Below are positions 1 through 38,419 of a stretch of DNA of 38,419 nucleotides, one piece after another (within the stretch, counting starts at the first letter, position 1; each line of letters starts with the position of its first letter). Under the pieces are notes generated by a model. The model was not told where the DNA came from. It did not search any database and saw only the letters and a program-made list of their open reading frames with translations. The stretch comes from a virus. The translations under genes were made by a program, and so were the position numbers. The stretch is from positions 1-38,419 of IMG/VR virus record IMGVR_UViG_3300012964_000026. One strand, given 5' to 3'.

Positions 1-214
1 CCCGGCGGACAGGCGGACAGACAGACAGGCGGACAGGGACAGGGCCGGGACAGACAGGCGGACAGGCCCGGCGGACAGACAGACAGGCAGACAGGGACAG
101 GGCCGGGACAGGGCCGGCGGACAGACAGGCGGACAGGGACAGGGCCGGGACAGACAGACAGACAGGGACAGGCCCGTGACAGGGACAAGGGACAGGGACA
201 AGGGACAGGGACAA
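1..214. repeat. GGACAG-rich low-complexity repeat with G-quadruplex motifs
   Basis: The first 214 bases are built almost entirely from GGACA/GACAG units in an irregular higher-order order; blocks beginning CCCGGCGGACAG and ending GGGACAGGGCC recur. The + strand is strongly purine-rich. Two stretches satisfy the canonical G-quadruplex pattern of four GGG runs with short loops: 94-113 (loops ACA, CC, ACA) and 182-204 (loops ACAA, ACA, ACAA). No coding frame is supported. It could be a genome-terminal or origin-associated repeat or a recombination spacer. It begins at the window edge, so its true length is unknown. Confidence 0.85.
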
Positions 215-215
215 C

Positions 216-247
216 AAAAGTGCACCACTAATCAGTGGTGCACTTTT
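216..247. terminator. 14-bp hairpin with AATC loop and T-tract
   Basis: A perfect inverted repeat, AAAAGTGCACCACT and AGTGGTGCACTTTT, flanks an AATC loop. The A4 and T4 ends make it a good factor-independent terminator in both directions. The same AATC loop is used by the strong hairpin at 16032-16067. Confidence 0.8.
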
Positions 248-252
248 AAACA

Positions 253-294
253 AATGTAAGGCACATCCAATACTTGTTGGATGTGCCTTACATT
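253..294 (-). terminator. 18-bp hairpin at the end of the leftward gene
   Basis: Arms at 253-270 and 277-294 pair perfectly over 18 bp around a 6-nt loop. The right arm touches the stop codon of the leftward gene 294-1343, so this is most likely its terminator. A second terminator hairpin (216-247) follows at once. Confidence 0.75.
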
Positions 295-1343
295 CACACT
301 GCGAATATTGATACTCTATTATCTGTGCACAAAGTTTCCTGTGGCCTTTCACCTCTCCACCATCTACTATCTATAAATTTGTTGATCTCAAATTGGTTGT
401 CCCATCCACATGGTGGGGTAGCCGATAGGACAGTAATGCTCTTATCTCCTATTTTCAGAGTGTCCTCTTGATTCGCGTACCATCCAGCATCGGTTATGAT
501 GCGGACTGCCTCACCAATCTCTTCCGGTGTGGCAATTTGCATGTTGTTATCATCAACATGCCACGGCTGTACCTTTTCGGGGCAAATATGGTCGACTTTA
601 TCAAGCATATCAATTGCCATGTCTCCGAAATGCGCATTCCTGAATGACCTCATGACATCCAGTCTTCTTTGGTCTTCCTCAGTGGCCACAGGGAAGTCTC
701 CATTTTTCTTATCTCTTTTATGAAGATACTTTCCCAATGTTGCCCATGCGTTGGTAGCTTCACTCTCCTCGAATTCTTCGACTACATTTGATGCCACTTG
801 CTCACATTTCTTCACGATTTCCTCAACTGCGTCGGATGCCTCCCTCCCGACAGCGGCTGCCCATAGTTCTGGGCTTCCGTCTTGGAAGGTCTGATATCCC
901 CATGACCCCCCTGGGTATCCGACCCACCAGTTCTTCTGAAATTCTTTGGTTACTCCAGCGATCCACTGGAGCAAAGCTATGCGGATTCCCAAAACTTGGG
1001 ATCCACCAAATTGGGTACTACCGATAATGATGGATAGGCCATATTTCTTTGCCGGCCTGAATTCTTCTCCGTCTCTTCCCGTGCACCACCTATATGCCGT
1101 TGCGCGGATGGTGTCTAGAAATTTGTCGATACCACCAAACTCGGTATCGATCTTATCCATGACGTATTCTTCGTCGATTCTCCTTTCTTTAATCAGATAG
1201 GCCGCGTCTCTCCACCTGACAATTCTGTTGATGTCTTGGTAGCCAGCCTCCGATACTACTGTAATCCATTGCACGATGGATGACAGCTGGTCTTCTTCGT
1301 TCGCGACCGCTTTTTCTGCTTTGGCAAGTAGTTCCTGGATCAT
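294..1343 (-). CDS. Hypothetical 349-aa protein, AT-rich orphan
   Basis: I do not recognise this protein. It is soluble-looking and acidic, rich in Trp and charged residues, with no signal peptide, membrane segment or clear nucleotide-binding motif. The start at 1343 is preferred because AAGGAG lies 4 nt upstream; an in-frame ATG at 1358 has no ribosome-binding site. The gene is visibly more AT-rich than most of the window and is closed by its own double terminator, so it reads as a self-contained accessory (moron-like) unit. Its neighbour 1488-1736 is divergently transcribed, leaving about 145 bp for two promoters. A role in defence or counter-defence is possible from position only; nothing in the sequence shows it. 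Confidence 0.75.
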   Translation of the reverse strand: MIQELLAKAEKAVANEEDQLSSIVQWITVVSEAGYQDINRIVRWRDAAYLIKERRIDEEYVMDKIDTEFGGIDKFLDTIRATAYRWCTGRDGEEFRPAKKYGLSIIIGSTQFGGSQVLGIRIALLQWIAGVTKEFQKNWWVGYPGGSWGYQTFQDGSPELWAAAVGREASDAVEEIVKKCEQVASNVVEEFEESEATNAWATLGKYLHKRDKKNGDFPVATEEDQRRLDVMRSFRNAHFGDMAIDMLDKVDHICPEKVQPWHVDDNNMQIATPEEIGEAVRIITDAGWYANQEDTLKIGDKSITVLSATPPCGWDNQFEINKFIDSRWWRGERPQETLCTDNRVSIFAV

Positions 1344-1487
1344 GATTCTCCTTGTCATCGGGATATCTTCTATACTCCATCACCCCAATGGAATATGCAA
1401 CCTGACTATGGTGTCAATACTGTGGCACGCACCACATAGTGGAGGCGATACACTGCCAACAACAGATAAACAACCAGGAGAAACAAG

Positions 1488-1736
1488 ATGACCAGCAGAT
1501 TCGACTCATACCAACACCGTGCTCACGCCGTGCGAGGAATACTCCGATTCCTCGAATACGATCACCTCACCGGACCAGCCAGAGACGTGAGCGAAGGATT
1601 CGCGGAACTCGCTGAGCGACTCCTCAACCAGCTGCCCGACGATCCTGAACTGAGCGTGGCTCTGCGCAAGCTCCGCGAGGCGAAGGACTGCGCTGTCGGA
1701 CTCGCCGCTGTCACGACCAAGTCAGTCGACTGCTGA
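1488..1736 (+). CDS. Possible Acb2/Tad1-like cyclic-nucleotide-binding protein (82 aa)
   Basis: This small, all-helical-looking protein has AGGAG 7 nt before its ATG. Residues about 38-74 carry a pattern I associate with phage Acb2/Tad1 hairpin-domain proteins: a helix with F-x-x-L-A, then Leu-Pro-Asp, then a second helix with A-L-x-K-L-x-E-A-K and small residues. Known members sequester cyclic di- or trinucleotides made by CBASS or Thoeris signalling and so block host defence. The assignment is from memory of the family pattern, not a search. Its 3' end overlaps the convergent gene 1722-2288 by 15 bp. The nearby diguanylate cyclase (3634-4233) makes a cyclic-nucleotide role more attractive. 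Alternatively it is an unrelated helical-hairpin protein. Confidence 0.5.
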   Translation: MTSRFDSYQHRAHAVRGILRFLEYDHLTGPARDVSEGFAELAERLLNQLPDDPELSVALRKLREAKDCAVGLAAVTTKSVDC

Positions 1737-2288
1737 TCCTGGTCGAGCCATAGCCGCTCGCGCCCGTCGTGTCGCGTACGCGGCGCGCGACGCCTCAGCC
1801 CTTCTCTTTCCTGTGGTCCGATTTCCAGGGCCTGGAACGGTGGCGCTGAGATGACGGATCACCTCAGAGTCGTATCGGATCGCCCCATGCCTCCCATATT
1901 CAGGGAGTTCCTCAAGCTTTCCGGCCCGTCGCCAAGCGAGGCACTGTCCCCTGACAGTGCTGTAATCGAGTCCAGTGATCCGTACGATGTCCGTCGCTGT
2001 CGTGGTAGCTGGCAAGTCAAAGTCAGCTGTGGCCATCCATTGCCACGACGCGACGGACGATACGATGATCTTCATTTCGTCGTCTTCGGTGGTTGGGTAT
2101 CCGCCGCTCACTGTTTCGGCGGTCAGGCCACGGTGTCTTTTGATTCTGAGTATGGCCAGGACTGTGGATTCTAGATCTTTGGTTGTGATGCTCGCCTTGC
2201 TGAGGTCCTGATCGTTCTGTTCGATGATGATCTCGTCATGTCCGTCGAATAGGGTCGATAGGTCCTGTTTGATGTTGTCGATTGTCAT
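1722..2288 (-). CDS. Putative DNA-binding protein with C-terminal HTH
   Basis: This 188-aa protein has an acidic N-terminal half (residues 1-60) and, at about 95-150, a helix-turn-helix-like segment reading T-A-T-D-I-V-R-I-T-G-L followed by S-T-V-R-G and a wing-like R-H-G-A-I-R-Y. The tail is very basic (Arg/Ala-rich), suited to DNA contact. The start is fixed by a promoter ending exactly 6 nt before the ATG (TTGCAT-N17-GACTAT-N6-ATG), so the mRNA is probably leaderless. It converges on 1488-1736 with a 15-bp overlap. It is probably a phage regulator; its target is unknown. Confidence 0.7.
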   Translation of the reverse strand: MTIDNIKQDLSTLFDGHDEIIIEQNDQDLSKASITTKDLESTVLAILRIKRHRGLTAETVSGGYPTTEDDEMKIIVSSVASWQWMATADFDLPATTTATDIVRITGLDYSTVRGQCLAWRRAGKLEELPEYGRHGAIRYDSEVIRHLSATVPGPGNRTTGKRRAEASRAAYATRRARAAMARPGSAVD

Positions 2289-2323
2289 GTGAGCATAGTC
2301 CGTCGTGCCGCTGGATTATGCAA
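2289..2323 (-). promoter_or_regulatory. Leaderless-type promoter for 1722-2288
   Basis: Read on the minus strand, TTGCAT (2318-2323), a 17-bp spacer, GACTAT (2295-2300) and 6 nt precede the ATG. The expected transcription start falls on or beside the A of the ATG, and no ribosome-binding site is present. Confidence 0.55.
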
Positions 2324-2337
2324 GGCGTGGTTAGCGT

Positions 2338-2371
2338 GATGGGGGACGCGCCGGTTGGCGCGTCCCCCATC
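2338..2371 (-). terminator. 15-bp GC-rich hairpin
   Basis: Perfect arms at 2338-2352 and 2357-2371 flank a GGTT loop just downstream of the leftward gene 2381-3556. There is no long T-run, so termination may be partial. Confidence 0.7.
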
Positions 2372-2380
2372 AGGAGAAGA

Positions 2381-3556
2381 TCAGCTTTTGTCCATGCTGG
2401 CCTTAGTGGCAGCCAGAGCCGGTACCAAATCCAGGATCCTGACCGCCTGCGCTCGCCACACATTGCGCTCGCCCTTTGAGCAGACGCGCTCGATCGCCCC
2501 TCGGCAGAGAGCGCCGTCATCGAGCAATCGTTTGAGGTCATCCCAATTCTCACTGATGACCTCAAGATCGTTACTTTGTGCGGATATGGCTTGAGGCGGC
2601 TCAGATGCCCTTGGCGTGCGTACGCCGACTGGCACCATATCTCCACTCAGAGTCTCGGCTGGTGGCTCGACGGGAGTCGTCACCACCCTTTTCGAGGTCG
2701 TTGTCTTGGCGACCTCGACACGTTCCACCATTCCCCGTCCCCGGGTCATGGCGCTTACGATCCTTCCCTCCGACTCATAGGCGAGTTGGATCCGAGCCTC
2801 GGCGTGGACGACCATCTCTGGTGAGAGAGCGAGTGTCTCTCGGCGGAGACGACGTGCGATTCGTTCCCGACGGTTGCGCTGCCGCGGTGTGCGAGTCGGG
2901 AGGCTGGAGAACATGAAGGATAGTTCGACGTATTTGTCCTCCCGACGCTGGGCATCAGCTTCGGTGTCGGTCTGCTTCCCGGGGCGCTTGGCCCCGATTC
3001 GGGTGAGCAGTCTGGCTGGTGTCCAGTTCCAGGTGCTGGGCTGCTCTGGGTTGTCCTGGGTGAGTTCTGTCCACCATGAGTAGGCGACTCCCAGTGGTAG
3101 GAATATGCGCATGGCGAACTCGGCTGGTGTTCCAGCGCTGAGGGCGACTACCAGGCCGCCGATGAGTGCGATCGTCCACGCGGCGCGCCCGTGTTTCCCG
3201 GGGGTTCCGTGCTTGTCGTTGTGTCGTTTGGCCCGCACGAACGACAGGAACGTGAGGGACTCGACACCGAAGCAGGTTCCCATGGCGAGTGGCCACGGGA
3301 GGGGGTTTGCCAGTTCCCTCGTGAGCAGGGTGTACATGCCCTGGGCGGTGAGGATGAAGATGAGGATGATGGTGGCGTGCCAGATGATGTCGTCGGCGCG
3401 GCCGATTGAGGCTTTTTCCCTCCATTTTCGTTTGATGGCTCGGAGCGCTGAGACGCCTATCAGTGTTCCGGTGAGGATCAGTGTTCCGATTATTGCTGGA
3501 TCACCATAGATTTTCCAGTAATGCGTCAGCTGGTAGCAGATGTTTGCGATGTCCAT
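2381..3556 (-). CDS. SpdB/DUF2637-like membrane protein
   Basis: This 391-aa protein begins with four hydrophobic segments (about residues 20-40, 60-85, 90-115 and 125-160), followed by a long charged cytoplasmic tail with Arg-rich stretches and a final helical domain. The layout resembles DUF2637/SpdB-type proteins of actinobacterial conjugative plasmids and of some actinophages, where SpdB takes part in plasmid spread. The start at 3556 is chosen because AAAGGGG lies just upstream; an in-frame ATG at 3616 lacks a ribosome-binding site. Terminator 2338-2371 follows. An 8-bp inverted repeat (3579-3607) lies immediately upstream and may control it. Its function in a phage is unknown; membrane remodelling or exclusion are guesses. 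Confidence 0.7.
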   Translation of the reverse strand: MDIANICYQLTHYWKIYGDPAIIGTLILTGTLIGVSALRAIKRKWREKASIGRADDIIWHATIILIFILTAQGMYTLLTRELANPLPWPLAMGTCFGVESLTFLSFVRAKRHNDKHGTPGKHGRAAWTIALIGGLVVALSAGTPAEFAMRIFLPLGVAYSWWTELTQDNPEQPSTWNWTPARLLTRIGAKRPGKQTDTEADAQRREDKYVELSFMFSSLPTRTPRQRNRRERIARRLRRETLALSPEMVVHAEARIQLAYESEGRIVSAMTRGRGMVERVEVAKTTTSKRVVTTPVEPPAETLSGDMVPVGVRTPRASEPPQAISAQSNDLEVISENWDDLKRLLDDGALCRGAIERVCSKGERNVWRAQAVRILDLVPALAATKASMDKS

Positions 3557-3578
3557 GGTGCCCCTTTGGTGAGTGCTT

Positions 3579-3607
3579 GGATATACGCGCGACCCGATGG
3601 TATATCC
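3579..3607. promoter_or_regulatory. Operator-like inverted repeat GGATATAC/GTATATCC
   Basis: Perfect 8-bp arms at 3579-3586 and 3600-3607 are separated by 13 bp, so their centres lie about two helical turns (21 bp) apart. The repeat lies just upstream of the start of the SpdB-like gene, the usual place for a dimeric repressor or activator site. Confidence 0.5.
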
Positions 3608-3633
3608 ACACATCATGAGGTCGCAACCAGAGG

Positions 3634-4233
3634 TTATTTTCTCTGGTCTGAGAATTTACTCTCAGTAATCACCCTTCCTGGGCCTGACCTCTTGGCCTGA
3701 TACATGGCTGAGTCGGCCACGCTGATCAGATCAGACAGGACCTCATGCCCATTTCCACACTCGGCTACGCCAATGGACACCGTCAGATTCGCCCTGCCAT
3801 CAGGAACAGCTAGGGGAGTGGAGACGGTGCCACTGATCTCACCAGCGACGCTCAGCGGGTCGCGTCCGCTCGGGACGATGAGCAGGAACTCATCACCCCC
3901 CCGCCTGATGGCGGGACATCGTGTGGCGCGTAGGGCATTGGCGATATGTGTGATGGCTTTATCCCCAACCTCGTGACCGTACCGGTCGTTGATCGCCTTG
4001 ATGCCGTCTCCGTCGATCATCATCACGGCCTCAATCGAGGCGTCGCTGGCCTGGACATGATTCCAGTACTGGCGTAGCCAGCGATTGTTTCCCAGCCCTG
4101 TTAGGTCGTCGTGTGTGGCGTCGTGCGCGGCACGCCGGAGCGCCGCGCACTCTCTCGTGAGCCGGTCGTTCTCCGCTTGGAGTCGGAGATTTTCGGCTCT
4201 GAGTTCTTCTATTATTGTTTCCCAATTGATCAC
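3634..4233 (-). CDS. Diguanylate cyclase (GGDEF), compact, no I-site
   Basis: This enzyme would join two GTP into c-di-GMP. From a GTG start at 4233 (GGAAG 7 nt upstream), residues 8-36 form a leucine-zipper-like coiled coil, then a complete GGDEF domain follows: D-D-L-T-G-L-G-N at 42-49, the metal-binding D-G-D with I-N-D-R-Y-G-H at about 74-87, and R-G-G-D-E-F at 111-116. The inhibitory RxxD motif that should end six residues before GGDEF is absent (Cys in place of Asp), so product feedback is probably lost, and the coiled coil would give a constitutive dimer. There is no sensor domain or membrane segment. A longer in-frame ATG at 4383 overlaps the divergent promoter and is less likely. c-di-GMP controls development in many actinobacteria. 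Confidence 0.9.
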   Translation of the reverse strand: MINWETIIEELRAENLRLQAENDRLTRECAALRRAAHDATHDDLTGLGNNRWLRQYWNHVQASDASIEAVMMIDGDGIKAINDRYGHEVGDKAITHIANALRATRCPAIRRGGDEFLLIVPSGRDPLSVAGEISGTVSTPLAVPDGRANLTVSIGVAECGNGHEVLSDLISVADSAMYQAKRSGPGRVITESKFSDQRK

Positions 4234-4276
4234 AATGTCACTTCCCGTAGTCGTGCCGTCTCTATGTAACCACTGG

Positions 4277-4305
4277 TTGTGTTCATCTATGATGCACGCT
4301 ATACT
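4277..4305 (+). promoter_or_regulatory. Promoter for 4336-4773
   Basis: TTGTGT (4277-4282), a 17-bp spacer and TATACT (4300-4305) lie 30 nt upstream of the ATG at 4336, leaving a short leader with GGGGAG as ribosome-binding site. Confidence 0.6.
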
Positions 4306-4335
4306 TTTGGTTGTACAGGGCGATGGGGAGACAAA

Positions 4336-4773
4336 ATGCAGATCATCAAAGTTGGACGCGTCGGAAGTGGCACTAGACTCCACCTCGACATCGATGGTGT
4401 GTCTGGTTGCAAGAGTGGATCAAGGAAGATCCACTCAGTACGTGACCTCGACGTCGCTAACGCGATGATGGTCTGTAAGAAGTGCGAGGATCGGGTCGTC
4501 TCGCTGATCAATATGAATGAGATGGATGTCATGCGCTCAGGTGGTGAGTGGACATCTTGGGGTAGGAAGATAGTCCGAAAGGGAATCGCCATAATCGACG
4601 TGTTCGACGAGAGGCGCACACCAGCCCGTAAGGCGGAGGCGGCGAGCGTGATCGAATCCGTCAGGAAGTTTCTGGCTGATGGGCTTGACGCAGCTGTACG
4701 TGTGGTTGATCCGTTCGTGGTCGATCCCATTGAGTCCGTCCTCGTTGACGAGAATCAGATTCCACTCTTCTAG
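4336..4773 (+). CDS. Hypothetical 145-aa protein with Cys pair
   Basis: I do not recognise a family. The start follows GGGGAG by 5 nt and a good promoter. The protein has a beta-rich N-terminus with V-C-K-K-C-E-D-R at about 46-53 and an earlier Cys at about 25, which could form a small metal site. The second half is mixed helix and strand with several Val/Asp repeats. It is divergent from the diguanylate cyclase and followed by the HTH gene at 4833, so it is probably part of a short rightward early operon. Confidence 0.7.
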   Translation: MQIIKVGRVGSGTRLHLDIDGVSGCKSGSRKIHSVRDLDVANAMMVCKKCEDRVVSLINMNEMDVMRSGGEWTSWGRKIVRKGIAIIDVFDERRTPARKAEAASVIESVRKFLADGLDAAVRVVDPFVVDPIESVLVDENQIPLF

Positions 4774-4832
4774 TTCAGCACTTCGTATGCGCAGGAGAAC
4801 CATCCGTATGGGTGACATGAAAGGACATATTG

Positions 4833-5153
4833 ATGACAGAGAGTAATGCCATTTCGATGATCAATGGATTGAGTGATGACGCTCTCGCCAACGTGATCAG
4901 AGCGCTACCAGCGTCGCGGCAGCGCGTGATCGCCGAGACGCTACCGTTGATCGGTTTGCGAACGGTCTCTGAGATGATCAATACGACATATCAGACGACG
5001 AAGGTCCTCCGGTATCGGCGTGAGAGGGAGCGGGGCTCGTATCCGGCTCCAGACAGGCTTCCACCCGATGTCGCCATGGGGACGGGGATCGCCCTGTACC
5101 TGCGGAGTGAGGTGGAGGACTGGGGAATCAAGTGTGGAAGAATAGTTATGTAG
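4833..5153 (+). CDS. Putative winged-HTH (MerR/excisionase-like) protein
   Basis: In this 106-aa protein residues about 42-100 read like the short winged HTH of excisionase or AlpA/MerR-like proteins: R-T-V-S-E-M as recognition-helix lead-in, an Arg-rich segment, a Pro-rich turn, then Y-L-R-S-E-V-E-D-W as the closing strand and helix. AAGGA lies 8 nt upstream of the ATG at 4833; the TTG codon just before it is not needed. It probably regulates phage genes or acts in recombination. Whether it is an excisionase cannot be told, because no integrase is in the window. Confidence 0.65.
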   Translation: MTESNAISMINGLSDDALANVIRALPASRQRVIAETLPLIGLRTVSEMINTTYQTTKVLRYRRERERGSYPAPDRLPPDVAMGTGIALYLRSEVEDWGIKCGRIVM

Positions 5154-5180
5154 GAAACAATACAAGTGAATAGTACAAAC

Positions 5181-5208
5181 TAGGTCCCATGTATATACAT
5201 GGGACCTA
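5181..5208. terminator. 28-bp perfect palindrome
   Basis: Positions 5181-5208 are fully self-complementary (TAGGTCCCATGTAT and its reverse complement, no spacer). It lies 28 bp after the stop at 5153. It could terminate transcription, although no T-run follows, or it could be a high-affinity binding site. Confidence 0.6.
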
Positions 5209-5266
5209 AACTATTTAATACACAATCGTTCGAGGTCGCCGGCCGTACCGCGAGGAGAAGACAGAA

Positions 5267-5290
5267 GGGGGAACCCCGAAGAGTTCCCCC
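5267..5290. terminator. 8-bp GC-rich hairpin
   Basis: GGGGGAAC (5267-5274) pairs with GTTCCCCC (5283-5290) across an 8-nt loop. It lies in the gap between the palindrome at 5181 and the promoter at 5343. No T-run follows, so it may be an attenuator or stabilising hairpin. Confidence 0.5.
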
Positions 5291-5342
5291 ACGCTGTCAA
5301 ATCCAATCCCACGAAGATGGTATCAGCCGACATCCACGCGGA

Positions 5343-5372
5343 TTGCGAACTGGCACCTCGTGGCAGCATATT
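5343..5372 (+). promoter_or_regulatory. Leaderless-type promoter for 5376-5678
   Basis: TTGCGA (5343-5348), an 18-bp spacer and CATATT (5367-5372) precede a GTG at 5379 by 6 nt and an ATG at 5376 by 3 nt. No ribosome-binding site is visible. Confidence 0.4.
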
Positions 5373-5375
5373 CGG

Positions 5376-5678
5376 ATGGTGAGAAATGGTGGTAGGACAG
5401 AAATCAGTGCCCGGGACAGAGAACGTATCGATGCCGCCATGAAGGAATACGAGGCGACAAGGGATGCCGCCACGCTGGAGTACCGGGAGAAGAGAAACGC
5501 CGCTCAGCTTGCCAGAGACAAAGTGATCGTAGATATCATATCAAATGGGAAAAGAGGAACAATGGCTAGTATATATAGATACCTTGGATACACCGTACAA
5601 ACAGTACGAAATATGAAACAACGAGTCGCCCAGGCACGGGCGAACGAAGAATTTGGCGACACCAAGGTTCCTTGGTGA
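5376..5678 (+). CDS. Coiled-coil/HTH family protein, copy 1
   Basis: This 100-aa protein has an N-terminal charged helix (about residues 12-55, rich in Glu, Arg and Ala) and a C-terminal helix-turn-helix-like part, Y-R-Y-L-G-Y-T-V-Q-T-V-R-N-M-K-Q-R. The same layout appears in 6311-6595, 17267-17659 and 20701-20988, which I take as paralogues: a helix, then a short sentence of the form L-x-x-L/I-x-x-x-x-x-x-I/L-x-x-L/M. The start is either ATG 5376 or GTG 5379; the GTG fits the 6-nt spacing seen for the paralogues. The open frame extends upstream to 5199 but would run through a palindrome and hairpin. It is probably a small DNA-binding regulator. Confidence 0.65.
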   Translation: MVRNGGRTEISARDRERIDAAMKEYEATRDAATLEYREKRNAAQLARDKVIVDIISNGKRGTMASIYRYLGYTVQTVRNMKQRVAQARANEEFGDTKVPW

Positions 5679-5693
5679 CCACACAAAAGAGAA

Positions 5694-5721
5694 CCGCACC
5701 CCAATCAAGATTGGGGTGCGG
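5694..5721 (-). terminator. 13-bp hairpin with T-rich tail, leftward
   Basis: Arms at 5694-5706 and 5709-5721 pair perfectly with a 2-nt centre. Reading leftward, TTCTCTTTTG follows, so it terminates the gene 5739-6173 and may also stop rightward reading from 5678. Confidence 0.8.
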
Positions 5722-5738
5722 CGTGATGGAAAGACGAA

Positions 5739-6173
5739 TCAGGCGACTAGGCGCTCCACCTCTCGGAGCCCCAGCACGAGCGACCTCGCGTACGCTCGCG
5801 CTTCGACTTCGGCGGAGAACAACCCCTCATGCTCGACCTGTTCCCCATATCCGGGGATCGGTCCGCATTTTATCGTCTCGACGTTGTACGCGGCGTCTGG
5901 CCTCGTGCAACGAACTCTCACAACTCTGTTCCCCACGGGGCAGTCGAGGGCGTAACCCTCACCGATTCTTGAGCGAATCTGGCACATCCACGCGTACGGC
6001 AATTCCGAGCCGGCGGTGATCCGATATGCCCTGCACGCTTCCCCGCGTCGGCACGTGTGCGAGTAGTCGGCGGGGACAAGGTTCAGTGGGGCGTCGTCGA
6101 CCTCGACGATCCTCGACACGTGTCCGTGTCGGGTGAGGAACGCCTGCACGATTTTGGATGTACTCTGTGTCAT
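5739..6173 (-). CDS. Hypothetical 144-aa Cys-containing protein
   Basis: No family is recognised. The protein has scattered cysteines (C-R-R-G-E-A-C at about 41-47, then single Cys residues at about 64, 78, 89 and 103) that could bind metal, and a C-terminal helix typical of small phage proteins. GAGAAGAGA lies about 8 nt before the ATG at 6173. It is a single-gene leftward unit closed by terminator 5694-5721, and is divergent from 6311-6595. Confidence 0.65.
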   Translation of the reverse strand: MTQSTSKIVQAFLTRHGHVSRIVEVDDAPLNLVPADYSHTCRRGEACRAYRITAGSELPYAWMCQIRSRIGEGYALDCPVGNRVVRVRCTRPDAAYNVETIKCGPIPGYGEQVEHEGLFSAEVEARAYARSLVLGLREVERLVA

Positions 6174-6274
6174 GTCGGATCTCTTCTCCGTCTGCGCCCC
6201 GGGGTGTCACAACACCACCGGGGCATCCTGTTTTGTGCCCCAATAGTAGCACCGTTCGTTGCCTCGGATCAACC

Positions 6275-6304
6275 TTGGTCCGAGATGTGATGCGGTGCTA
6301 ATGT
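6275..6304 (+). promoter_or_regulatory. Leaderless-type promoter for 6311-6595
   Basis: TTGGTC (6275-6280), an 18-bp spacer and TAATGT (6299-6304) lie exactly 6 nt before the ATG at 6311; no ribosome-binding site is present. Confidence 0.55.
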
Positions 6305-6310
6305 CTGCCC

Positions 6311-6595
6311 ATGGCAACACAGAACCGGCGCGGCCTGACCGCCGAGGAGAAGATGAAGATCGACGGAATCGAGAACGAGTACACCCGAACACAACGAGAC
6401 GCCTTCGCCGAGTACCGACGTATCACGGCCATAGCGGCCGACCGGAGAGCCGAGAGGCTCTTCGACCTGATCGACTCAGGGCCACGATCGACACAGGCCC
6501 GGGTCACGGAGTACCTCGGTCTGCGACGTAACACCCTCACCGACCTTCGGCGGCGCTGGAGGCGGCGCTCCGAGGAGACCACGCCAGACGTGTGA
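6311..6595 (+). CDS. Coiled-coil/HTH family protein, copy 2
   Basis: This 94-aa paralogue of 5376-5678 has a charged helix at about residues 8-50 with E-Y-x-R-T-x-R-D-A matching E-Y-x-A-T-R-D-A of copy 1, and a C-terminal HTH-like part (V-T-E-Y-L-G-L-R-R-N-T-L-T-D-L). A basic Arg run follows the putative recognition helix. The ATG at 6311 is fixed by the promoter geometry (-10 box 6 nt upstream). It lies directly before the structured leader of the replication-initiator-like gene 6747-7871, so it may regulate early genes. Confidence 0.7.
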   Translation: MATQNRRGLTAEEKMKIDGIENEYTRTQRDAFAEYRRITAIAADRRAERLFDLIDSGPRSTQARVTEYLGLRRNTLTDLRRRWRRRSEETTPDV

Positions 6596-6635
6596 TGATC
6601 CCAAGCGTGAGCGGACGAGGTAGGGTGTGAGAAAA

Positions 6636-6663
6636 GGGCTCACCAGTTAGCGCTGGTGAGCCC
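6636..6663 (+). terminator. 11-bp hairpin with TTAGCG loop
   Basis: GGGCTCACCAG (6636-6646) pairs perfectly with CTGGTGAGCCC (6653-6663). The GTTAGC core at its loop recurs in the hairpins at 9916-9952 and 10924-10956, which also open structured leaders. It probably terminates 6311-6595 or attenuates transcription into 6747. Confidence 0.7.
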
Positions 6664-6669
6664 CAATCA

Positions 6670-6742
6670 GGAAGCCGCGATACCGGCAACCCGACGCTGA
6701 GGTTAACGGTAGCATCACGCGGCTTCCCCAAGTTGAGGGGAA
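6670..6742 (+). promoter_or_regulatory. Structured 5' leader with sequestered RBS (copy A)
   Basis: A closing stem pairs GGAAGCCGCG (6670-6679) with CGCGGCTTCC (6718-6727). It encloses a second stem, TACCG (6681-6685) with CGGTA (6707-6711), continued by AACC with GGTT. An alternative hairpin pairs TTCCCC (6724-6729) with GGGGAA (6737-6742) and would bury the ribosome-binding site GAGGGG of 6747. The two states share TTCC and exclude each other, which is the layout of a translational switch. The loop AAGTTGA recurs before genes 10058 and, as AGTTGA, 11068. Confidence 0.55.
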
Positions 6743-6746
6743 CGAC

Positions 6747-7871
6747 GTGGTTGACACTGGGATCTCGATCTCCAGCAACATCGAGATCATGATCGAGACT
6801 GAGCGACTGAGTGATCATTTCCTCATGAGCCCAAATGATCTTCATCGTGGTATGGGCGAGTGGGCGGGTCTCACCCTCAGGGCACGAGCCCTACTGGCAG
6901 CACTCCTGACGACGAAGTCAGGGTGGACGACAAGCCGGTCGGCGGTAGACGCGCTCGCCCCGGAACTGGGAGTCAAGGGCGTCACCACGGTGCTCAATGA
7001 GCTGAAGGCTAGAAGATTCCTATACACACACAGAGTCAACGCTGGTAACGGTAAGTTCACATGGCGCTGGTTCGTGTACCTCCGGCCTAGGGCGGAGGGG
7101 TTCGCCTCAATGGGTGCCGAAAGTTATCCACAGGCACTGCCCTCAGGGCATGATGGTGGTGACCTGCGGAAACAGAATGTTTTCCCTGGTCGCACCATAC
7201 GGCCCTCAGCCACCGATGGCCAAGGGCAGTCCATAAGAAGTACCTCTCTTTTAGAAGTACCAGAAGAACTAACCCCCCCTACCCCCCACGTCGTCGCGGC
7301 CGGCACCGCGCCGGTTCCGGCCGCGACGGAGGGGGAGGGAAGCTTCGCAAGGAAAATCCCAACCCAAACCGAGGAGCGCTCCGAGAGTGAGGGGCAACTC
7401 GTCCTCAGGGACATCTGCCATCAGATGCCACCCAGTCTCATCCCCATCAACGGCAACCGGGCGCGCCTACTCGTCCTCGCGAACCGGGCGCTATCCGCTG
7501 GATGGTCACGTCAGGCCCTCGTCGATCGCCTTGGCGGCAATGGGCTTGAGGCCCTGGACAATCCCGGCCGTGTGTTCGGGATGCTCCGGTATCGGCTGGA
7601 GCATGTTGGAACACCGGAGGACTACCGTCCGGTGCCGTCTCGCCCCTTGGTGGCGGGCCGTACACGGCACCACCGGTACGTTGAGGATATGGCTGGCTAC
7701 GACCAATGCGCCGTGTGCGGCATGGGTAGGGGCAACTTCAGACATGGCGCGGATGCCCCTGAGATCGTCCCTGCCGAGATGGAACCCGGGATTGTGGCCG
7801 ATGTGTCGGCTACGCCCGACGAGGCCGCTGTTAGGTCTCTCGTCGGCGCGTTCCGTGGGCTGTCGATGTGA
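6747..7871 (+). CDS. Replication-initiator-like protein (winged HTH, C-terminal zinc knuckle)
   Basis: This 374-aa protein likely acts at the phage replication origin. Residues about 38-110 form a winged helix of the kind in phage replisome organisers: L-T-L-R-A-R-A-L-L-A-A-L-L, then a T-S-R-S-A-V-D-A-L helix and a beta wing. A Pro/Ser-rich linker (about 125-215) leads to a helical domain (about 215-290), then a zinc-knuckle-like H-x-Y-V...C-A-V-C-G...H at about 314-335, and a short C-terminal helix. The start is the GTG at 6747, 7 nt after GAGGGG. The leftward gene at the right edge (37809) shares the helical domain, the knuckle and the final helix. It is coupled by TGATG to 7871-8284. Confidence 0.65.
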   Translation: MVDTGISISSNIEIMIETERLSDHFLMSPNDLHRGMGEWAGLTLRARALLAALLTTKSGWTTSRSAVDALAPELGVKGVTTVLNELKARRFLYTHRVNAGNGKFTWRWFVYLRPRAEGFASMGAESYPQALPSGHDGGDLRKQNVFPGRTIRPSATDGQGQSIRSTSLLEVPEELTPPTPHVVAAGTAPVPAATEGEGSFARKIPTQTEERSESEGQLVLRDICHQMPPSLIPINGNRARLLVLANRALSAGWSRQALVDRLGGNGLEALDNPGRVFGMLRYRLEHVGTPEDYRPVPSRPLVAGRTRHHRYVEDMAGYDQCAVCGMGRGNFRHGADAPEIVPAEMEPGIVADVSATPDEAAVRSLVGAFRGLSM

Positions 7872-8284
7872 TGGCCGCGAAATCTAGATTGGAGAGAATA
7901 GAATTGAGAAACGACGACGTTCTTATCGAGGCCCTCTTCAGCGGTGAGGAGTCGAGGGCGCTCGGAGCCGACCTGAGAACACTGATCGAGCAAGCGGACA
8001 CCATGATCCGAATCGTTGTCGCGCTCCGACAGATGTCGGCTGGTCGGCGTGGGAATCTCGACAATAGCGACGCCTATCGCGCTGTCGTCGAGCTCATGAG
8101 CCTCCGGAAAAGGGTGAACGGCGTATTCGACGCCGTCATTCGCAACTGGCCAGGATCGCATGATGAATTGGCCAGCGCCTTGAGTGTCTCCAGTGCCGAG
8201 GCGCGAAACAGGATGTCGGAGGTGGTGAGACGACCCGCTAGCCTAGATGAGATGTGGGCTCTACTCAGCCCCTTGGAGTATTGA
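7871..8284 (+). CDS. Hypothetical 137-aa helical protein
   Basis: The ATG overlaps the stop of 6747-7871 (TGATG), implying translational coupling. The protein is mostly helical, with a Leu/Ile-rich stretch at about 35-60 and an HTH-like A-S-A-L-S-V-S-S-A-E-A-R-N-R-M at about 98-112. No family is recognised. Its place in the early operon behind the initiator-like gene suggests a replication or regulatory partner. Confidence 0.65.
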   Translation: MAAKSRLERIELRNDDVLIEALFSGEESRALGADLRTLIEQADTMIRIVVALRQMSAGRRGNLDNSDAYRAVVELMSLRKRVNGVFDAVIRNWPGSHDELASALSVSSAEARNRMSEVVRRPASLDEMWALLSPLEY

Positions 8285-8613
8285 TGATCGATATCGATAC
8301 TGCCCGGAGGGCTGTCATTGGTAGGGCGTATCTGGTTGACGCCGTGGTGGCCACGTCCTCGACGACGGGCCGAACAATCCTCACCGACGATGAGACGCGC
8401 GACATCTACTCAGATTACCTGAGGGGAGTTCCACCGGTGAGGATCATGGAAGAGCGGCATATCGGGCGACACATCCTCATCAGGGTCATACGGAGGTACA
8501 CGCGCATCGTTGGCCGCGCTCACCGGATTGGCCTGCCGGCGGCGGTGATCGCCGAGATGTTCAGATGCTCCGAGGTTGTGGTGCTGTTCGCGTTCGGTGA
8601 CGATCTTGAGTGA
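8284..8613 (+). CDS. Putative HTH protein (109 aa)
   Basis: The ATG at 8284 overlaps the stop of the previous gene and has GGAG 6 nt upstream. Two stretches look like helix-turn-helix units: V-P-P-V-R-I-M-E-E-R-H-I-G-R-H at about 50-64 and L-P-A-A-V-I-A-E-M-F-R-C-S-E at about 85-98, the latter typical of a C-terminal recognition helix pair. It may be the regulator that reads the nearby duplicated operator (8738-8757 and 9088-9108), but this is inferred from position only. Confidence 0.6.
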   Translation: MIDIDTARRAVIGRAYLVDAVVATSSTTGRTILTDDETRDIYSDYLRGVPPVRIMEERHIGRHILIRVIRRYTRIVGRAHRIGLPAAVIAEMFRCSEVVVLFAFGDDLE

Positions 8614-8661
8614 TGGTCGTTCTGGGGGCTAATTCCCAACCACAACCGCGTCAGGGACGTT

Positions 8662-8695
8662 GAGGGCACGCCAGAGTTGATACTGGCGTGTCCTC
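8662..8695 (+). terminator. 13-bp hairpin
   Basis: GAGGGCACGCCAG (8662-8674) pairs with CTGGCGTGTCCTC (8683-8695), with one G-U pair and an 8-nt loop. It closes the 6747-8613 operon. No T-run follows. Confidence 0.65.
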
Positions 8696-8730
8696 GGTCA
8701 CTGTGTCTTGGCGCGTTTGGTGGTACCGAC

Positions 8731-8759
8731 TTCCCTCATGCCGTGCAGTACGGCATTAT
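8731..8759 (+). promoter_or_regulatory. Operator-controlled promoter, copy 1
   Basis: An inverted repeat, ATGCCGT (8738-8744) and ACGGCAT (8750-8756), fills the space before the -10 box CATTAT (8754-8759), which lies 6 nt before the ATG at 8766. The -35 position (TTCCCT, 8731-8736) is weak. The whole ATGCCGTGCAGTACGGCAT block plus TATG recurs at 9089-9111. Confidence 0.65.
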
Positions 8760-8765
8760 GGGGTG

Positions 8766-9089
8766 ATGAATGTCAACGAAGAAGCCCGGGACGACCAGGA
8801 GGTCATGCCGACTGAGAGACTTGCCAGTCTCTTGTACGGCAGGCCAGAAGATCAACCAGAAGATCAACTGGGGCGAGAGGCGGCGCGGCGTCGGCGTCGG
8901 CGGCTTAGTGACGCGGCGAAGGAGGCTCGCCGCATGGGCCTGGTCCCCGTGCCGGATCGTAGGTCTGGCACGGGGCAGCTTCTGTGGCCCATTGAGCTGG
9001 TGACTCTGGCTCTGGCCAATAGGAAGGGTCGGGGCAACTGGGGGAGACGTGGTGTGTCACTCGGTGGTGGTGAGTCGGGACTTGCATAA
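8766..9089 (+). CDS. Hypothetical basic 107-aa protein
   Basis: An acidic N-terminus (residues 1-40) is followed by an Arg-rich run at about 44-52, a helix A-A-K-E-A-R-R-M, and a Gly/Arg-rich tail that suggests nucleic-acid contact. The start at 8766 fits the promoter (-10 box 6 nt upstream); GGGG between them is a poor ribosome-binding site. An upstream in-frame ATG at 8688 lies inside the terminator hairpin and is rejected. The gene is bracketed by two copies of the same operator, so it is a candidate for self-regulation. Confidence 0.6.
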   Translation: MNVNEEARDDQEVMPTERLASLLYGRPEDQPEDQLGREAARRRRRRLSDAAKEARRMGLVPVPDRRSGTGQLLWPIELVTLALANRKGRGNWGRRGVSLGGGESGLA

Positions 9090-9110
9090 TGCCGTGCAGT
9101 ACGGCATTAT
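9082..9110 (+). promoter_or_regulatory. Operator-controlled promoter, copy 2
   Basis: TTGCAT (9082-9087), a 17-bp spacer and CATTAT (9105-9110) form a good promoter for 9153-9908. The 21-bp operator AATGCCGT-gcagt-ACGGCATT (9088-9108) occupies the whole spacer, so a bound protein would exclude RNA polymerase. Confidence 0.7.
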
Positions 9111-9152
9111 GAGGGAGTCGAAGTCAGAGACACGACGAACCAGGGAGACGAC

Positions 9153-9908
9153 ATGACGACCGTAGACCAGATCATGAAGGCATACATCCCATACGCAAAG
9201 ATCTCCCGGAATGAGGCTCGTAGCGTCATAGACGCACTACGAACCATCCCCAGTTTTCGGGAGGAAACGTGGACAAACTCATTCGTCCACGGAAGATACA
9301 CGTCACCGAGCGGTCGATGGACCGCTGAGGATGAGAGTGGCCAGGTGGAGATCACCTGGTCAGTAAACGCCGCAAACGGAAATGACAATGGCTACCTCGT
9401 TAGCAGAGACTCGTGGTGGTGGAGTAGCCTCCGCAAGGCGGCTATCTCGTATGTTACCAATTCTGAGAGCCATAACGAGTGGCTACTGAAAAAGGCGGTG
9501 GAGTACCGCAGTAGTGCTGATAGGCATGAGAGAGAGGCTCAGAAATTCGTCGTAGAGGCACATCGGGATATCTTCGCCGCGAAGAGTTCGCGGAGGCGTG
9601 GCATAATGGAAGACGCGGTAGCGCAACTGAAATGGGCTGCGCGTGCGCGGATAGACGCAAAGTTCCAAAAAGAACAGGCGGATGATGATCGCTCCTATGC
9701 GGTCGCGTATGAAAGAAAAATAGATGACGAAAGATGGATCGTTGGACAGGTCAACGCCAGGATAGTCGCTGGCGGTGAGCTATTGAAAAATTGGTCTGCC
9801 CCGCTGCGGGCAGATCGTAATTCCAACCCACACTGTGGTAGAGAAAACATTTCGGGTGGGGTATTGAGCCCCATTGCAACATGGGAACGCGAACTATTAA
9901 TGAAGTAG
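9153..9908 (+). CDS. Hypothetical 251-aa protein with central coiled coil
   Basis: AGGGAG lies 6 nt upstream of the ATG. The first 110 residues look globular, with W-T-N-S-F-V-H-G and paired Trp residues (D-S-W-W-W-S-S) at about 90; residues 115-200 form a long charged helix rich in Ala, Arg and Glu, likely coiled-coil. No known family is recognised. It is expressed from the operator-controlled promoter at 9082 and followed by structured leader B. A host-takeover role would suit an early operator-controlled gene, but no motif shows it. Confidence 0.65.
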   Translation: MTTVDQIMKAYIPYAKISRNEARSVIDALRTIPSFREETWTNSFVHGRYTSPSGRWTAEDESGQVEITWSVNAANGNDNGYLVSRDSWWWSSLRKAAISYVTNSESHNEWLLKKAVEYRSSADRHEREAQKFVVEAHRDIFAAKSSRRRGIMEDAVAQLKWAARARIDAKFQKEQADDDRSYAVAYERKIDDERWIVGQVNARIVAGGELLKNWSAPLRADRNSNPHCGRENISGGVLSPIATWERELLMK

Positions 9909-9915
9909 TATGATT

Positions 9916-10036
9916 GGCCGCTCCGAGATGGGGTTAGCACCTCGGAACGGCCAGCATCAGGATCTTAGGGTGTGCTGGAGCCGGCCAGCCAATCGCGTGT
10001 CAGGGCGCGGCACCCACTGGAATCCCCATTGGGGGA
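9916..10036 (+). promoter_or_regulatory. Structured leader RNA, copy B
   Basis: The opening hairpin (9916-9952) has a GGGGTTAGCAC loop. A three-stem module follows: P1 GGGTGT (9968-9973) with GCACCC (10010-10015), P2 GCTGG (9974-9978) with CCAGC (9985-9989), and P3 CGCGT (9994-9998) with GCGCG (10005-10009). Stem P4, TCCCC (10023-10027) with GGGGGA (10031-10036), comes next, then CAAGTTGA and the GAAGGG ribosome-binding site of gene 10058. Copy C (10924-11043) keeps every stem, with G-to-A changes that turn G-U pairs into A-U pairs. Confidence 0.65.
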
Positions 10037-10057
10037 ACCAAGTTGAAGGGACTCACC

Positions 10058-10912
10058 ATGACCACTACCAGAATCGACGTTGACGCGGCATTGATCGCCC
10101 TAGGGGCGAAGACACTGGATGGCCAGCCGAATCGTCCATGTATTCGTGGCGGGCTCAACGGCATCGAAGAGATCTACAATGCTGCCTCAATTGAGGTAGC
10201 CGACGCTAATAGTGTCCTCAAGCGGTTGATGGCAGCCCTACACGGTGCGTGGAGTCGTGGGAATGTTGAGTTCAGCGCGGAGCGCATTGGGGAACCTATC
10301 GGTGAGGAGTACGGGACATGCTGGCAGACATCTGCCAGGCTCCGCATCACAGTGTCTAGCACAGGTGGATTGTGGAAGCACCGGTCATACAGGATGGTCA
10401 CCGTCGCCACGGTGACCGAGGATGAGTACGGAACTCATGGCTGGTTCGGTGGACGTGGCGCGGCCTACGTCACTAGCAACGATGGGGAAGACGCGACCGT
10501 GTTCGGTGGCTACGCGGTTGGCGCGGCCATAGCGCACCTGTATTTCGCGCGAGGTTGCGCACGACGGAAGATTTCTTCTGTGATCTCCTCTGCGACGTCT
10601 GAACCGGCTCCCGCGTGGCATGCCCACGCTCGTGGGGAACTAGCCGAGCTAATCAGTCTCGGCATGGATGACGAGTGGCATACTCCAGCTTTGATCGCAC
10701 TCTCTCATGCGACCGATGAGATGGTGATCAAAGCCGTTGAGGAGTGGATCTCTCTGTGGCCAGAGAATCCTGCCAGGGCTAAGGCCATGCTGGCCGAGAC
10801 ACCAGACGATTGGTCTACTGGGGTGTATCTCCTAATCGAGCCGAAGACTCGTAAGTTCCTGGCGGACACGATCAATGATGTGCTACGAGAGGTGAAGTGT
10901 GGTGAGGGCTGA
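10058..10912 (+). CDS. Hypothetical 284-aa protein
   Basis: The start at 10058 follows GAAGGG by 8 nt; the TTG at 10043 is not needed. No family is recognised. The N-terminal third is helical with small residues, the middle is beta-rich with T-V-A-T-V-T and several Gly/Trp turns (about 112-160), and the C-terminal part is helical with repeated Trp (W-I-S-L-W) and Pro. It has its own structured leader, shared in form with 11068-11760 and 6747-7871, which suggests common post-transcriptional control. Confidence 0.65.
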   Translation: MTTTRIDVDAALIALGAKTLDGQPNRPCIRGGLNGIEEIYNAASIEVADANSVLKRLMAALHGAWSRGNVEFSAERIGEPIGEEYGTCWQTSARLRITVSSTGGLWKHRSYRMVTVATVTEDEYGTHGWFGGRGAAYVTSNDGEDATVFGGYAVGAAIAHLYFARGCARRKISSVISSATSEPAPAWHAHARGELAELISLGMDDEWHTPALIALSHATDEMVIKAVEEWISLWPENPARAKAMLAETPDDWSTGVYLLIEPKTRKFLADTINDVLREVKCGEG

Positions 10913-10923
10913 GTCGCGTCTGA

Positions 10924-11043
10924 CCGCTCCGAGATGGGGTTAGCACCTCGGAGCGGCATCACCAATTGTATTGGGGTGTGCTGGAGCTGGCCAGCCAATC
11001 GCGTGTCAGGACGCGACACCCACTGAGGTTTCCATCGGGAACC
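10924..11043 (+). promoter_or_regulatory. Structured leader RNA, copy C
   Basis: The opening hairpin CCGCTCCGAG (10924-10933) with CTCGGAGCGG (10947-10956) has the same GTTAGC loop as copy B. The module follows: P1 GGGTGT (10974-10979) with ACACCC (11016-11021), P2 GCTGG (10980-10984) with CCAGC (10991-10995), P3 CGCGT (11000-11004) with ACGCG (11011-11015), and P4 GGTTTCC (11027-11033) with GGGAACC (11037-11043). CAGTTGA follows, then GAGGAG before gene 11068. P4 differs in sequence from copy B but still pairs, which is evidence for selection on structure. Confidence 0.65.
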
Positions 11044-11067
11044 AGTTGAGTGAGGAGAGAAATAGAT

Positions 11068-11760
11068 ATGAACTCGATTCGGGACGCTATCAAGCGATTC
11101 GAGATGGCGCGTTGCCTACTGAATTACGGATTTACAATTGAACAGCAAACGCTCGACACCATCCTCGGACTCGATGAGTTCTTTCTTGAGTCCGAGTGTG
11201 AGGAATCAATTAGAGCTATTATGGTGGAATATGCGAATACGCTTCTCAGGGAGCGCGACGAACAGGAGTATGGTGAATTGGACCGCGAACTCACATATTC
11301 ATCTGTTCCCAGTGTCGATATAACCAATCTTACGATTAGTTATATGAACGAGAGTGGGAATATGTGTATCACGGTTCGTTCTGGAAAGCTGTTGATTGTT
11401 AGAACAAATCAAATGGATCCAGAGAGTCCAAATGATATAGCCTTGTGGTTATTGTCAGATGGGGATAACAGTTTCGAGTTGAATAAACTACGGGTTATCG
11501 AGGGAATCTCCGTGCTCATAGCCCATGGCATGAGCGTAGAATACGCCCGTGATAGGGCGAGACAACATCACATTGAGTGTGGTGTTGAGAGTATTATCCA
11601 TGAGATCGATAGTCGTAGGGTTGGTCTATGGCTGTTGGATAGGAAGTGGTGTCAGTACGCGTGGCAGCGTATTCCGGGTGGGGATACTCTGCCACCGGAG
11701 GTGCGTGGTATGGCTAAGACCATTAGATACGCTGTTAGCTCACCGGTGTCACTGGGTTAG
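11068..11760 (+). CDS. Hypothetical 230-aa protein, AT-rich
   Basis: No family is recognised. The protein is acidic and mostly helical at the N-terminus (about 1-75), then beta-rich (about 80-130), then helical, with D-S-R-R-V-G-L-W-L-L-D-R-K-W near the C-terminus. The ATG at 11068 has GAGGAG about 10 nt upstream; the upstream in-frame GTG at 11050 overlaps that site. Base composition is visibly more AT-rich than neighbours, as in 294-1343, which hints at recent acquisition. It is followed 16 nt later by the tRNA-like element. Confidence 0.65.
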   Translation: MNSIRDAIKRFEMARCLLNYGFTIEQQTLDTILGLDEFFLESECEESIRAIMVEYANTLLRERDEQEYGELDRELTYSSVPSVDITNLTISYMNESGNMCITVRSGKLLIVRTNQMDPESPNDIALWLLSDGDNSFELNKLRVIEGISVLIAHGMSVEYARDRARQHHIECGVESIIHEIDSRRVGLWLLDRKWCQYAWQRIPGGDTLPPEVRGMAKTIRYAVSSPVSLG

Positions 11761-11776
11761 AACAAATAGGTAAATA

Positions 11777-11824
11777 GGTGTGTCCGAGGCTGGTCGGGTA
11801 TGGGGTTCGAGTCCCTACACACCA
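11777..11824 (+). ncRNA. 48-nt tRNA-like element without an anticodon arm
   Basis: A perfect 7-bp acceptor-type stem pairs GGTGTGT (11777-11783) with ACACACC (11817-11823) and is followed by an unpaired A. Inside it are a D-arm-like hairpin, CCGA-GGCTGG-TCGG (11784-11797), and a textbook T arm whose loop is TTCGAGT, closed by a 5-bp stem at 11802-11818. Only the anticodon arm and variable region are missing, so the element is 48 nt instead of about 73. A T5 run follows about 6 nt later, as for an independent transcript. It could be a decayed tRNA, an attachment-site remnant or a functional tRNA mimic. Confidence 0.6.
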
Positions 11825-11850
11825 CTAGTTTTTCGTCTATGCTCTGTGCG

Positions 11851-11964
11851 ATGGAAGATCATCTCGTGGATGGTGTGTGTGGGACGACGGCGGGATGTCG
11901 GACACACACACGTCGTGGTGAGAGTGTGTGCGAGCCGTGCCATGTCGCGTGTCTGGAGTGTTGA
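11851..11964 (+). CDS. Single-repeat CGTxAG zinc-motif protein (37 aa)
   Basis: This 37-aa frame contains one copy of the repeat found four times in the next gene: C-G-T-T-A-G-C, an H, R-R-G-E, then C-E-P-C. The Cys and His spacing suggests a small zinc site. The stop overlaps the next ATG (TGATG). A TATGCT box lies 7 nt before the ATG, so it may be leaderless. Alternatively a frameshift has split one five-repeat protein; the join falls where a linker between repeats would be. Confidence 0.5.
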   Translation: MEDHLVDGVCGTTAGCRTHTRRGESVCEPCHVACLEC

Positions 11965-12476
11965 TGGTTGAGTGCGGAACGGCCGCTGGGTATCTCGGGC
12001 ACCTGTATCGGGGTGAGGTTCCCTGTGGTCCGTGTCGAGTGGCTCACTCGAACATTGGGTCTGACGGGTGTGGCACGATCGCCGGATATGGTCGGCATAT
12101 CAGGAGACATGAGCGGCCTTGCGAGAGGTGCCGCCTGGCGTGCCGCCAGTGGCATCGTGAGTATCGGAGTGAGCGTGGGCGTACGGGTGTTCTCCGTGGT
12201 TATAGGCGTGCGAGGTGCGGGACTTTGGGTGGCAGGAGTCGGCATTATCGTCTTGGGGAGGAGGTTTGTTCGGCGTGTCGGCAGGCGATGATGGATCATG
12301 TTAGGGCGATGCGGAGTGGTGGATACGCTATCCCAAATGATTTCTTACGTTGTGGTACGAATGCCGGGTATCAGGCGCATTGGATAAGGGGGGAGACGAC
12401 CTGTCCGGCGTGCCGAGAGGCGCACAACGCGTACAACAGGGCTCGTAAGGAACTCAAGCGTCATGATCATCAATGA
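11964..12476 (+). CDS. Four-repeat CGTxAGY zinc-motif protein (170 aa)
   Basis: Four copies of a motif of about 35 residues follow one another: C-G-T-x-A/G-G-Y/R, a conserved His three residues on, G-E or R-P, then C-x-x-C-R-x-A. The units start at about residues 4, 35, 83 and 128. Such units are recurrent in actinophages, usually as single-copy hypothetical proteins. The Cys/His pattern suggests one zinc per unit and RNA or DNA contact, given the basic linkers (R-R-x-R, R-K-E-L-K-R). The start at 11964 is coupled to the upstream 37-aa frame; the longer frame from 11928 has no support. Confidence 0.7.
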   Translation: MVECGTAAGYLGHLYRGEVPCGPCRVAHSNIGSDGCGTIAGYGRHIRRHERPCERCRLACRQWHREYRSERGRTGVLRGYRRARCGTLGGRSRHYRLGEEVCSACRQAMMDHVRAMRSGGYAIPNDFLRCGTNAGYQAHWIRGETTCPACREAHNAYNRARKELKRHDHQ

Positions 12477-12502
12477 GTTGACCAGCGCGTGGTCAATCTG
12501 GG

Positions 12503-12531
12503 TTGACGAATAGACTCATATGACTGATCAT
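12503..12531 (+). promoter_or_regulatory. Leaderless-type promoter for 12538-12753
   Basis: TTGACG (12503-12508), a 17-bp spacer and GATCAT (12526-12531) stand exactly 6 nt before the ATG at 12538. This is one of the best -35 boxes in the window. Confidence 0.6.
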
Positions 12532-12537
12532 GGTGAT

Positions 12538-12753
12538 ATGTCACTGAGCGTGAATGCTGTGAGGACGCGCCGGAAGTGGCTGCCCCCGGCAGTCACACGG
12601 CAGCGTGAGCACGCCTATGTCGCGGACGGTACGACGGGTCGCTGCCAGTGTGGCCTACCACGCCGGAACGCCTCACACACGACGACGACGGTGTCCATTC
12701 CCCCCAGCAAGATGGGCATGCTCGCGCTGTTGGAGACCATATGGCACTGGTAG
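12538..12753 (+). CDS. Small zinc-knuckle protein (71 aa)
   Basis: The start at 12538 is chosen by promoter geometry; the ATG at 12520 would lie upstream of the transcription start. Residues about 25-42 hold H-A-Y-V followed by C-Q-C-G and a final H, the same H-x-Y/W...C-x-x-C-G...H pattern seen in 6747-7871, 14934-16013 and 37809-38419 (here with C-x-C). The rest is basic at the N-terminus and ends with a short hydrophobic helix. It is probably a small nucleic-acid or protein-binding factor. Confidence 0.6.
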   Translation: MSLSVNAVRTRRKWLPPAVTRQREHAYVADGTTGRCQCGLPRRNASHTTTTVSIPPSKMGMLALLETIWHW

Positions 12754-12762
12754 ATACCACAG

Positions 12763-12791
12763 GTGTCATCAAGCCTGATCAGTGATAACCT
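12763..12791 (+). promoter_or_regulatory. Leaderless-type promoter for 12798-13133
   Basis: GTGTCA (12763-12768), a 17-bp spacer and TAACCT (12786-12791) lie 6 nt before the ATG. The intervening CACGGT is identical to the 6 nt before the gene at 25732. Confidence 0.5.
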
Positions 12792-12797
12792 CACGGT

Positions 12798-13133
12798 ATG
12801 ATAGACGCTGCCGAGAATGAGACCCGTGGTGAAGTGCCACGGGTACCGCCACCCGACAAGGCGGCGGACATGGGAGAAATCCTACGATGGCTCGCCACGG
12901 TATCGGCGCAGGCGGGAATGCCTGTCTACGTTGAGATCATAGGGGAGGTATTCCAGGTCACCGTTACGCTTCCCGGCATGGTGGCGCTCACGGCTTGGAT
13001 GGCTATCGTCGGCGTCGGTGAGTGCGTCTCCGAGAGTGATCATCTTGGCGTGTGGAATACCGCCGAGACGTCTCAGCAGGGGAAGTGGAGTGTGCGGATG
13101 AACTGCCACATCATCCCCGTGATACGCAGATGA
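12798..13133 (+). CDS. Hypothetical 111-aa protein
   Basis: A short acidic lead (residues 1-20) is followed by a compact alpha/beta region with V-Y-V-E-I-I-G-E-V-F-Q-V-T-V-T-L and later W-S-V-R-M-N-C-H-I. No family is recognised. The stop overlaps the next start as ATGA, so it forms an operon with 13130-13564. The promoter predicts a leaderless start. Confidence 0.65.
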   Translation: MIDAAENETRGEVPRVPPPDKAADMGEILRWLATVSAQAGMPVYVEIIGEVFQVTVTLPGMVALTAWMAIVGVGECVSESDHLGVWNTAETSQQGKWSVRMNCHIIPVIRR

Positions 13134-13564
13134 GTACGATTGACGTAACCATCGGTGATCTGACAGCCATCGTAAACCAAGATGATCTTGTTCCCTGGAT
13201 AGCCGGATACCAGGGAAAACACAAGATCAATCTATCCATCGTCGCCATGTGCGACGATGGAGACTCGGATGGTGAAGTCATCTCGGTCAAGGCCACATCG
13301 ACTGAGACAACGAACCTGAGAACATACCGCGTCCGAAGTGATGACACGGACTGGTCACTACCCGAGAGATGGGTACTCCCATGGTGCGCGGGTCGCGCCC
13401 TGGCGAACGGTGTCGATCTGGCCAGTCTCCTGTCCGTGGGGAGATACTCCCACCACGACAGGCGAGTAAGGGCGCTCATGGTGGCAGACCATCATGGGTG
13501 GATCGAATATCTTGGATACGATATGGAAGGGAAAAGCGATGGTGTCAATCGACCTGGACGTTGA
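13130..13564 (+). CDS. Hypothetical 144-aa protein
   Basis: Translation is coupled to the previous gene (ATGA overlap). The protein is beta-rich at the N-terminus (T-I-D-V-T-I-G-D-L) and mixed later, with W-V-L-P-W-C-A-G-R and a His-rich Y-S-H-H-D-R-R. No family is recognised. An alternative start at 13052 is out of context with the upstream gene and rejected. Confidence 0.65.
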   Translation: MSTIDVTIGDLTAIVNQDDLVPWIAGYQGKHKINLSIVAMCDDGDSDGEVISVKATSTETTNLRTYRVRSDDTDWSLPERWVLPWCAGRALANGVDLASLLSVGRYSHHDRRVRALMVADHHGWIEYLGYDMEGKSDGVNRPGR

Positions 13565-13574
13565 GGAGAGTCAT

Positions 13575-13772
13575 ATGGGGACGAGAAACGTAAGGAGGTT
13601 CTACGTCGCGGCCGCGTTCACCGTTTGCTCGGCGCTCATGGTGTCGGCGCTCGTCGCCATGATGAGTGATCTGCGCTCCGGCGCGCTAATCTTCGCCGCG
13701 CTGTTGTCGACGGCCCTTTGTCTGTTGGTGGTCGATGGCGCTCGCGACCTCACCGAGCGCAGAAAGAAATAG
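13575..13772 (+). CDS. Small two-TM membrane protein (65 aa)
   Basis: GAGGAG lies 6 nt before the ATG at 13575, which fixes the start. A short basic head (G-T-R-N-V-R-R) is followed by two hydrophobic segments (about residues 10-30 and 34-54) and a charged tail ending R-R-K-K. Size and layout fit a small phage membrane protein. It is adjacent to a second two-TM protein (13777-14001), so the pair may act together, for example in superinfection exclusion; this is inference. Confidence 0.6.
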   Translation: MGTRNVRRFYVAAAFTVCSALMVSALVAMMSDLRSGALIFAALLSTALCLLVVDGARDLTERRKK

Positions 13773-13776
13773 GACT

Positions 13777-14001
13777 GTGGAGACACTCACCGCGTCTTCT
13801 GAGATGCGCGCCGCCGTTGCCTTCGGCAAGGTCGCCGCGTTGCTGTTTGTGATCTCGTTCGCCGCTGGTGTGACGGAAAAAGTGGACCTCACCATGTTCG
13901 TCACTTCTAGTTACTGCACGATTGTTGTGTGCAATGGAATTATCTTAGGTTCGTCCGGAAAGACTAAGAGTAATACCAGAGGTATCATTCAGGAGACATG
14001 A
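13777..14001 (+). CDS. Small two-TM membrane protein (74 aa)
   Basis: The likely start is the GTG at 13777, four nt after the previous stop with AGGA close upstream; an internal ATG at 13804 is an alternative. Two hydrophobic segments occur at about residues 15-33 and 38-58, then a Lys/Thr-rich tail. No family is recognised. The adjacency to another two-TM gene is noted there. Confidence 0.55.
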   Translation: METLTASSEMRAAVAFGKVAALLFVISFAAGVTEKVDLTMFVTSSYCTIVVCNGIILGSSGKTKSNTRGIIQET

Positions 14002-14016
14002 GATCAATCCCTGGGG

Positions 14017-14062
14017 TATACTCATGGGTGGGTGCATACACTACCAAAAGTGCTGCACCCAC
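14017..14062 (+). promoter_or_regulatory. Promoter -10 box and 5' hairpin before the nuclease operon
   Basis: TATACT (14017-14022) is a good -10 box, although the -35 region is weak. The predicted transcript would begin with a 9-bp hairpin, GTGGGTGCA (14028-14036) with TGCACCCAC (14054-14062), just before GGGAG and the ATG at 14074. Such a 5' stem may stabilise the mRNA. Confidence 0.5.
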
Positions 14063-14073
14063 AAGGGAGCCCC

Positions 14074-14934
14074 ATGGAATCAGAGTGCACACCACATAAC
14101 GCGATCGACGACCAAGAGACCGGCAATAGATACTATCTACATCCTCTGACGGGAGAACGCTTCCTGTCGGCGACAACGGCGCTCTCAATCATCACAAAGC
14201 CGGCACTCCTCCACTGGTACGGGCAACAGTCGGCCATCAGAGCGGTTGAGAACCTCGGTCGACTCAACCAGGCCGCACACGTCAAGCTCTGCGATAGGGG
14301 CGACTGCGGACACTGCCTTACCTGCCTCATGGCGGAGATCAGCCGCGCGGGAACCGACGAGCGCGACGCCGCATCCAGCCGAGGAACCAGACTTCACTGG
14401 GTCGCCCAGCAATACGCCTTGACAGGGCAGATTGTTCCGCACGACGCGGACATCGAGCCCCACGTCAGGAGCTTCCTCGACTTCGTCCGTGTGACGGAGG
14501 TCGAGTTTGAGGCCTGCGAGGTGACCGTCCTGGATCGTCGACTCATGGTCGGTGGGACGCTCGACGGCATAGCCCGATTCGGGTGGCTGTCGAAGGCGTA
14601 CGGCGACCTCATCGGAAAGTCGATCCTATTCGACTACAAAACATCGAACAAAATCTATTCACGAGATGGGTTGCAACTCGCCGCGTACAGCGACGCGGAA
14701 ACCGTCCTACTCCCCGATGGGGAGGAACTCCCCCTCCCCGACCACGACCGTGACTGGGCGCTATCCATACAGATCAACGCCAAGGGATGGTGGCTACGAC
14801 GCTGCCCAGTCGGCGAACTGGCACATCGGAAGTTCGCTCGCGCCGCCCAGCTGTGGCGCGACATCAACGAACCAGACCTAGATCTGGTTGGCAGGGCGAT
14901 GCTCAAACCACGACCCAAGAAGGCGAGGAGATAA
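14074..14934 (+). CDS. Cas4-like PD-(D/E)XK exonuclease
   Basis: This protein probably degrades DNA ends during recombination or replication. In 286 aa it shows the RecB/Cas4-type core: G-T-R-L-H-W-V-A at about 108, G-G-T-L-D-G-I with D164, F-D-Y-K with D187 and K189, and a Q-L-A-A-Y motif just after, typical of this superfamily. A C-x-x-C pair (G-H-C-L-T-C) at about 90 may bind metal; a full Fe-S cluster is not evident. The start follows GGGAG by 4 nt. It overlaps the RDF-like gene by TAATG, a pairing common in actinophages. Confidence 0.85.
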   Translation: MESECTPHNAIDDQETGNRYYLHPLTGERFLSATTALSIITKPALLHWYGQQSAIRAVENLGRLNQAAHVKLCDRGDCGHCLTCLMAEISRAGTDERDAASSRGTRLHWVAQQYALTGQIVPHDADIEPHVRSFLDFVRVTEVEFEACEVTVLDRRLMVGGTLDGIARFGWLSKAYGDLIGKSILFDYKTSNKIYSRDGLQLAAYSDAETVLLPDGEELPLPDHDRDWALSIQINAKGWWLRRCPVGELAHRKFARAAQLWRDINEPDLDLVGRAMLKPRPKKARR

Positions 14935-16013
14935 TGGCACTCATCGATGTTCAGCGTAGGATGACACGAACCGGTGTCATCCGAATGGGAAACAGCGTCC
15001 CCACGGGAAGAAGAAACAATAAGGGTGAGGAGATCACGAAGCCCAACAAACTCGACAGATTTCGCGTCACAACCCCCTACCAGAACGCGGCGGAGGCGAT
15101 CGCGGCACTCTACGGAGGCGACATAACCACCTGGCAGAGCCCACGTGGCCCAGAATTCGAAGTGCTCACAACCAGCCAGGCACTACCCGTGCTGGTACCC
15201 CGCCAGCGCATCGACCCCAACTACGAGATGTGGGGAAAGAACCTACGCCAACGGCTCTGCGATGGTGGCACGGAACGCCTCCGCGACACCCCCTGCCTAT
15301 GCACACAATGGGACAACCACCAACACAAGTACCGCGACGGTATCTGTGGTATCTGTGGAGTCAGCCAACGATGGACGGGCGAACCCCATACACACGACTA
15401 CGACATGGGCACCTGCGTCACCTGTGGATGCCACAGGCCCTGCAAACCAACCACCCGACTCAGCCTCCTACTCAAGGGCGTCCCCGGCGCCGGAATCTTC
15501 AAACTGGAGTCGCACGGCTTCAACGCCGCCTCCGAACTCCCCGCACTGGCGGGAGTCATCGAGACGATCGATGCGCCACTACCGGGCATCCTCGGAATGC
15601 GATACGAGAAGACCAGCAAGATCAGCATGATTGATGGGCGGGAGACCGTGCGAGTACGCGAGTACTACGTGCCAGAAATTCGGTTCGACTGGGTTGTGCC
15701 AGAGGCCCTGTTCTCGCGCACGGCACTCGCCGAGGCCAGCCGCACCGCACTGGAGAAACCCGTTCTCCTCGCGCTCGGCGCCAAGCCAGAGTGCGAGCCA
15801 CTGACACTTGAAGACGTCCTACACGTGGCCCTCGCCGCCACGACAGTCGAGGCACTACGCGAGCTGTGGAAGAAGGCCGGTACCGCCGGACTCCTCGACG
15901 AGTCCCTCAAGAGGACGCTCACGCGGCGGAGGGAGGAACTCGCGCGAGCGCCATCACCATCGACTCAGCCAGACGCGACCGAGGTGGTTGACGCGGAGGT
16001 GATCGAGGACTGA
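14934..16013 (+). CDS. RDF-like (phiC31 gp3-type) protein with zinc-knuckle insertion
   Basis: This 359-aa protein resembles the recombination-directionality-factor family: an N-terminal I-D-V-Q-R-R-M, K-L-D-R-F-R-V-T, then L-Y-G-G-D-I-T-T-W and E-F-E-V-L-T, R-L-C-D-G-G, and C-K-P-T-T-R-L-S-L-L-L with F-K-L-E-S-H-G. Between the usual P-C-L-C and C-K-P-T-T-R it carries an extra segment of about 45 residues (about 124-165) with two tandem H-x-Y...C-x-x-C-G knuckles. True RDFs switch serine integrases; no integrase is in the window, so a general recombination role beside the Cas4-like nuclease is equally likely. GAGGAG precedes the ATG. Confidence 0.75.
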   Translation: MALIDVQRRMTRTGVIRMGNSVPTGRRNNKGEEITKPNKLDRFRVTTPYQNAAEAIAALYGGDITTWQSPRGPEFEVLTTSQALPVLVPRQRIDPNYEMWGKNLRQRLCDGGTERLRDTPCLCTQWDNHQHKYRDGICGICGVSQRWTGEPHTHDYDMGTCVTCGCHRPCKPTTRLSLLLKGVPGAGIFKLESHGFNAASELPALAGVIETIDAPLPGILGMRYEKTSKISMIDGRETVRVREYYVPEIRFDWVVPEALFSRTALAEASRTALEKPVLLALGAKPECEPLTLEDVLHVALAATTVEALRELWKKAGTAGLLDESLKRTLTRRREELARAPSPSTQPDATEVVDAEVIED

Positions 16014-16031
16014 TCGGTGTTGATGGAACAA

Positions 16032-16067
16032 CATTTTGGGGACGTCCAATCGGACGTCCCCAAAATG
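16032..16067. terminator. 16-bp perfect hairpin, bidirectional
   Basis: CATTTTGGGGACGTCC and its complement flank an AATC loop. The A/T ends serve both directions between the converging genes 14934-16013 and 16084-16362. Confidence 0.9.
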
Positions 16068-16083
16068 GTATGCGGATGGTTTC

Positions 16084-16362
16084 CTATTCTCCACGGACTG
16101 TCATAAGCGAACCATCCTTATTGGACGCCACATCAATGATGATTCTGGCTGACCCGTGTGGAAGATGTCTATAGTCATCACATTCGCCGAGAGAAACCAC
16201 ATGCGCGAGATCCTCATGATTTGACTCAATGGCAACCTTGATCTGGGTTCCCTGTGGAAACTCAATGAGACTGACGCCTCCAGTCGAGCTGTGAATGATG
16301 AGTGTTCCCCAAATCCCATACTCCTGCGAATCTGACAACGTGGAAATCTCCGGCTGAAACAT
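16084..16362 (-). CDS. Hypothetical 92-aa protein
   Basis: GGGGAAC lies just before the ATG at 16362. The protein is beta-rich, with G-T-L-I-I-H-S-S-T-G-G-V-S-L-I-E-F and a later I-I-I-D-V-A strand, like a small barrel. No family is recognised. It lies 9 nt downstream of the polynucleotide kinase gene and shares its operon. Confidence 0.65.
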   Translation of the reverse strand: MFQPEISTLSDSQEYGIWGTLIIHSSTGGVSLIEFPQGTQIKVAIESNHEDLAHVVSLGECDDYRHLPHGSARIIIDVASNKDGSLMTVRGE

Positions 16363-16371
16363 GTCGTTCCC

Positions 16372-16794
16372 CTATTTGGCGATATGACGTTGGTGCATGT
16401 CGAGAATTACCTCAGAACCAACAAGACATCCCCTATCCGCGTCTCGTTGAATACATATTTCAGGTGGGACATCTCGCATGTCCCACACCTCGAATCTTGA
16501 TTCAGTGTCCTCAGCCACGCATCGCGCGTCATACAATATGTCATCATCGAGATATGTGTTGTCCGATACGATATCGTATCCATCGAGTAGCAGATCCCTA
16601 ATCATAGCGTACTGCGATATGGTAACGGCGTTCTCGCACTCATCGATTTTGGATTGTCGCATTGAGTGAAGCATCACCCGCAGATCATCGCGGTTGACGC
16701 GAGCTCTGTGTCTCGGGTCCTCGGAAACCCAGGATCGGGCGCGTGTCGTCTTCCCACAGCCTGGTATCCCTCTCGTGACGACTAACAAACTCAT
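16372..16794 (-). CDS. Polynucleotide 5'-kinase-type P-loop protein
   Basis: This protein would phosphorylate 5'-OH ends of RNA or DNA. In 140 aa it has the P-loop G-I-P-G-C-G-K-T-T (residues 9-17), then R-V-N-R-D-D-L-R (33-39), the substrate-binding signature of the T4 PNK kinase domain, and a later R-D-A-D-R lid-like segment. The 3'-phosphatase domain of T4 PNK is absent, and no RNA ligase is seen in the window. The start at 16794 (GAGAAA upstream) is preferred over 16845. It is the middle gene of a leftward cluster with 16811-17125 and 16084-16362. Confidence 0.8.
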   Translation of the reverse strand: MSLLVVTRGIPGCGKTTRARSWVSEDPRHRARVNRDDLRVMLHSMRQSKIDECENAVTISQYAMIRDLLLDGYDIVSDNTYLDDDILYDARCVAEDTESRFEVWDMRDVPPEICIQRDADRGCLVGSEVILDMHQRHIAK

Positions 16795-16810
16795 TGTTAT
16801 TTCTCGATTC

Positions 16811-17125
16811 CTAATTGACATCGATGACAATAGTCTCATTATCATATCGGGACTGATCCACTAAGTGACGAACTGTCACATTGTATTGGATGACACCACT
16901 ATCCGACGCACATGCCATCATACATGAGTCGTCACCATTCCTGATGGCACTCTCCACCCTTAGGAGTAGTGCTCTCAGCAGCATCTCGGAACTGGTGCCA
17001 CTATGTTTGTCGGTTTGACCTGGACTTGAGACGAGAGCGTGCCAGGCTCGCTAGGTGATGGTAACGGTCGCTGACAGATAGGCCGCTCTCGCGGAGACGC
17101 TATCGACTCTGATGAGTGTTTCCAT
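16811..17125 (-). pseudogene. 105-codon leftward frame with internal TAG
   Basis: AGAGGAAA precedes an ATG at 17125. The frame runs 24 codons, meets TAG at 17051-17053, then continues 79 codons to TAG at 16811-16813. The part after the stop looks like real protein (helical, then T-V-R-H-L-V-D and a beta-like T-I-V-I-D-V), and it ends 17 nt before the kinase start, as operon genes do. So the TAG probably interrupts one gene of 104 aa. It could be a point mutation, a sequencing error or a suppressed stop. No family is recognised. Together with 16084-16794 it makes a leftward three-gene unit. Confidence 0.55.
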
Positions 17126-17266
17126 GGTCGTTTCCTCTCGTCGCCGGCCACTGATAGCCCAGTGACCAGCCAATTTCCATGGAGCGTTGAGTGTTACCGA
17201 TATGACGATACTAACATCGTTGGCTCCATTATTGTGCTAACACTCGGATACTGAAATGATCAACAT
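17126..17266. promoter_or_regulatory. Divergent control region with leaderless-type promoter
   Basis: For the rightward gene, TTGTGC (17232-17237), a 17-bp spacer and AATGAT (17255-17260) stand 6 nt before the ATG at 17267. An inverted repeat, GAGTGTTA (17189-17196) and TAACACTC (17238-17245), overlaps the spacer and could be an operator serving both this gene and the leftward cluster. Confidence 0.5.
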
Positions 17267-17659
17267 ATGGTGGTTCCACTGAGGGCCGTGTTCAGCGCGC
17301 CAACGACAGAGGAAGACAGAATCGCGGCGACTCCCATAAGGAAACCATCCGAGAGAACCATCCGCTCACGTGGAAGGCCAACGGCCAATACCAAGTGCCC
17401 TGGCCTCTACCCGGATTCCGACTGGGAGCGCATCGGACACGAGCTGTCCACCGCCGCCGCCGCCGTCAAGGAGAAGAGAAGAAACAGAGATCTGGCCGAC
17501 CGAGAGTATCGGTCGGCGGTACTCGCCCATCAGGAGGTGACGCGCGTGAGGGACCAGATGATCAGGGACGACCCGAGGACGCCAACTCAGTTGGAGGACC
17601 TCATCGATTTGAGACGATCGCGGATATCGCAGATCAAGAATGGGAGCGTCAGTGAGTAA
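17267..17659 (+). CDS. Coiled-coil/HTH family protein, copy 3
   Basis: This 130-aa paralogue has an extra basic N-terminal region of about 45 residues. A charged helix follows (about 50-95, with A-A-A-A-V-K-E-K-R-R-N), then a C-terminal HTH-like part, L-E-D-L-I-D-L-R-R-S-R-I-S-Q-I-K, matching the position of the recognition helix in 5376-5678, 6311-6595 and 20701-20988. The ATG at 17267 is fixed by the promoter. The stop overlaps the small membrane gene 17652-17798, so the two are co-translated. Confidence 0.65.
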   Translation: MVVPLRAVFSAPTTEEDRIAATPIRKPSERTIRSRGRPTANTKCPGLYPDSDWERIGHELSTAAAAVKEKRRNRDLADREYRSAVLAHQEVTRVRDQMIRDDPRTPTQLEDLIDLRRSRISQIKNGSVSE

Positions 17660-17798
17660 TCCACGTAGTGAGACTGCTGTCACCAGAGCGATCGCCCTAG
17701 TGTTCGCGTCAATCATGATGATCATACTTTTCATGGTGATCATGATTGTGATGTTCGCGCTGTGGCAGGGCATACTCTGGATCAGCCCCATCAGCTGA
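17652..17798 (+). CDS. Small one-TM protein (48 aa)
   Basis: A GTG at 17652, 5 nt after GGGAG, opens a 48-codon frame that overlaps the end of the HTH gene by 8 bp. The protein has a short polar head and one long hydrophobic segment (about residues 13-42) exceptionally rich in Met and Ile. It could be a membrane-active phage peptide (exclusion, signalling or lysis); the function is unknown. It is closed by the hairpin 17806-17836. Confidence 0.55.
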   Translation: MSNPRSETAVTRAIALVFASIMMIILFMVIMIVMFALWQGILWISPIS

Positions 17799-17805
17799 TC
17801 TTTAA

Positions 17806-17836
17806 TGGGGCTCACCCGGCATCGAAGTGAGCCCCA
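17806..17836 (+). terminator. 10-bp hairpin
   Basis: TGGGGCTCAC (17806-17815) pairs with GTGAGCCCCA (17827-17836) across an 11-nt loop, ending the 17267-17798 operon. A second, shorter hairpin (17848-17853 with 17865-17870) follows. Confidence 0.7.
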
Positions 17837-17870
17837 CGGATTGGGTTCCGCTCAACCATCCTGGGAGCGG

Positions 17871-18187
17871 TACACCCTCACCAACATGATCTGACTATAC
17901 ACGGCTACTCTGACCTCAGTAAACAGCGTGAGACCAACGCACGCCGTCTACCAACCAGATCCATCACATCAACATGACAGCCAATTTTCGTTGGTCAGGG
18001 ATAGAATCAGAGCGTTTTGCCTGATGGAAGCTTCGAGTCACGATCTGCGGGCCTGCCCATTCAAAGGCGGGTGGTTGACGGGGGGCACTATTGGTTCATG
18101 TCTTCCACCGACCTAACCTAGTCCGATGTGGAACTAACCATCGACCCCATATGATCATTATCGTGTAGGCATAGGGGGTGGAAGGTC
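17871..18187. other. Intergenic region before the packaging block
   Basis: About 317 bp contain no convincing gene: a GTG-initiated 62-codon frame (17928-18116) lacks a ribosome-binding site and protein-like composition. Position directly upstream of the small terminase gene makes it a candidate place for a packaging site or a late promoter. A CATTAT box lies about 30 nt before the start at 18188, but no matching -35 is seen. Confidence 0.5.
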
Positions 18188-18799
18188 ATGGCACGCTCGG
18201 AATCGGTGATAGCACGAGTGACGTTTGGTCCCGACAGGCATCCGTGGGATCAACAGCCCCGTGAGTCGGGTAGGCAGTACAGCAGATACAGGGTCTATCA
18301 GGGTCTTGGCAGGATGCGATCACTCATCGACACCAACAAGACACTTGCCACAGTAGGTGACAAACTTACCTATGAGTCGATTCGCCAACTGTCGGCCAAA
18401 TTCCGGTGGTCAGAACGCGCGACCGCGTGGGACCGACACATGGACGAAAAAGACCTTGAGAATATCCGCGAGACCAGAAGAAAGACAATCGAACACCAAC
18501 TGGCGGTCGCCAACGGCCTACTCCTCAAAGCCGCGACCGCACTACAAAAAACCGCAGCAGAGGAACTCGACCCACGAGCGATCGCCACCTGGATCAAACT
18601 CGCGGTCGACATGCAATACAAGGCCATCGGAGACCCCACACAAACCATAAGCCTCACCGGACCAGGCGGAGGCCCCATACAAACAGAGGACCTAACCGGA
18701 CTCACCGACGACGAACGACGAACACGACTACGCGACCTCGCCATAGAAGTCGCCCACCGCGCCGGACTCGCCACCGTCGAAACCAACACCGAGGAATGA
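18188..18799 (+). CDS. Putative terminase small subunit
   Basis: This would bind the packaging site and guide DNA to the large subunit. The N-terminus has the pattern common in actinophage small terminases: H-P-W-D-Q-Q-P-R-E-S-G-R-Q-Y, Y-R-V-Y-Q-G-L-G-R-M-R, then a helix-turn-helix region with L-S-A-K-F-R-W-S-E-R-A-T-A-W-D (about 75-90). A helical oligomerisation region follows (95-145), and the tail is acidic. Length 203 aa fits. GGAAGG precedes the ATG. It stands first in the packaging block, with the large subunit 4 kb downstream rather than adjacent. Confidence 0.75.
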   Translation: MARSESVIARVTFGPDRHPWDQQPRESGRQYSRYRVYQGLGRMRSLIDTNKTLATVGDKLTYESIRQLSAKFRWSERATAWDRHMDEKDLENIRETRRKTIEHQLAVANGLLLKAATALQKTAAEELDPRAIATWIKLAVDMQYKAIGDPTQTISLTGPGGGPIQTEDLTGLTDDERRTRLRDLAIEVAHRAGLATVETNTEE

Positions 18800-18801
18800 T
18801 C

Positions 18802-19065
18802 ATGGCAACCACCGACGTCCAGTCAACGGGCAAGAGCCTCGGTGAACTCGGCAACGCGATCAGCGCGTTCACCGGAATGGTCATCGCGACCGCCGTCGAC
18901 TTCGGCCTGCCACTGAGTGACGCCCAACAGGTCGACATCATGTACCTAGTCATCACAGGCATAGCCCTATACCAGGCCATATACACAGCCCGCCACAACA
19001 GCACCGTCGCCAGAGCCATCACCCGCACCAGAAGGGCCAAACCCAATGACAACCCACCACGTTGA
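18802..19065 (+). CDS. Holin-like two-TM protein (87 aa)
   Basis: GAGGA lies 6 nt before the ATG at 18802 (an overlapping ATG at 18796 is possible). The protein has two hydrophobic segments, about residues 18-38 and 46-64, separated by L-P-L-S-D-A-Q-Q-V, the short turn typical of actinophage holin-like proteins, and a basic C-terminus (R-A-I-T-R-T-R-R-A-K). A holin would open the membrane at lysis, but no endolysin is adjacent, so the role is tentative. Confidence 0.55.
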   Translation: MATTDVQSTGKSLGELGNAISAFTGMVIATAVDFGLPLSDAQQVDIMYLVITGIALYQAIYTARHNSTVARAITRTRRAKPNDNPPR

Positions 19066-19660
19066 CTACGTCAACATCGATGACCTCCAAGAAACCCCGG
19101 GAAACCCCAAGGAACACGACATACCCGGGATCGCCCAGTCGATCGCCGCACTCGGCTACGCCGAGCCCATCCTTGAGGACGGCCGCACGGGCAGGATCGT
19201 CGCCGGACACGGAAGAGTCGAGGCACTCAAACACCTCCGAGACAACCCCGGCGTACTCGCCGACGCGAAAGCCATCACCGGAGACCAAACCCCGGGACCA
19301 CCCCGGGGCGTCAAACTCGGACCCAATGGTGAGTGGATGATTCCCGTCGTCCGAGGATGGGAATCGGCGAACGACGACGAGGCGATGACCTACCTCATCG
19401 CCAGCAACCGCTGGGTGGAGATGGGTGGGTGGGATGACACCGCGCTCACCGAGATGCTCAGCACGCTGACCAGCCATGGGGGAAACCTCATGGAGGTCAC
19501 CGGATACACCGGTGAGGACCTTGACAGGCTGGTGTCGAGGATGGCCCTGCCAGACCTTGACGACTTCAAGACACCCGATGAGGGTGAGGATGACTCGCCC
19601 CAGTCAGGAATTGGGCGACAGGTCGAGTGCCCCGCCTGCGGCCACACCTTCACCCCATGA
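19046..19660 (+). CDS. ParB-like nuclease-domain protein
   Basis: This 204-aa protein has an N-terminal ParB/Srx fold: Y-V-N-I-D-D-L, N-P-K-E-H-D, I-A-Q-S-I-A-A-L-G-Y, and the key V-A-G-H-G-R-V-E-A-L (about residues 52-61). Residues 115-160 hold a helical part with N-R-W-V-E, and the C-terminus ends in a partial zinc ribbon, C-P-A-C-G-H. In actinophages such proteins stand next to DNA methyltransferases, as here (ATGA overlap with 19657). The reaction is unknown; DNA binding or nicking is likely. Confidence 0.8.
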   Translation: MTTHHVDYVNIDDLQETPGNPKEHDIPGIAQSIAALGYAEPILEDGRTGRIVAGHGRVEALKHLRDNPGVLADAKAITGDQTPGPPRGVKLGPNGEWMIPVVRGWESANDDEAMTYLIASNRWVEMGGWDDTALTEMLSTLTSHGGNLMEVTGYTGEDLDRLVSRMALPDLDDFKTPDEGEDDSPQSGIGRQVECPACGHTFTP

Positions 19661-20664
19661 ACTATGGCGAAGAACTGTCCGCCGCGTGGGCAGATCATCT
19701 GAGGCCACGACAGACTGACGCCCCAACTGTCGTCAGTCTGTTCGCCGGAGCTGGCGGGTCATCGCTGGGGTACTCGATGGCCGGATTCCGTGAGCCGCTC
19801 GCTGTCGAGTGGGACAGACACGCGGTCGCCTGCCTTCGCCGGAATCTCCCTGGTGTGGTGGTGCACTACGGTGACGTGTCCGAGGTTCGGCCCGACTCGA
19901 TCCCGCTCACCCGGGGATCTCTGGATGTGCTCGATGGGTCACCACCATGTCAGGGCTTCTCCACCGCTGGGAAGCGGCTGGCTGGTGACAGCCGCAACCA
20001 GCTGTTCCATGAGTATGTGCGGCTTCTGCGGGCGTGGATGCCGCGGTGTTTCGTCGTGGAGAACGTAGCCGGTATGGGCACTGGCGTCATGCGCCCCATA
20101 TTCCGCGAGATCATGGGTGAGTTGAGGGGTTCGGGGTACCGGGTTCGGGCGCTGGAGATGATCGCCTCGTACTACCGGGTTCCGCAGCGTCGAAAACGAA
20201 TGATCATCATTGGTGTCAGGGATGATCTCGATGTCGAGCCGTCACATCCCAAACCCATGTCAGCGGAGATCACCGTACGCCAGGCACTGGCCGGCATGGA
20301 GTCCATCGGCAAGACCGTCGACTTCTGCTCCTCCCTCAAGAGACTGGCACCCCACATCCACCCTGGGGGAAACGCGAAAAAGGTGCTGATCAAACATGGG
20401 AAGAAGGGAAATCACTATGGTTTCAATCGGCTCGACTACGACGCCCCATCCATGACGCTCCTCAAGAGCAGCGGAAATCGAGTCCTCCATCCGAGATTCG
20501 ACAGGGTGCTCGGTACAAGAGAACTGAGTCGACTTCAGTCGTTCCCCGATGAGTACGACTGGGGGGACAGTGGCTACAACCAGATACAGGAGCGAATCGG
20601 GAACAGTGTTCCACCGTTGCTCATGCGCGCTGTGGCGACGCATCTTAGGAGTCTCGTAATGTAA
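19657..20664 (+). CDS. DNA (cytosine-5) methyltransferase
   Basis: This enzyme transfers a methyl group from SAM to C5 of cytosine in DNA. All major motifs are present in 335 aa: motif I S-L-F-A-G-A-G-G at about 27-34, motif IV S-P-P-C-Q-G-F-S with catalytic C98, motif VI E-N-V-A-G, motif VIII Q-R-R-K-R, a target-recognition region, and motif X G-N-S-V-P-P. No restriction enzyme lies beside it, so it is an orphan, probably protecting phage DNA from host restriction. The start at 19657 is coupled to the ParB-like gene. The upstream in-frame ATG at 19627 lies inside that gene. Confidence 0.95.
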   Translation: MNYGEELSAAWADHLRPRQTDAPTVVSLFAGAGGSSLGYSMAGFREPLAVEWDRHAVACLRRNLPGVVVHYGDVSEVRPDSIPLTRGSLDVLDGSPPCQGFSTAGKRLAGDSRNQLFHEYVRLLRAWMPRCFVVENVAGMGTGVMRPIFREIMGELRGSGYRVRALEMIASYYRVPQRRKRMIIIGVRDDLDVEPSHPKPMSAEITVRQALAGMESIGKTVDFCSSLKRLAPHIHPGGNAKKVLIKHGKKGNHYGFNRLDYDAPSMTLLKSSGNRVLHPRFDRVLGTRELSRLQSFPDEYDWGDSGYNQIQERIGNSVPPLLMRAVATHLRSLVM

Positions 20665-20688
20665 CCGTACTTTGCGTCAAACCTGCGG

Positions 20689-20694
20689 TATGAT
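20689..20694 (+). promoter_or_regulatory. -10 box for leaderless 20701-20988
   Basis: TATGAT stands exactly 6 nt before the ATG at 20701. The -35 position is not recognisable. Confidence 0.45.
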
Positions 20695-20700
20695 TGATGG

Positions 20701-20988
20701 ATGGAGGAAAAAGGGGAACCACTACATGAGGCAGCCGTCGTACTCAACGACATCGAATATGAGCTGAGAGGCGCACAACTCAAGGTCGCGCGTCTCCAAG
20801 AGGAACGCCTCAAAGCCCGAGAAAGACGAGCAGCAGCGATCGCTGCCATGATTCATGAGAATCCGCGAATAACGCACACGAGGCTCGCCGCGTTGTTCGG
20901 GGTGTCGGAGGGAACGATACGGATCTTCCGATCCAACCTTGCCCGCGCAACGGCGGAGGGAATCGGCGATGACTCCCCGCCGGCATGA
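20701..20988 (+). CDS. Coiled-coil/HTH family protein, copy 4
   Basis: This 95-aa paralogue of 5376-5678, 6311-6595 and 17267-17659 has a charged helix (about residues 10-50, rich in Glu, Arg and Leu heptads) and then L-A-A-L-F-G-V-S-E-G-T-I-R-I-F-R, the clearest helix-turn-helix of the four copies. The start is fixed by the -10 box. It overlaps the VRR-NUC frame by 20 bp. Long helix plus HTH suggests a dimeric DNA-binding regulator. Confidence 0.7.
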   Translation: MEEKGEPLHEAAVVLNDIEYELRGAQLKVARLQEERLKARERRAAAIAAMIHENPRITHTRLAALFGVSEGTIRIFRSNLARATAEGIGDDSPPA

Positions 20989-21464
20989 GGAATCCGATGT
21001 CCAGAGTGCGATCATCGCCGACGCTCGGTTACCTCGTGTACCACACATATGACTCGCGTAGATGCGTCCCGTGTTTCCCTGACCTGGTCATCGTGGGATA
21101 TGGGCACATAATCGTCTTGGAGATCAAGACGGACCGTGGCAGGGTCACGGAGGCACAGCGACAGTGGATGACCCAACTGTCGGCCGCTGGTGTCGACGTC
21201 AGGCTGTATAGGACCAGTGAGTGGAAGACACTTGATCTCCACAATGAGTTGGTCGCGCTGAGGCGCCTGGCTCGGTCGCGCCAACCAGTTGTTGAGGAGC
21301 CACTGAATCTCGCCGCTGTCGAGCTGCGCTGCGAGCGGTATCAGAGGATGCAGCACGCGGCCAAGGCGATCGCCTTGGCGGCTGATGTGCCGGCGTTGCT
21401 CCGGCGTATCGGTGAGCTTGAGGAGAGGCTCAAGTGTGTTGATTGGGTGACACAGCGAAAATAG
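20969..21464 (+). CDS. VRR-NUC nuclease, apparent +1 frameshift
   Basis: The family is a PD-(D/E)XK nuclease acting on branched or flap DNA. An ATG at 20969 with GGAGGG 8 nt upstream opens E-E-S-D-V-Q-S-A-I-I-A-D, the usual N-terminal helix. The rest of the domain, G-Y-L-V-Y-H-T-Y-D-S-R-R, F-P-D-L-V-I-V, L-E-I-K-T-D and T-E-A-Q, lies in the next frame, open from 20985. Joining them needs one base skipped at about 21020-21026. The catalytic D and E-x-K are intact in the second part. It is therefore either a sequencing error, a pseudogene or a frameshifted gene. A charged helix (about 100-155) follows the nuclease domain. Confidence 0.75.
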
Positions 21465-21533
21465 TCGTAGAGGAGTCGCAAAATACGCCAGACATACGCT
21501 ACACTTGGGACTCAACCAAGGAGAGACGAGAGA

Positions 21534-22022
21534 ATGACCAGACGCGAACGAATCCAGGACTACCTCGACACTCTGAGTGACGTCGAGATACGAGCGGCCA
21601 GAATCCGATTCACAAACGCTCGTAATAGCGTGACAAAATGCATCGATCCCACAACGGGAAGATGCGTCAATCTCGCGGCAGTCCACGAGCTTAACAAGGC
21701 GGAGACAGAACTCCGTGACATAACGGACAAACAAAACAGGGCGCTCCGCGCGCTGGACGCGCACACCAGCGACCTACCAATCGGGACATTGCTCCTAGTC
21801 ACGAAGTATGAGAACGCCCACGCTCGCGTGATAGAGAGACGCGAGCACAACCACGCTCCAGATGATGGCGCGTGGTTCGACATCAATGGCTCAGACATGA
21901 TGACCTTCGAGGAGGCCATCGGATGTACCGAGACGAATCCTCAGGGCGACGAGTGGCAGCGTCTGTACGTTGCTAACGAAGTCGATGATCTCCTCGATAG
22001 GTATGGTATTCCACTCATATAG
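21534..22022 (+). CDS. Hypothetical 162-aa protein
   Basis: GGAGAG precedes the ATG, and TACACT (21500-21505) is a likely -10 box, so the gene has its own promoter. Residues 1-90 look helical (E-I-R-A-A-R-I-R-F-T-N-A-R-N), with a C-I-D...R-C-V-N turn at about 36-45; the remainder is mixed, with acidic D-D-L-L-D at the end. No family is recognised. It lies between packaging-block genes and is closed by the hairpin 22032-22066. Confidence 0.65.
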   Translation: MTRRERIQDYLDTLSDVEIRAARIRFTNARNSVTKCIDPTTGRCVNLAAVHELNKAETELRDITDKQNRALRALDAHTSDLPIGTLLLVTKYENAHARVIERREHNHAPDDGAWFDINGSDMMTFEEAIGCTETNPQGDEWQRLYVANEVDDLLDRYGIPLI

Positions 22023-22031
22023 AAGATCACG

Positions 22032-22066
22032 GTGATACCCCATCACAGTTAGTGGTGGGGTATCAC
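22032..22066 (+). terminator. 15-bp hairpin with AGTTA loop
   Basis: Arms at 22032-22046 and 22052-22066 pair throughout, with one wobble. It follows the stop at 22022 by 10 nt. Confidence 0.75.
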
Positions 22067-22093
22067 AATATGTGTGATCACCAAGTCAAAAAC

Positions 22094-22136
22094 GAGTGCC
22101 CTGGCAATCCGGATTCCCCCCGGTACCAGGGCACTC
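22094..22136 (-). terminator. 11-bp hairpin with T5 tail, leftward
   Basis: GAGTGCCCTGG (22094-22104) pairs with CCAGGGCACTC (22126-22136); an inner CCGG pair extends it. Reading leftward GTTTTTG follows, so this is the terminator of the leftward gene 22381-22812, about 245 nt past its stop. Confidence 0.75.
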
Positions 22137-22380
22137 AACTCACCGCTCACTTATCCTCTGGCGACGGTGACTAGCCAGAGCCGCAAGACATCCGCTCAGT
22201 GGAACGAGCTTTCCCTACTAGCACCAGCCACAGCAGACCCTCAGGGGATCTCTGAGGCAAAGCGTGTGGCCAGTCGTTTGGTACGCCGACGGTGAGCCAC
22301 TGATCATCCCATCGGTTCGGCCGCGAGATGCCTGCCCCCAGTATAGCGCGCCTCGACAACGCCAAGTCGGCACCTCAGTC
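22137..22380 (-). other. Long structured 3' untranslated region of 22381-22812
   Basis: No gene is supported here. Two further hairpins occur: CTCTGGC (22156-22162) with GCCAGAG (22174-22180), and CCTCAG (22239-22244) with CTGAGG (22252-22257). With the terminator at 22094-22136 they would form the 3' end of the leftward transcript, or a separate small RNA. Confidence 0.45.
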
Positions 22381-22812
22381 TCACCCACCCAAAGCGTCGT
22401 GGGCGAGATCAACGGCCACCTTGAGATGCCCGATCGCCACATGATCATCCTTGTGTAGTGTGACCAGCCTTGCCACGAGATCCCCAAGGAACTCTGGTCC
22501 GCAACGGTCGAACAGGGCGAGAAGCTCCGAGACGATTGCCGCCGCGCCATCGGTGTTCATCAGATATCCGACCCGTGTCCGGTCGGTTGTCCTGTTGATC
22601 CGACCGTTGAGGACCATGTACAGGGCGTCGCCCCTCTCATCGTCCGACCACTTGTCGACAACACAGACCTCGATACTGTCGATCAGCACACAGTTTCGCA
22701 TGTCGATGACGACACCCGCACTGTCGCGGGAGCCTCCCACCCCGACCATCGACCCGCCGAGCGCGCGGGGATCGTCGCCATCACTTGGCTTTCGTGATCT
22801 TCTGAGCGCCAT
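22381..22812 (-). CDS. Hypothetical 143-aa protein
   Basis: GGAGGAG lies 2 nt before the ATG at 22812, which beats the long upstream open frame to 23244 that lies antisense to the terminase gene. A basic, Gly-rich head (residues 1-32) leads to an alpha/beta part with V-V-I-D-M-R and I-E-V-C-V-V, then helices ending in A-V-D-L-A-H-D-A-L. No family is recognised. It is divergent from the large terminase; three phased repeats (22832-22869) lie between them. Confidence 0.65.
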   Translation of the reverse strand: MALRRSRKPSDGDDPRALGGSMVGVGGSRDSAGVVIDMRNCVLIDSIEVCVVDKWSDDERGDALYMVLNGRINRTTDRTRVGYLMNTDGAAAIVSELLALFDRCGPEFLGDLVARLVTLHKDDHVAIGHLKVAVDLAHDALGG

Positions 22813-22831
22813 GTCTCCTCCAAGAATGTGA

Positions 22832-22869
22832 TCATGATGTCGTTTGTCATGATGACATCTATCATGACG
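22832..22869. repeat. Three TCATGAYG repeats phased at 15 bp
   Basis: TCATGATG (22832-22839), TCATGATG (22847-22854) and TCATGACG (22862-22869) are spaced exactly 15 bp apart. They lie between the divergent genes 22381-22812 and 22931, so they may be operator sites or a packaging-protein binding site. Confidence 0.55.
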
Positions 22870-22930
22870 GCATGCCCCACACTCCACGCGGACAACCAGG
22901 CCACACCACCGGACATCTCTGGCAACAGAG

Positions 22931-24109
22931 ATGACGACCATGGCGTACAGCCCACGTGACCCAGGATCCATGACGGACTCCGAGCTACTCGAAGAGATCA
23001 GACGACTCGACTGCCTTGACGACAAGGCGTCAACCCGGGACCCCGTGAGCCTGCTACACAGGATCATGAGGGGATATCGGATACGCCCCCACCTTGAGAT
23101 CATCGCGGAACAGCTGGTACGCGTCGAGCGGGGAGAGATTGACCGGCTCCTCATCACGGTCCCACCACAAACGGGCAAGAGCGTCACCACCGTCGTCGGT
23201 GGCGCCATGTGGTGGTTGACCAGACACCCCACTGACAGGATCATCGTTGGTTCCTACGGTGACAGCCTCGCGGTGGATCGTGGCCGCGAGATCCAGGGAC
23301 TCGTCACCGAGCACGGTGGACGCTTCGGCCTACGGCTGGCACGGGGCGCCTCATCCGTGCAGGACTGGCGGATCACATCTGGCGGTGGTGTGCGATCAGT
23401 CGGTGTCGGAGCGGGCATCGCCGGTTATCCCGGCGACATCGTCTTCATCGATGACCCCCACAAGAACCGTGAGGAGGCCGATAGCCTCCGTTTCCGGGAC
23501 CGTGTCGAGCGCTGGTTCTCCGCTGACATCGTGTCCCGACTGTCCCCCGGCGCCCCCACAATCATGATCATGACCCGGTGGCACGAAGACGATCTCGCCG
23601 CCAGGGTAACCAAGAAGGAGGGAACCACCGACAAGGGTGGCCGCTGGCAGATCGTTCGCATGCCCGCCCTGTGTGACGACCCACTGGGGGATCCCCTCCA
23701 CAGGTCCTTCGGCGCCCCCCTCCCACATCCAAAGATAAGAATTGGTGATGTCGACGGGGCACTACGACACTGGGAGGACAAACGCCGCTCATCATCAGTG
23801 CGTGACTGGTTCTCCCTCTACATGTGTGATCCGCGGCCAGCCGAGGGCGCCCTACTCACCCGCGAACTGCTACGCCAACGACGCTGCTATGAGACGAACA
23901 CCTGCGACCACGAACCCATCAGAGCGGCCGTCGCCGTCGATCCCTCCGGTGGTGGGCGGGACACCGCCGGCATCATCGGCGGATACCTCGGATCGGACAA
24001 GCGCCTATACATCACACACGACTACTCCGGTGTGATGCCATCGGACGCGTGGTCCAGAAGGGCGTGTGAGATGGCCGTGGATATCGACGCGGACACGATC
24101 GTCTTCTAA
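22931..24109 (+). CDS. Terminase large subunit, ATPase part, ended by in-frame TAA
   Basis: This packaging motor pumps DNA into the prohead. Walker A is P-P-Q-T-G-K-S (residues 78-84), Walker B I-V-F-I-D-D-P (170-176), followed by the M-T-R-W-H-E-D-D-L coupling region. The nuclease domain begins with A-V-D-P-S-G-G-G (D337). Translation stops at TAA 24107-24109 (codon 393), right after D-T-I-V-F. The frame continues intact with A-N-Y-G-G-D and the rest of the nuclease. The family normally has Glu at this codon (pattern V-x-E-x-N-x-G-G-D), so GAA to TAA is one base change. ATG at 22940 is an alternative start. Confidence 0.9.
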   Translation: MTTMAYSPRDPGSMTDSELLEEIRRLDCLDDKASTRDPVSLLHRIMRGYRIRPHLEIIAEQLVRVERGEIDRLLITVPPQTGKSVTTVVGGAMWWLTRHPTDRIIVGSYGDSLAVDRGREIQGLVTEHGGRFGLRLARGASSVQDWRITSGGGVRSVGVGAGIAGYPGDIVFIDDPHKNREEADSLRFRDRVERWFSADIVSRLSPGAPTIMIMTRWHEDDLAARVTKKEGTTDKGGRWQIVRMPALCDDPLGDPLHRSFGAPLPHPKIRIGDVDGALRHWEDKRRSSSVRDWFSLYMCDPRPAEGALLTRELLRQRRCYETNTCDHEPIRAAVAVDPSGGGRDTAGIIGGYLGSDKRLYITHDYSGVMPSDAWSRRACEMAVDIDADTIVF

Positions 24110-24601
24110 GCCAACTATGGGGGAGACCAGGCCCTGTCACTGATCCGTACCGCGTGGGACGCGCTACGGAACACCGAACGCGAGGTCGAGCGGCAACGAA
24201 TACTCTCCGACCAGCCGAACATGACGGCGCGACGACTAGAGCAGCTGGTCGACAGAGCCAGTCTGAGATACTCGCGTCTCTGCCCACGGATCACACGGCG
24301 TACGGCCCGAAAGAACAAGCGGCTACGGGCCGAACCAGTCGCCCAGCAGTGGACGGAGAACAAGATCTCCACAGCCAACTATCTTCCCGAGGTCGAGGAG
24401 GAATGGGCGACCTGGCAGCAGGACAACACAGACTCGCCGGGAAGGATCGACGCGACCGTGTATCTCGCCATGGAACTACTCCCCACACCGCCAGCTGGAT
24501 CGAGTACAAGGAGTGACCCACCGGTGGGTAGTCTTCCCACGACGGGGATGTCCCCACTCGGTCCGAGTGGTGGAAGTAGCGGATTTGGCCCATTGGGATG
24601 A
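24110..24601 (+). pseudogene. Terminase large subunit, remainder of nuclease domain in same frame
   Basis: This 163-codon in-frame continuation starts A-N-Y-G-G-D-Q-A-L (nuclease motif II region) and holds motif III, R-I-D-A-T-V-Y-L-A-M-E-L, at about 24444-24480, with the final catalytic Asp. The C-terminal 35 residues are Gly/Pro/Ser-rich. No good start with a ribosome-binding site exists after the TAA; the first ATG is at 24221. So either the TAA is an error or read through, or the motor lacks its nuclease. Confidence 0.8.
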
Positions 24602-24611
24602 GAGGCAAGGC

Positions 24612-24890
24612 GTGCTACTCGACATCTTCATCATCATCGTGTGGCCAGTGGTGACCCAGATGACGGCTCACGCCGTTGGCGCCCTCCGAAATCACAGGAA
24701 AGATCTGGACAACGCCGTGAGGCTCAGTGGCGCGACGTCGATCGGATGGTCTGTCGCCGGATCGTCGGCGCTCGTGTCCGGTGACGGCATTCTCTTGTAT
24801 CCAGCTGTCGCGATGTGGGGATTGTGGACGGTGGCCACCATCATCACCGCCATGGTGTCCGTGTGGCAGAATCGTGGTCGGTTCATCTGA
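24612..24890 (+). CDS. Small membrane protein (92 aa)
   Basis: A GTG at 24612, 6 nt after GAGAGG, is the best start; the frame from 24513 overlaps the terminase C-terminus. Three hydrophobic segments occur (about residues 2-20, 42-60 and 62-82), with a charged loop R-N-H-R-K-D-L-D at about 26-33. It could be a phage membrane protein of holin or exclusion type; no family is recognised. It is closed by the hairpin 24905-24938. Confidence 0.55.
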   Translation: MLLDIFIIIVWPVVTQMTAHAVGALRNHRKDLDNAVRLSGATSIGWSVAGSSALVSGDGILLYPAVAMWGLWTVATIITAMVSVWQNRGRFI

Positions 24891-24904
24891 CTGTGTGGTC
24901 GGAG

Positions 24905-24938
24905 GCGTCGTGGACACGGATTGGCGTGTCCACGACGC
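24905..24938. terminator. 14-bp hairpin between convergent genes
   Basis: GCGTCGTGGACACG (24905-24918) pairs perfectly with CGTGTCCACGACGC (24925-24938). It separates the converging genes 24612-24890 and 24952-25605. Confidence 0.8.
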
Positions 24939-24951
24939 GCACGAAGATGAC

Positions 24952-25605
24952 TCAGATGTGGGGAATGGTCACATCGGCGCGTTCCGCGCGTAGGACCATC
25001 CACACGGACAGTGGAATCCGGAACGATCCCTGCTGCCCCCAGTCGGCTCCCCACGAGTTGTCGCAGATGATGTCCATTCCCTCGATTCCCCTTGCGAGGA
25101 ATTCGTGGCCACCGACCATCTCACCGGTGGCCCACACCCGACCGTCTGAGTCGGGTGTGAACATGCCCTCATACCAGGGTGCCCCGATGAGTACGGGGCC
25201 CGCTTGTAGGGCGCCCATCAGGGTGGCGGTGGTGAACGCCCAGGACCATGAGCTGATTAGTCCGAGTGACCGCGCGGCCTTCGCCGCGGCGTTGCCCGAT
25301 GATCCCGTGTCCTCTGGTGGGTACTGGCCGGGGAAACTGTCGTATTGGGTGGCCAACGAGTAGATCTCGACGGCCATCTTCTGATCGTATTGGTCGGCGC
25401 CGTCGGATGTGATGACGTGTGGGGCGCATCCAAGCCAGCCGGTCATGGCGTTTCCCGTGCATGATCCGAGGTCGCCCTGATCGAGGATGGGGCTGTGGCG
25501 TGGCCACAGAATGTCCCTTGATCTCGTGGGGCTTGGTGTCGCGGTGAACGCGTGGTCCCTGTTGCGTGGATCATGGTCGATGACGCGCCCGAGTTTGTAT
25601 GACAT
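24952..25605 (-). CDS. Papain-like (C1) cysteine protease
   Basis: This would cut peptide bonds by a Cys-His-Asn triad. In 217 aa: the oxyanion Gln with catalytic Cys in L-D-Q-G-D-L-G-S-C-T-G-N-A (Q43, C49), the His in V-G-G-H-E-F-L-A-R-G (H167), and Asn in C-D-N-S-W-G (N183, W185). It has no signal peptide or prodomain. A TAGGCT box 6 nt before the ATG suggests a leaderless mRNA from its own promoter. It is the only leftward gene inside the rightward head block, like a moron. Possible roles are virion-protein processing, an effector acting on host proteins, or a lysin-like part; none can be chosen. Confidence 0.85.
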   Translation of the reverse strand: MSYKLGRVIDHDPRNRDHAFTATPSPTRSRDILWPRHSPILDQGDLGSCTGNAMTGWLGCAPHVITSDGADQYDQKMAVEIYSLATQYDSFPGQYPPEDTGSSGNAAAKAARSLGLISSWSWAFTTATLMGALQAGPVLIGAPWYEGMFTPDSDGRVWATGEMVGGHEFLARGIEGMDIICDNSWGADWGQQGSFRIPLSVWMVLRAERADVTIPHI

Positions 25606-25731
25606 GGGGGTAGCCTACTGTCCACGATCCTGTTCGAGTCATTGTCCATGATGATTGACCTGCGACTTTGAACATTGGTTGGTTTTTGACCAATGATGTC
25701 GCGAGACTATTTGTGGGCCTATGATCACGGT
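25606..25731. promoter_or_regulatory. Divergent promoter region
   Basis: Leftward, TAGGCT (25612-25617) lies 6 nt before the protease start. Rightward, TATGAT (25720-25725) lies 6 nt before the ATG at 25732. Between them an inverted repeat, CATTGGT (25673-25679) and ACCAATG (25689-25695), could be a shared operator. Confidence 0.5.
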
Positions 25732-26067
25732 ATGATGCCGCCCAACACCATGTTGATCTTGTATCTGTTGGCGGTCGTTCGACTGACGACACTCGTCACA
25801 CACGATCAGATAACAAGACCGGTACGCGAGTGGGCGATCGGACACTTCGACGCGACCCGCCGAACACACAGACTCCTCGTATATCTACTTGGCGAGCCCG
25901 ATGGCGACGCCATCGGATGCCCATGGTGTGTGTCCATCTGGATTGGGGCCATCACGGCGCCCATGATGTGGGCCTGGTCCAACCAGCCATGGATGACCAT
26001 CATCCTATTGGCGCTCGCCGTCTCACAAACATCGGGAATGATCTACACATTTGGGCGGCACCAATGA
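25732..26067 (+). CDS. DUF1360-like membrane protein (111 aa)
   Basis: The start at 25732 is fixed by the TATGAT box 6 nt upstream; the frame from 25693 lies before the likely transcription start. The pattern is that of DUF1360-type proteins: V-V-R-L-T-T-L-V-T-H-D-Q-I-T-R-P-V-R, then C-P-W-C-V-S-I-W-I-G, with membrane segments at about residues 6-22, 65-80 and 84-102. The role is unknown. It overlaps the portal start by ATGA, so it is co-translated with head genes. Confidence 0.7.
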   Translation: MMPPNTMLILYLLAVVRLTTLVTHDQITRPVREWAIGHFDATRRTHRLLVYLLGEPDGDAIGCPWCVSIWIGAITAPMMWAWSNQPWMTIILLALAVSQTSGMIYTFGRHQ

Positions 26068-28055
26068 GACTTGGAAGACGCGCCCGTAAACGGGCGTACG
26101 AGGCACGCTCCGAAATGGACCCACTACTCAAAGAAGAGGTTGACAACCTATTCAGCCCACCCCTCCTATGGATGTTCCGCAGCCAGGAGGAGATCGACCG
26201 CCGCTTCACACGAATAGTCACAGAGGGTGTTCGACGACAACTATCCGAGAAAACCACCACCCCAACCACGATCACCGCCGCCGTGTCCCGCCTCAACATG
26301 GACGGCGCGTCATGGCGAAACTTCAAGTTCGGTGATCGCGCCTGGCAAACCGACGCGTGGCGGCTCTACGACATCACCGGGCAACTACGGTTCGTCGCCA
26401 ACTGGGTGGGCAACTCGGTTTCCCGATGCGATATGTACGTCGCGGAACTCAACGATGATGGTTCCCCCGGGGCAAAGGTCACCGACCCGGAGATAGCCTC
26501 ACTGGCGGCGGGACCACTGGGTACCGGAGACAACCGCGCAGAGGCCCTACGCCTCATGGGTATCGATCTGTTCGTCGCGGGTGAGACCTATGTGATCGTC
26601 GAGGCCGGGGGCGCCGACGACGGAGACGACCTGTGGTGGGTTGTCACAGCCAGACAGATCCGACGCTCCGGTGAGAAGATCACCGTAGTGCGGTCCCCCC
26701 TCCACGGTGGCGGAACCATGGAGTACCGCGACGGAGTCGACCTCATCCTCCGGTGCTGGACACCACACCCCAACGACACATCCGAGCCAGACTCACCCGC
26801 GCGGTCGGCGATCCCCGACCTCCGCGAGATGGAGGCACTCCGGAAACGCGAGTTCGCCGAGATCGACTCGCGGTTGTCGGGTGCCGGAATCCTCGCGCTG
26901 CCCGATAGTCTCCAGTTGCCACGGGGTGACACCGACCCAACGGGTTCCGATGGGTTCTTCGCGTATCTGATGCGCGCCATGGGCCGTTCCCTACGTGACC
27001 GGTCGTCGGCTGAGGCGATGGTCCCAATCATGATCACGGGGCCAGCCGAGGACATCGACAAGATCAAACACATCACGTTCTGGTCTGAGCTCTCCGATCA
27101 GATATCCGTGATGCGCGAGGGCGCGCTCCGCTCACTGGCACAGTCCCTCGACATCCCACCCGAGGTACTCCTAGGACTGGGCGGAACAAACCACTGGTCC
27201 GCGTGGGCCATCAGTGATGAGGCCGTACAAACACAGATCAAGCCGGTACTCACCCGCATCGGAGCGGCACTCACAACCGGCTACCTCGCGCCGGCCTTGG
27301 AGGCACTCGGACACGACCCATCACGCTATGTGTATGTGTTCGACACGGCGAAGCTGACAACCCGGCCGAACCGAACAGCCGACGCGCTCCAGTACCACGA
27401 TCGTGGGCTGATCTCCGACGAGACGGCCAGAGACGCCGGAGCGTGGGGCGACCAGGACATCCCAACCAGCCAAGAGCGAATCTATCGGCTCTGCGTCGAA
27501 CTGCTTCGCGCCTCACCACAGATAGCCCTCTCCGATCAGGGAATCAGACAGGTTCTGGGGCTACCCCTAGGCCAGACCACCACCGTGGCCACCGAGGAGA
27601 CGACACCACCCACCGAAACCGTGCCAACCACCGAGGTCGAGGAGAACAATCCACCTGAGGAACCCACGAACACTGATGACTCTGGCCAATCACCCCCACC
27701 GGTGATAGCCGTGGCGGCACGACTGGCCGCACGCCGCGCGCTGAGCCTCGCGGGCAAGAGACTCGTGCCCCACTCCCGCCGACCGGCGAACGTTCCATGC
27801 CACCAACTACACGTCGGATACGGGCCGGTCGACAACCAACGAATCGCGACGGTCATCGATGGTTGGCAAGCGGAGTTCACCGACATCGTTGGCGACCTCG
27901 GCATGAACCCAACAAGATTCGCCACGATCGTCAACGACCACTGTCGGGATCTCCTCAGCAGGGGAATCGCCTACGACGATGGACTCATGACAGACCTCAT
28001 GGAGGCGCCGTCAACGGTCCGGACCCTCATGGGCATGGCGGCGAACCATGGCTGA
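26064..28055 (+). CDS. Portal protein
   Basis: This forms the dodecameric ring through which DNA enters the head. In 663 aa it follows the actinophage portal layout: a basic head (R-L-G-R-R-A-R-K-R), W-R-N-F-K and a wing region (about 70-200), E-M-E-A-L-R-K-R-E-F-A-E near 255, then S-L-D-I-P-P-E-V-L-L-G-L-G (about 363-375) and N-H-W-S-A-W of the stem/clip, which is diagnostic. The tail has a Thr/Pro/Glu-rich linker (about 500-540) and a helical C-terminus. It overlaps both neighbours. Confidence 0.9.
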   Translation: MRLGRRARKRAYEARSEMDPLLKEEVDNLFSPPLLWMFRSQEEIDRRFTRIVTEGVRRQLSEKTTTPTTITAAVSRLNMDGASWRNFKFGDRAWQTDAWRLYDITGQLRFVANWVGNSVSRCDMYVAELNDDGSPGAKVTDPEIASLAAGPLGTGDNRAEALRLMGIDLFVAGETYVIVEAGGADDGDDLWWVVTARQIRRSGEKITVVRSPLHGGGTMEYRDGVDLILRCWTPHPNDTSEPDSPARSAIPDLREMEALRKREFAEIDSRLSGAGILALPDSLQLPRGDTDPTGSDGFFAYLMRAMGRSLRDRSSAEAMVPIMITGPAEDIDKIKHITFWSELSDQISVMREGALRSLAQSLDIPPEVLLGLGGTNHWSAWAISDEAVQTQIKPVLTRIGAALTTGYLAPALEALGHDPSRYVYVFDTAKLTTRPNRTADALQYHDRGLISDETARDAGAWGDQDIPTSQERIYRLCVELLRASPQIALSDQGIRQVLGLPLGQTTTVATEETTPPTETVPTTEVEENNPPEEPTNTDDSGQSPPPVIAVAARLAARRALSLAGKRLVPHSRRPANVPCHQLHVGYGPVDNQRIATVIDGWQAEFTDIVGDLGMNPTRFATIVNDHCRDLLSRGIAYDDGLMTDLMEAPSTVRTLMGMAANHG

Positions 28056-28860
28056 TCCAGCGTGGGACGGTGTCGGGAACGATCCGTGGCTCACCGCGCG
28101 GTTGGCGGCGCTCGCCGAGTTCGCCATGTTGGAGGAAGACATTCGGGAGGCCATCTGGTTGGCGCTCTCGGCGTGGCTCGTGCGGGTCAGCCGCGCCGTG
28201 CTCTCCTCGATTCGGCCGGATCCGGCCGCTGTGTGGTCGCTCAGCCCGGCGTGGGACACAGAGGTGCGCGAGATCGTCAATGGTCCCATCAAGGCCGCCG
28301 TCCAGAGCGCCTACACACCGCTGCTCGGTGGTGGATATCCGGTCGACTCACGGCCCTATGTCGTCCAGCATCTCGCCGCTGTCACCAACCGTATGGTGCG
28401 CACACCAGACGATGTGTTCGATCTGGTGTCGGCGCAGCTATCCGATGGGGCGAATCAGGGTGAGTCCGTTGACAAGCTCTCGGATCGTGTCGAGAGGGTC
28501 CTATCGGCCACAGACACCGAACGGTGGCCCAACAGGGCGACGGTGGTGGCCCGCACGGAGGTCATAGGAGCGCTGAACGCCGGCCGGCACGACGCGTTCA
28601 ACGCCGTGTCGGAGGTGACCGGCGAGACGTACGAGAAGATGTGGATCACCTGTCTCGACAAGAGGACCCGTGAGACCCATCGGAAGTCGGACGGCCAGAG
28701 GGTTCTCGTCGCGCGGCCGTTCGTCGTTGGTGGGGTGAGTCTGATGCATCCGGGTGATCCGACGGGTCCGGCACGTGAGGTGATCCAGTGTAGATGCACA
28801 ACCATCCTACTCAAACCAGGCGAAAACATAGATCTAACAAACAGACCAGTAAAATACTAG
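28048..28860 (+). CDS. MuF-like minor head protein
   Basis: This 270-aa protein ends in the Phage_Mu_F (SPP1 gp7-like) domain: R-T-E-V-I-G-A-L-N-A-G-R (about 172-183), W-I-T-C-L-D-K-R-T-R-E-T-H (about 199-211), then a segment ending V-I-Q-C-R-C-T. The N-terminal 150 residues are helical. Such proteins sit near the portal and may be ejected with DNA. The start overlaps the portal end by 8 bp. Confidence 0.85.
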   Translation: MADPAWDGVGNDPWLTARLAALAEFAMLEEDIREAIWLALSAWLVRVSRAVLSSIRPDPAAVWSLSPAWDTEVREIVNGPIKAAVQSAYTPLLGGGYPVDSRPYVVQHLAAVTNRMVRTPDDVFDLVSAQLSDGANQGESVDKLSDRVERVLSATDTERWPNRATVVARTEVIGALNAGRHDAFNAVSEVTGETYEKMWITCLDKRTRETHRKSDGQRVLVARPFVVGGVSLMHPGDPTGPAREVIQCRCTTILLKPGENIDLTNRPVKY

Positions 28861-28873
28861 CGAGGTAGGACAA

Positions 28874-30742
28874 ATGGGAACACCGTGGAGGGGCATGCTA
28901 GCCCCACTCGACGTGCCAACCGGCGACAAACGACGCTTCCTCTCAACCGGACTCACCAACCGGGAACTCCCACTCGCGCTCAAATGGCAACGCGCGGACG
29001 TCGAGGGACACGACGGAGGTATCGTCATCGGATCATTCCTGCGAATCAACAAGGGAACGGTCCAGGAAGCCATCGACAACGAATGGATCGACGCGAAATG
29101 CGTCGAGAAATCCCAACTCGACAAGAACATGCTCGCCTCATGGGGCAGTGGAGAACTCTTCGACGACCTTGACCCAGCACAGTTCGAGCGTCTCCTGGGC
29201 GACGTCGCGGAGGCACGCGTCCTACTGGAGAAGGGCGTCATCGGCCCATCCGTGGAACCTGGCGAGTGCACCGTCGTACTCGCCAGAGCTGGCAGCGACG
29301 AGGCCATCAGCGAGACCGAACTCGACGAACTCATCTGGTCCGAAAATGGGGAGGAACTCGAACTTGAGATGCTCTTCACCACCTACGAGATCGCCGCGGC
29401 CTGCCTGGTCAGCGTTCCGGCGTTCTCCGAGTGCCGACCATTCGAACTCCTCCCCACCAATGGTCCCATCACAGCGGCCATCCGCGATCAGGGATGGGAC
29501 TCCTTCCCGCTCGCCGACCGAGAGATGGAATGGACCGTCGCGGACGCGGAACCCCGGATCGCCAGCGACGCCGGACTCGACACGGACAACCCCGACTGGG
29601 GACGGTACGCGGAGGCATTCCTGTACCAGGACAAGAACGCGAATCCCGAGACGAGGGGAGCCTACGGCTTCCAACTCCTCGACATTGTCGATGGAGAACG
29701 AGTCCTGGTTCCCCGCGCCGTGTTCACGGTCGCCGGAGTCCTCTCGGGATCCATGGGGGGAACGAACATCCCCCAAGCTGACCAAGACGCCATGCGCTCT
29801 GTGGTCGAGAGACTGTACGAGAGGATGGCCGAAGAATGGGATGACCCATCTGTGATCGCGCCATGGGTGACAGAACAGGCCTCCATCGTCGCCGCGCTGA
29901 CAGCGGCGGCACCAACATATGACGCCACCCTGTTCGGTGATCCTGGTCTTTCCGAGATCACTCCCATCACCGTCACCGACAATGGGGAGATCTTCGGACA
30001 CGTCGCCTCACACGATGTGTGCCATGTTGGGATCCCCGGCGAGTGCGTGACAGCACCGATGTCGAGCCGCGGCTATGTCGACTTCCACCGCTATCCGATC
30101 ATGACAAGTAGTGGTGAGGTCATGGCGGGACGGATCACGGTCGGCCACTCCCAGCACGTGTGCGCATGCGGGAACTGTCGAGGACGAAACGACGATCACG
30201 CGTGCCTCAACCTTGACGCCCACGGATCGATCAGCCACCACGACCAGATGTCGACGGTCGCATGGGTGTGCGCGGGTGAGGACACCAACAACAACGCCAT
30301 ATGGGTACACGGTGTGATCAATCCCAAGGCCAGCGTCGAAGACCTCGCGGTGCTCACCCGACGCAAGGTCTCCGGAGACTGGCGACCAATCGCCGGAAAC
30401 TCGGAACTGGTCGAGGTCCTGGCACTCAGCCGCGAGCGTGAGGGCTTCCCGCTCCCCCGTGCCCGTATGAGCGCCGGCAGGGTATTCGCTCTCACAGCCG
30501 CCGGCTTCGTCCACCCAACCCGTACCACACCGCCGGCTACCGTGGAACCAATCGACTACGAGCGCCTGACCGATCTGCTGGCTGGGAAGCTCGCCTCACG
30601 CATGACGGCCACCGTCGCGCCTCCCGTCCTCGCCATCGATGTCGATATGGATGGCCTCCAAGCGGAGTTGGAGGCCGCTCTCCTTGGGGGGAACAACGCC
30701 CTCGTCGAGAGACTACGAACCGAATTGGAGACGATCATCTGA
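28874..30742 (+). CDS. Capsid maturation protease, two-domain
   Basis: It would cut head proteins during prohead maturation. In 622 aa the N-terminal part (about 1-200) resembles actinophage prohead proteases: N-R-E-L-P-L-A-L-K-W-Q and G-H-D-G-G-I-V-I-G, an acidic middle, and A-C-L-V-S-V-P-A-F. A second domain (about 350-555) shows I-T-V-T-D-N-G-E-I-F-G-H, C-H-V-G, Y-V-D-F-H, a Cys cluster C-A-C-G-N-C, then V-H-G-V-I-N-P-K and V-S-G-D-W-R; this pair is usual in actinophage proteases. GAGGTAGGA precedes the ATG. No major capsid gene follows, which is unusual. Confidence 0.8.
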   Translation: MGTPWRGMLAPLDVPTGDKRRFLSTGLTNRELPLALKWQRADVEGHDGGIVIGSFLRINKGTVQEAIDNEWIDAKCVEKSQLDKNMLASWGSGELFDDLDPAQFERLLGDVAEARVLLEKGVIGPSVEPGECTVVLARAGSDEAISETELDELIWSENGEELELEMLFTTYEIAAACLVSVPAFSECRPFELLPTNGPITAAIRDQGWDSFPLADREMEWTVADAEPRIASDAGLDTDNPDWGRYAEAFLYQDKNANPETRGAYGFQLLDIVDGERVLVPRAVFTVAGVLSGSMGGTNIPQADQDAMRSVVERLYERMAEEWDDPSVIAPWVTEQASIVAALTAAAPTYDATLFGDPGLSEITPITVTDNGEIFGHVASHDVCHVGIPGECVTAPMSSRGYVDFHRYPIMTSSGEVMAGRITVGHSQHVCACGNCRGRNDDHACLNLDAHGSISHHDQMSTVAWVCAGEDTNNNAIWVHGVINPKASVEDLAVLTRRKVSGDWRPIAGNSELVEVLALSREREGFPLPRARMSAGRVFALTAAGFVHPTRTTPPATVEPIDYERLTDLLAGKLASRMTATVAPPVLAIDVDMDGLQAELEAALLGGNNALVERLRTELETII

Positions 30743-30906
30743 TGTGTTGTGGGCAGAGGGTCGCGACTGAGCGCGCGGCCACGAGTAAGACGGTGTGGGT
30801 TGTCACCTTCGCCAATGGTACGAAGACGACGAAGGTGTCGGAGATATCGGCGAAATTGGCCGTTGCTCGTTCCCCGGGCGCCACCTGGGAGAAAGTGACG
30901 CGCTGA
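30742..30906 (+). CDS. Small MCCG-type protein (54 aa)
   Basis: The ATG overlaps the protease stop (TGATG). The protein begins M-C-C-G-Q-R and continues with a beta hairpin, W-V-V-T-F-A-N-G-T, and A-R-S-P-G-A-T-W. This is a common small protein after actinophage head-maturation proteases. Function unknown; the Cys pair might bind metal. Confidence 0.65.
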   Translation: MCCGQRVATERAATSKTVWVVTFANGTKTTKVSEISAKLAVARSPGATWEKVTR

Positions 30907-30918
30907 CCGCCAGTCCAT

Positions 30919-30947
30919 GGGGGGCACGTCGTGTGGGCGTGCCCCCC
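30919..30947 (+). terminator. 10-bp GC-rich hairpin ending the head block
   Basis: GGGGGGCACG (30919-30928) pairs with CGTGCCCCCC (30938-30947). It separates the head genes from the glycosylation operon. No T-run follows. Confidence 0.65.
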
Positions 30948-30969
30948 TCGTCACGCCCAAAGGATGATC

Positions 30970-31668
30970 ATGGAAGATGGAAATGAGTATGACGAGACTG
31001 GACGTGGTCTGGTCATACTCGTGCCGATGCTCGGACGTCCGCATCGGATTGAGCCGCTGGTTGAGTCGATCACAGAGACAGTACCAAATGCGGACATACT
31101 ATTTATAATGTCCAACAACGATCCGATGATCAAATCACCGACGGTGATCAGACAGGTTAACACCGGACACTGCCGGGCGATCACAATCAACTACCAGCCA
31201 ACCGGCGACTACGCCACAAAGATCAACACAGGTGTCAGGAACACAGAACACCCCCTGATATTCACAGCTGCCGATGACCTCGAATTCCACAGCGGATGGC
31301 TCAAAGCAGCTACAGATCAGCTCAAACCAGGCATAGGAGTCGTCGGAACAAACGACCTCGGAAGCCCAAGAGTCATGAGAGGCGAACACGCCACACACTT
31401 CCTGATCACAAGGGCGTATTCACAACGAGGCACGATTGACACCCCCCACATGATCATGTGCCCCCACTACCCCCACGAATACGTGGATGACGAACTCGTC
31501 GAGACGGCCAAAAAACGGGGCGCGTGGGCAATGGCCCTCGACTCACACGTAGAACACCTACACCCAAACTGGGGCAAAGCCCCAATGGACAACCTATATC
31601 GACAACAATCAAACCGTATGCGCAGAGGCAGGACAATCTACCTCAGAAGGAGATATCTATGGGCTTGA
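30970..31668 (+). CDS. Glycosyltransferase-like (GT-A) 1
   Basis: This likely transfers a sugar from a nucleotide donor. In 232 aa it begins with G-L-V-I-L-V-P-M-L-G-R-P, the usual GT-A first strand, has T-A-A-D-D-L-E-F (about 97-104) as the metal-binding acidic motif, and V-E-H-L-H-P near the C-terminus. The start at 30970 follows AAAGG; earlier ATGs at 30931 and 30964 are less well placed. It leads an operon of eight carbohydrate genes. Confidence 0.75.
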   Translation: MEDGNEYDETGRGLVILVPMLGRPHRIEPLVESITETVPNADILFIMSNNDPMIKSPTVIRQVNTGHCRAITINYQPTGDYATKINTGVRNTEHPLIFTAADDLEFHSGWLKAATDQLKPGIGVVGTNDLGSPRVMRGEHATHFLITRAYSQRGTIDTPHMIMCPHYPHEYVDDELVETAKKRGAWAMALDSHVEHLHPNWGKAPMDNLYRQQSNRMRRGRTIYLRRRYLWA

Positions 31669-32294
31669 CAGTGGAGTCAACCACCGTCGTCGTCGCCACC
31701 TACGGCCAACAACAATGGATCAACCTAGCGCGCATCAGGGCCATCCCATCAGCGCGAGCACTCGGATGCCAAGTGATCCACGTCCACGGAGACACAATCC
31801 ACGGAGCCCGCAACGAGTGCGTCAGTCAGGTCACCACACCATGGGTCATCCACCTGGACGCGGACGATCAGCTCGAACCCGGTTACATCACCGCGATGTC
31901 CAGGGGAACCGCCGACGTCAGGGCACCCATGGTGCGCTACATCCAACGCGGCCGGGGACTCAGACCAGCCATGCCACGGGTCGCCGGACACGGACACGCC
32001 TGTACCGCCGACTGTCTGACACAGGGCAACTGGCTAGTCGTCGGCGCCGCCGTCCGAACGGACCTCGTGCGCGAGGTCGGCGGATGGCGGGACTTCAGCT
32101 GGTCCGAGGATTGGGACCTTTGGCTACGCTGTCACCTGCGCGGGGCGAAGATAGAGGCCATCCCAACGGCCGTCTACCGGGCGTTCACGCGGCCGGGATC
32201 CCGTAACCGTGGACAGAGCGCGGAGGCGCGCCTCGCCGCGCACAGAGCGATAGAGCAGGCCAACGGACTTGGACCCGGGGGAATCAGACCATGA
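31659..32294 (+). CDS. Glycosyltransferase family 2-like 2
   Basis: AAGGAG lies 6 nt before the ATG, which overlaps the previous gene by 10 bp. In 211 aa: V-V-V-A-T-Y-G-Q-Q-Q-W as first strand, H-L-D-A-D-D-Q-L-E-P-G-Y with the DxD motif (about 65-75), R-E-V-G-G-W and W-S-E-D-W-D-L-W-L-R (about 142-160), the acceptor-side E-D pair of GT2 enzymes. The family uses UDP- or GDP-sugars. Confidence 0.85.
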   Translation: MGLTVESTTVVVATYGQQQWINLARIRAIPSARALGCQVIHVHGDTIHGARNECVSQVTTPWVIHLDADDQLEPGYITAMSRGTADVRAPMVRYIQRGRGLRPAMPRVAGHGHACTADCLTQGNWLVVGAAVRTDLVREVGGWRDFSWSEDWDLWLRCHLRGAKIEAIPTAVYRAFTRPGSRNRGQSAEARLAAHRAIEQANGLGPGGIRP

Positions 32295-32977
32295 CGATCG
32301 CATTGGTGATCATCTCGGATGGGCGAGATGACTACCTACGACAAACCATCAAATCACTACACAACGTGGTTGGGGAGATCACCGAACGCTGGATATTCGA
32401 CGACTCCGGAGACGACGACTACAGACACCAGCTGAGGAACGGACACCCCGACTACCAGCACATCGGAAACGGGACCAGGAGGGGATTCACACACACGATG
32501 ACCATGGCATGGGAAACACTGTCCACCACCTCGGAGGCCGACTGGATACTTCACCTGGAACAGGACTTCACATTCAACCGCCAAGTGAGTCTCGACGACA
32601 TCACATCGGTGATGCGATCCAATCCGCACCTCGCGCAGATGGCGCTCAAACGCCAACCATGGAACGACGAGGAACGCGCCGCCGGCGGATTCATGGAGAT
32701 GTACCCAGAAAGCTACGTCGACCACTCCGATGGAGAGCACAACTGGCTGGAACACCGTAGATTCTTCACCTGCAACCCAAGCGTCTATCCACGAAGCCTC
32801 ACCAACATCGGATGGGAACAGGGCATGAACACGGAGGGACACTTCGGACTACGACTCTTCCGCGAGGGAACCCCACAAACAAGGCCCGAGGACATCCGAT
32901 GCGCATTCTGGGGTCGCCGAGATGACCAACCATGGGTATACCACATAGGAAAAGACCGAATCGGCATCGGATACTAG
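32291..32977 (+). CDS. Glycosyltransferase-like (GT-A) 3
   Basis: Coupled to the previous gene by ATGA. In 228 aa: I-A-L-V-I-I-S-D-G-R-D-D-Y-L, then I-F-D-D-S-G-D-D-D-Y, and I-L-H-L-E-Q-D-F-T-F (about 86-95), where E-x-D replaces DxD. The C-terminal part contains E-G-H-F-G-L-R-L and W-V-Y-H-I-G. It probably uses a different donor from its neighbours. Confidence 0.7.
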   Translation: MTIALVIISDGRDDYLRQTIKSLHNVVGEITERWIFDDSGDDDYRHQLRNGHPDYQHIGNGTRRGFTHTMTMAWETLSTTSEADWILHLEQDFTFNRQVSLDDITSVMRSNPHLAQMALKRQPWNDEERAAGGFMEMYPESYVDHSDGEHNWLEHRRFFTCNPSVYPRSLTNIGWEQGMNTEGHFGLRLFREGTPQTRPEDIRCAFWGRRDDQPWVYHIGKDRIGIGY

Positions 32978-32988
32978 GGGAAGAGAAC

Positions 32989-33699
32989 ATGCGTGACCTC
33001 ACAGTCATAGTCCCAACCAGGAACAGGCCACACACCATCACCGAGATGATCTCCACATTCGAGGAGACGACAGAGGCGAACACAAATCTGGTGTTCGCGA
33101 TCGACGACAACGATCCAACAATCGGCGAATACATTCTAACCATCACCAACGCGGACTCAAACGACGTCGACCTGTTCGTGGTGTCACCAGCCGAGACAAT
33201 GGTTTCGGCACTGAACGCGGCCGCTCTCAACGTGATATCGATTGACCAGCCATTCGCCATCGGATTCATGGGAGACGACCACAGGCCACGCACCCACGGA
33301 TGGGACGTCGACTACCTGACGAAACTCCATGAACTCAAAACCGGAATCGTATACGGCGACGACAAGATCCAGGGCGAGTGGCTACCAACCCAATGCGCTA
33401 TGACATCGGACATCATCAAGGCACTCGGATGGATGTGCTACCCCGGGCTACGGCACCTATATGTCGACGACTTCTGGAAATATCTTGGACGGGACTCAGG
33501 CTGCCTGGCCTATCTCCCAGAAACCATTGTCGAACACGTGCACCCAATCAGAACCGGAAAATGGGATGACGGATATGTGAGGGTGAACTCGGAGCGGATG
33601 TGCGACGCCGACAAGACAACATTCAACTGGGTAATGTCCAGTGGAACTCTCGCCGAGTGTGTCAACAAGATTCGTGGACTGAGGGAACAGAATGGCTGA
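32989..33699 (+). CDS. Glycosyltransferase-like (GT-A) 4
   Basis: GGGGAAGAG precedes the ATG. In 236 aa: L-T-V-I-V-P-T-R-N-R-P (1st strand), A-I-D-D-N-D-P, I-G-F-M-G-D-D-H-R-P-R (about 89-99) as the acidic motif, and V-D-D-F-W-K-Y-L-G (about 160-170). It resembles 30970-31668 in overall layout (V-P...R-P start, V-E-H-V-H-P near the end), so the two may be paralogues. Confidence 0.75.
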   Translation: MRDLTVIVPTRNRPHTITEMISTFEETTEANTNLVFAIDDNDPTIGEYILTITNADSNDVDLFVVSPAETMVSALNAAALNVISIDQPFAIGFMGDDHRPRTHGWDVDYLTKLHELKTGIVYGDDKIQGEWLPTQCAMTSDIIKALGWMCYPGLRHLYVDDFWKYLGRDSGCLAYLPETIVEHVHPIRTGKWDDGYVRVNSERMCDADKTTFNWVMSSGTLAECVNKIRGLREQNG

Positions 33700-34279
33700 G
33701 TGGAGATTCTTCGAGGTGGGGTCGACACCCGAGTGCGCGACCTCGGGATGGTACGCGGAGAGAGACAGCGCTCCACACATCGATCAGCCAAACCACAGGC
33801 CACGACTCGAACTGGCATGCGAACACATCAGGCGAGCGTCCGAGACCCATGATCTCAACACCCTGGTTGACCTGGGCGCTGGTGATGGTGGGCTGCTCTC
33901 GATCCTTCCCCCCAACATAAATGGTTGGGGATATGATCTCCAGCCATCGAATGTGGCCATGTCAGGAGCCCGCGATGTCGACGTCATATACGCCGACGTG
34001 CTACACGACGCGATCGTCTGGGGCGAGATGGCCGTCGCCACAGAGATGATCGAGCATCTCATCGACCCATACGCGTTCGTCCGAACCGTGGCCAGTAGGG
34101 CGAGGGTACTCATAGCCTCATCACCAAAGGACGAGACACCAGACGATCACTACGAACATCACCTATGGGCATGGGACATGCCCGGATACAGACAGATGAT
34201 CGAGTCATGTGGAATGGTCGTCACCCATCACGATCCGTGTGGACCATTCCAGGTTTTGACCGCCGTCACACAACTGTGA
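33692..34279 (+). CDS. SAM-dependent methyltransferase
   Basis: This class I methyltransferase (195 aa) has motif I L-V-D-L-G-A-G-D-G-G-L-L (about 58-69), D-L-Q-P-S-N (motif II), and a T-E-M-I-E-H-L motif, often seen in UbiE/small-molecule or sugar methyltransferases. Placed in a glycosyltransferase operon, it probably methylates a sugar on the glycan or its precursor. The ATG overlaps the preceding gene by 8 bp. Confidence 0.8.
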   Translation: MAEWRFFEVGSTPECATSGWYAERDSAPHIDQPNHRPRLELACEHIRRASETHDLNTLVDLGAGDGGLLSILPPNINGWGYDLQPSNVAMSGARDVDVIYADVLHDAIVWGEMAVATEMIEHLIDPYAFVRTVASRARVLIASSPKDETPDDHYEHHLWAWDMPGYRQMIESCGMVVTHHDPCGPFQVLTAVTQL

Positions 34280-34324
34280 CCAGTGTATCGTCAAATTGGC
34301 AATTGACTAGATTCGGAGTGGAAT

Positions 34325-35290
34325 ATGAGAGCACTCGTAACTGGATGCGCCGGTTTCGTCGGGCGACACATGGTCAGAGAACTACGGCACCGAGGCTACG
34401 AGGTATACGGGGCGGACATCTTGGCGACAGATGGACACCCCGAATGGCATATTGACGCTCACAAGATCTTCGATGGTGAGGCATACGAGAACATCCGATT
34501 CAACCTCATCGTCCACTGCGCCTACCACATTGGTGGCAGGCAGGGAATCGATGGGGTGAACATGAGCCTCGCCAAGAATCTGAGCCTCGACGCCAGCATG
34601 TTCGAGTGGGCCGTCCGCACAGGCCAGGGTAAGGTGCTGTACTTCTCATCATCCGCCGCGTATCCAACCAGTCTCCAAACACTGGAGGCGAAACAGCGGC
34701 TCAGCGAGAACCACATCGACCTCGACAACATACGACAACCAGACTCCAACTATGGGTTGGCGAAGATAGTTGGCGAGAGACTAGCCAGAACCGCCATCAC
34801 GATGGGTATACCAGTCAACGTCGTCAGACCATTCTCGGGATATGGCTCGGATCAGGGAGACGAATACCCATTCACCGCGATCGTCAAAAGGGCGAGTACC
34901 GGAGACGTCTCGGTGTGGGGAATGCCCGGCCAGACACGAGACTGGATCCACATTGACGACGTTGTCTCCGGGGCGCTCACGATCGTCGACAACAACGAGT
35001 ATCGGCCCGTGAACCTGTGCACCGGTGAGGGTACCGAGATGGGCGAATTCGCTCTGAGCGTCGCCTACAAGTGTGGATACACAAACATCTCAGACAAGCA
35101 GGCCAAATATCTCATAGACAAACCAACAGGTCCCATGTGGAGAGTTGGAAACCCAACCAGAATGCTCCAACACTACTACCCCAAGATCACATTCCAGGAT
35201 GGTATACAACGCAAGCTGAAAGCCATGCTACTCGACGACTCCAATGAGGCCAGAAAGTCATCGACACAACGTGAGGGTGAGAACGGATGA
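34325..35290 (+). CDS. NAD-dependent epimerase/dehydratase (extended SDR)
   Basis: It would epimerise or dehydrate a nucleotide sugar. In 321 aa: the N-terminal NAD loop T-G-C-A-G-F-V-G (6-13), Y-F-S-S-S-A-A-Y (active-site Ser), the Y-G-L-A-K catalytic Tyr/Lys (about 141-145), R-P-F-S-G-Y-G and D-W-I-H-I-D-D-V, all typical of GDP/UDP-sugar epimerases. GGAGTGG precedes the ATG. A 45-bp gap before it could hold a minor promoter. It is followed by an ATGA overlap with 35287. Confidence 0.9.
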   Translation: MRALVTGCAGFVGRHMVRELRHRGYEVYGADILATDGHPEWHIDAHKIFDGEAYENIRFNLIVHCAYHIGGRQGIDGVNMSLAKNLSLDASMFEWAVRTGQGKVLYFSSSAAYPTSLQTLEAKQRLSENHIDLDNIRQPDSNYGLAKIVGERLARTAITMGIPVNVVRPFSGYGSDQGDEYPFTAIVKRASTGDVSVWGMPGQTRDWIHIDDVVSGALTIVDNNEYRPVNLCTGEGTEMGEFALSVAYKCGYTNISDKQAKYLIDKPTGPMWRVGNPTRMLQHYYPKITFQDGIQRKLKAMLLDDSNEARKSSTQREGENG

Positions 35291-36072
35291 CCGTCGTCGG
35301 AATCAGCATGGTCAAAAACGAGATCGACGTGATCGAGGGAACCATTCGGCATATGGCCGATGAGGTCGACTCACTGATCGTCTTCGATAACATGTCTACC
35401 GATGGGACACGCGAGACACTGGAGTCACTCGCGGAGGACCTACCACTAACCATCCTCGATGACAATGATCCAGCACATTATCAGTCCATCAAGATGAGCG
35501 CACTGGCGACATACGCGGCGGACTATGGGGCTGAGTGGATTGTCCCATTCGACGCGGACGAACTCTGGTACTCCCACGGTGGGCGTATCAAAGATGTTCT
35601 TCAAGAACTCGGCGATGGCTATGTCGAAGCGGTGCTGTACAACCACTTCAGCACGAGTGTCGACGAACCATATGATGATCCGTTCAAGCGGATGGTGTGG
35701 CGAAAGAGAGAGCCGGGAGCCATGGGCAAAGTCGCGTTCCGCTTTGAGCCAGGCTCAGTGATACGAGATGGAAACCACAGCGTGTCGCTCCCATCTGGTG
35801 CGGCCAGAATCAGCGCGCCCCTCGCGATCCGACACTTTCCCTACCGTGGTGCCGAACAGATGGTGCGCAAGGCGCTCCAAGGAGAGGCCGCCCTAGCCCT
35901 GACAGACCTCTCACAAGATATTGGCGCTCACTGGAGGGGATACGCGCGCATCCACCGCACGATGGGTGAGCAGGCGCTTATGGACGTGTACCGCGAGCAT
36001 TTCTGGTTTAGCGCGCCGTGGGAGTCGGACATGATCCTGGACCCGGCACCATATCTTCGGTGGAAGCACTGA
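35287..36072 (+). CDS. Glycosyltransferase family 2-like 5
   Basis: In 261 aa: I-S-M-V-K-N-E-I-D-V-I-E-G and D-N-M-S-T-D-G-T (GT2 first strands), then W-I-V-P-F-D-A-D-E-L-W with the DxD motif (about 82-91), H-F-P-Y-R and a C-terminal helical region. It resembles enzymes that add a sugar to a protein or lipid-linked glycan. It is coupled at both ends (ATGA at 35287, TGATG at 36072). Confidence 0.85.
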   Translation: MTVVGISMVKNEIDVIEGTIRHMADEVDSLIVFDNMSTDGTRETLESLAEDLPLTILDDNDPAHYQSIKMSALATYAADYGAEWIVPFDADELWYSHGGRIKDVLQELGDGYVEAVLYNHFSTSVDEPYDDPFKRMVWRKREPGAMGKVAFRFEPGSVIRDGNHSVSLPSGAARISAPLAIRHFPYRGAEQMVRKALQGEAALALTDLSQDIGAHWRGYARIHRTMGEQALMDVYREHFWFSAPWESDMILDPAPYLRWKH

Positions 36073-36800
36073 TGGGTAGTCGAGTACGGGTGATCATCCC
36101 TTGGAGGGGAGGCTGCCAGTATCGGGAGGGCGCCCTCCGTAGAGTCGTGGAGTGGTGGGAGTCGACATACCCCATGCTCGACATCGGTGTGAGCCACTAC
36201 CCCATGGAGCGTGGGCCGTGGTGCAAGGGCATGGCGATATGGGGCTGTGGTCAGGTCGCCGACGACGAGATCATCATCATCGCTGACGCTGACGTCGTCT
36301 GCGATCAGGTTCACGAGGCCGTTGCCGCCCTCGACATTCGCCGAGACGCCCCATTCTGGGGTATGCCACACCGTGACGTATACCGATTGAATGAGCAGGC
36401 CACGGCGCTCTACGTCCAGAACCAATGGAAACCCGACGCGACCCTACCCCGACGGGATATACAGCCATATCTCCAGCGCAGCTACGCCGGCTACCCGGGT
36501 GGCGGACTCGTGGTGATCAGGGGATGGGCACTCAACCACATCCCCATCGATCCCCGATTCACCGGATATGGCCAGGAAGACCATTCCTGGGCGCTCGCGC
36601 TGAGTCGCCTGGTTGGGGCACCATGGCGCGGACATGGCATCCTGTGGCATCTATGGCACCCACCGCAGCCACGGATACGGCCGGGCATCGGATCACTCGC
36701 CGGAATCAACCTCTGGCATCGGTATCGGTGCGCGACGACACCGGGTGCCATGTGGTCATTGGTCGAAGAGTCGAGAGCGGAACTGTTGAGGAACGCATGA
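36072..36800 (+). CDS. Glycosyltransferase-like (GT-A, Glyco_transf_7C-type) 6
   Basis: In 242 aa: V-R-V-I-I-P-W-R-G-G, then I-I-I-A-D-A-D-V (about 73-80) as DxD, G-Y-P-G-G-G-L-V-V-I-R and F-T-G-Y-G-Q-E-D-H-S-W (about 163-173), which match the galactosyltransferase C-terminal acceptor motif. The true start is 36072 (TGATG). It is the last clear transferase of the operon. Confidence 0.8.
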   Translation: MGSRVRVIIPWRGGCQYREGALRRVVEWWESTYPMLDIGVSHYPMERGPWCKGMAIWGCGQVADDEIIIIADADVVCDQVHEAVAALDIRRDAPFWGMPHRDVYRLNEQATALYVQNQWKPDATLPRRDIQPYLQRSYAGYPGGGLVVIRGWALNHIPIDPRFTGYGQEDHSWALALSRLVGAPWRGHGILWHLWHPPQPRIRPGIGSLAGINLWHRYRCATTPGAMWSLVEESRAELLRNA

Positions 36801-37171
36801 TCTACGTGGGAGAGATGATGTACAAGGTTCGGCTAGAACTGGAGACCGACACGGATGGTGTGGAAAGCGTGGTCACCACATCCATGGATAGGCCGTTGCT
36901 GAGGGGCGGCAATCTGGAGTCGGGAGAGCCAATTCTCATAGCTGGCTCAATCGGCACCGTCGCTGGCCAGATGCTCAGACACCTGGCTAGTGTTGATCAA
37001 TATGAGAGGGCTGATCTGAGGGCTCAATGTATCGCCGCGCTTAAGGTAGCGATGCCAGTGTTCGATGGAAACACTGATGCTGTCTTCATCGGTCGTCCCC
37101 CGGCGGAGAGCGACGCCGGCGACGCGCACGACGGATATACTGGTAGCTGTCTTTCCCAGACAGATAAGTGA
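36797..37171 (+). CDS. Hypothetical 124-aa protein
   Basis: GAGG lies 5 nt before the ATG at 36797, which overlaps the previous stop (ATGA); an ATG at 36818, after GGGAGAG, would also work. The protein is beta-rich at the N-terminus (Y-K-V-R-L-E-L-E-T) and helical in the middle (about 50-85). No family is recognised. It ends the glycosylation operon at the terminator 37185-37218. Confidence 0.6.
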   Translation: MIYVGEMMYKVRLELETDTDGVESVVTTSMDRPLLRGGNLESGEPILIAGSIGTVAGQMLRHLASVDQYERADLRAQCIAALKVAMPVFDGNTDAVFIGRPPAESDAGDAHDGYTGSCLSQTDK

Positions 37172-37184
37172 ATAGATCGGTCAC

Positions 37185-37218
37185 GTTGGGGCTGGCACTC
37201 TCGGGTGTCAGCCCCAAC
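37185..37218. terminator. Long GC-rich hairpin between convergent genes
   Basis: GTTGGGGCTG (37185-37194) pairs with CAGCCCCAAC (37209-37218); the stem extends inward through GCAC and GTGT. It ends the rightward operon and the leftward gene 37224-37424. Confidence 0.8.
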
Positions 37219-37223
37219 CGTGT

Positions 37224-37424
37224 CTAGATGATGCGTACGCGTTCCCAAGTACCATCGGAATGGGTGATTTTGATAGACCTATCGTTTTTGTCAAGTAGGT
37301 CTTCGATGATGGCATACATCAATATCGCCCGATTGATTACATTAGTTTTTGTTAGACCCGTCTCATTCATGAGACGGGTAATCTCATCATTTGACTTCTT
37401 GGTAAGGTTGATGGTGACTCTCAT
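37224..37424 (-). CDS. Ribbon-helix-helix (CopG/Arc-like) protein, 66 aa
   Basis: AAGGTGA lies 8 nt before the ATG at 37424. The N-terminus is an RHH signature: M-R-V-T-I-N-L-T (strand), a helix with D-E-I-T-R-L-M-N-E-T-G, then T-K-T-N-V-I-N-R-A-I. It would bind DNA as a dimer. The upstream gene (37426-37686) ends 1 nt before it, so a toxin-antitoxin style pairing is conceivable but unproven. Confidence 0.8.
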   Translation of the reverse strand: MRVTINLTKKSNDEITRLMNETGLTKTNVINRAILMYAIIEDLLDKNDRSIKITHSDGTWERVRII

Positions 37425-37425
37425 A

Positions 37426-37686
37426 TCATTTGTCACCTTTGTCTTGGTATACCTCGTACTCCGGTTCCAGCAACCAGGAGTAGTCGCGGACATGCCGTTT
37501 GATCATGCGTAGCGCTTTCCGCTCCGCGCGTCTCCGGCCGAACACCTCAGCGGACTCGAAGTTGGCGTCGTCCAGTCCAATTTCATTGCCCATCAATGGA
37601 GCCATGATCTTAATTCGATATGTCCACCGTCCCATTCTCTTGATCTGTGCGTATGCCTTGTCGTGTTGGTGGTAGCCAATAATCAT
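37426..37686 (-). CDS. Hypothetical basic 86-aa protein
   Basis: GAGAGGAAAG lies before the ATG at 37686; the longer frame to 37785 has no ribosome-binding site. The protein is basic, with I-K-R-M-G-R-W-T-Y-R-I-K-I and a helix R-R-R-A-E-R-K-A-L-R-M-I-K-R. No family is recognised. It is co-transcribed with the RHH gene. Confidence 0.6.
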   Translation of the reverse strand: MIIGYHQHDKAYAQIKRMGRWTYRIKIMAPLMGNEIGLDDANFESAEVFGRRRAERKALRMIKRHVRDYSWLLEPEYEVYQDKGDK

Positions 37687-37808
37687 GTCTTTCCTCTCAT
37701 ACTGGATATTCTTCGCATCTCGGCTAGTGCGGCCAGCCGTACCGAGGTCGGCCCTGGCCTGTCGACGTTGACGCAAGCTCAGCACTTCCCATTCGGTGCG
37801 CTTTGGAT

Positions 37809-38419
37809 TTAGACGTTCATTGCACCGGTGAACGCCCCTAGGAGAGCCATAAGCCTTGGATCCTGAGCCGTCGCCCCACTCCCACCTGTTGTGGGCTGAG
37901 CGGCGCTCTCCACGGCCTTCCCGGCATCCCTACACGCTGGGCACGCCTGCCTGATGCGGCCGTGCTCGCAGCGACGTGCTGAGCGCCGCGCGAGTTCCTG
38001 ATGGTGCTGGTGCTGGCTGGCCAGCTGAGAGGCCCCACACACCACGCAAGCCCCGTTCGGCCCACCCTCGACCCAAGCGTGCTCACGCGATCCGGAAGAG
38101 CGCGCCGGAGCGGATTGGGGTGCCGCCATGGGTGGTGTCTCGGGAAGCTGCTTGAGTCGGGCGTGGTAGACCCCGGTGCCCTTCGCTGTTCCCAGGTCGC
38201 GGACAAGCTCGCGGCGCAGCGCCTCCGTCGACCACCCACCCGTGAGGCGCTCGGAGACAAGGAGCGCCAGCGAGGTCGCCGGCCTGTCCCCATGGATCGG
38301 GGGAAGAGCCCGTACCAAGGCGACAGCGTCCGGACTCACCTCCTGGGTTTCCTTCCTCGGAGAGATCTCCTCCTCCTCCTTTGGCCGCGCCTCGCGCGAC
38401 GGTGAGAGACCTACGGAGG
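37809..38419 (-). CDS. Replication-initiator-like protein, second copy, partial
   Basis: The open frame continues without a stop from 37809 to the window edge, so the gene is cut there; the GTG at 38339 is internal. The visible 200 or so residues contain a helical domain (about 40-110 from the edge), a knuckle H-A-W-V...C-V-V-C-G...H, a further C-x-H...C-x-x-C, and a final L-M-A-L-L-G-A-F, matching the C-terminal half of 6747-7871. This stretch is visibly more GC-rich than the adjacent leftward genes, which suggests a different origin. Confidence 0.65.
   Translation of the reverse strand, partial: SVGLSPSREARPKEEEEISPRKETQEVSPDAVALVRALPPIHGDRPATSLALLVSERLTGGWSTEALRRELVRDLGTAKGTGVYHARLKQLPETPPMAAPQSAPARSSGSREHAWVEGGPNGACVVCGASQLASQHQHHQELARRSARRCEHGRIRQACPACRDAGKAVESAAQPTTGGSGATAQDPRLMALLGAFTGAMNV

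Follow-up and report, generated by a model that had tools for sequence, protein, structure and literature searches.

In mitochondria, tRNAs between cistrons act as punctuation, and maturation enzymes cut the transcript at these tRNAs. Processing of polycistronic mitochondrial transcripts has been treated elsewhere (PMC8003010). Substrates reported for RNase P include the M3 and C4 RNAs of phages, tRNA-like structures, and mRNAs (PMC11143913). Such substrates, which include intercistronic sites in polycistronic mRNAs of E. coli, involve tRNA-like recognition (PMC11143913). The tRNA-like domain of tmRNA has an acceptor stem, a T-arm, and GG in the D-loop region, with no anticodon arm. In Cluster K mycobacteriophages, inverted-repeat elements called SAS and ESAS are found just before the start codons of many non-structural genes (PMC3203893). 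SAS spans 13 bp and lies 3-7 bp ahead of the start, and ESAS is a 17-bp inverted repeat; a T-loop or acceptor stem is described for neither (PMC3203893).

The tRNA-like elements (TLEs) that we describe here resemble each of these systems in part. As in mitochondria, they would lie between the cistrons of a polycistronic transcript. However, they are in phage DNA, do not decode, have no anticodon arm, and occur many times per genome; cutting is only proposed. The M3, C4, and E. coli substrates of RNase P are single cases, whereas TLEs are a repeated class with a canonical T-arm, an A-C flank, and a linked hairpin. Unlike tmRNA, they are embedded between genes, and no tag reading frame, pseudoknots, or CCA were seen. 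With SAS and ESAS they share position but not the described anatomy. Note that tRNA-like structures inside RNAs are already known. As far as tested, what is new is a multicopy, intercistronic series of anticodon-less elements in phage operons. We found no description of this class in the open-access literature, including comparative papers on phiJoe, Camvirus, and mycobacteriophages, an absence that is no proof.

The window, meaning the whole 38,419-nucleotide stretch of DNA analysed (IMG/VR virus record IMGVR_UViG_3300012964_000026), encodes a portal and a terminase that match actinophage proteins, with less than 50% identity. Two copies of a leader, B and C, are on the plus strand. They are 83% identical across ~130 nt; terminal GACAGG tandem repeats excepted, no other repeat pair in the window is as long. 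Both have the same order: a hairpin (H1), a three-stem module, a short hairpin (P4), then an SD and ATG. The stems of the module are named here after the tRNA parts that they resemble. In copy B, H1 (9916-9952; loop region GAGAUGGGGUUAGCACCUC) starts 8 nt beyond the stop codon of the preceding gene. The module (9968-10015) consists of acceptor GGGUGU/GCACCC, D-arm GCUGG-AGCCGG-CCAGC, linker CAAU, and T-arm-like hairpin CGCGU-GUCAGG-GCGCG, and is followed by ACU (10016-10018). P4 (10023-10035) separates the module from the SD, AAGGGA (10046-10051), and the ATG (10058-10060) begins a 284-aa open reading frame (ORF) ending at 10912. Copy C has H1 at 10924-10956 and the module at 10974-11021. Here, the acceptor is GGGUGU/ACACCC, the D-arm GCUGG-AGCUGG-CCAGC, the linker again CAAU, and the T-arm-like hairpin CGCGU-GUCAGG-ACGCG, with ACU after it (11022-11024). 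P4 (11027-11043; GGUUUCC-AUC-GGGAACC), the SD GAGGAGAG (11052-11059), and ATG (11068-11070) complete the leader, and the ORF ends at 11760. From module to ATG is 43 nt in B and 47 nt in C, with P4 between. The proteins encoded downstream of B and C are unrelated to each other, and no relatives were found in Pfam, PHROGs, viral contigs, or sequenced phages. The original prediction, that B and C share an opening hairpin and a three-stem module directly before the ribosome-binding sites of unrelated genes, is thus confirmed by identity, folding, and coordinates.

Folding supports H1, a three-way junction formed by the module, and P4, at the positions given above. For H1 alone, the signal is strong (z of -4.0 in B and -4.4 in C). 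For the junction alone, it is modest (z of -0.9 and -1.9, respectively) and, hence, two sequences and their energies are not in themselves proof of the junction. Note that, in the MFE structure for the whole of copy C, P1 is re-paired with upstream sequence; the module folded alone gives the junction described. Changes between the copies had been taken as compensatory. The pairs named are all correct, namely U-G in B and U-A in C, for both P1 and P3. However, these are one-sided wobble changes, and we reject them as compensation. P4 does re-pair, with one two-sided change from C-G to U-A. Taken alone, the pair changes between B and C argue weakly for structure. True compensation is seen only against distant relatives: L149 for the junction, and L268 and L277 for H1. 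The refuting conditions named with the original prediction do not tell against it; the relatives found elsewhere change and their pairs stay.

Positions 6636-6742 had been listed as a third copy, A. This assignment does not hold; there is no alignment with B or C, and the fold, though strong, is different. Briefly, the region (6630-6757) has a very stable two-hairpin structure (z of -6.1), which ends with CCCCAAGUUGAGGGG and precedes a GTG start; the region is similar to B and C in position but not homologous in sequence. The string CCAAGTTGA occurs upstream of the SD in both A and B. Elsewhere in the window, a near-perfect palindrome, ATAATGCCGTGCAGTACGGCAT, has two copies (8728-8763 and 9079-9114), near both ends of one short ORF; these are possible operators. 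Dense GACAGG/CGGACAG tandem repeats occupy the record's left end (1-190).

Very probably, the three-stem module of B and C is a TLE that lacks an anticodon arm. In order, its anatomy is acceptor stem, D-arm with the loop AGCYGG, 4-nt linker, and T-arm-like hairpin, then A-C-U. The D-loop of tRNA has the pattern A14-R15-Y-Y-G18-G19, and AGCYGG can be read as such. When the plus strand of the window was scanned for junctions, irrespective of loop sequence, exactly three were found: B, C, and a further element, D (11777-11823). All are followed by ACU. Element D, also found in a descriptor scan and absent from the original prediction, has acceptor GGUGUG/CACACC, a D-arm loop containing GGCUGG, and a canonical T-arm, UGGGG-UUCGAGU-CCCUA. 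It is 16 nt past the stop codon of the preceding ORF and 27 nt before a short ORF, with no clear SD or P4-type hairpin downstream. The acceptor/T stack is 6+5 bp in B, C, and D, and the D-arm of B and C is 5 bp. All three have GG in the D-loop region and none has an anticodon arm. The T-loop of D fits the pattern UUCRANY; that of B and C is the 6-nt GUCAGG, which does not. Neither Rfam nor ARAGORN called a tRNA (RF00005) or tmRNA in the window. Similarly, at gathering score in Rfam 15, the leader matched no riboswitch or other cis-regulatory family, in keeping with the earlier view that it has no named family. In the region after D (11850-12476), a possible ORF of 37 aa, rich in Cys, is followed by a 182-aa protein with repeated Cys motifs that matches PHROG WhiB-like families (E of 5e-27).

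An aligned portal profile identified 80 related viral contigs. As lone queries, neither the portal nor the phrog_16191 protein found close relatives, and genome contigs yielded no portal relatives and no exact H1. A covariance model of B and C (R1) was run over 50 of the 80 records. It returned a single clear match, in the phage of L149 (E of 6.4e-5 for that one record, with 50 searched). The L149 element, GGGUGU-GCCGG-GUCGG-CCGGC-ACA-CCGGG-UUCGACU-CCCGG-C-ACACCC-ACUAA, has an acceptor stem, D-arm, and canonical T-arm (GGUUCGACUCC), with no anticodon arm. Its acceptor has the same sequence as in copy C and, in the D-arm, a U-A pair of B and C is replaced by C-G, so that pairing is kept. The 3' flank, ACU, is common to L149, B, and C. 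The order is also the same, with stop codon, module, hairpin, SD, and AUG. Aligned with L149, B and C have the T-loop core U-C-R in register, which is no more than suggestive. Covariance models of other class members (R2 and R3) did not match B, C, or D in the window. Class membership of B and C therefore rests on L149, geometry, and position, and we read both as diverged members tied to the class through L149. Two simpler patterns were discarded on inspection, since all matches were due to chance: the core TGCTGG..CCAGCCAAT (119 stretches of viral contigs) and the loops AGCYGG..CAAT..GTCAGG (16 stretches).

H1 is a separate conserved module. Between B and C, some pairs of H1 are lost (C7 is opposite A33 in B, and G3-C37 becomes A3/C37 in C). 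A near-exact pattern of the H1 loop region identified the same hairpin in two other phages, L268 and L277. Here, stem changes are compensated, with U-A, C-G, and A-U found at one pair, and C-G and G-C at the next. In L277, H1 is directly before an SD-containing hairpin and ATG, with no TLE. L268 does have a TLE, with a 4-nt 'anticodon' loop, but before another gene. Hence, because H1 of L268 and L277 has no adjoining module, the leader of B and C consists of two modules that also occur apart. H1 is known from four sequences only. An H1-like match in Mischief19 was not counted; it is a plain hairpin, and only its opposite sense matches H1.

Elements of the same kind are present in described phages. 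BLAST searches of annotated phages with the window and L149 elements led to gaps that have no annotation, in phages of Mycobacterium, Streptomyces, and Microbacterium, and on inspection the same unit recurred many times. With four class elements as queries, matches were found at 715 places, most not inspected singly, in 149 phage records (113 from Streptomyces, 30 from Mycobacterium, 4 from Gordonia, and 2 from Microbacterium phages). In Megatron06, for example, an element reads GGGUG-ACUGGCAGACA-UCCGGG-UUCGAGU-CCCGGA-CACCC-ACGA, and is followed by a hairpin and AUG. A partial match in Enterococcus phage SAP6 was not counted. A scan for the class required only a T-arm with UUCRANY as its loop, an acceptor helix whose end is 11-13 bp from the T-loop, and A after that helix. 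This detected 8 elements in Sitrop (Camvirus), 7 in Megatron06, and, besides its genuine tRNAs, 7 in Cosmo (Wildcatvirus). Shuffled genomes gave 0 to 0.03 matches each. Five of the Cosmo elements, at 51 nt, form three-way junctions as B and C do. Across these three genomes, 20 of the 22 elements are wholly between annotated genes, and the intergenic share of sequence is 9-17%. Most start 7-15 nt past a stop codon and end 30-58 nt ahead of the next start. Send513 has 10 elements within 6 kb and, in the stretch that we read, almost all gaps longer than 40 nt contain one. No tRNA or tmRNA was called by Rfam or ARAGORN at the class loci tested.

Features of the flank, D-loop, and downstream hairpin were counted for 34 elements from five inspected phages. 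The A after the acceptor is always followed by C (34/34), and then usually by U or G (32/34). GG, needed for the tRNA elbow, is present in the D-loop region of all 34. Typically, a hairpin follows within 32 nt (mean z of -2.7, with z below -1 for 29 of the 34). In the acceptor and T-stem, 100% of cells are paired, a figure that is partly circular because the scan demands such pairing. Two-sided changes are nonetheless numerous, with 21 and 16 cells compared to 6.4 and 4.6 after shuffling, and the sequence of these stems varies freely. The D-arm is not required by the scan; in Cosmo, four of its five pairs have changed on both sides, and all are still paired. Covariation in the D-arm, C after A, the D-loop GG, the downstream hairpin, and position are all independent of the scan. 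Note that alignments in which D or L149 was mixed with Cosmo elements (MAFFT alignments A5 and A6) were misaligned and left out of the counts. Among the genuine Cosmo tRNAs in the scan, 11 of 12 have the same A-C(G/U) flank. This shared flank suggests that TLEs and tRNAs have a common 3' maturation.

Similar structures were seen outside these phages. Plasmids of Corynebacterium aurimucosum (L322) and Winkia neuii (L323) have a class-type TLE and hairpin (~1501-1543). The plasmid TLE is unannotated in 13 records, 12 from Corynebacterium and 1 from Winkia, and is upstream of repA in L323. The class may extend to actinobacterial plasmids and replication control. Two viral contigs (L240 and L265) match GGTTCGATTCCC and contain GGTGTG-AATGGTTTAT-GCGGG-TTCGATT-CCCGC-CACACC, ~30 nt before an ATG. 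The flanks are A+T-rich; these look like members of the same class, perhaps from phages of another phylum. Finally, in two phages of 57-60 kb (L253 and L273), ordinary tRNA matches are accompanied by several tRNA-like structures in which the anticodon loop is odd. These may be intermediates between tRNAs and armless elements.

We propose that the leader of B and C combines H1, a TLE, and a hairpin on the SD side, that the TLE belongs to a class that is widespread, multicopy, intercistronic, and unannotated in actinobacterial phages, and that this class punctuates phage mRNA by means of RNase P and RNase Z. Jointly, we assign these statements a probability of about 0.52. The genes would be transcribed as a polycistronic RNA; for most class members, the space from stop codon to TLE appears too small for a promoter. 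Acting as RNA, each TLE would fold to give an 11-13 bp acceptor/T-arm stack, with A after the acceptor and a tRNA-type elbow, in which the D-loop GG would meet U55-C56 of the T-loop. Cuts would be made 5' of the TLE by host RNase P, and after the post-acceptor A by an RNase Z-type activity. The downstream message would then begin with C(U/G), followed by P4 as a stable 5' hairpin, the SD, and AUG. Once released, it would be translated and decay independently. Our analysis shows how the elements fold and covary within the class, their copy number, orientation, and position, the A-C(U/G) flank in common with genuine phage tRNAs, and the P4 hairpin; action as RNA, the elbow, the cuts, and the enzymes involved are inferences. 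Processing is least certain for B and C, because of the divergent 6-nt T-loop GUCAGG; D is canonical. RNase P recognition may have been lost in B and C. The elements encode no CCA, which lowers recognition by RNase P somewhat.

A TLE close to an SD might, alternatively, control translation by tRNA mimicry and not be cut at all, as in the thrS operator of E. coli. The TLE would be bound by the ribosome or by a protein that recognises tRNA (EF-Tu, a synthetase, SmpB, or a phage protein), and initiation at the next gene would go up or down. The constant short distance from TLE to start codon (30-58 nt), P4 adjoining the SD, and conservation of the elbow features GG and UUCRA are all consistent with this. 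However, the downstream genes are many and unrelated. Furthermore, acceptor sequences differ freely between copies, so that no single synthetase identity is kept, and the constant 7-15 nt to the upstream stop codon is left unexplained. We consider mimicry without cutting unlikely, though worth weighing. An effect on transcription is improbable. Here, the nascent TLE would be an antitermination or pausing element acting on RNA polymerase, repeated along the operon. The put RNAs of HK022 act on RNA polymerase in this way, as nascent RNA. While TLEs are indeed multicopy, one-directional, intercistronic, and among early genes, such an element needs no UUCRA loop, GG, or A-C flank shared with tRNAs, and put elements are near promoters rather than in every gap. 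Class members are located where a cut would part cistrons, right after one gene and before the hairpin-led start of the next. They also retain the parts of tRNA read by maturation enzymes (acceptor/T stack, elbow, and post-acceptor A), and have dropped the decoding parts. Because of this position, the parts kept, and the reported non-tRNA substrates of RNase P, we favour punctuation over control of either translation or transcription, at about even odds.

The original prediction saw a cis-regulatory RNA. The conserved, structured leader before ribosome-binding sites stands, but a classical leader responsive to a ligand or protein is not where the wider evidence leads. If B and C were such a leader, specific to one phage group, their likeness to tRNA would be convergence. 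In favour, B and C have no UUCRA loop, have the additional H1, and are missed by models of the other elements. Conversely, the L149 element is in the same position, and has the acceptor of C unchanged, compensation in the D-arm, and a canonical T-arm; the flank, P4, and spacing of B and C are common to the class. This makes convergence quite improbable. Decayed tRNA genes, or remnants of attachment sites, would account for the tRNA-like anatomy, given that tRNAs occur in phage genomes and that tRNA genes serve phages as attachment sites. However, decay would break pairs, whereas up to 10 copies in 6 kb have intact and freely varying stems, a uniformly missing anticodon arm, a fixed position, and a linked hairpin; we regard this origin as very improbable. 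The same is true for sites acting as DNA, bound by a repressor. Actinophages do have intergenic, one-directional repressor sites, known as stoperators (PMC3029335). Yet the stems of TLEs vary with pairing kept, G-U pairs are present, and a three-way junction has no logic as a DNA site.

Punctuation may go further, although we hold this wider form more tentatively. Phages would have a punctuation system of their own, in which many non-decoding mini-tRNAs, one per gap, are excised from polycistronic mRNA by host tRNA-maturation enzymes, and the resulting messages, each under separate control, have 5' ends protected by a hairpin. Once freed, the mini-tRNAs might in addition affect host tRNA metabolism in trans.

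Few viruses have been sequenced as intensively as actinophages. In the records that we inspected, gaps in operons of small genes hold a class of TLEs that is absent from the annotation. The class would be relevant to genome annotation, to the reading of phage RNA-seq, and to expression parts for use in actinobacteria. If processed as proposed, TLEs would give bacterial viruses a counterpart to tRNA punctuation in mitochondria, and would account for the separate expression of genes within long phage operons.
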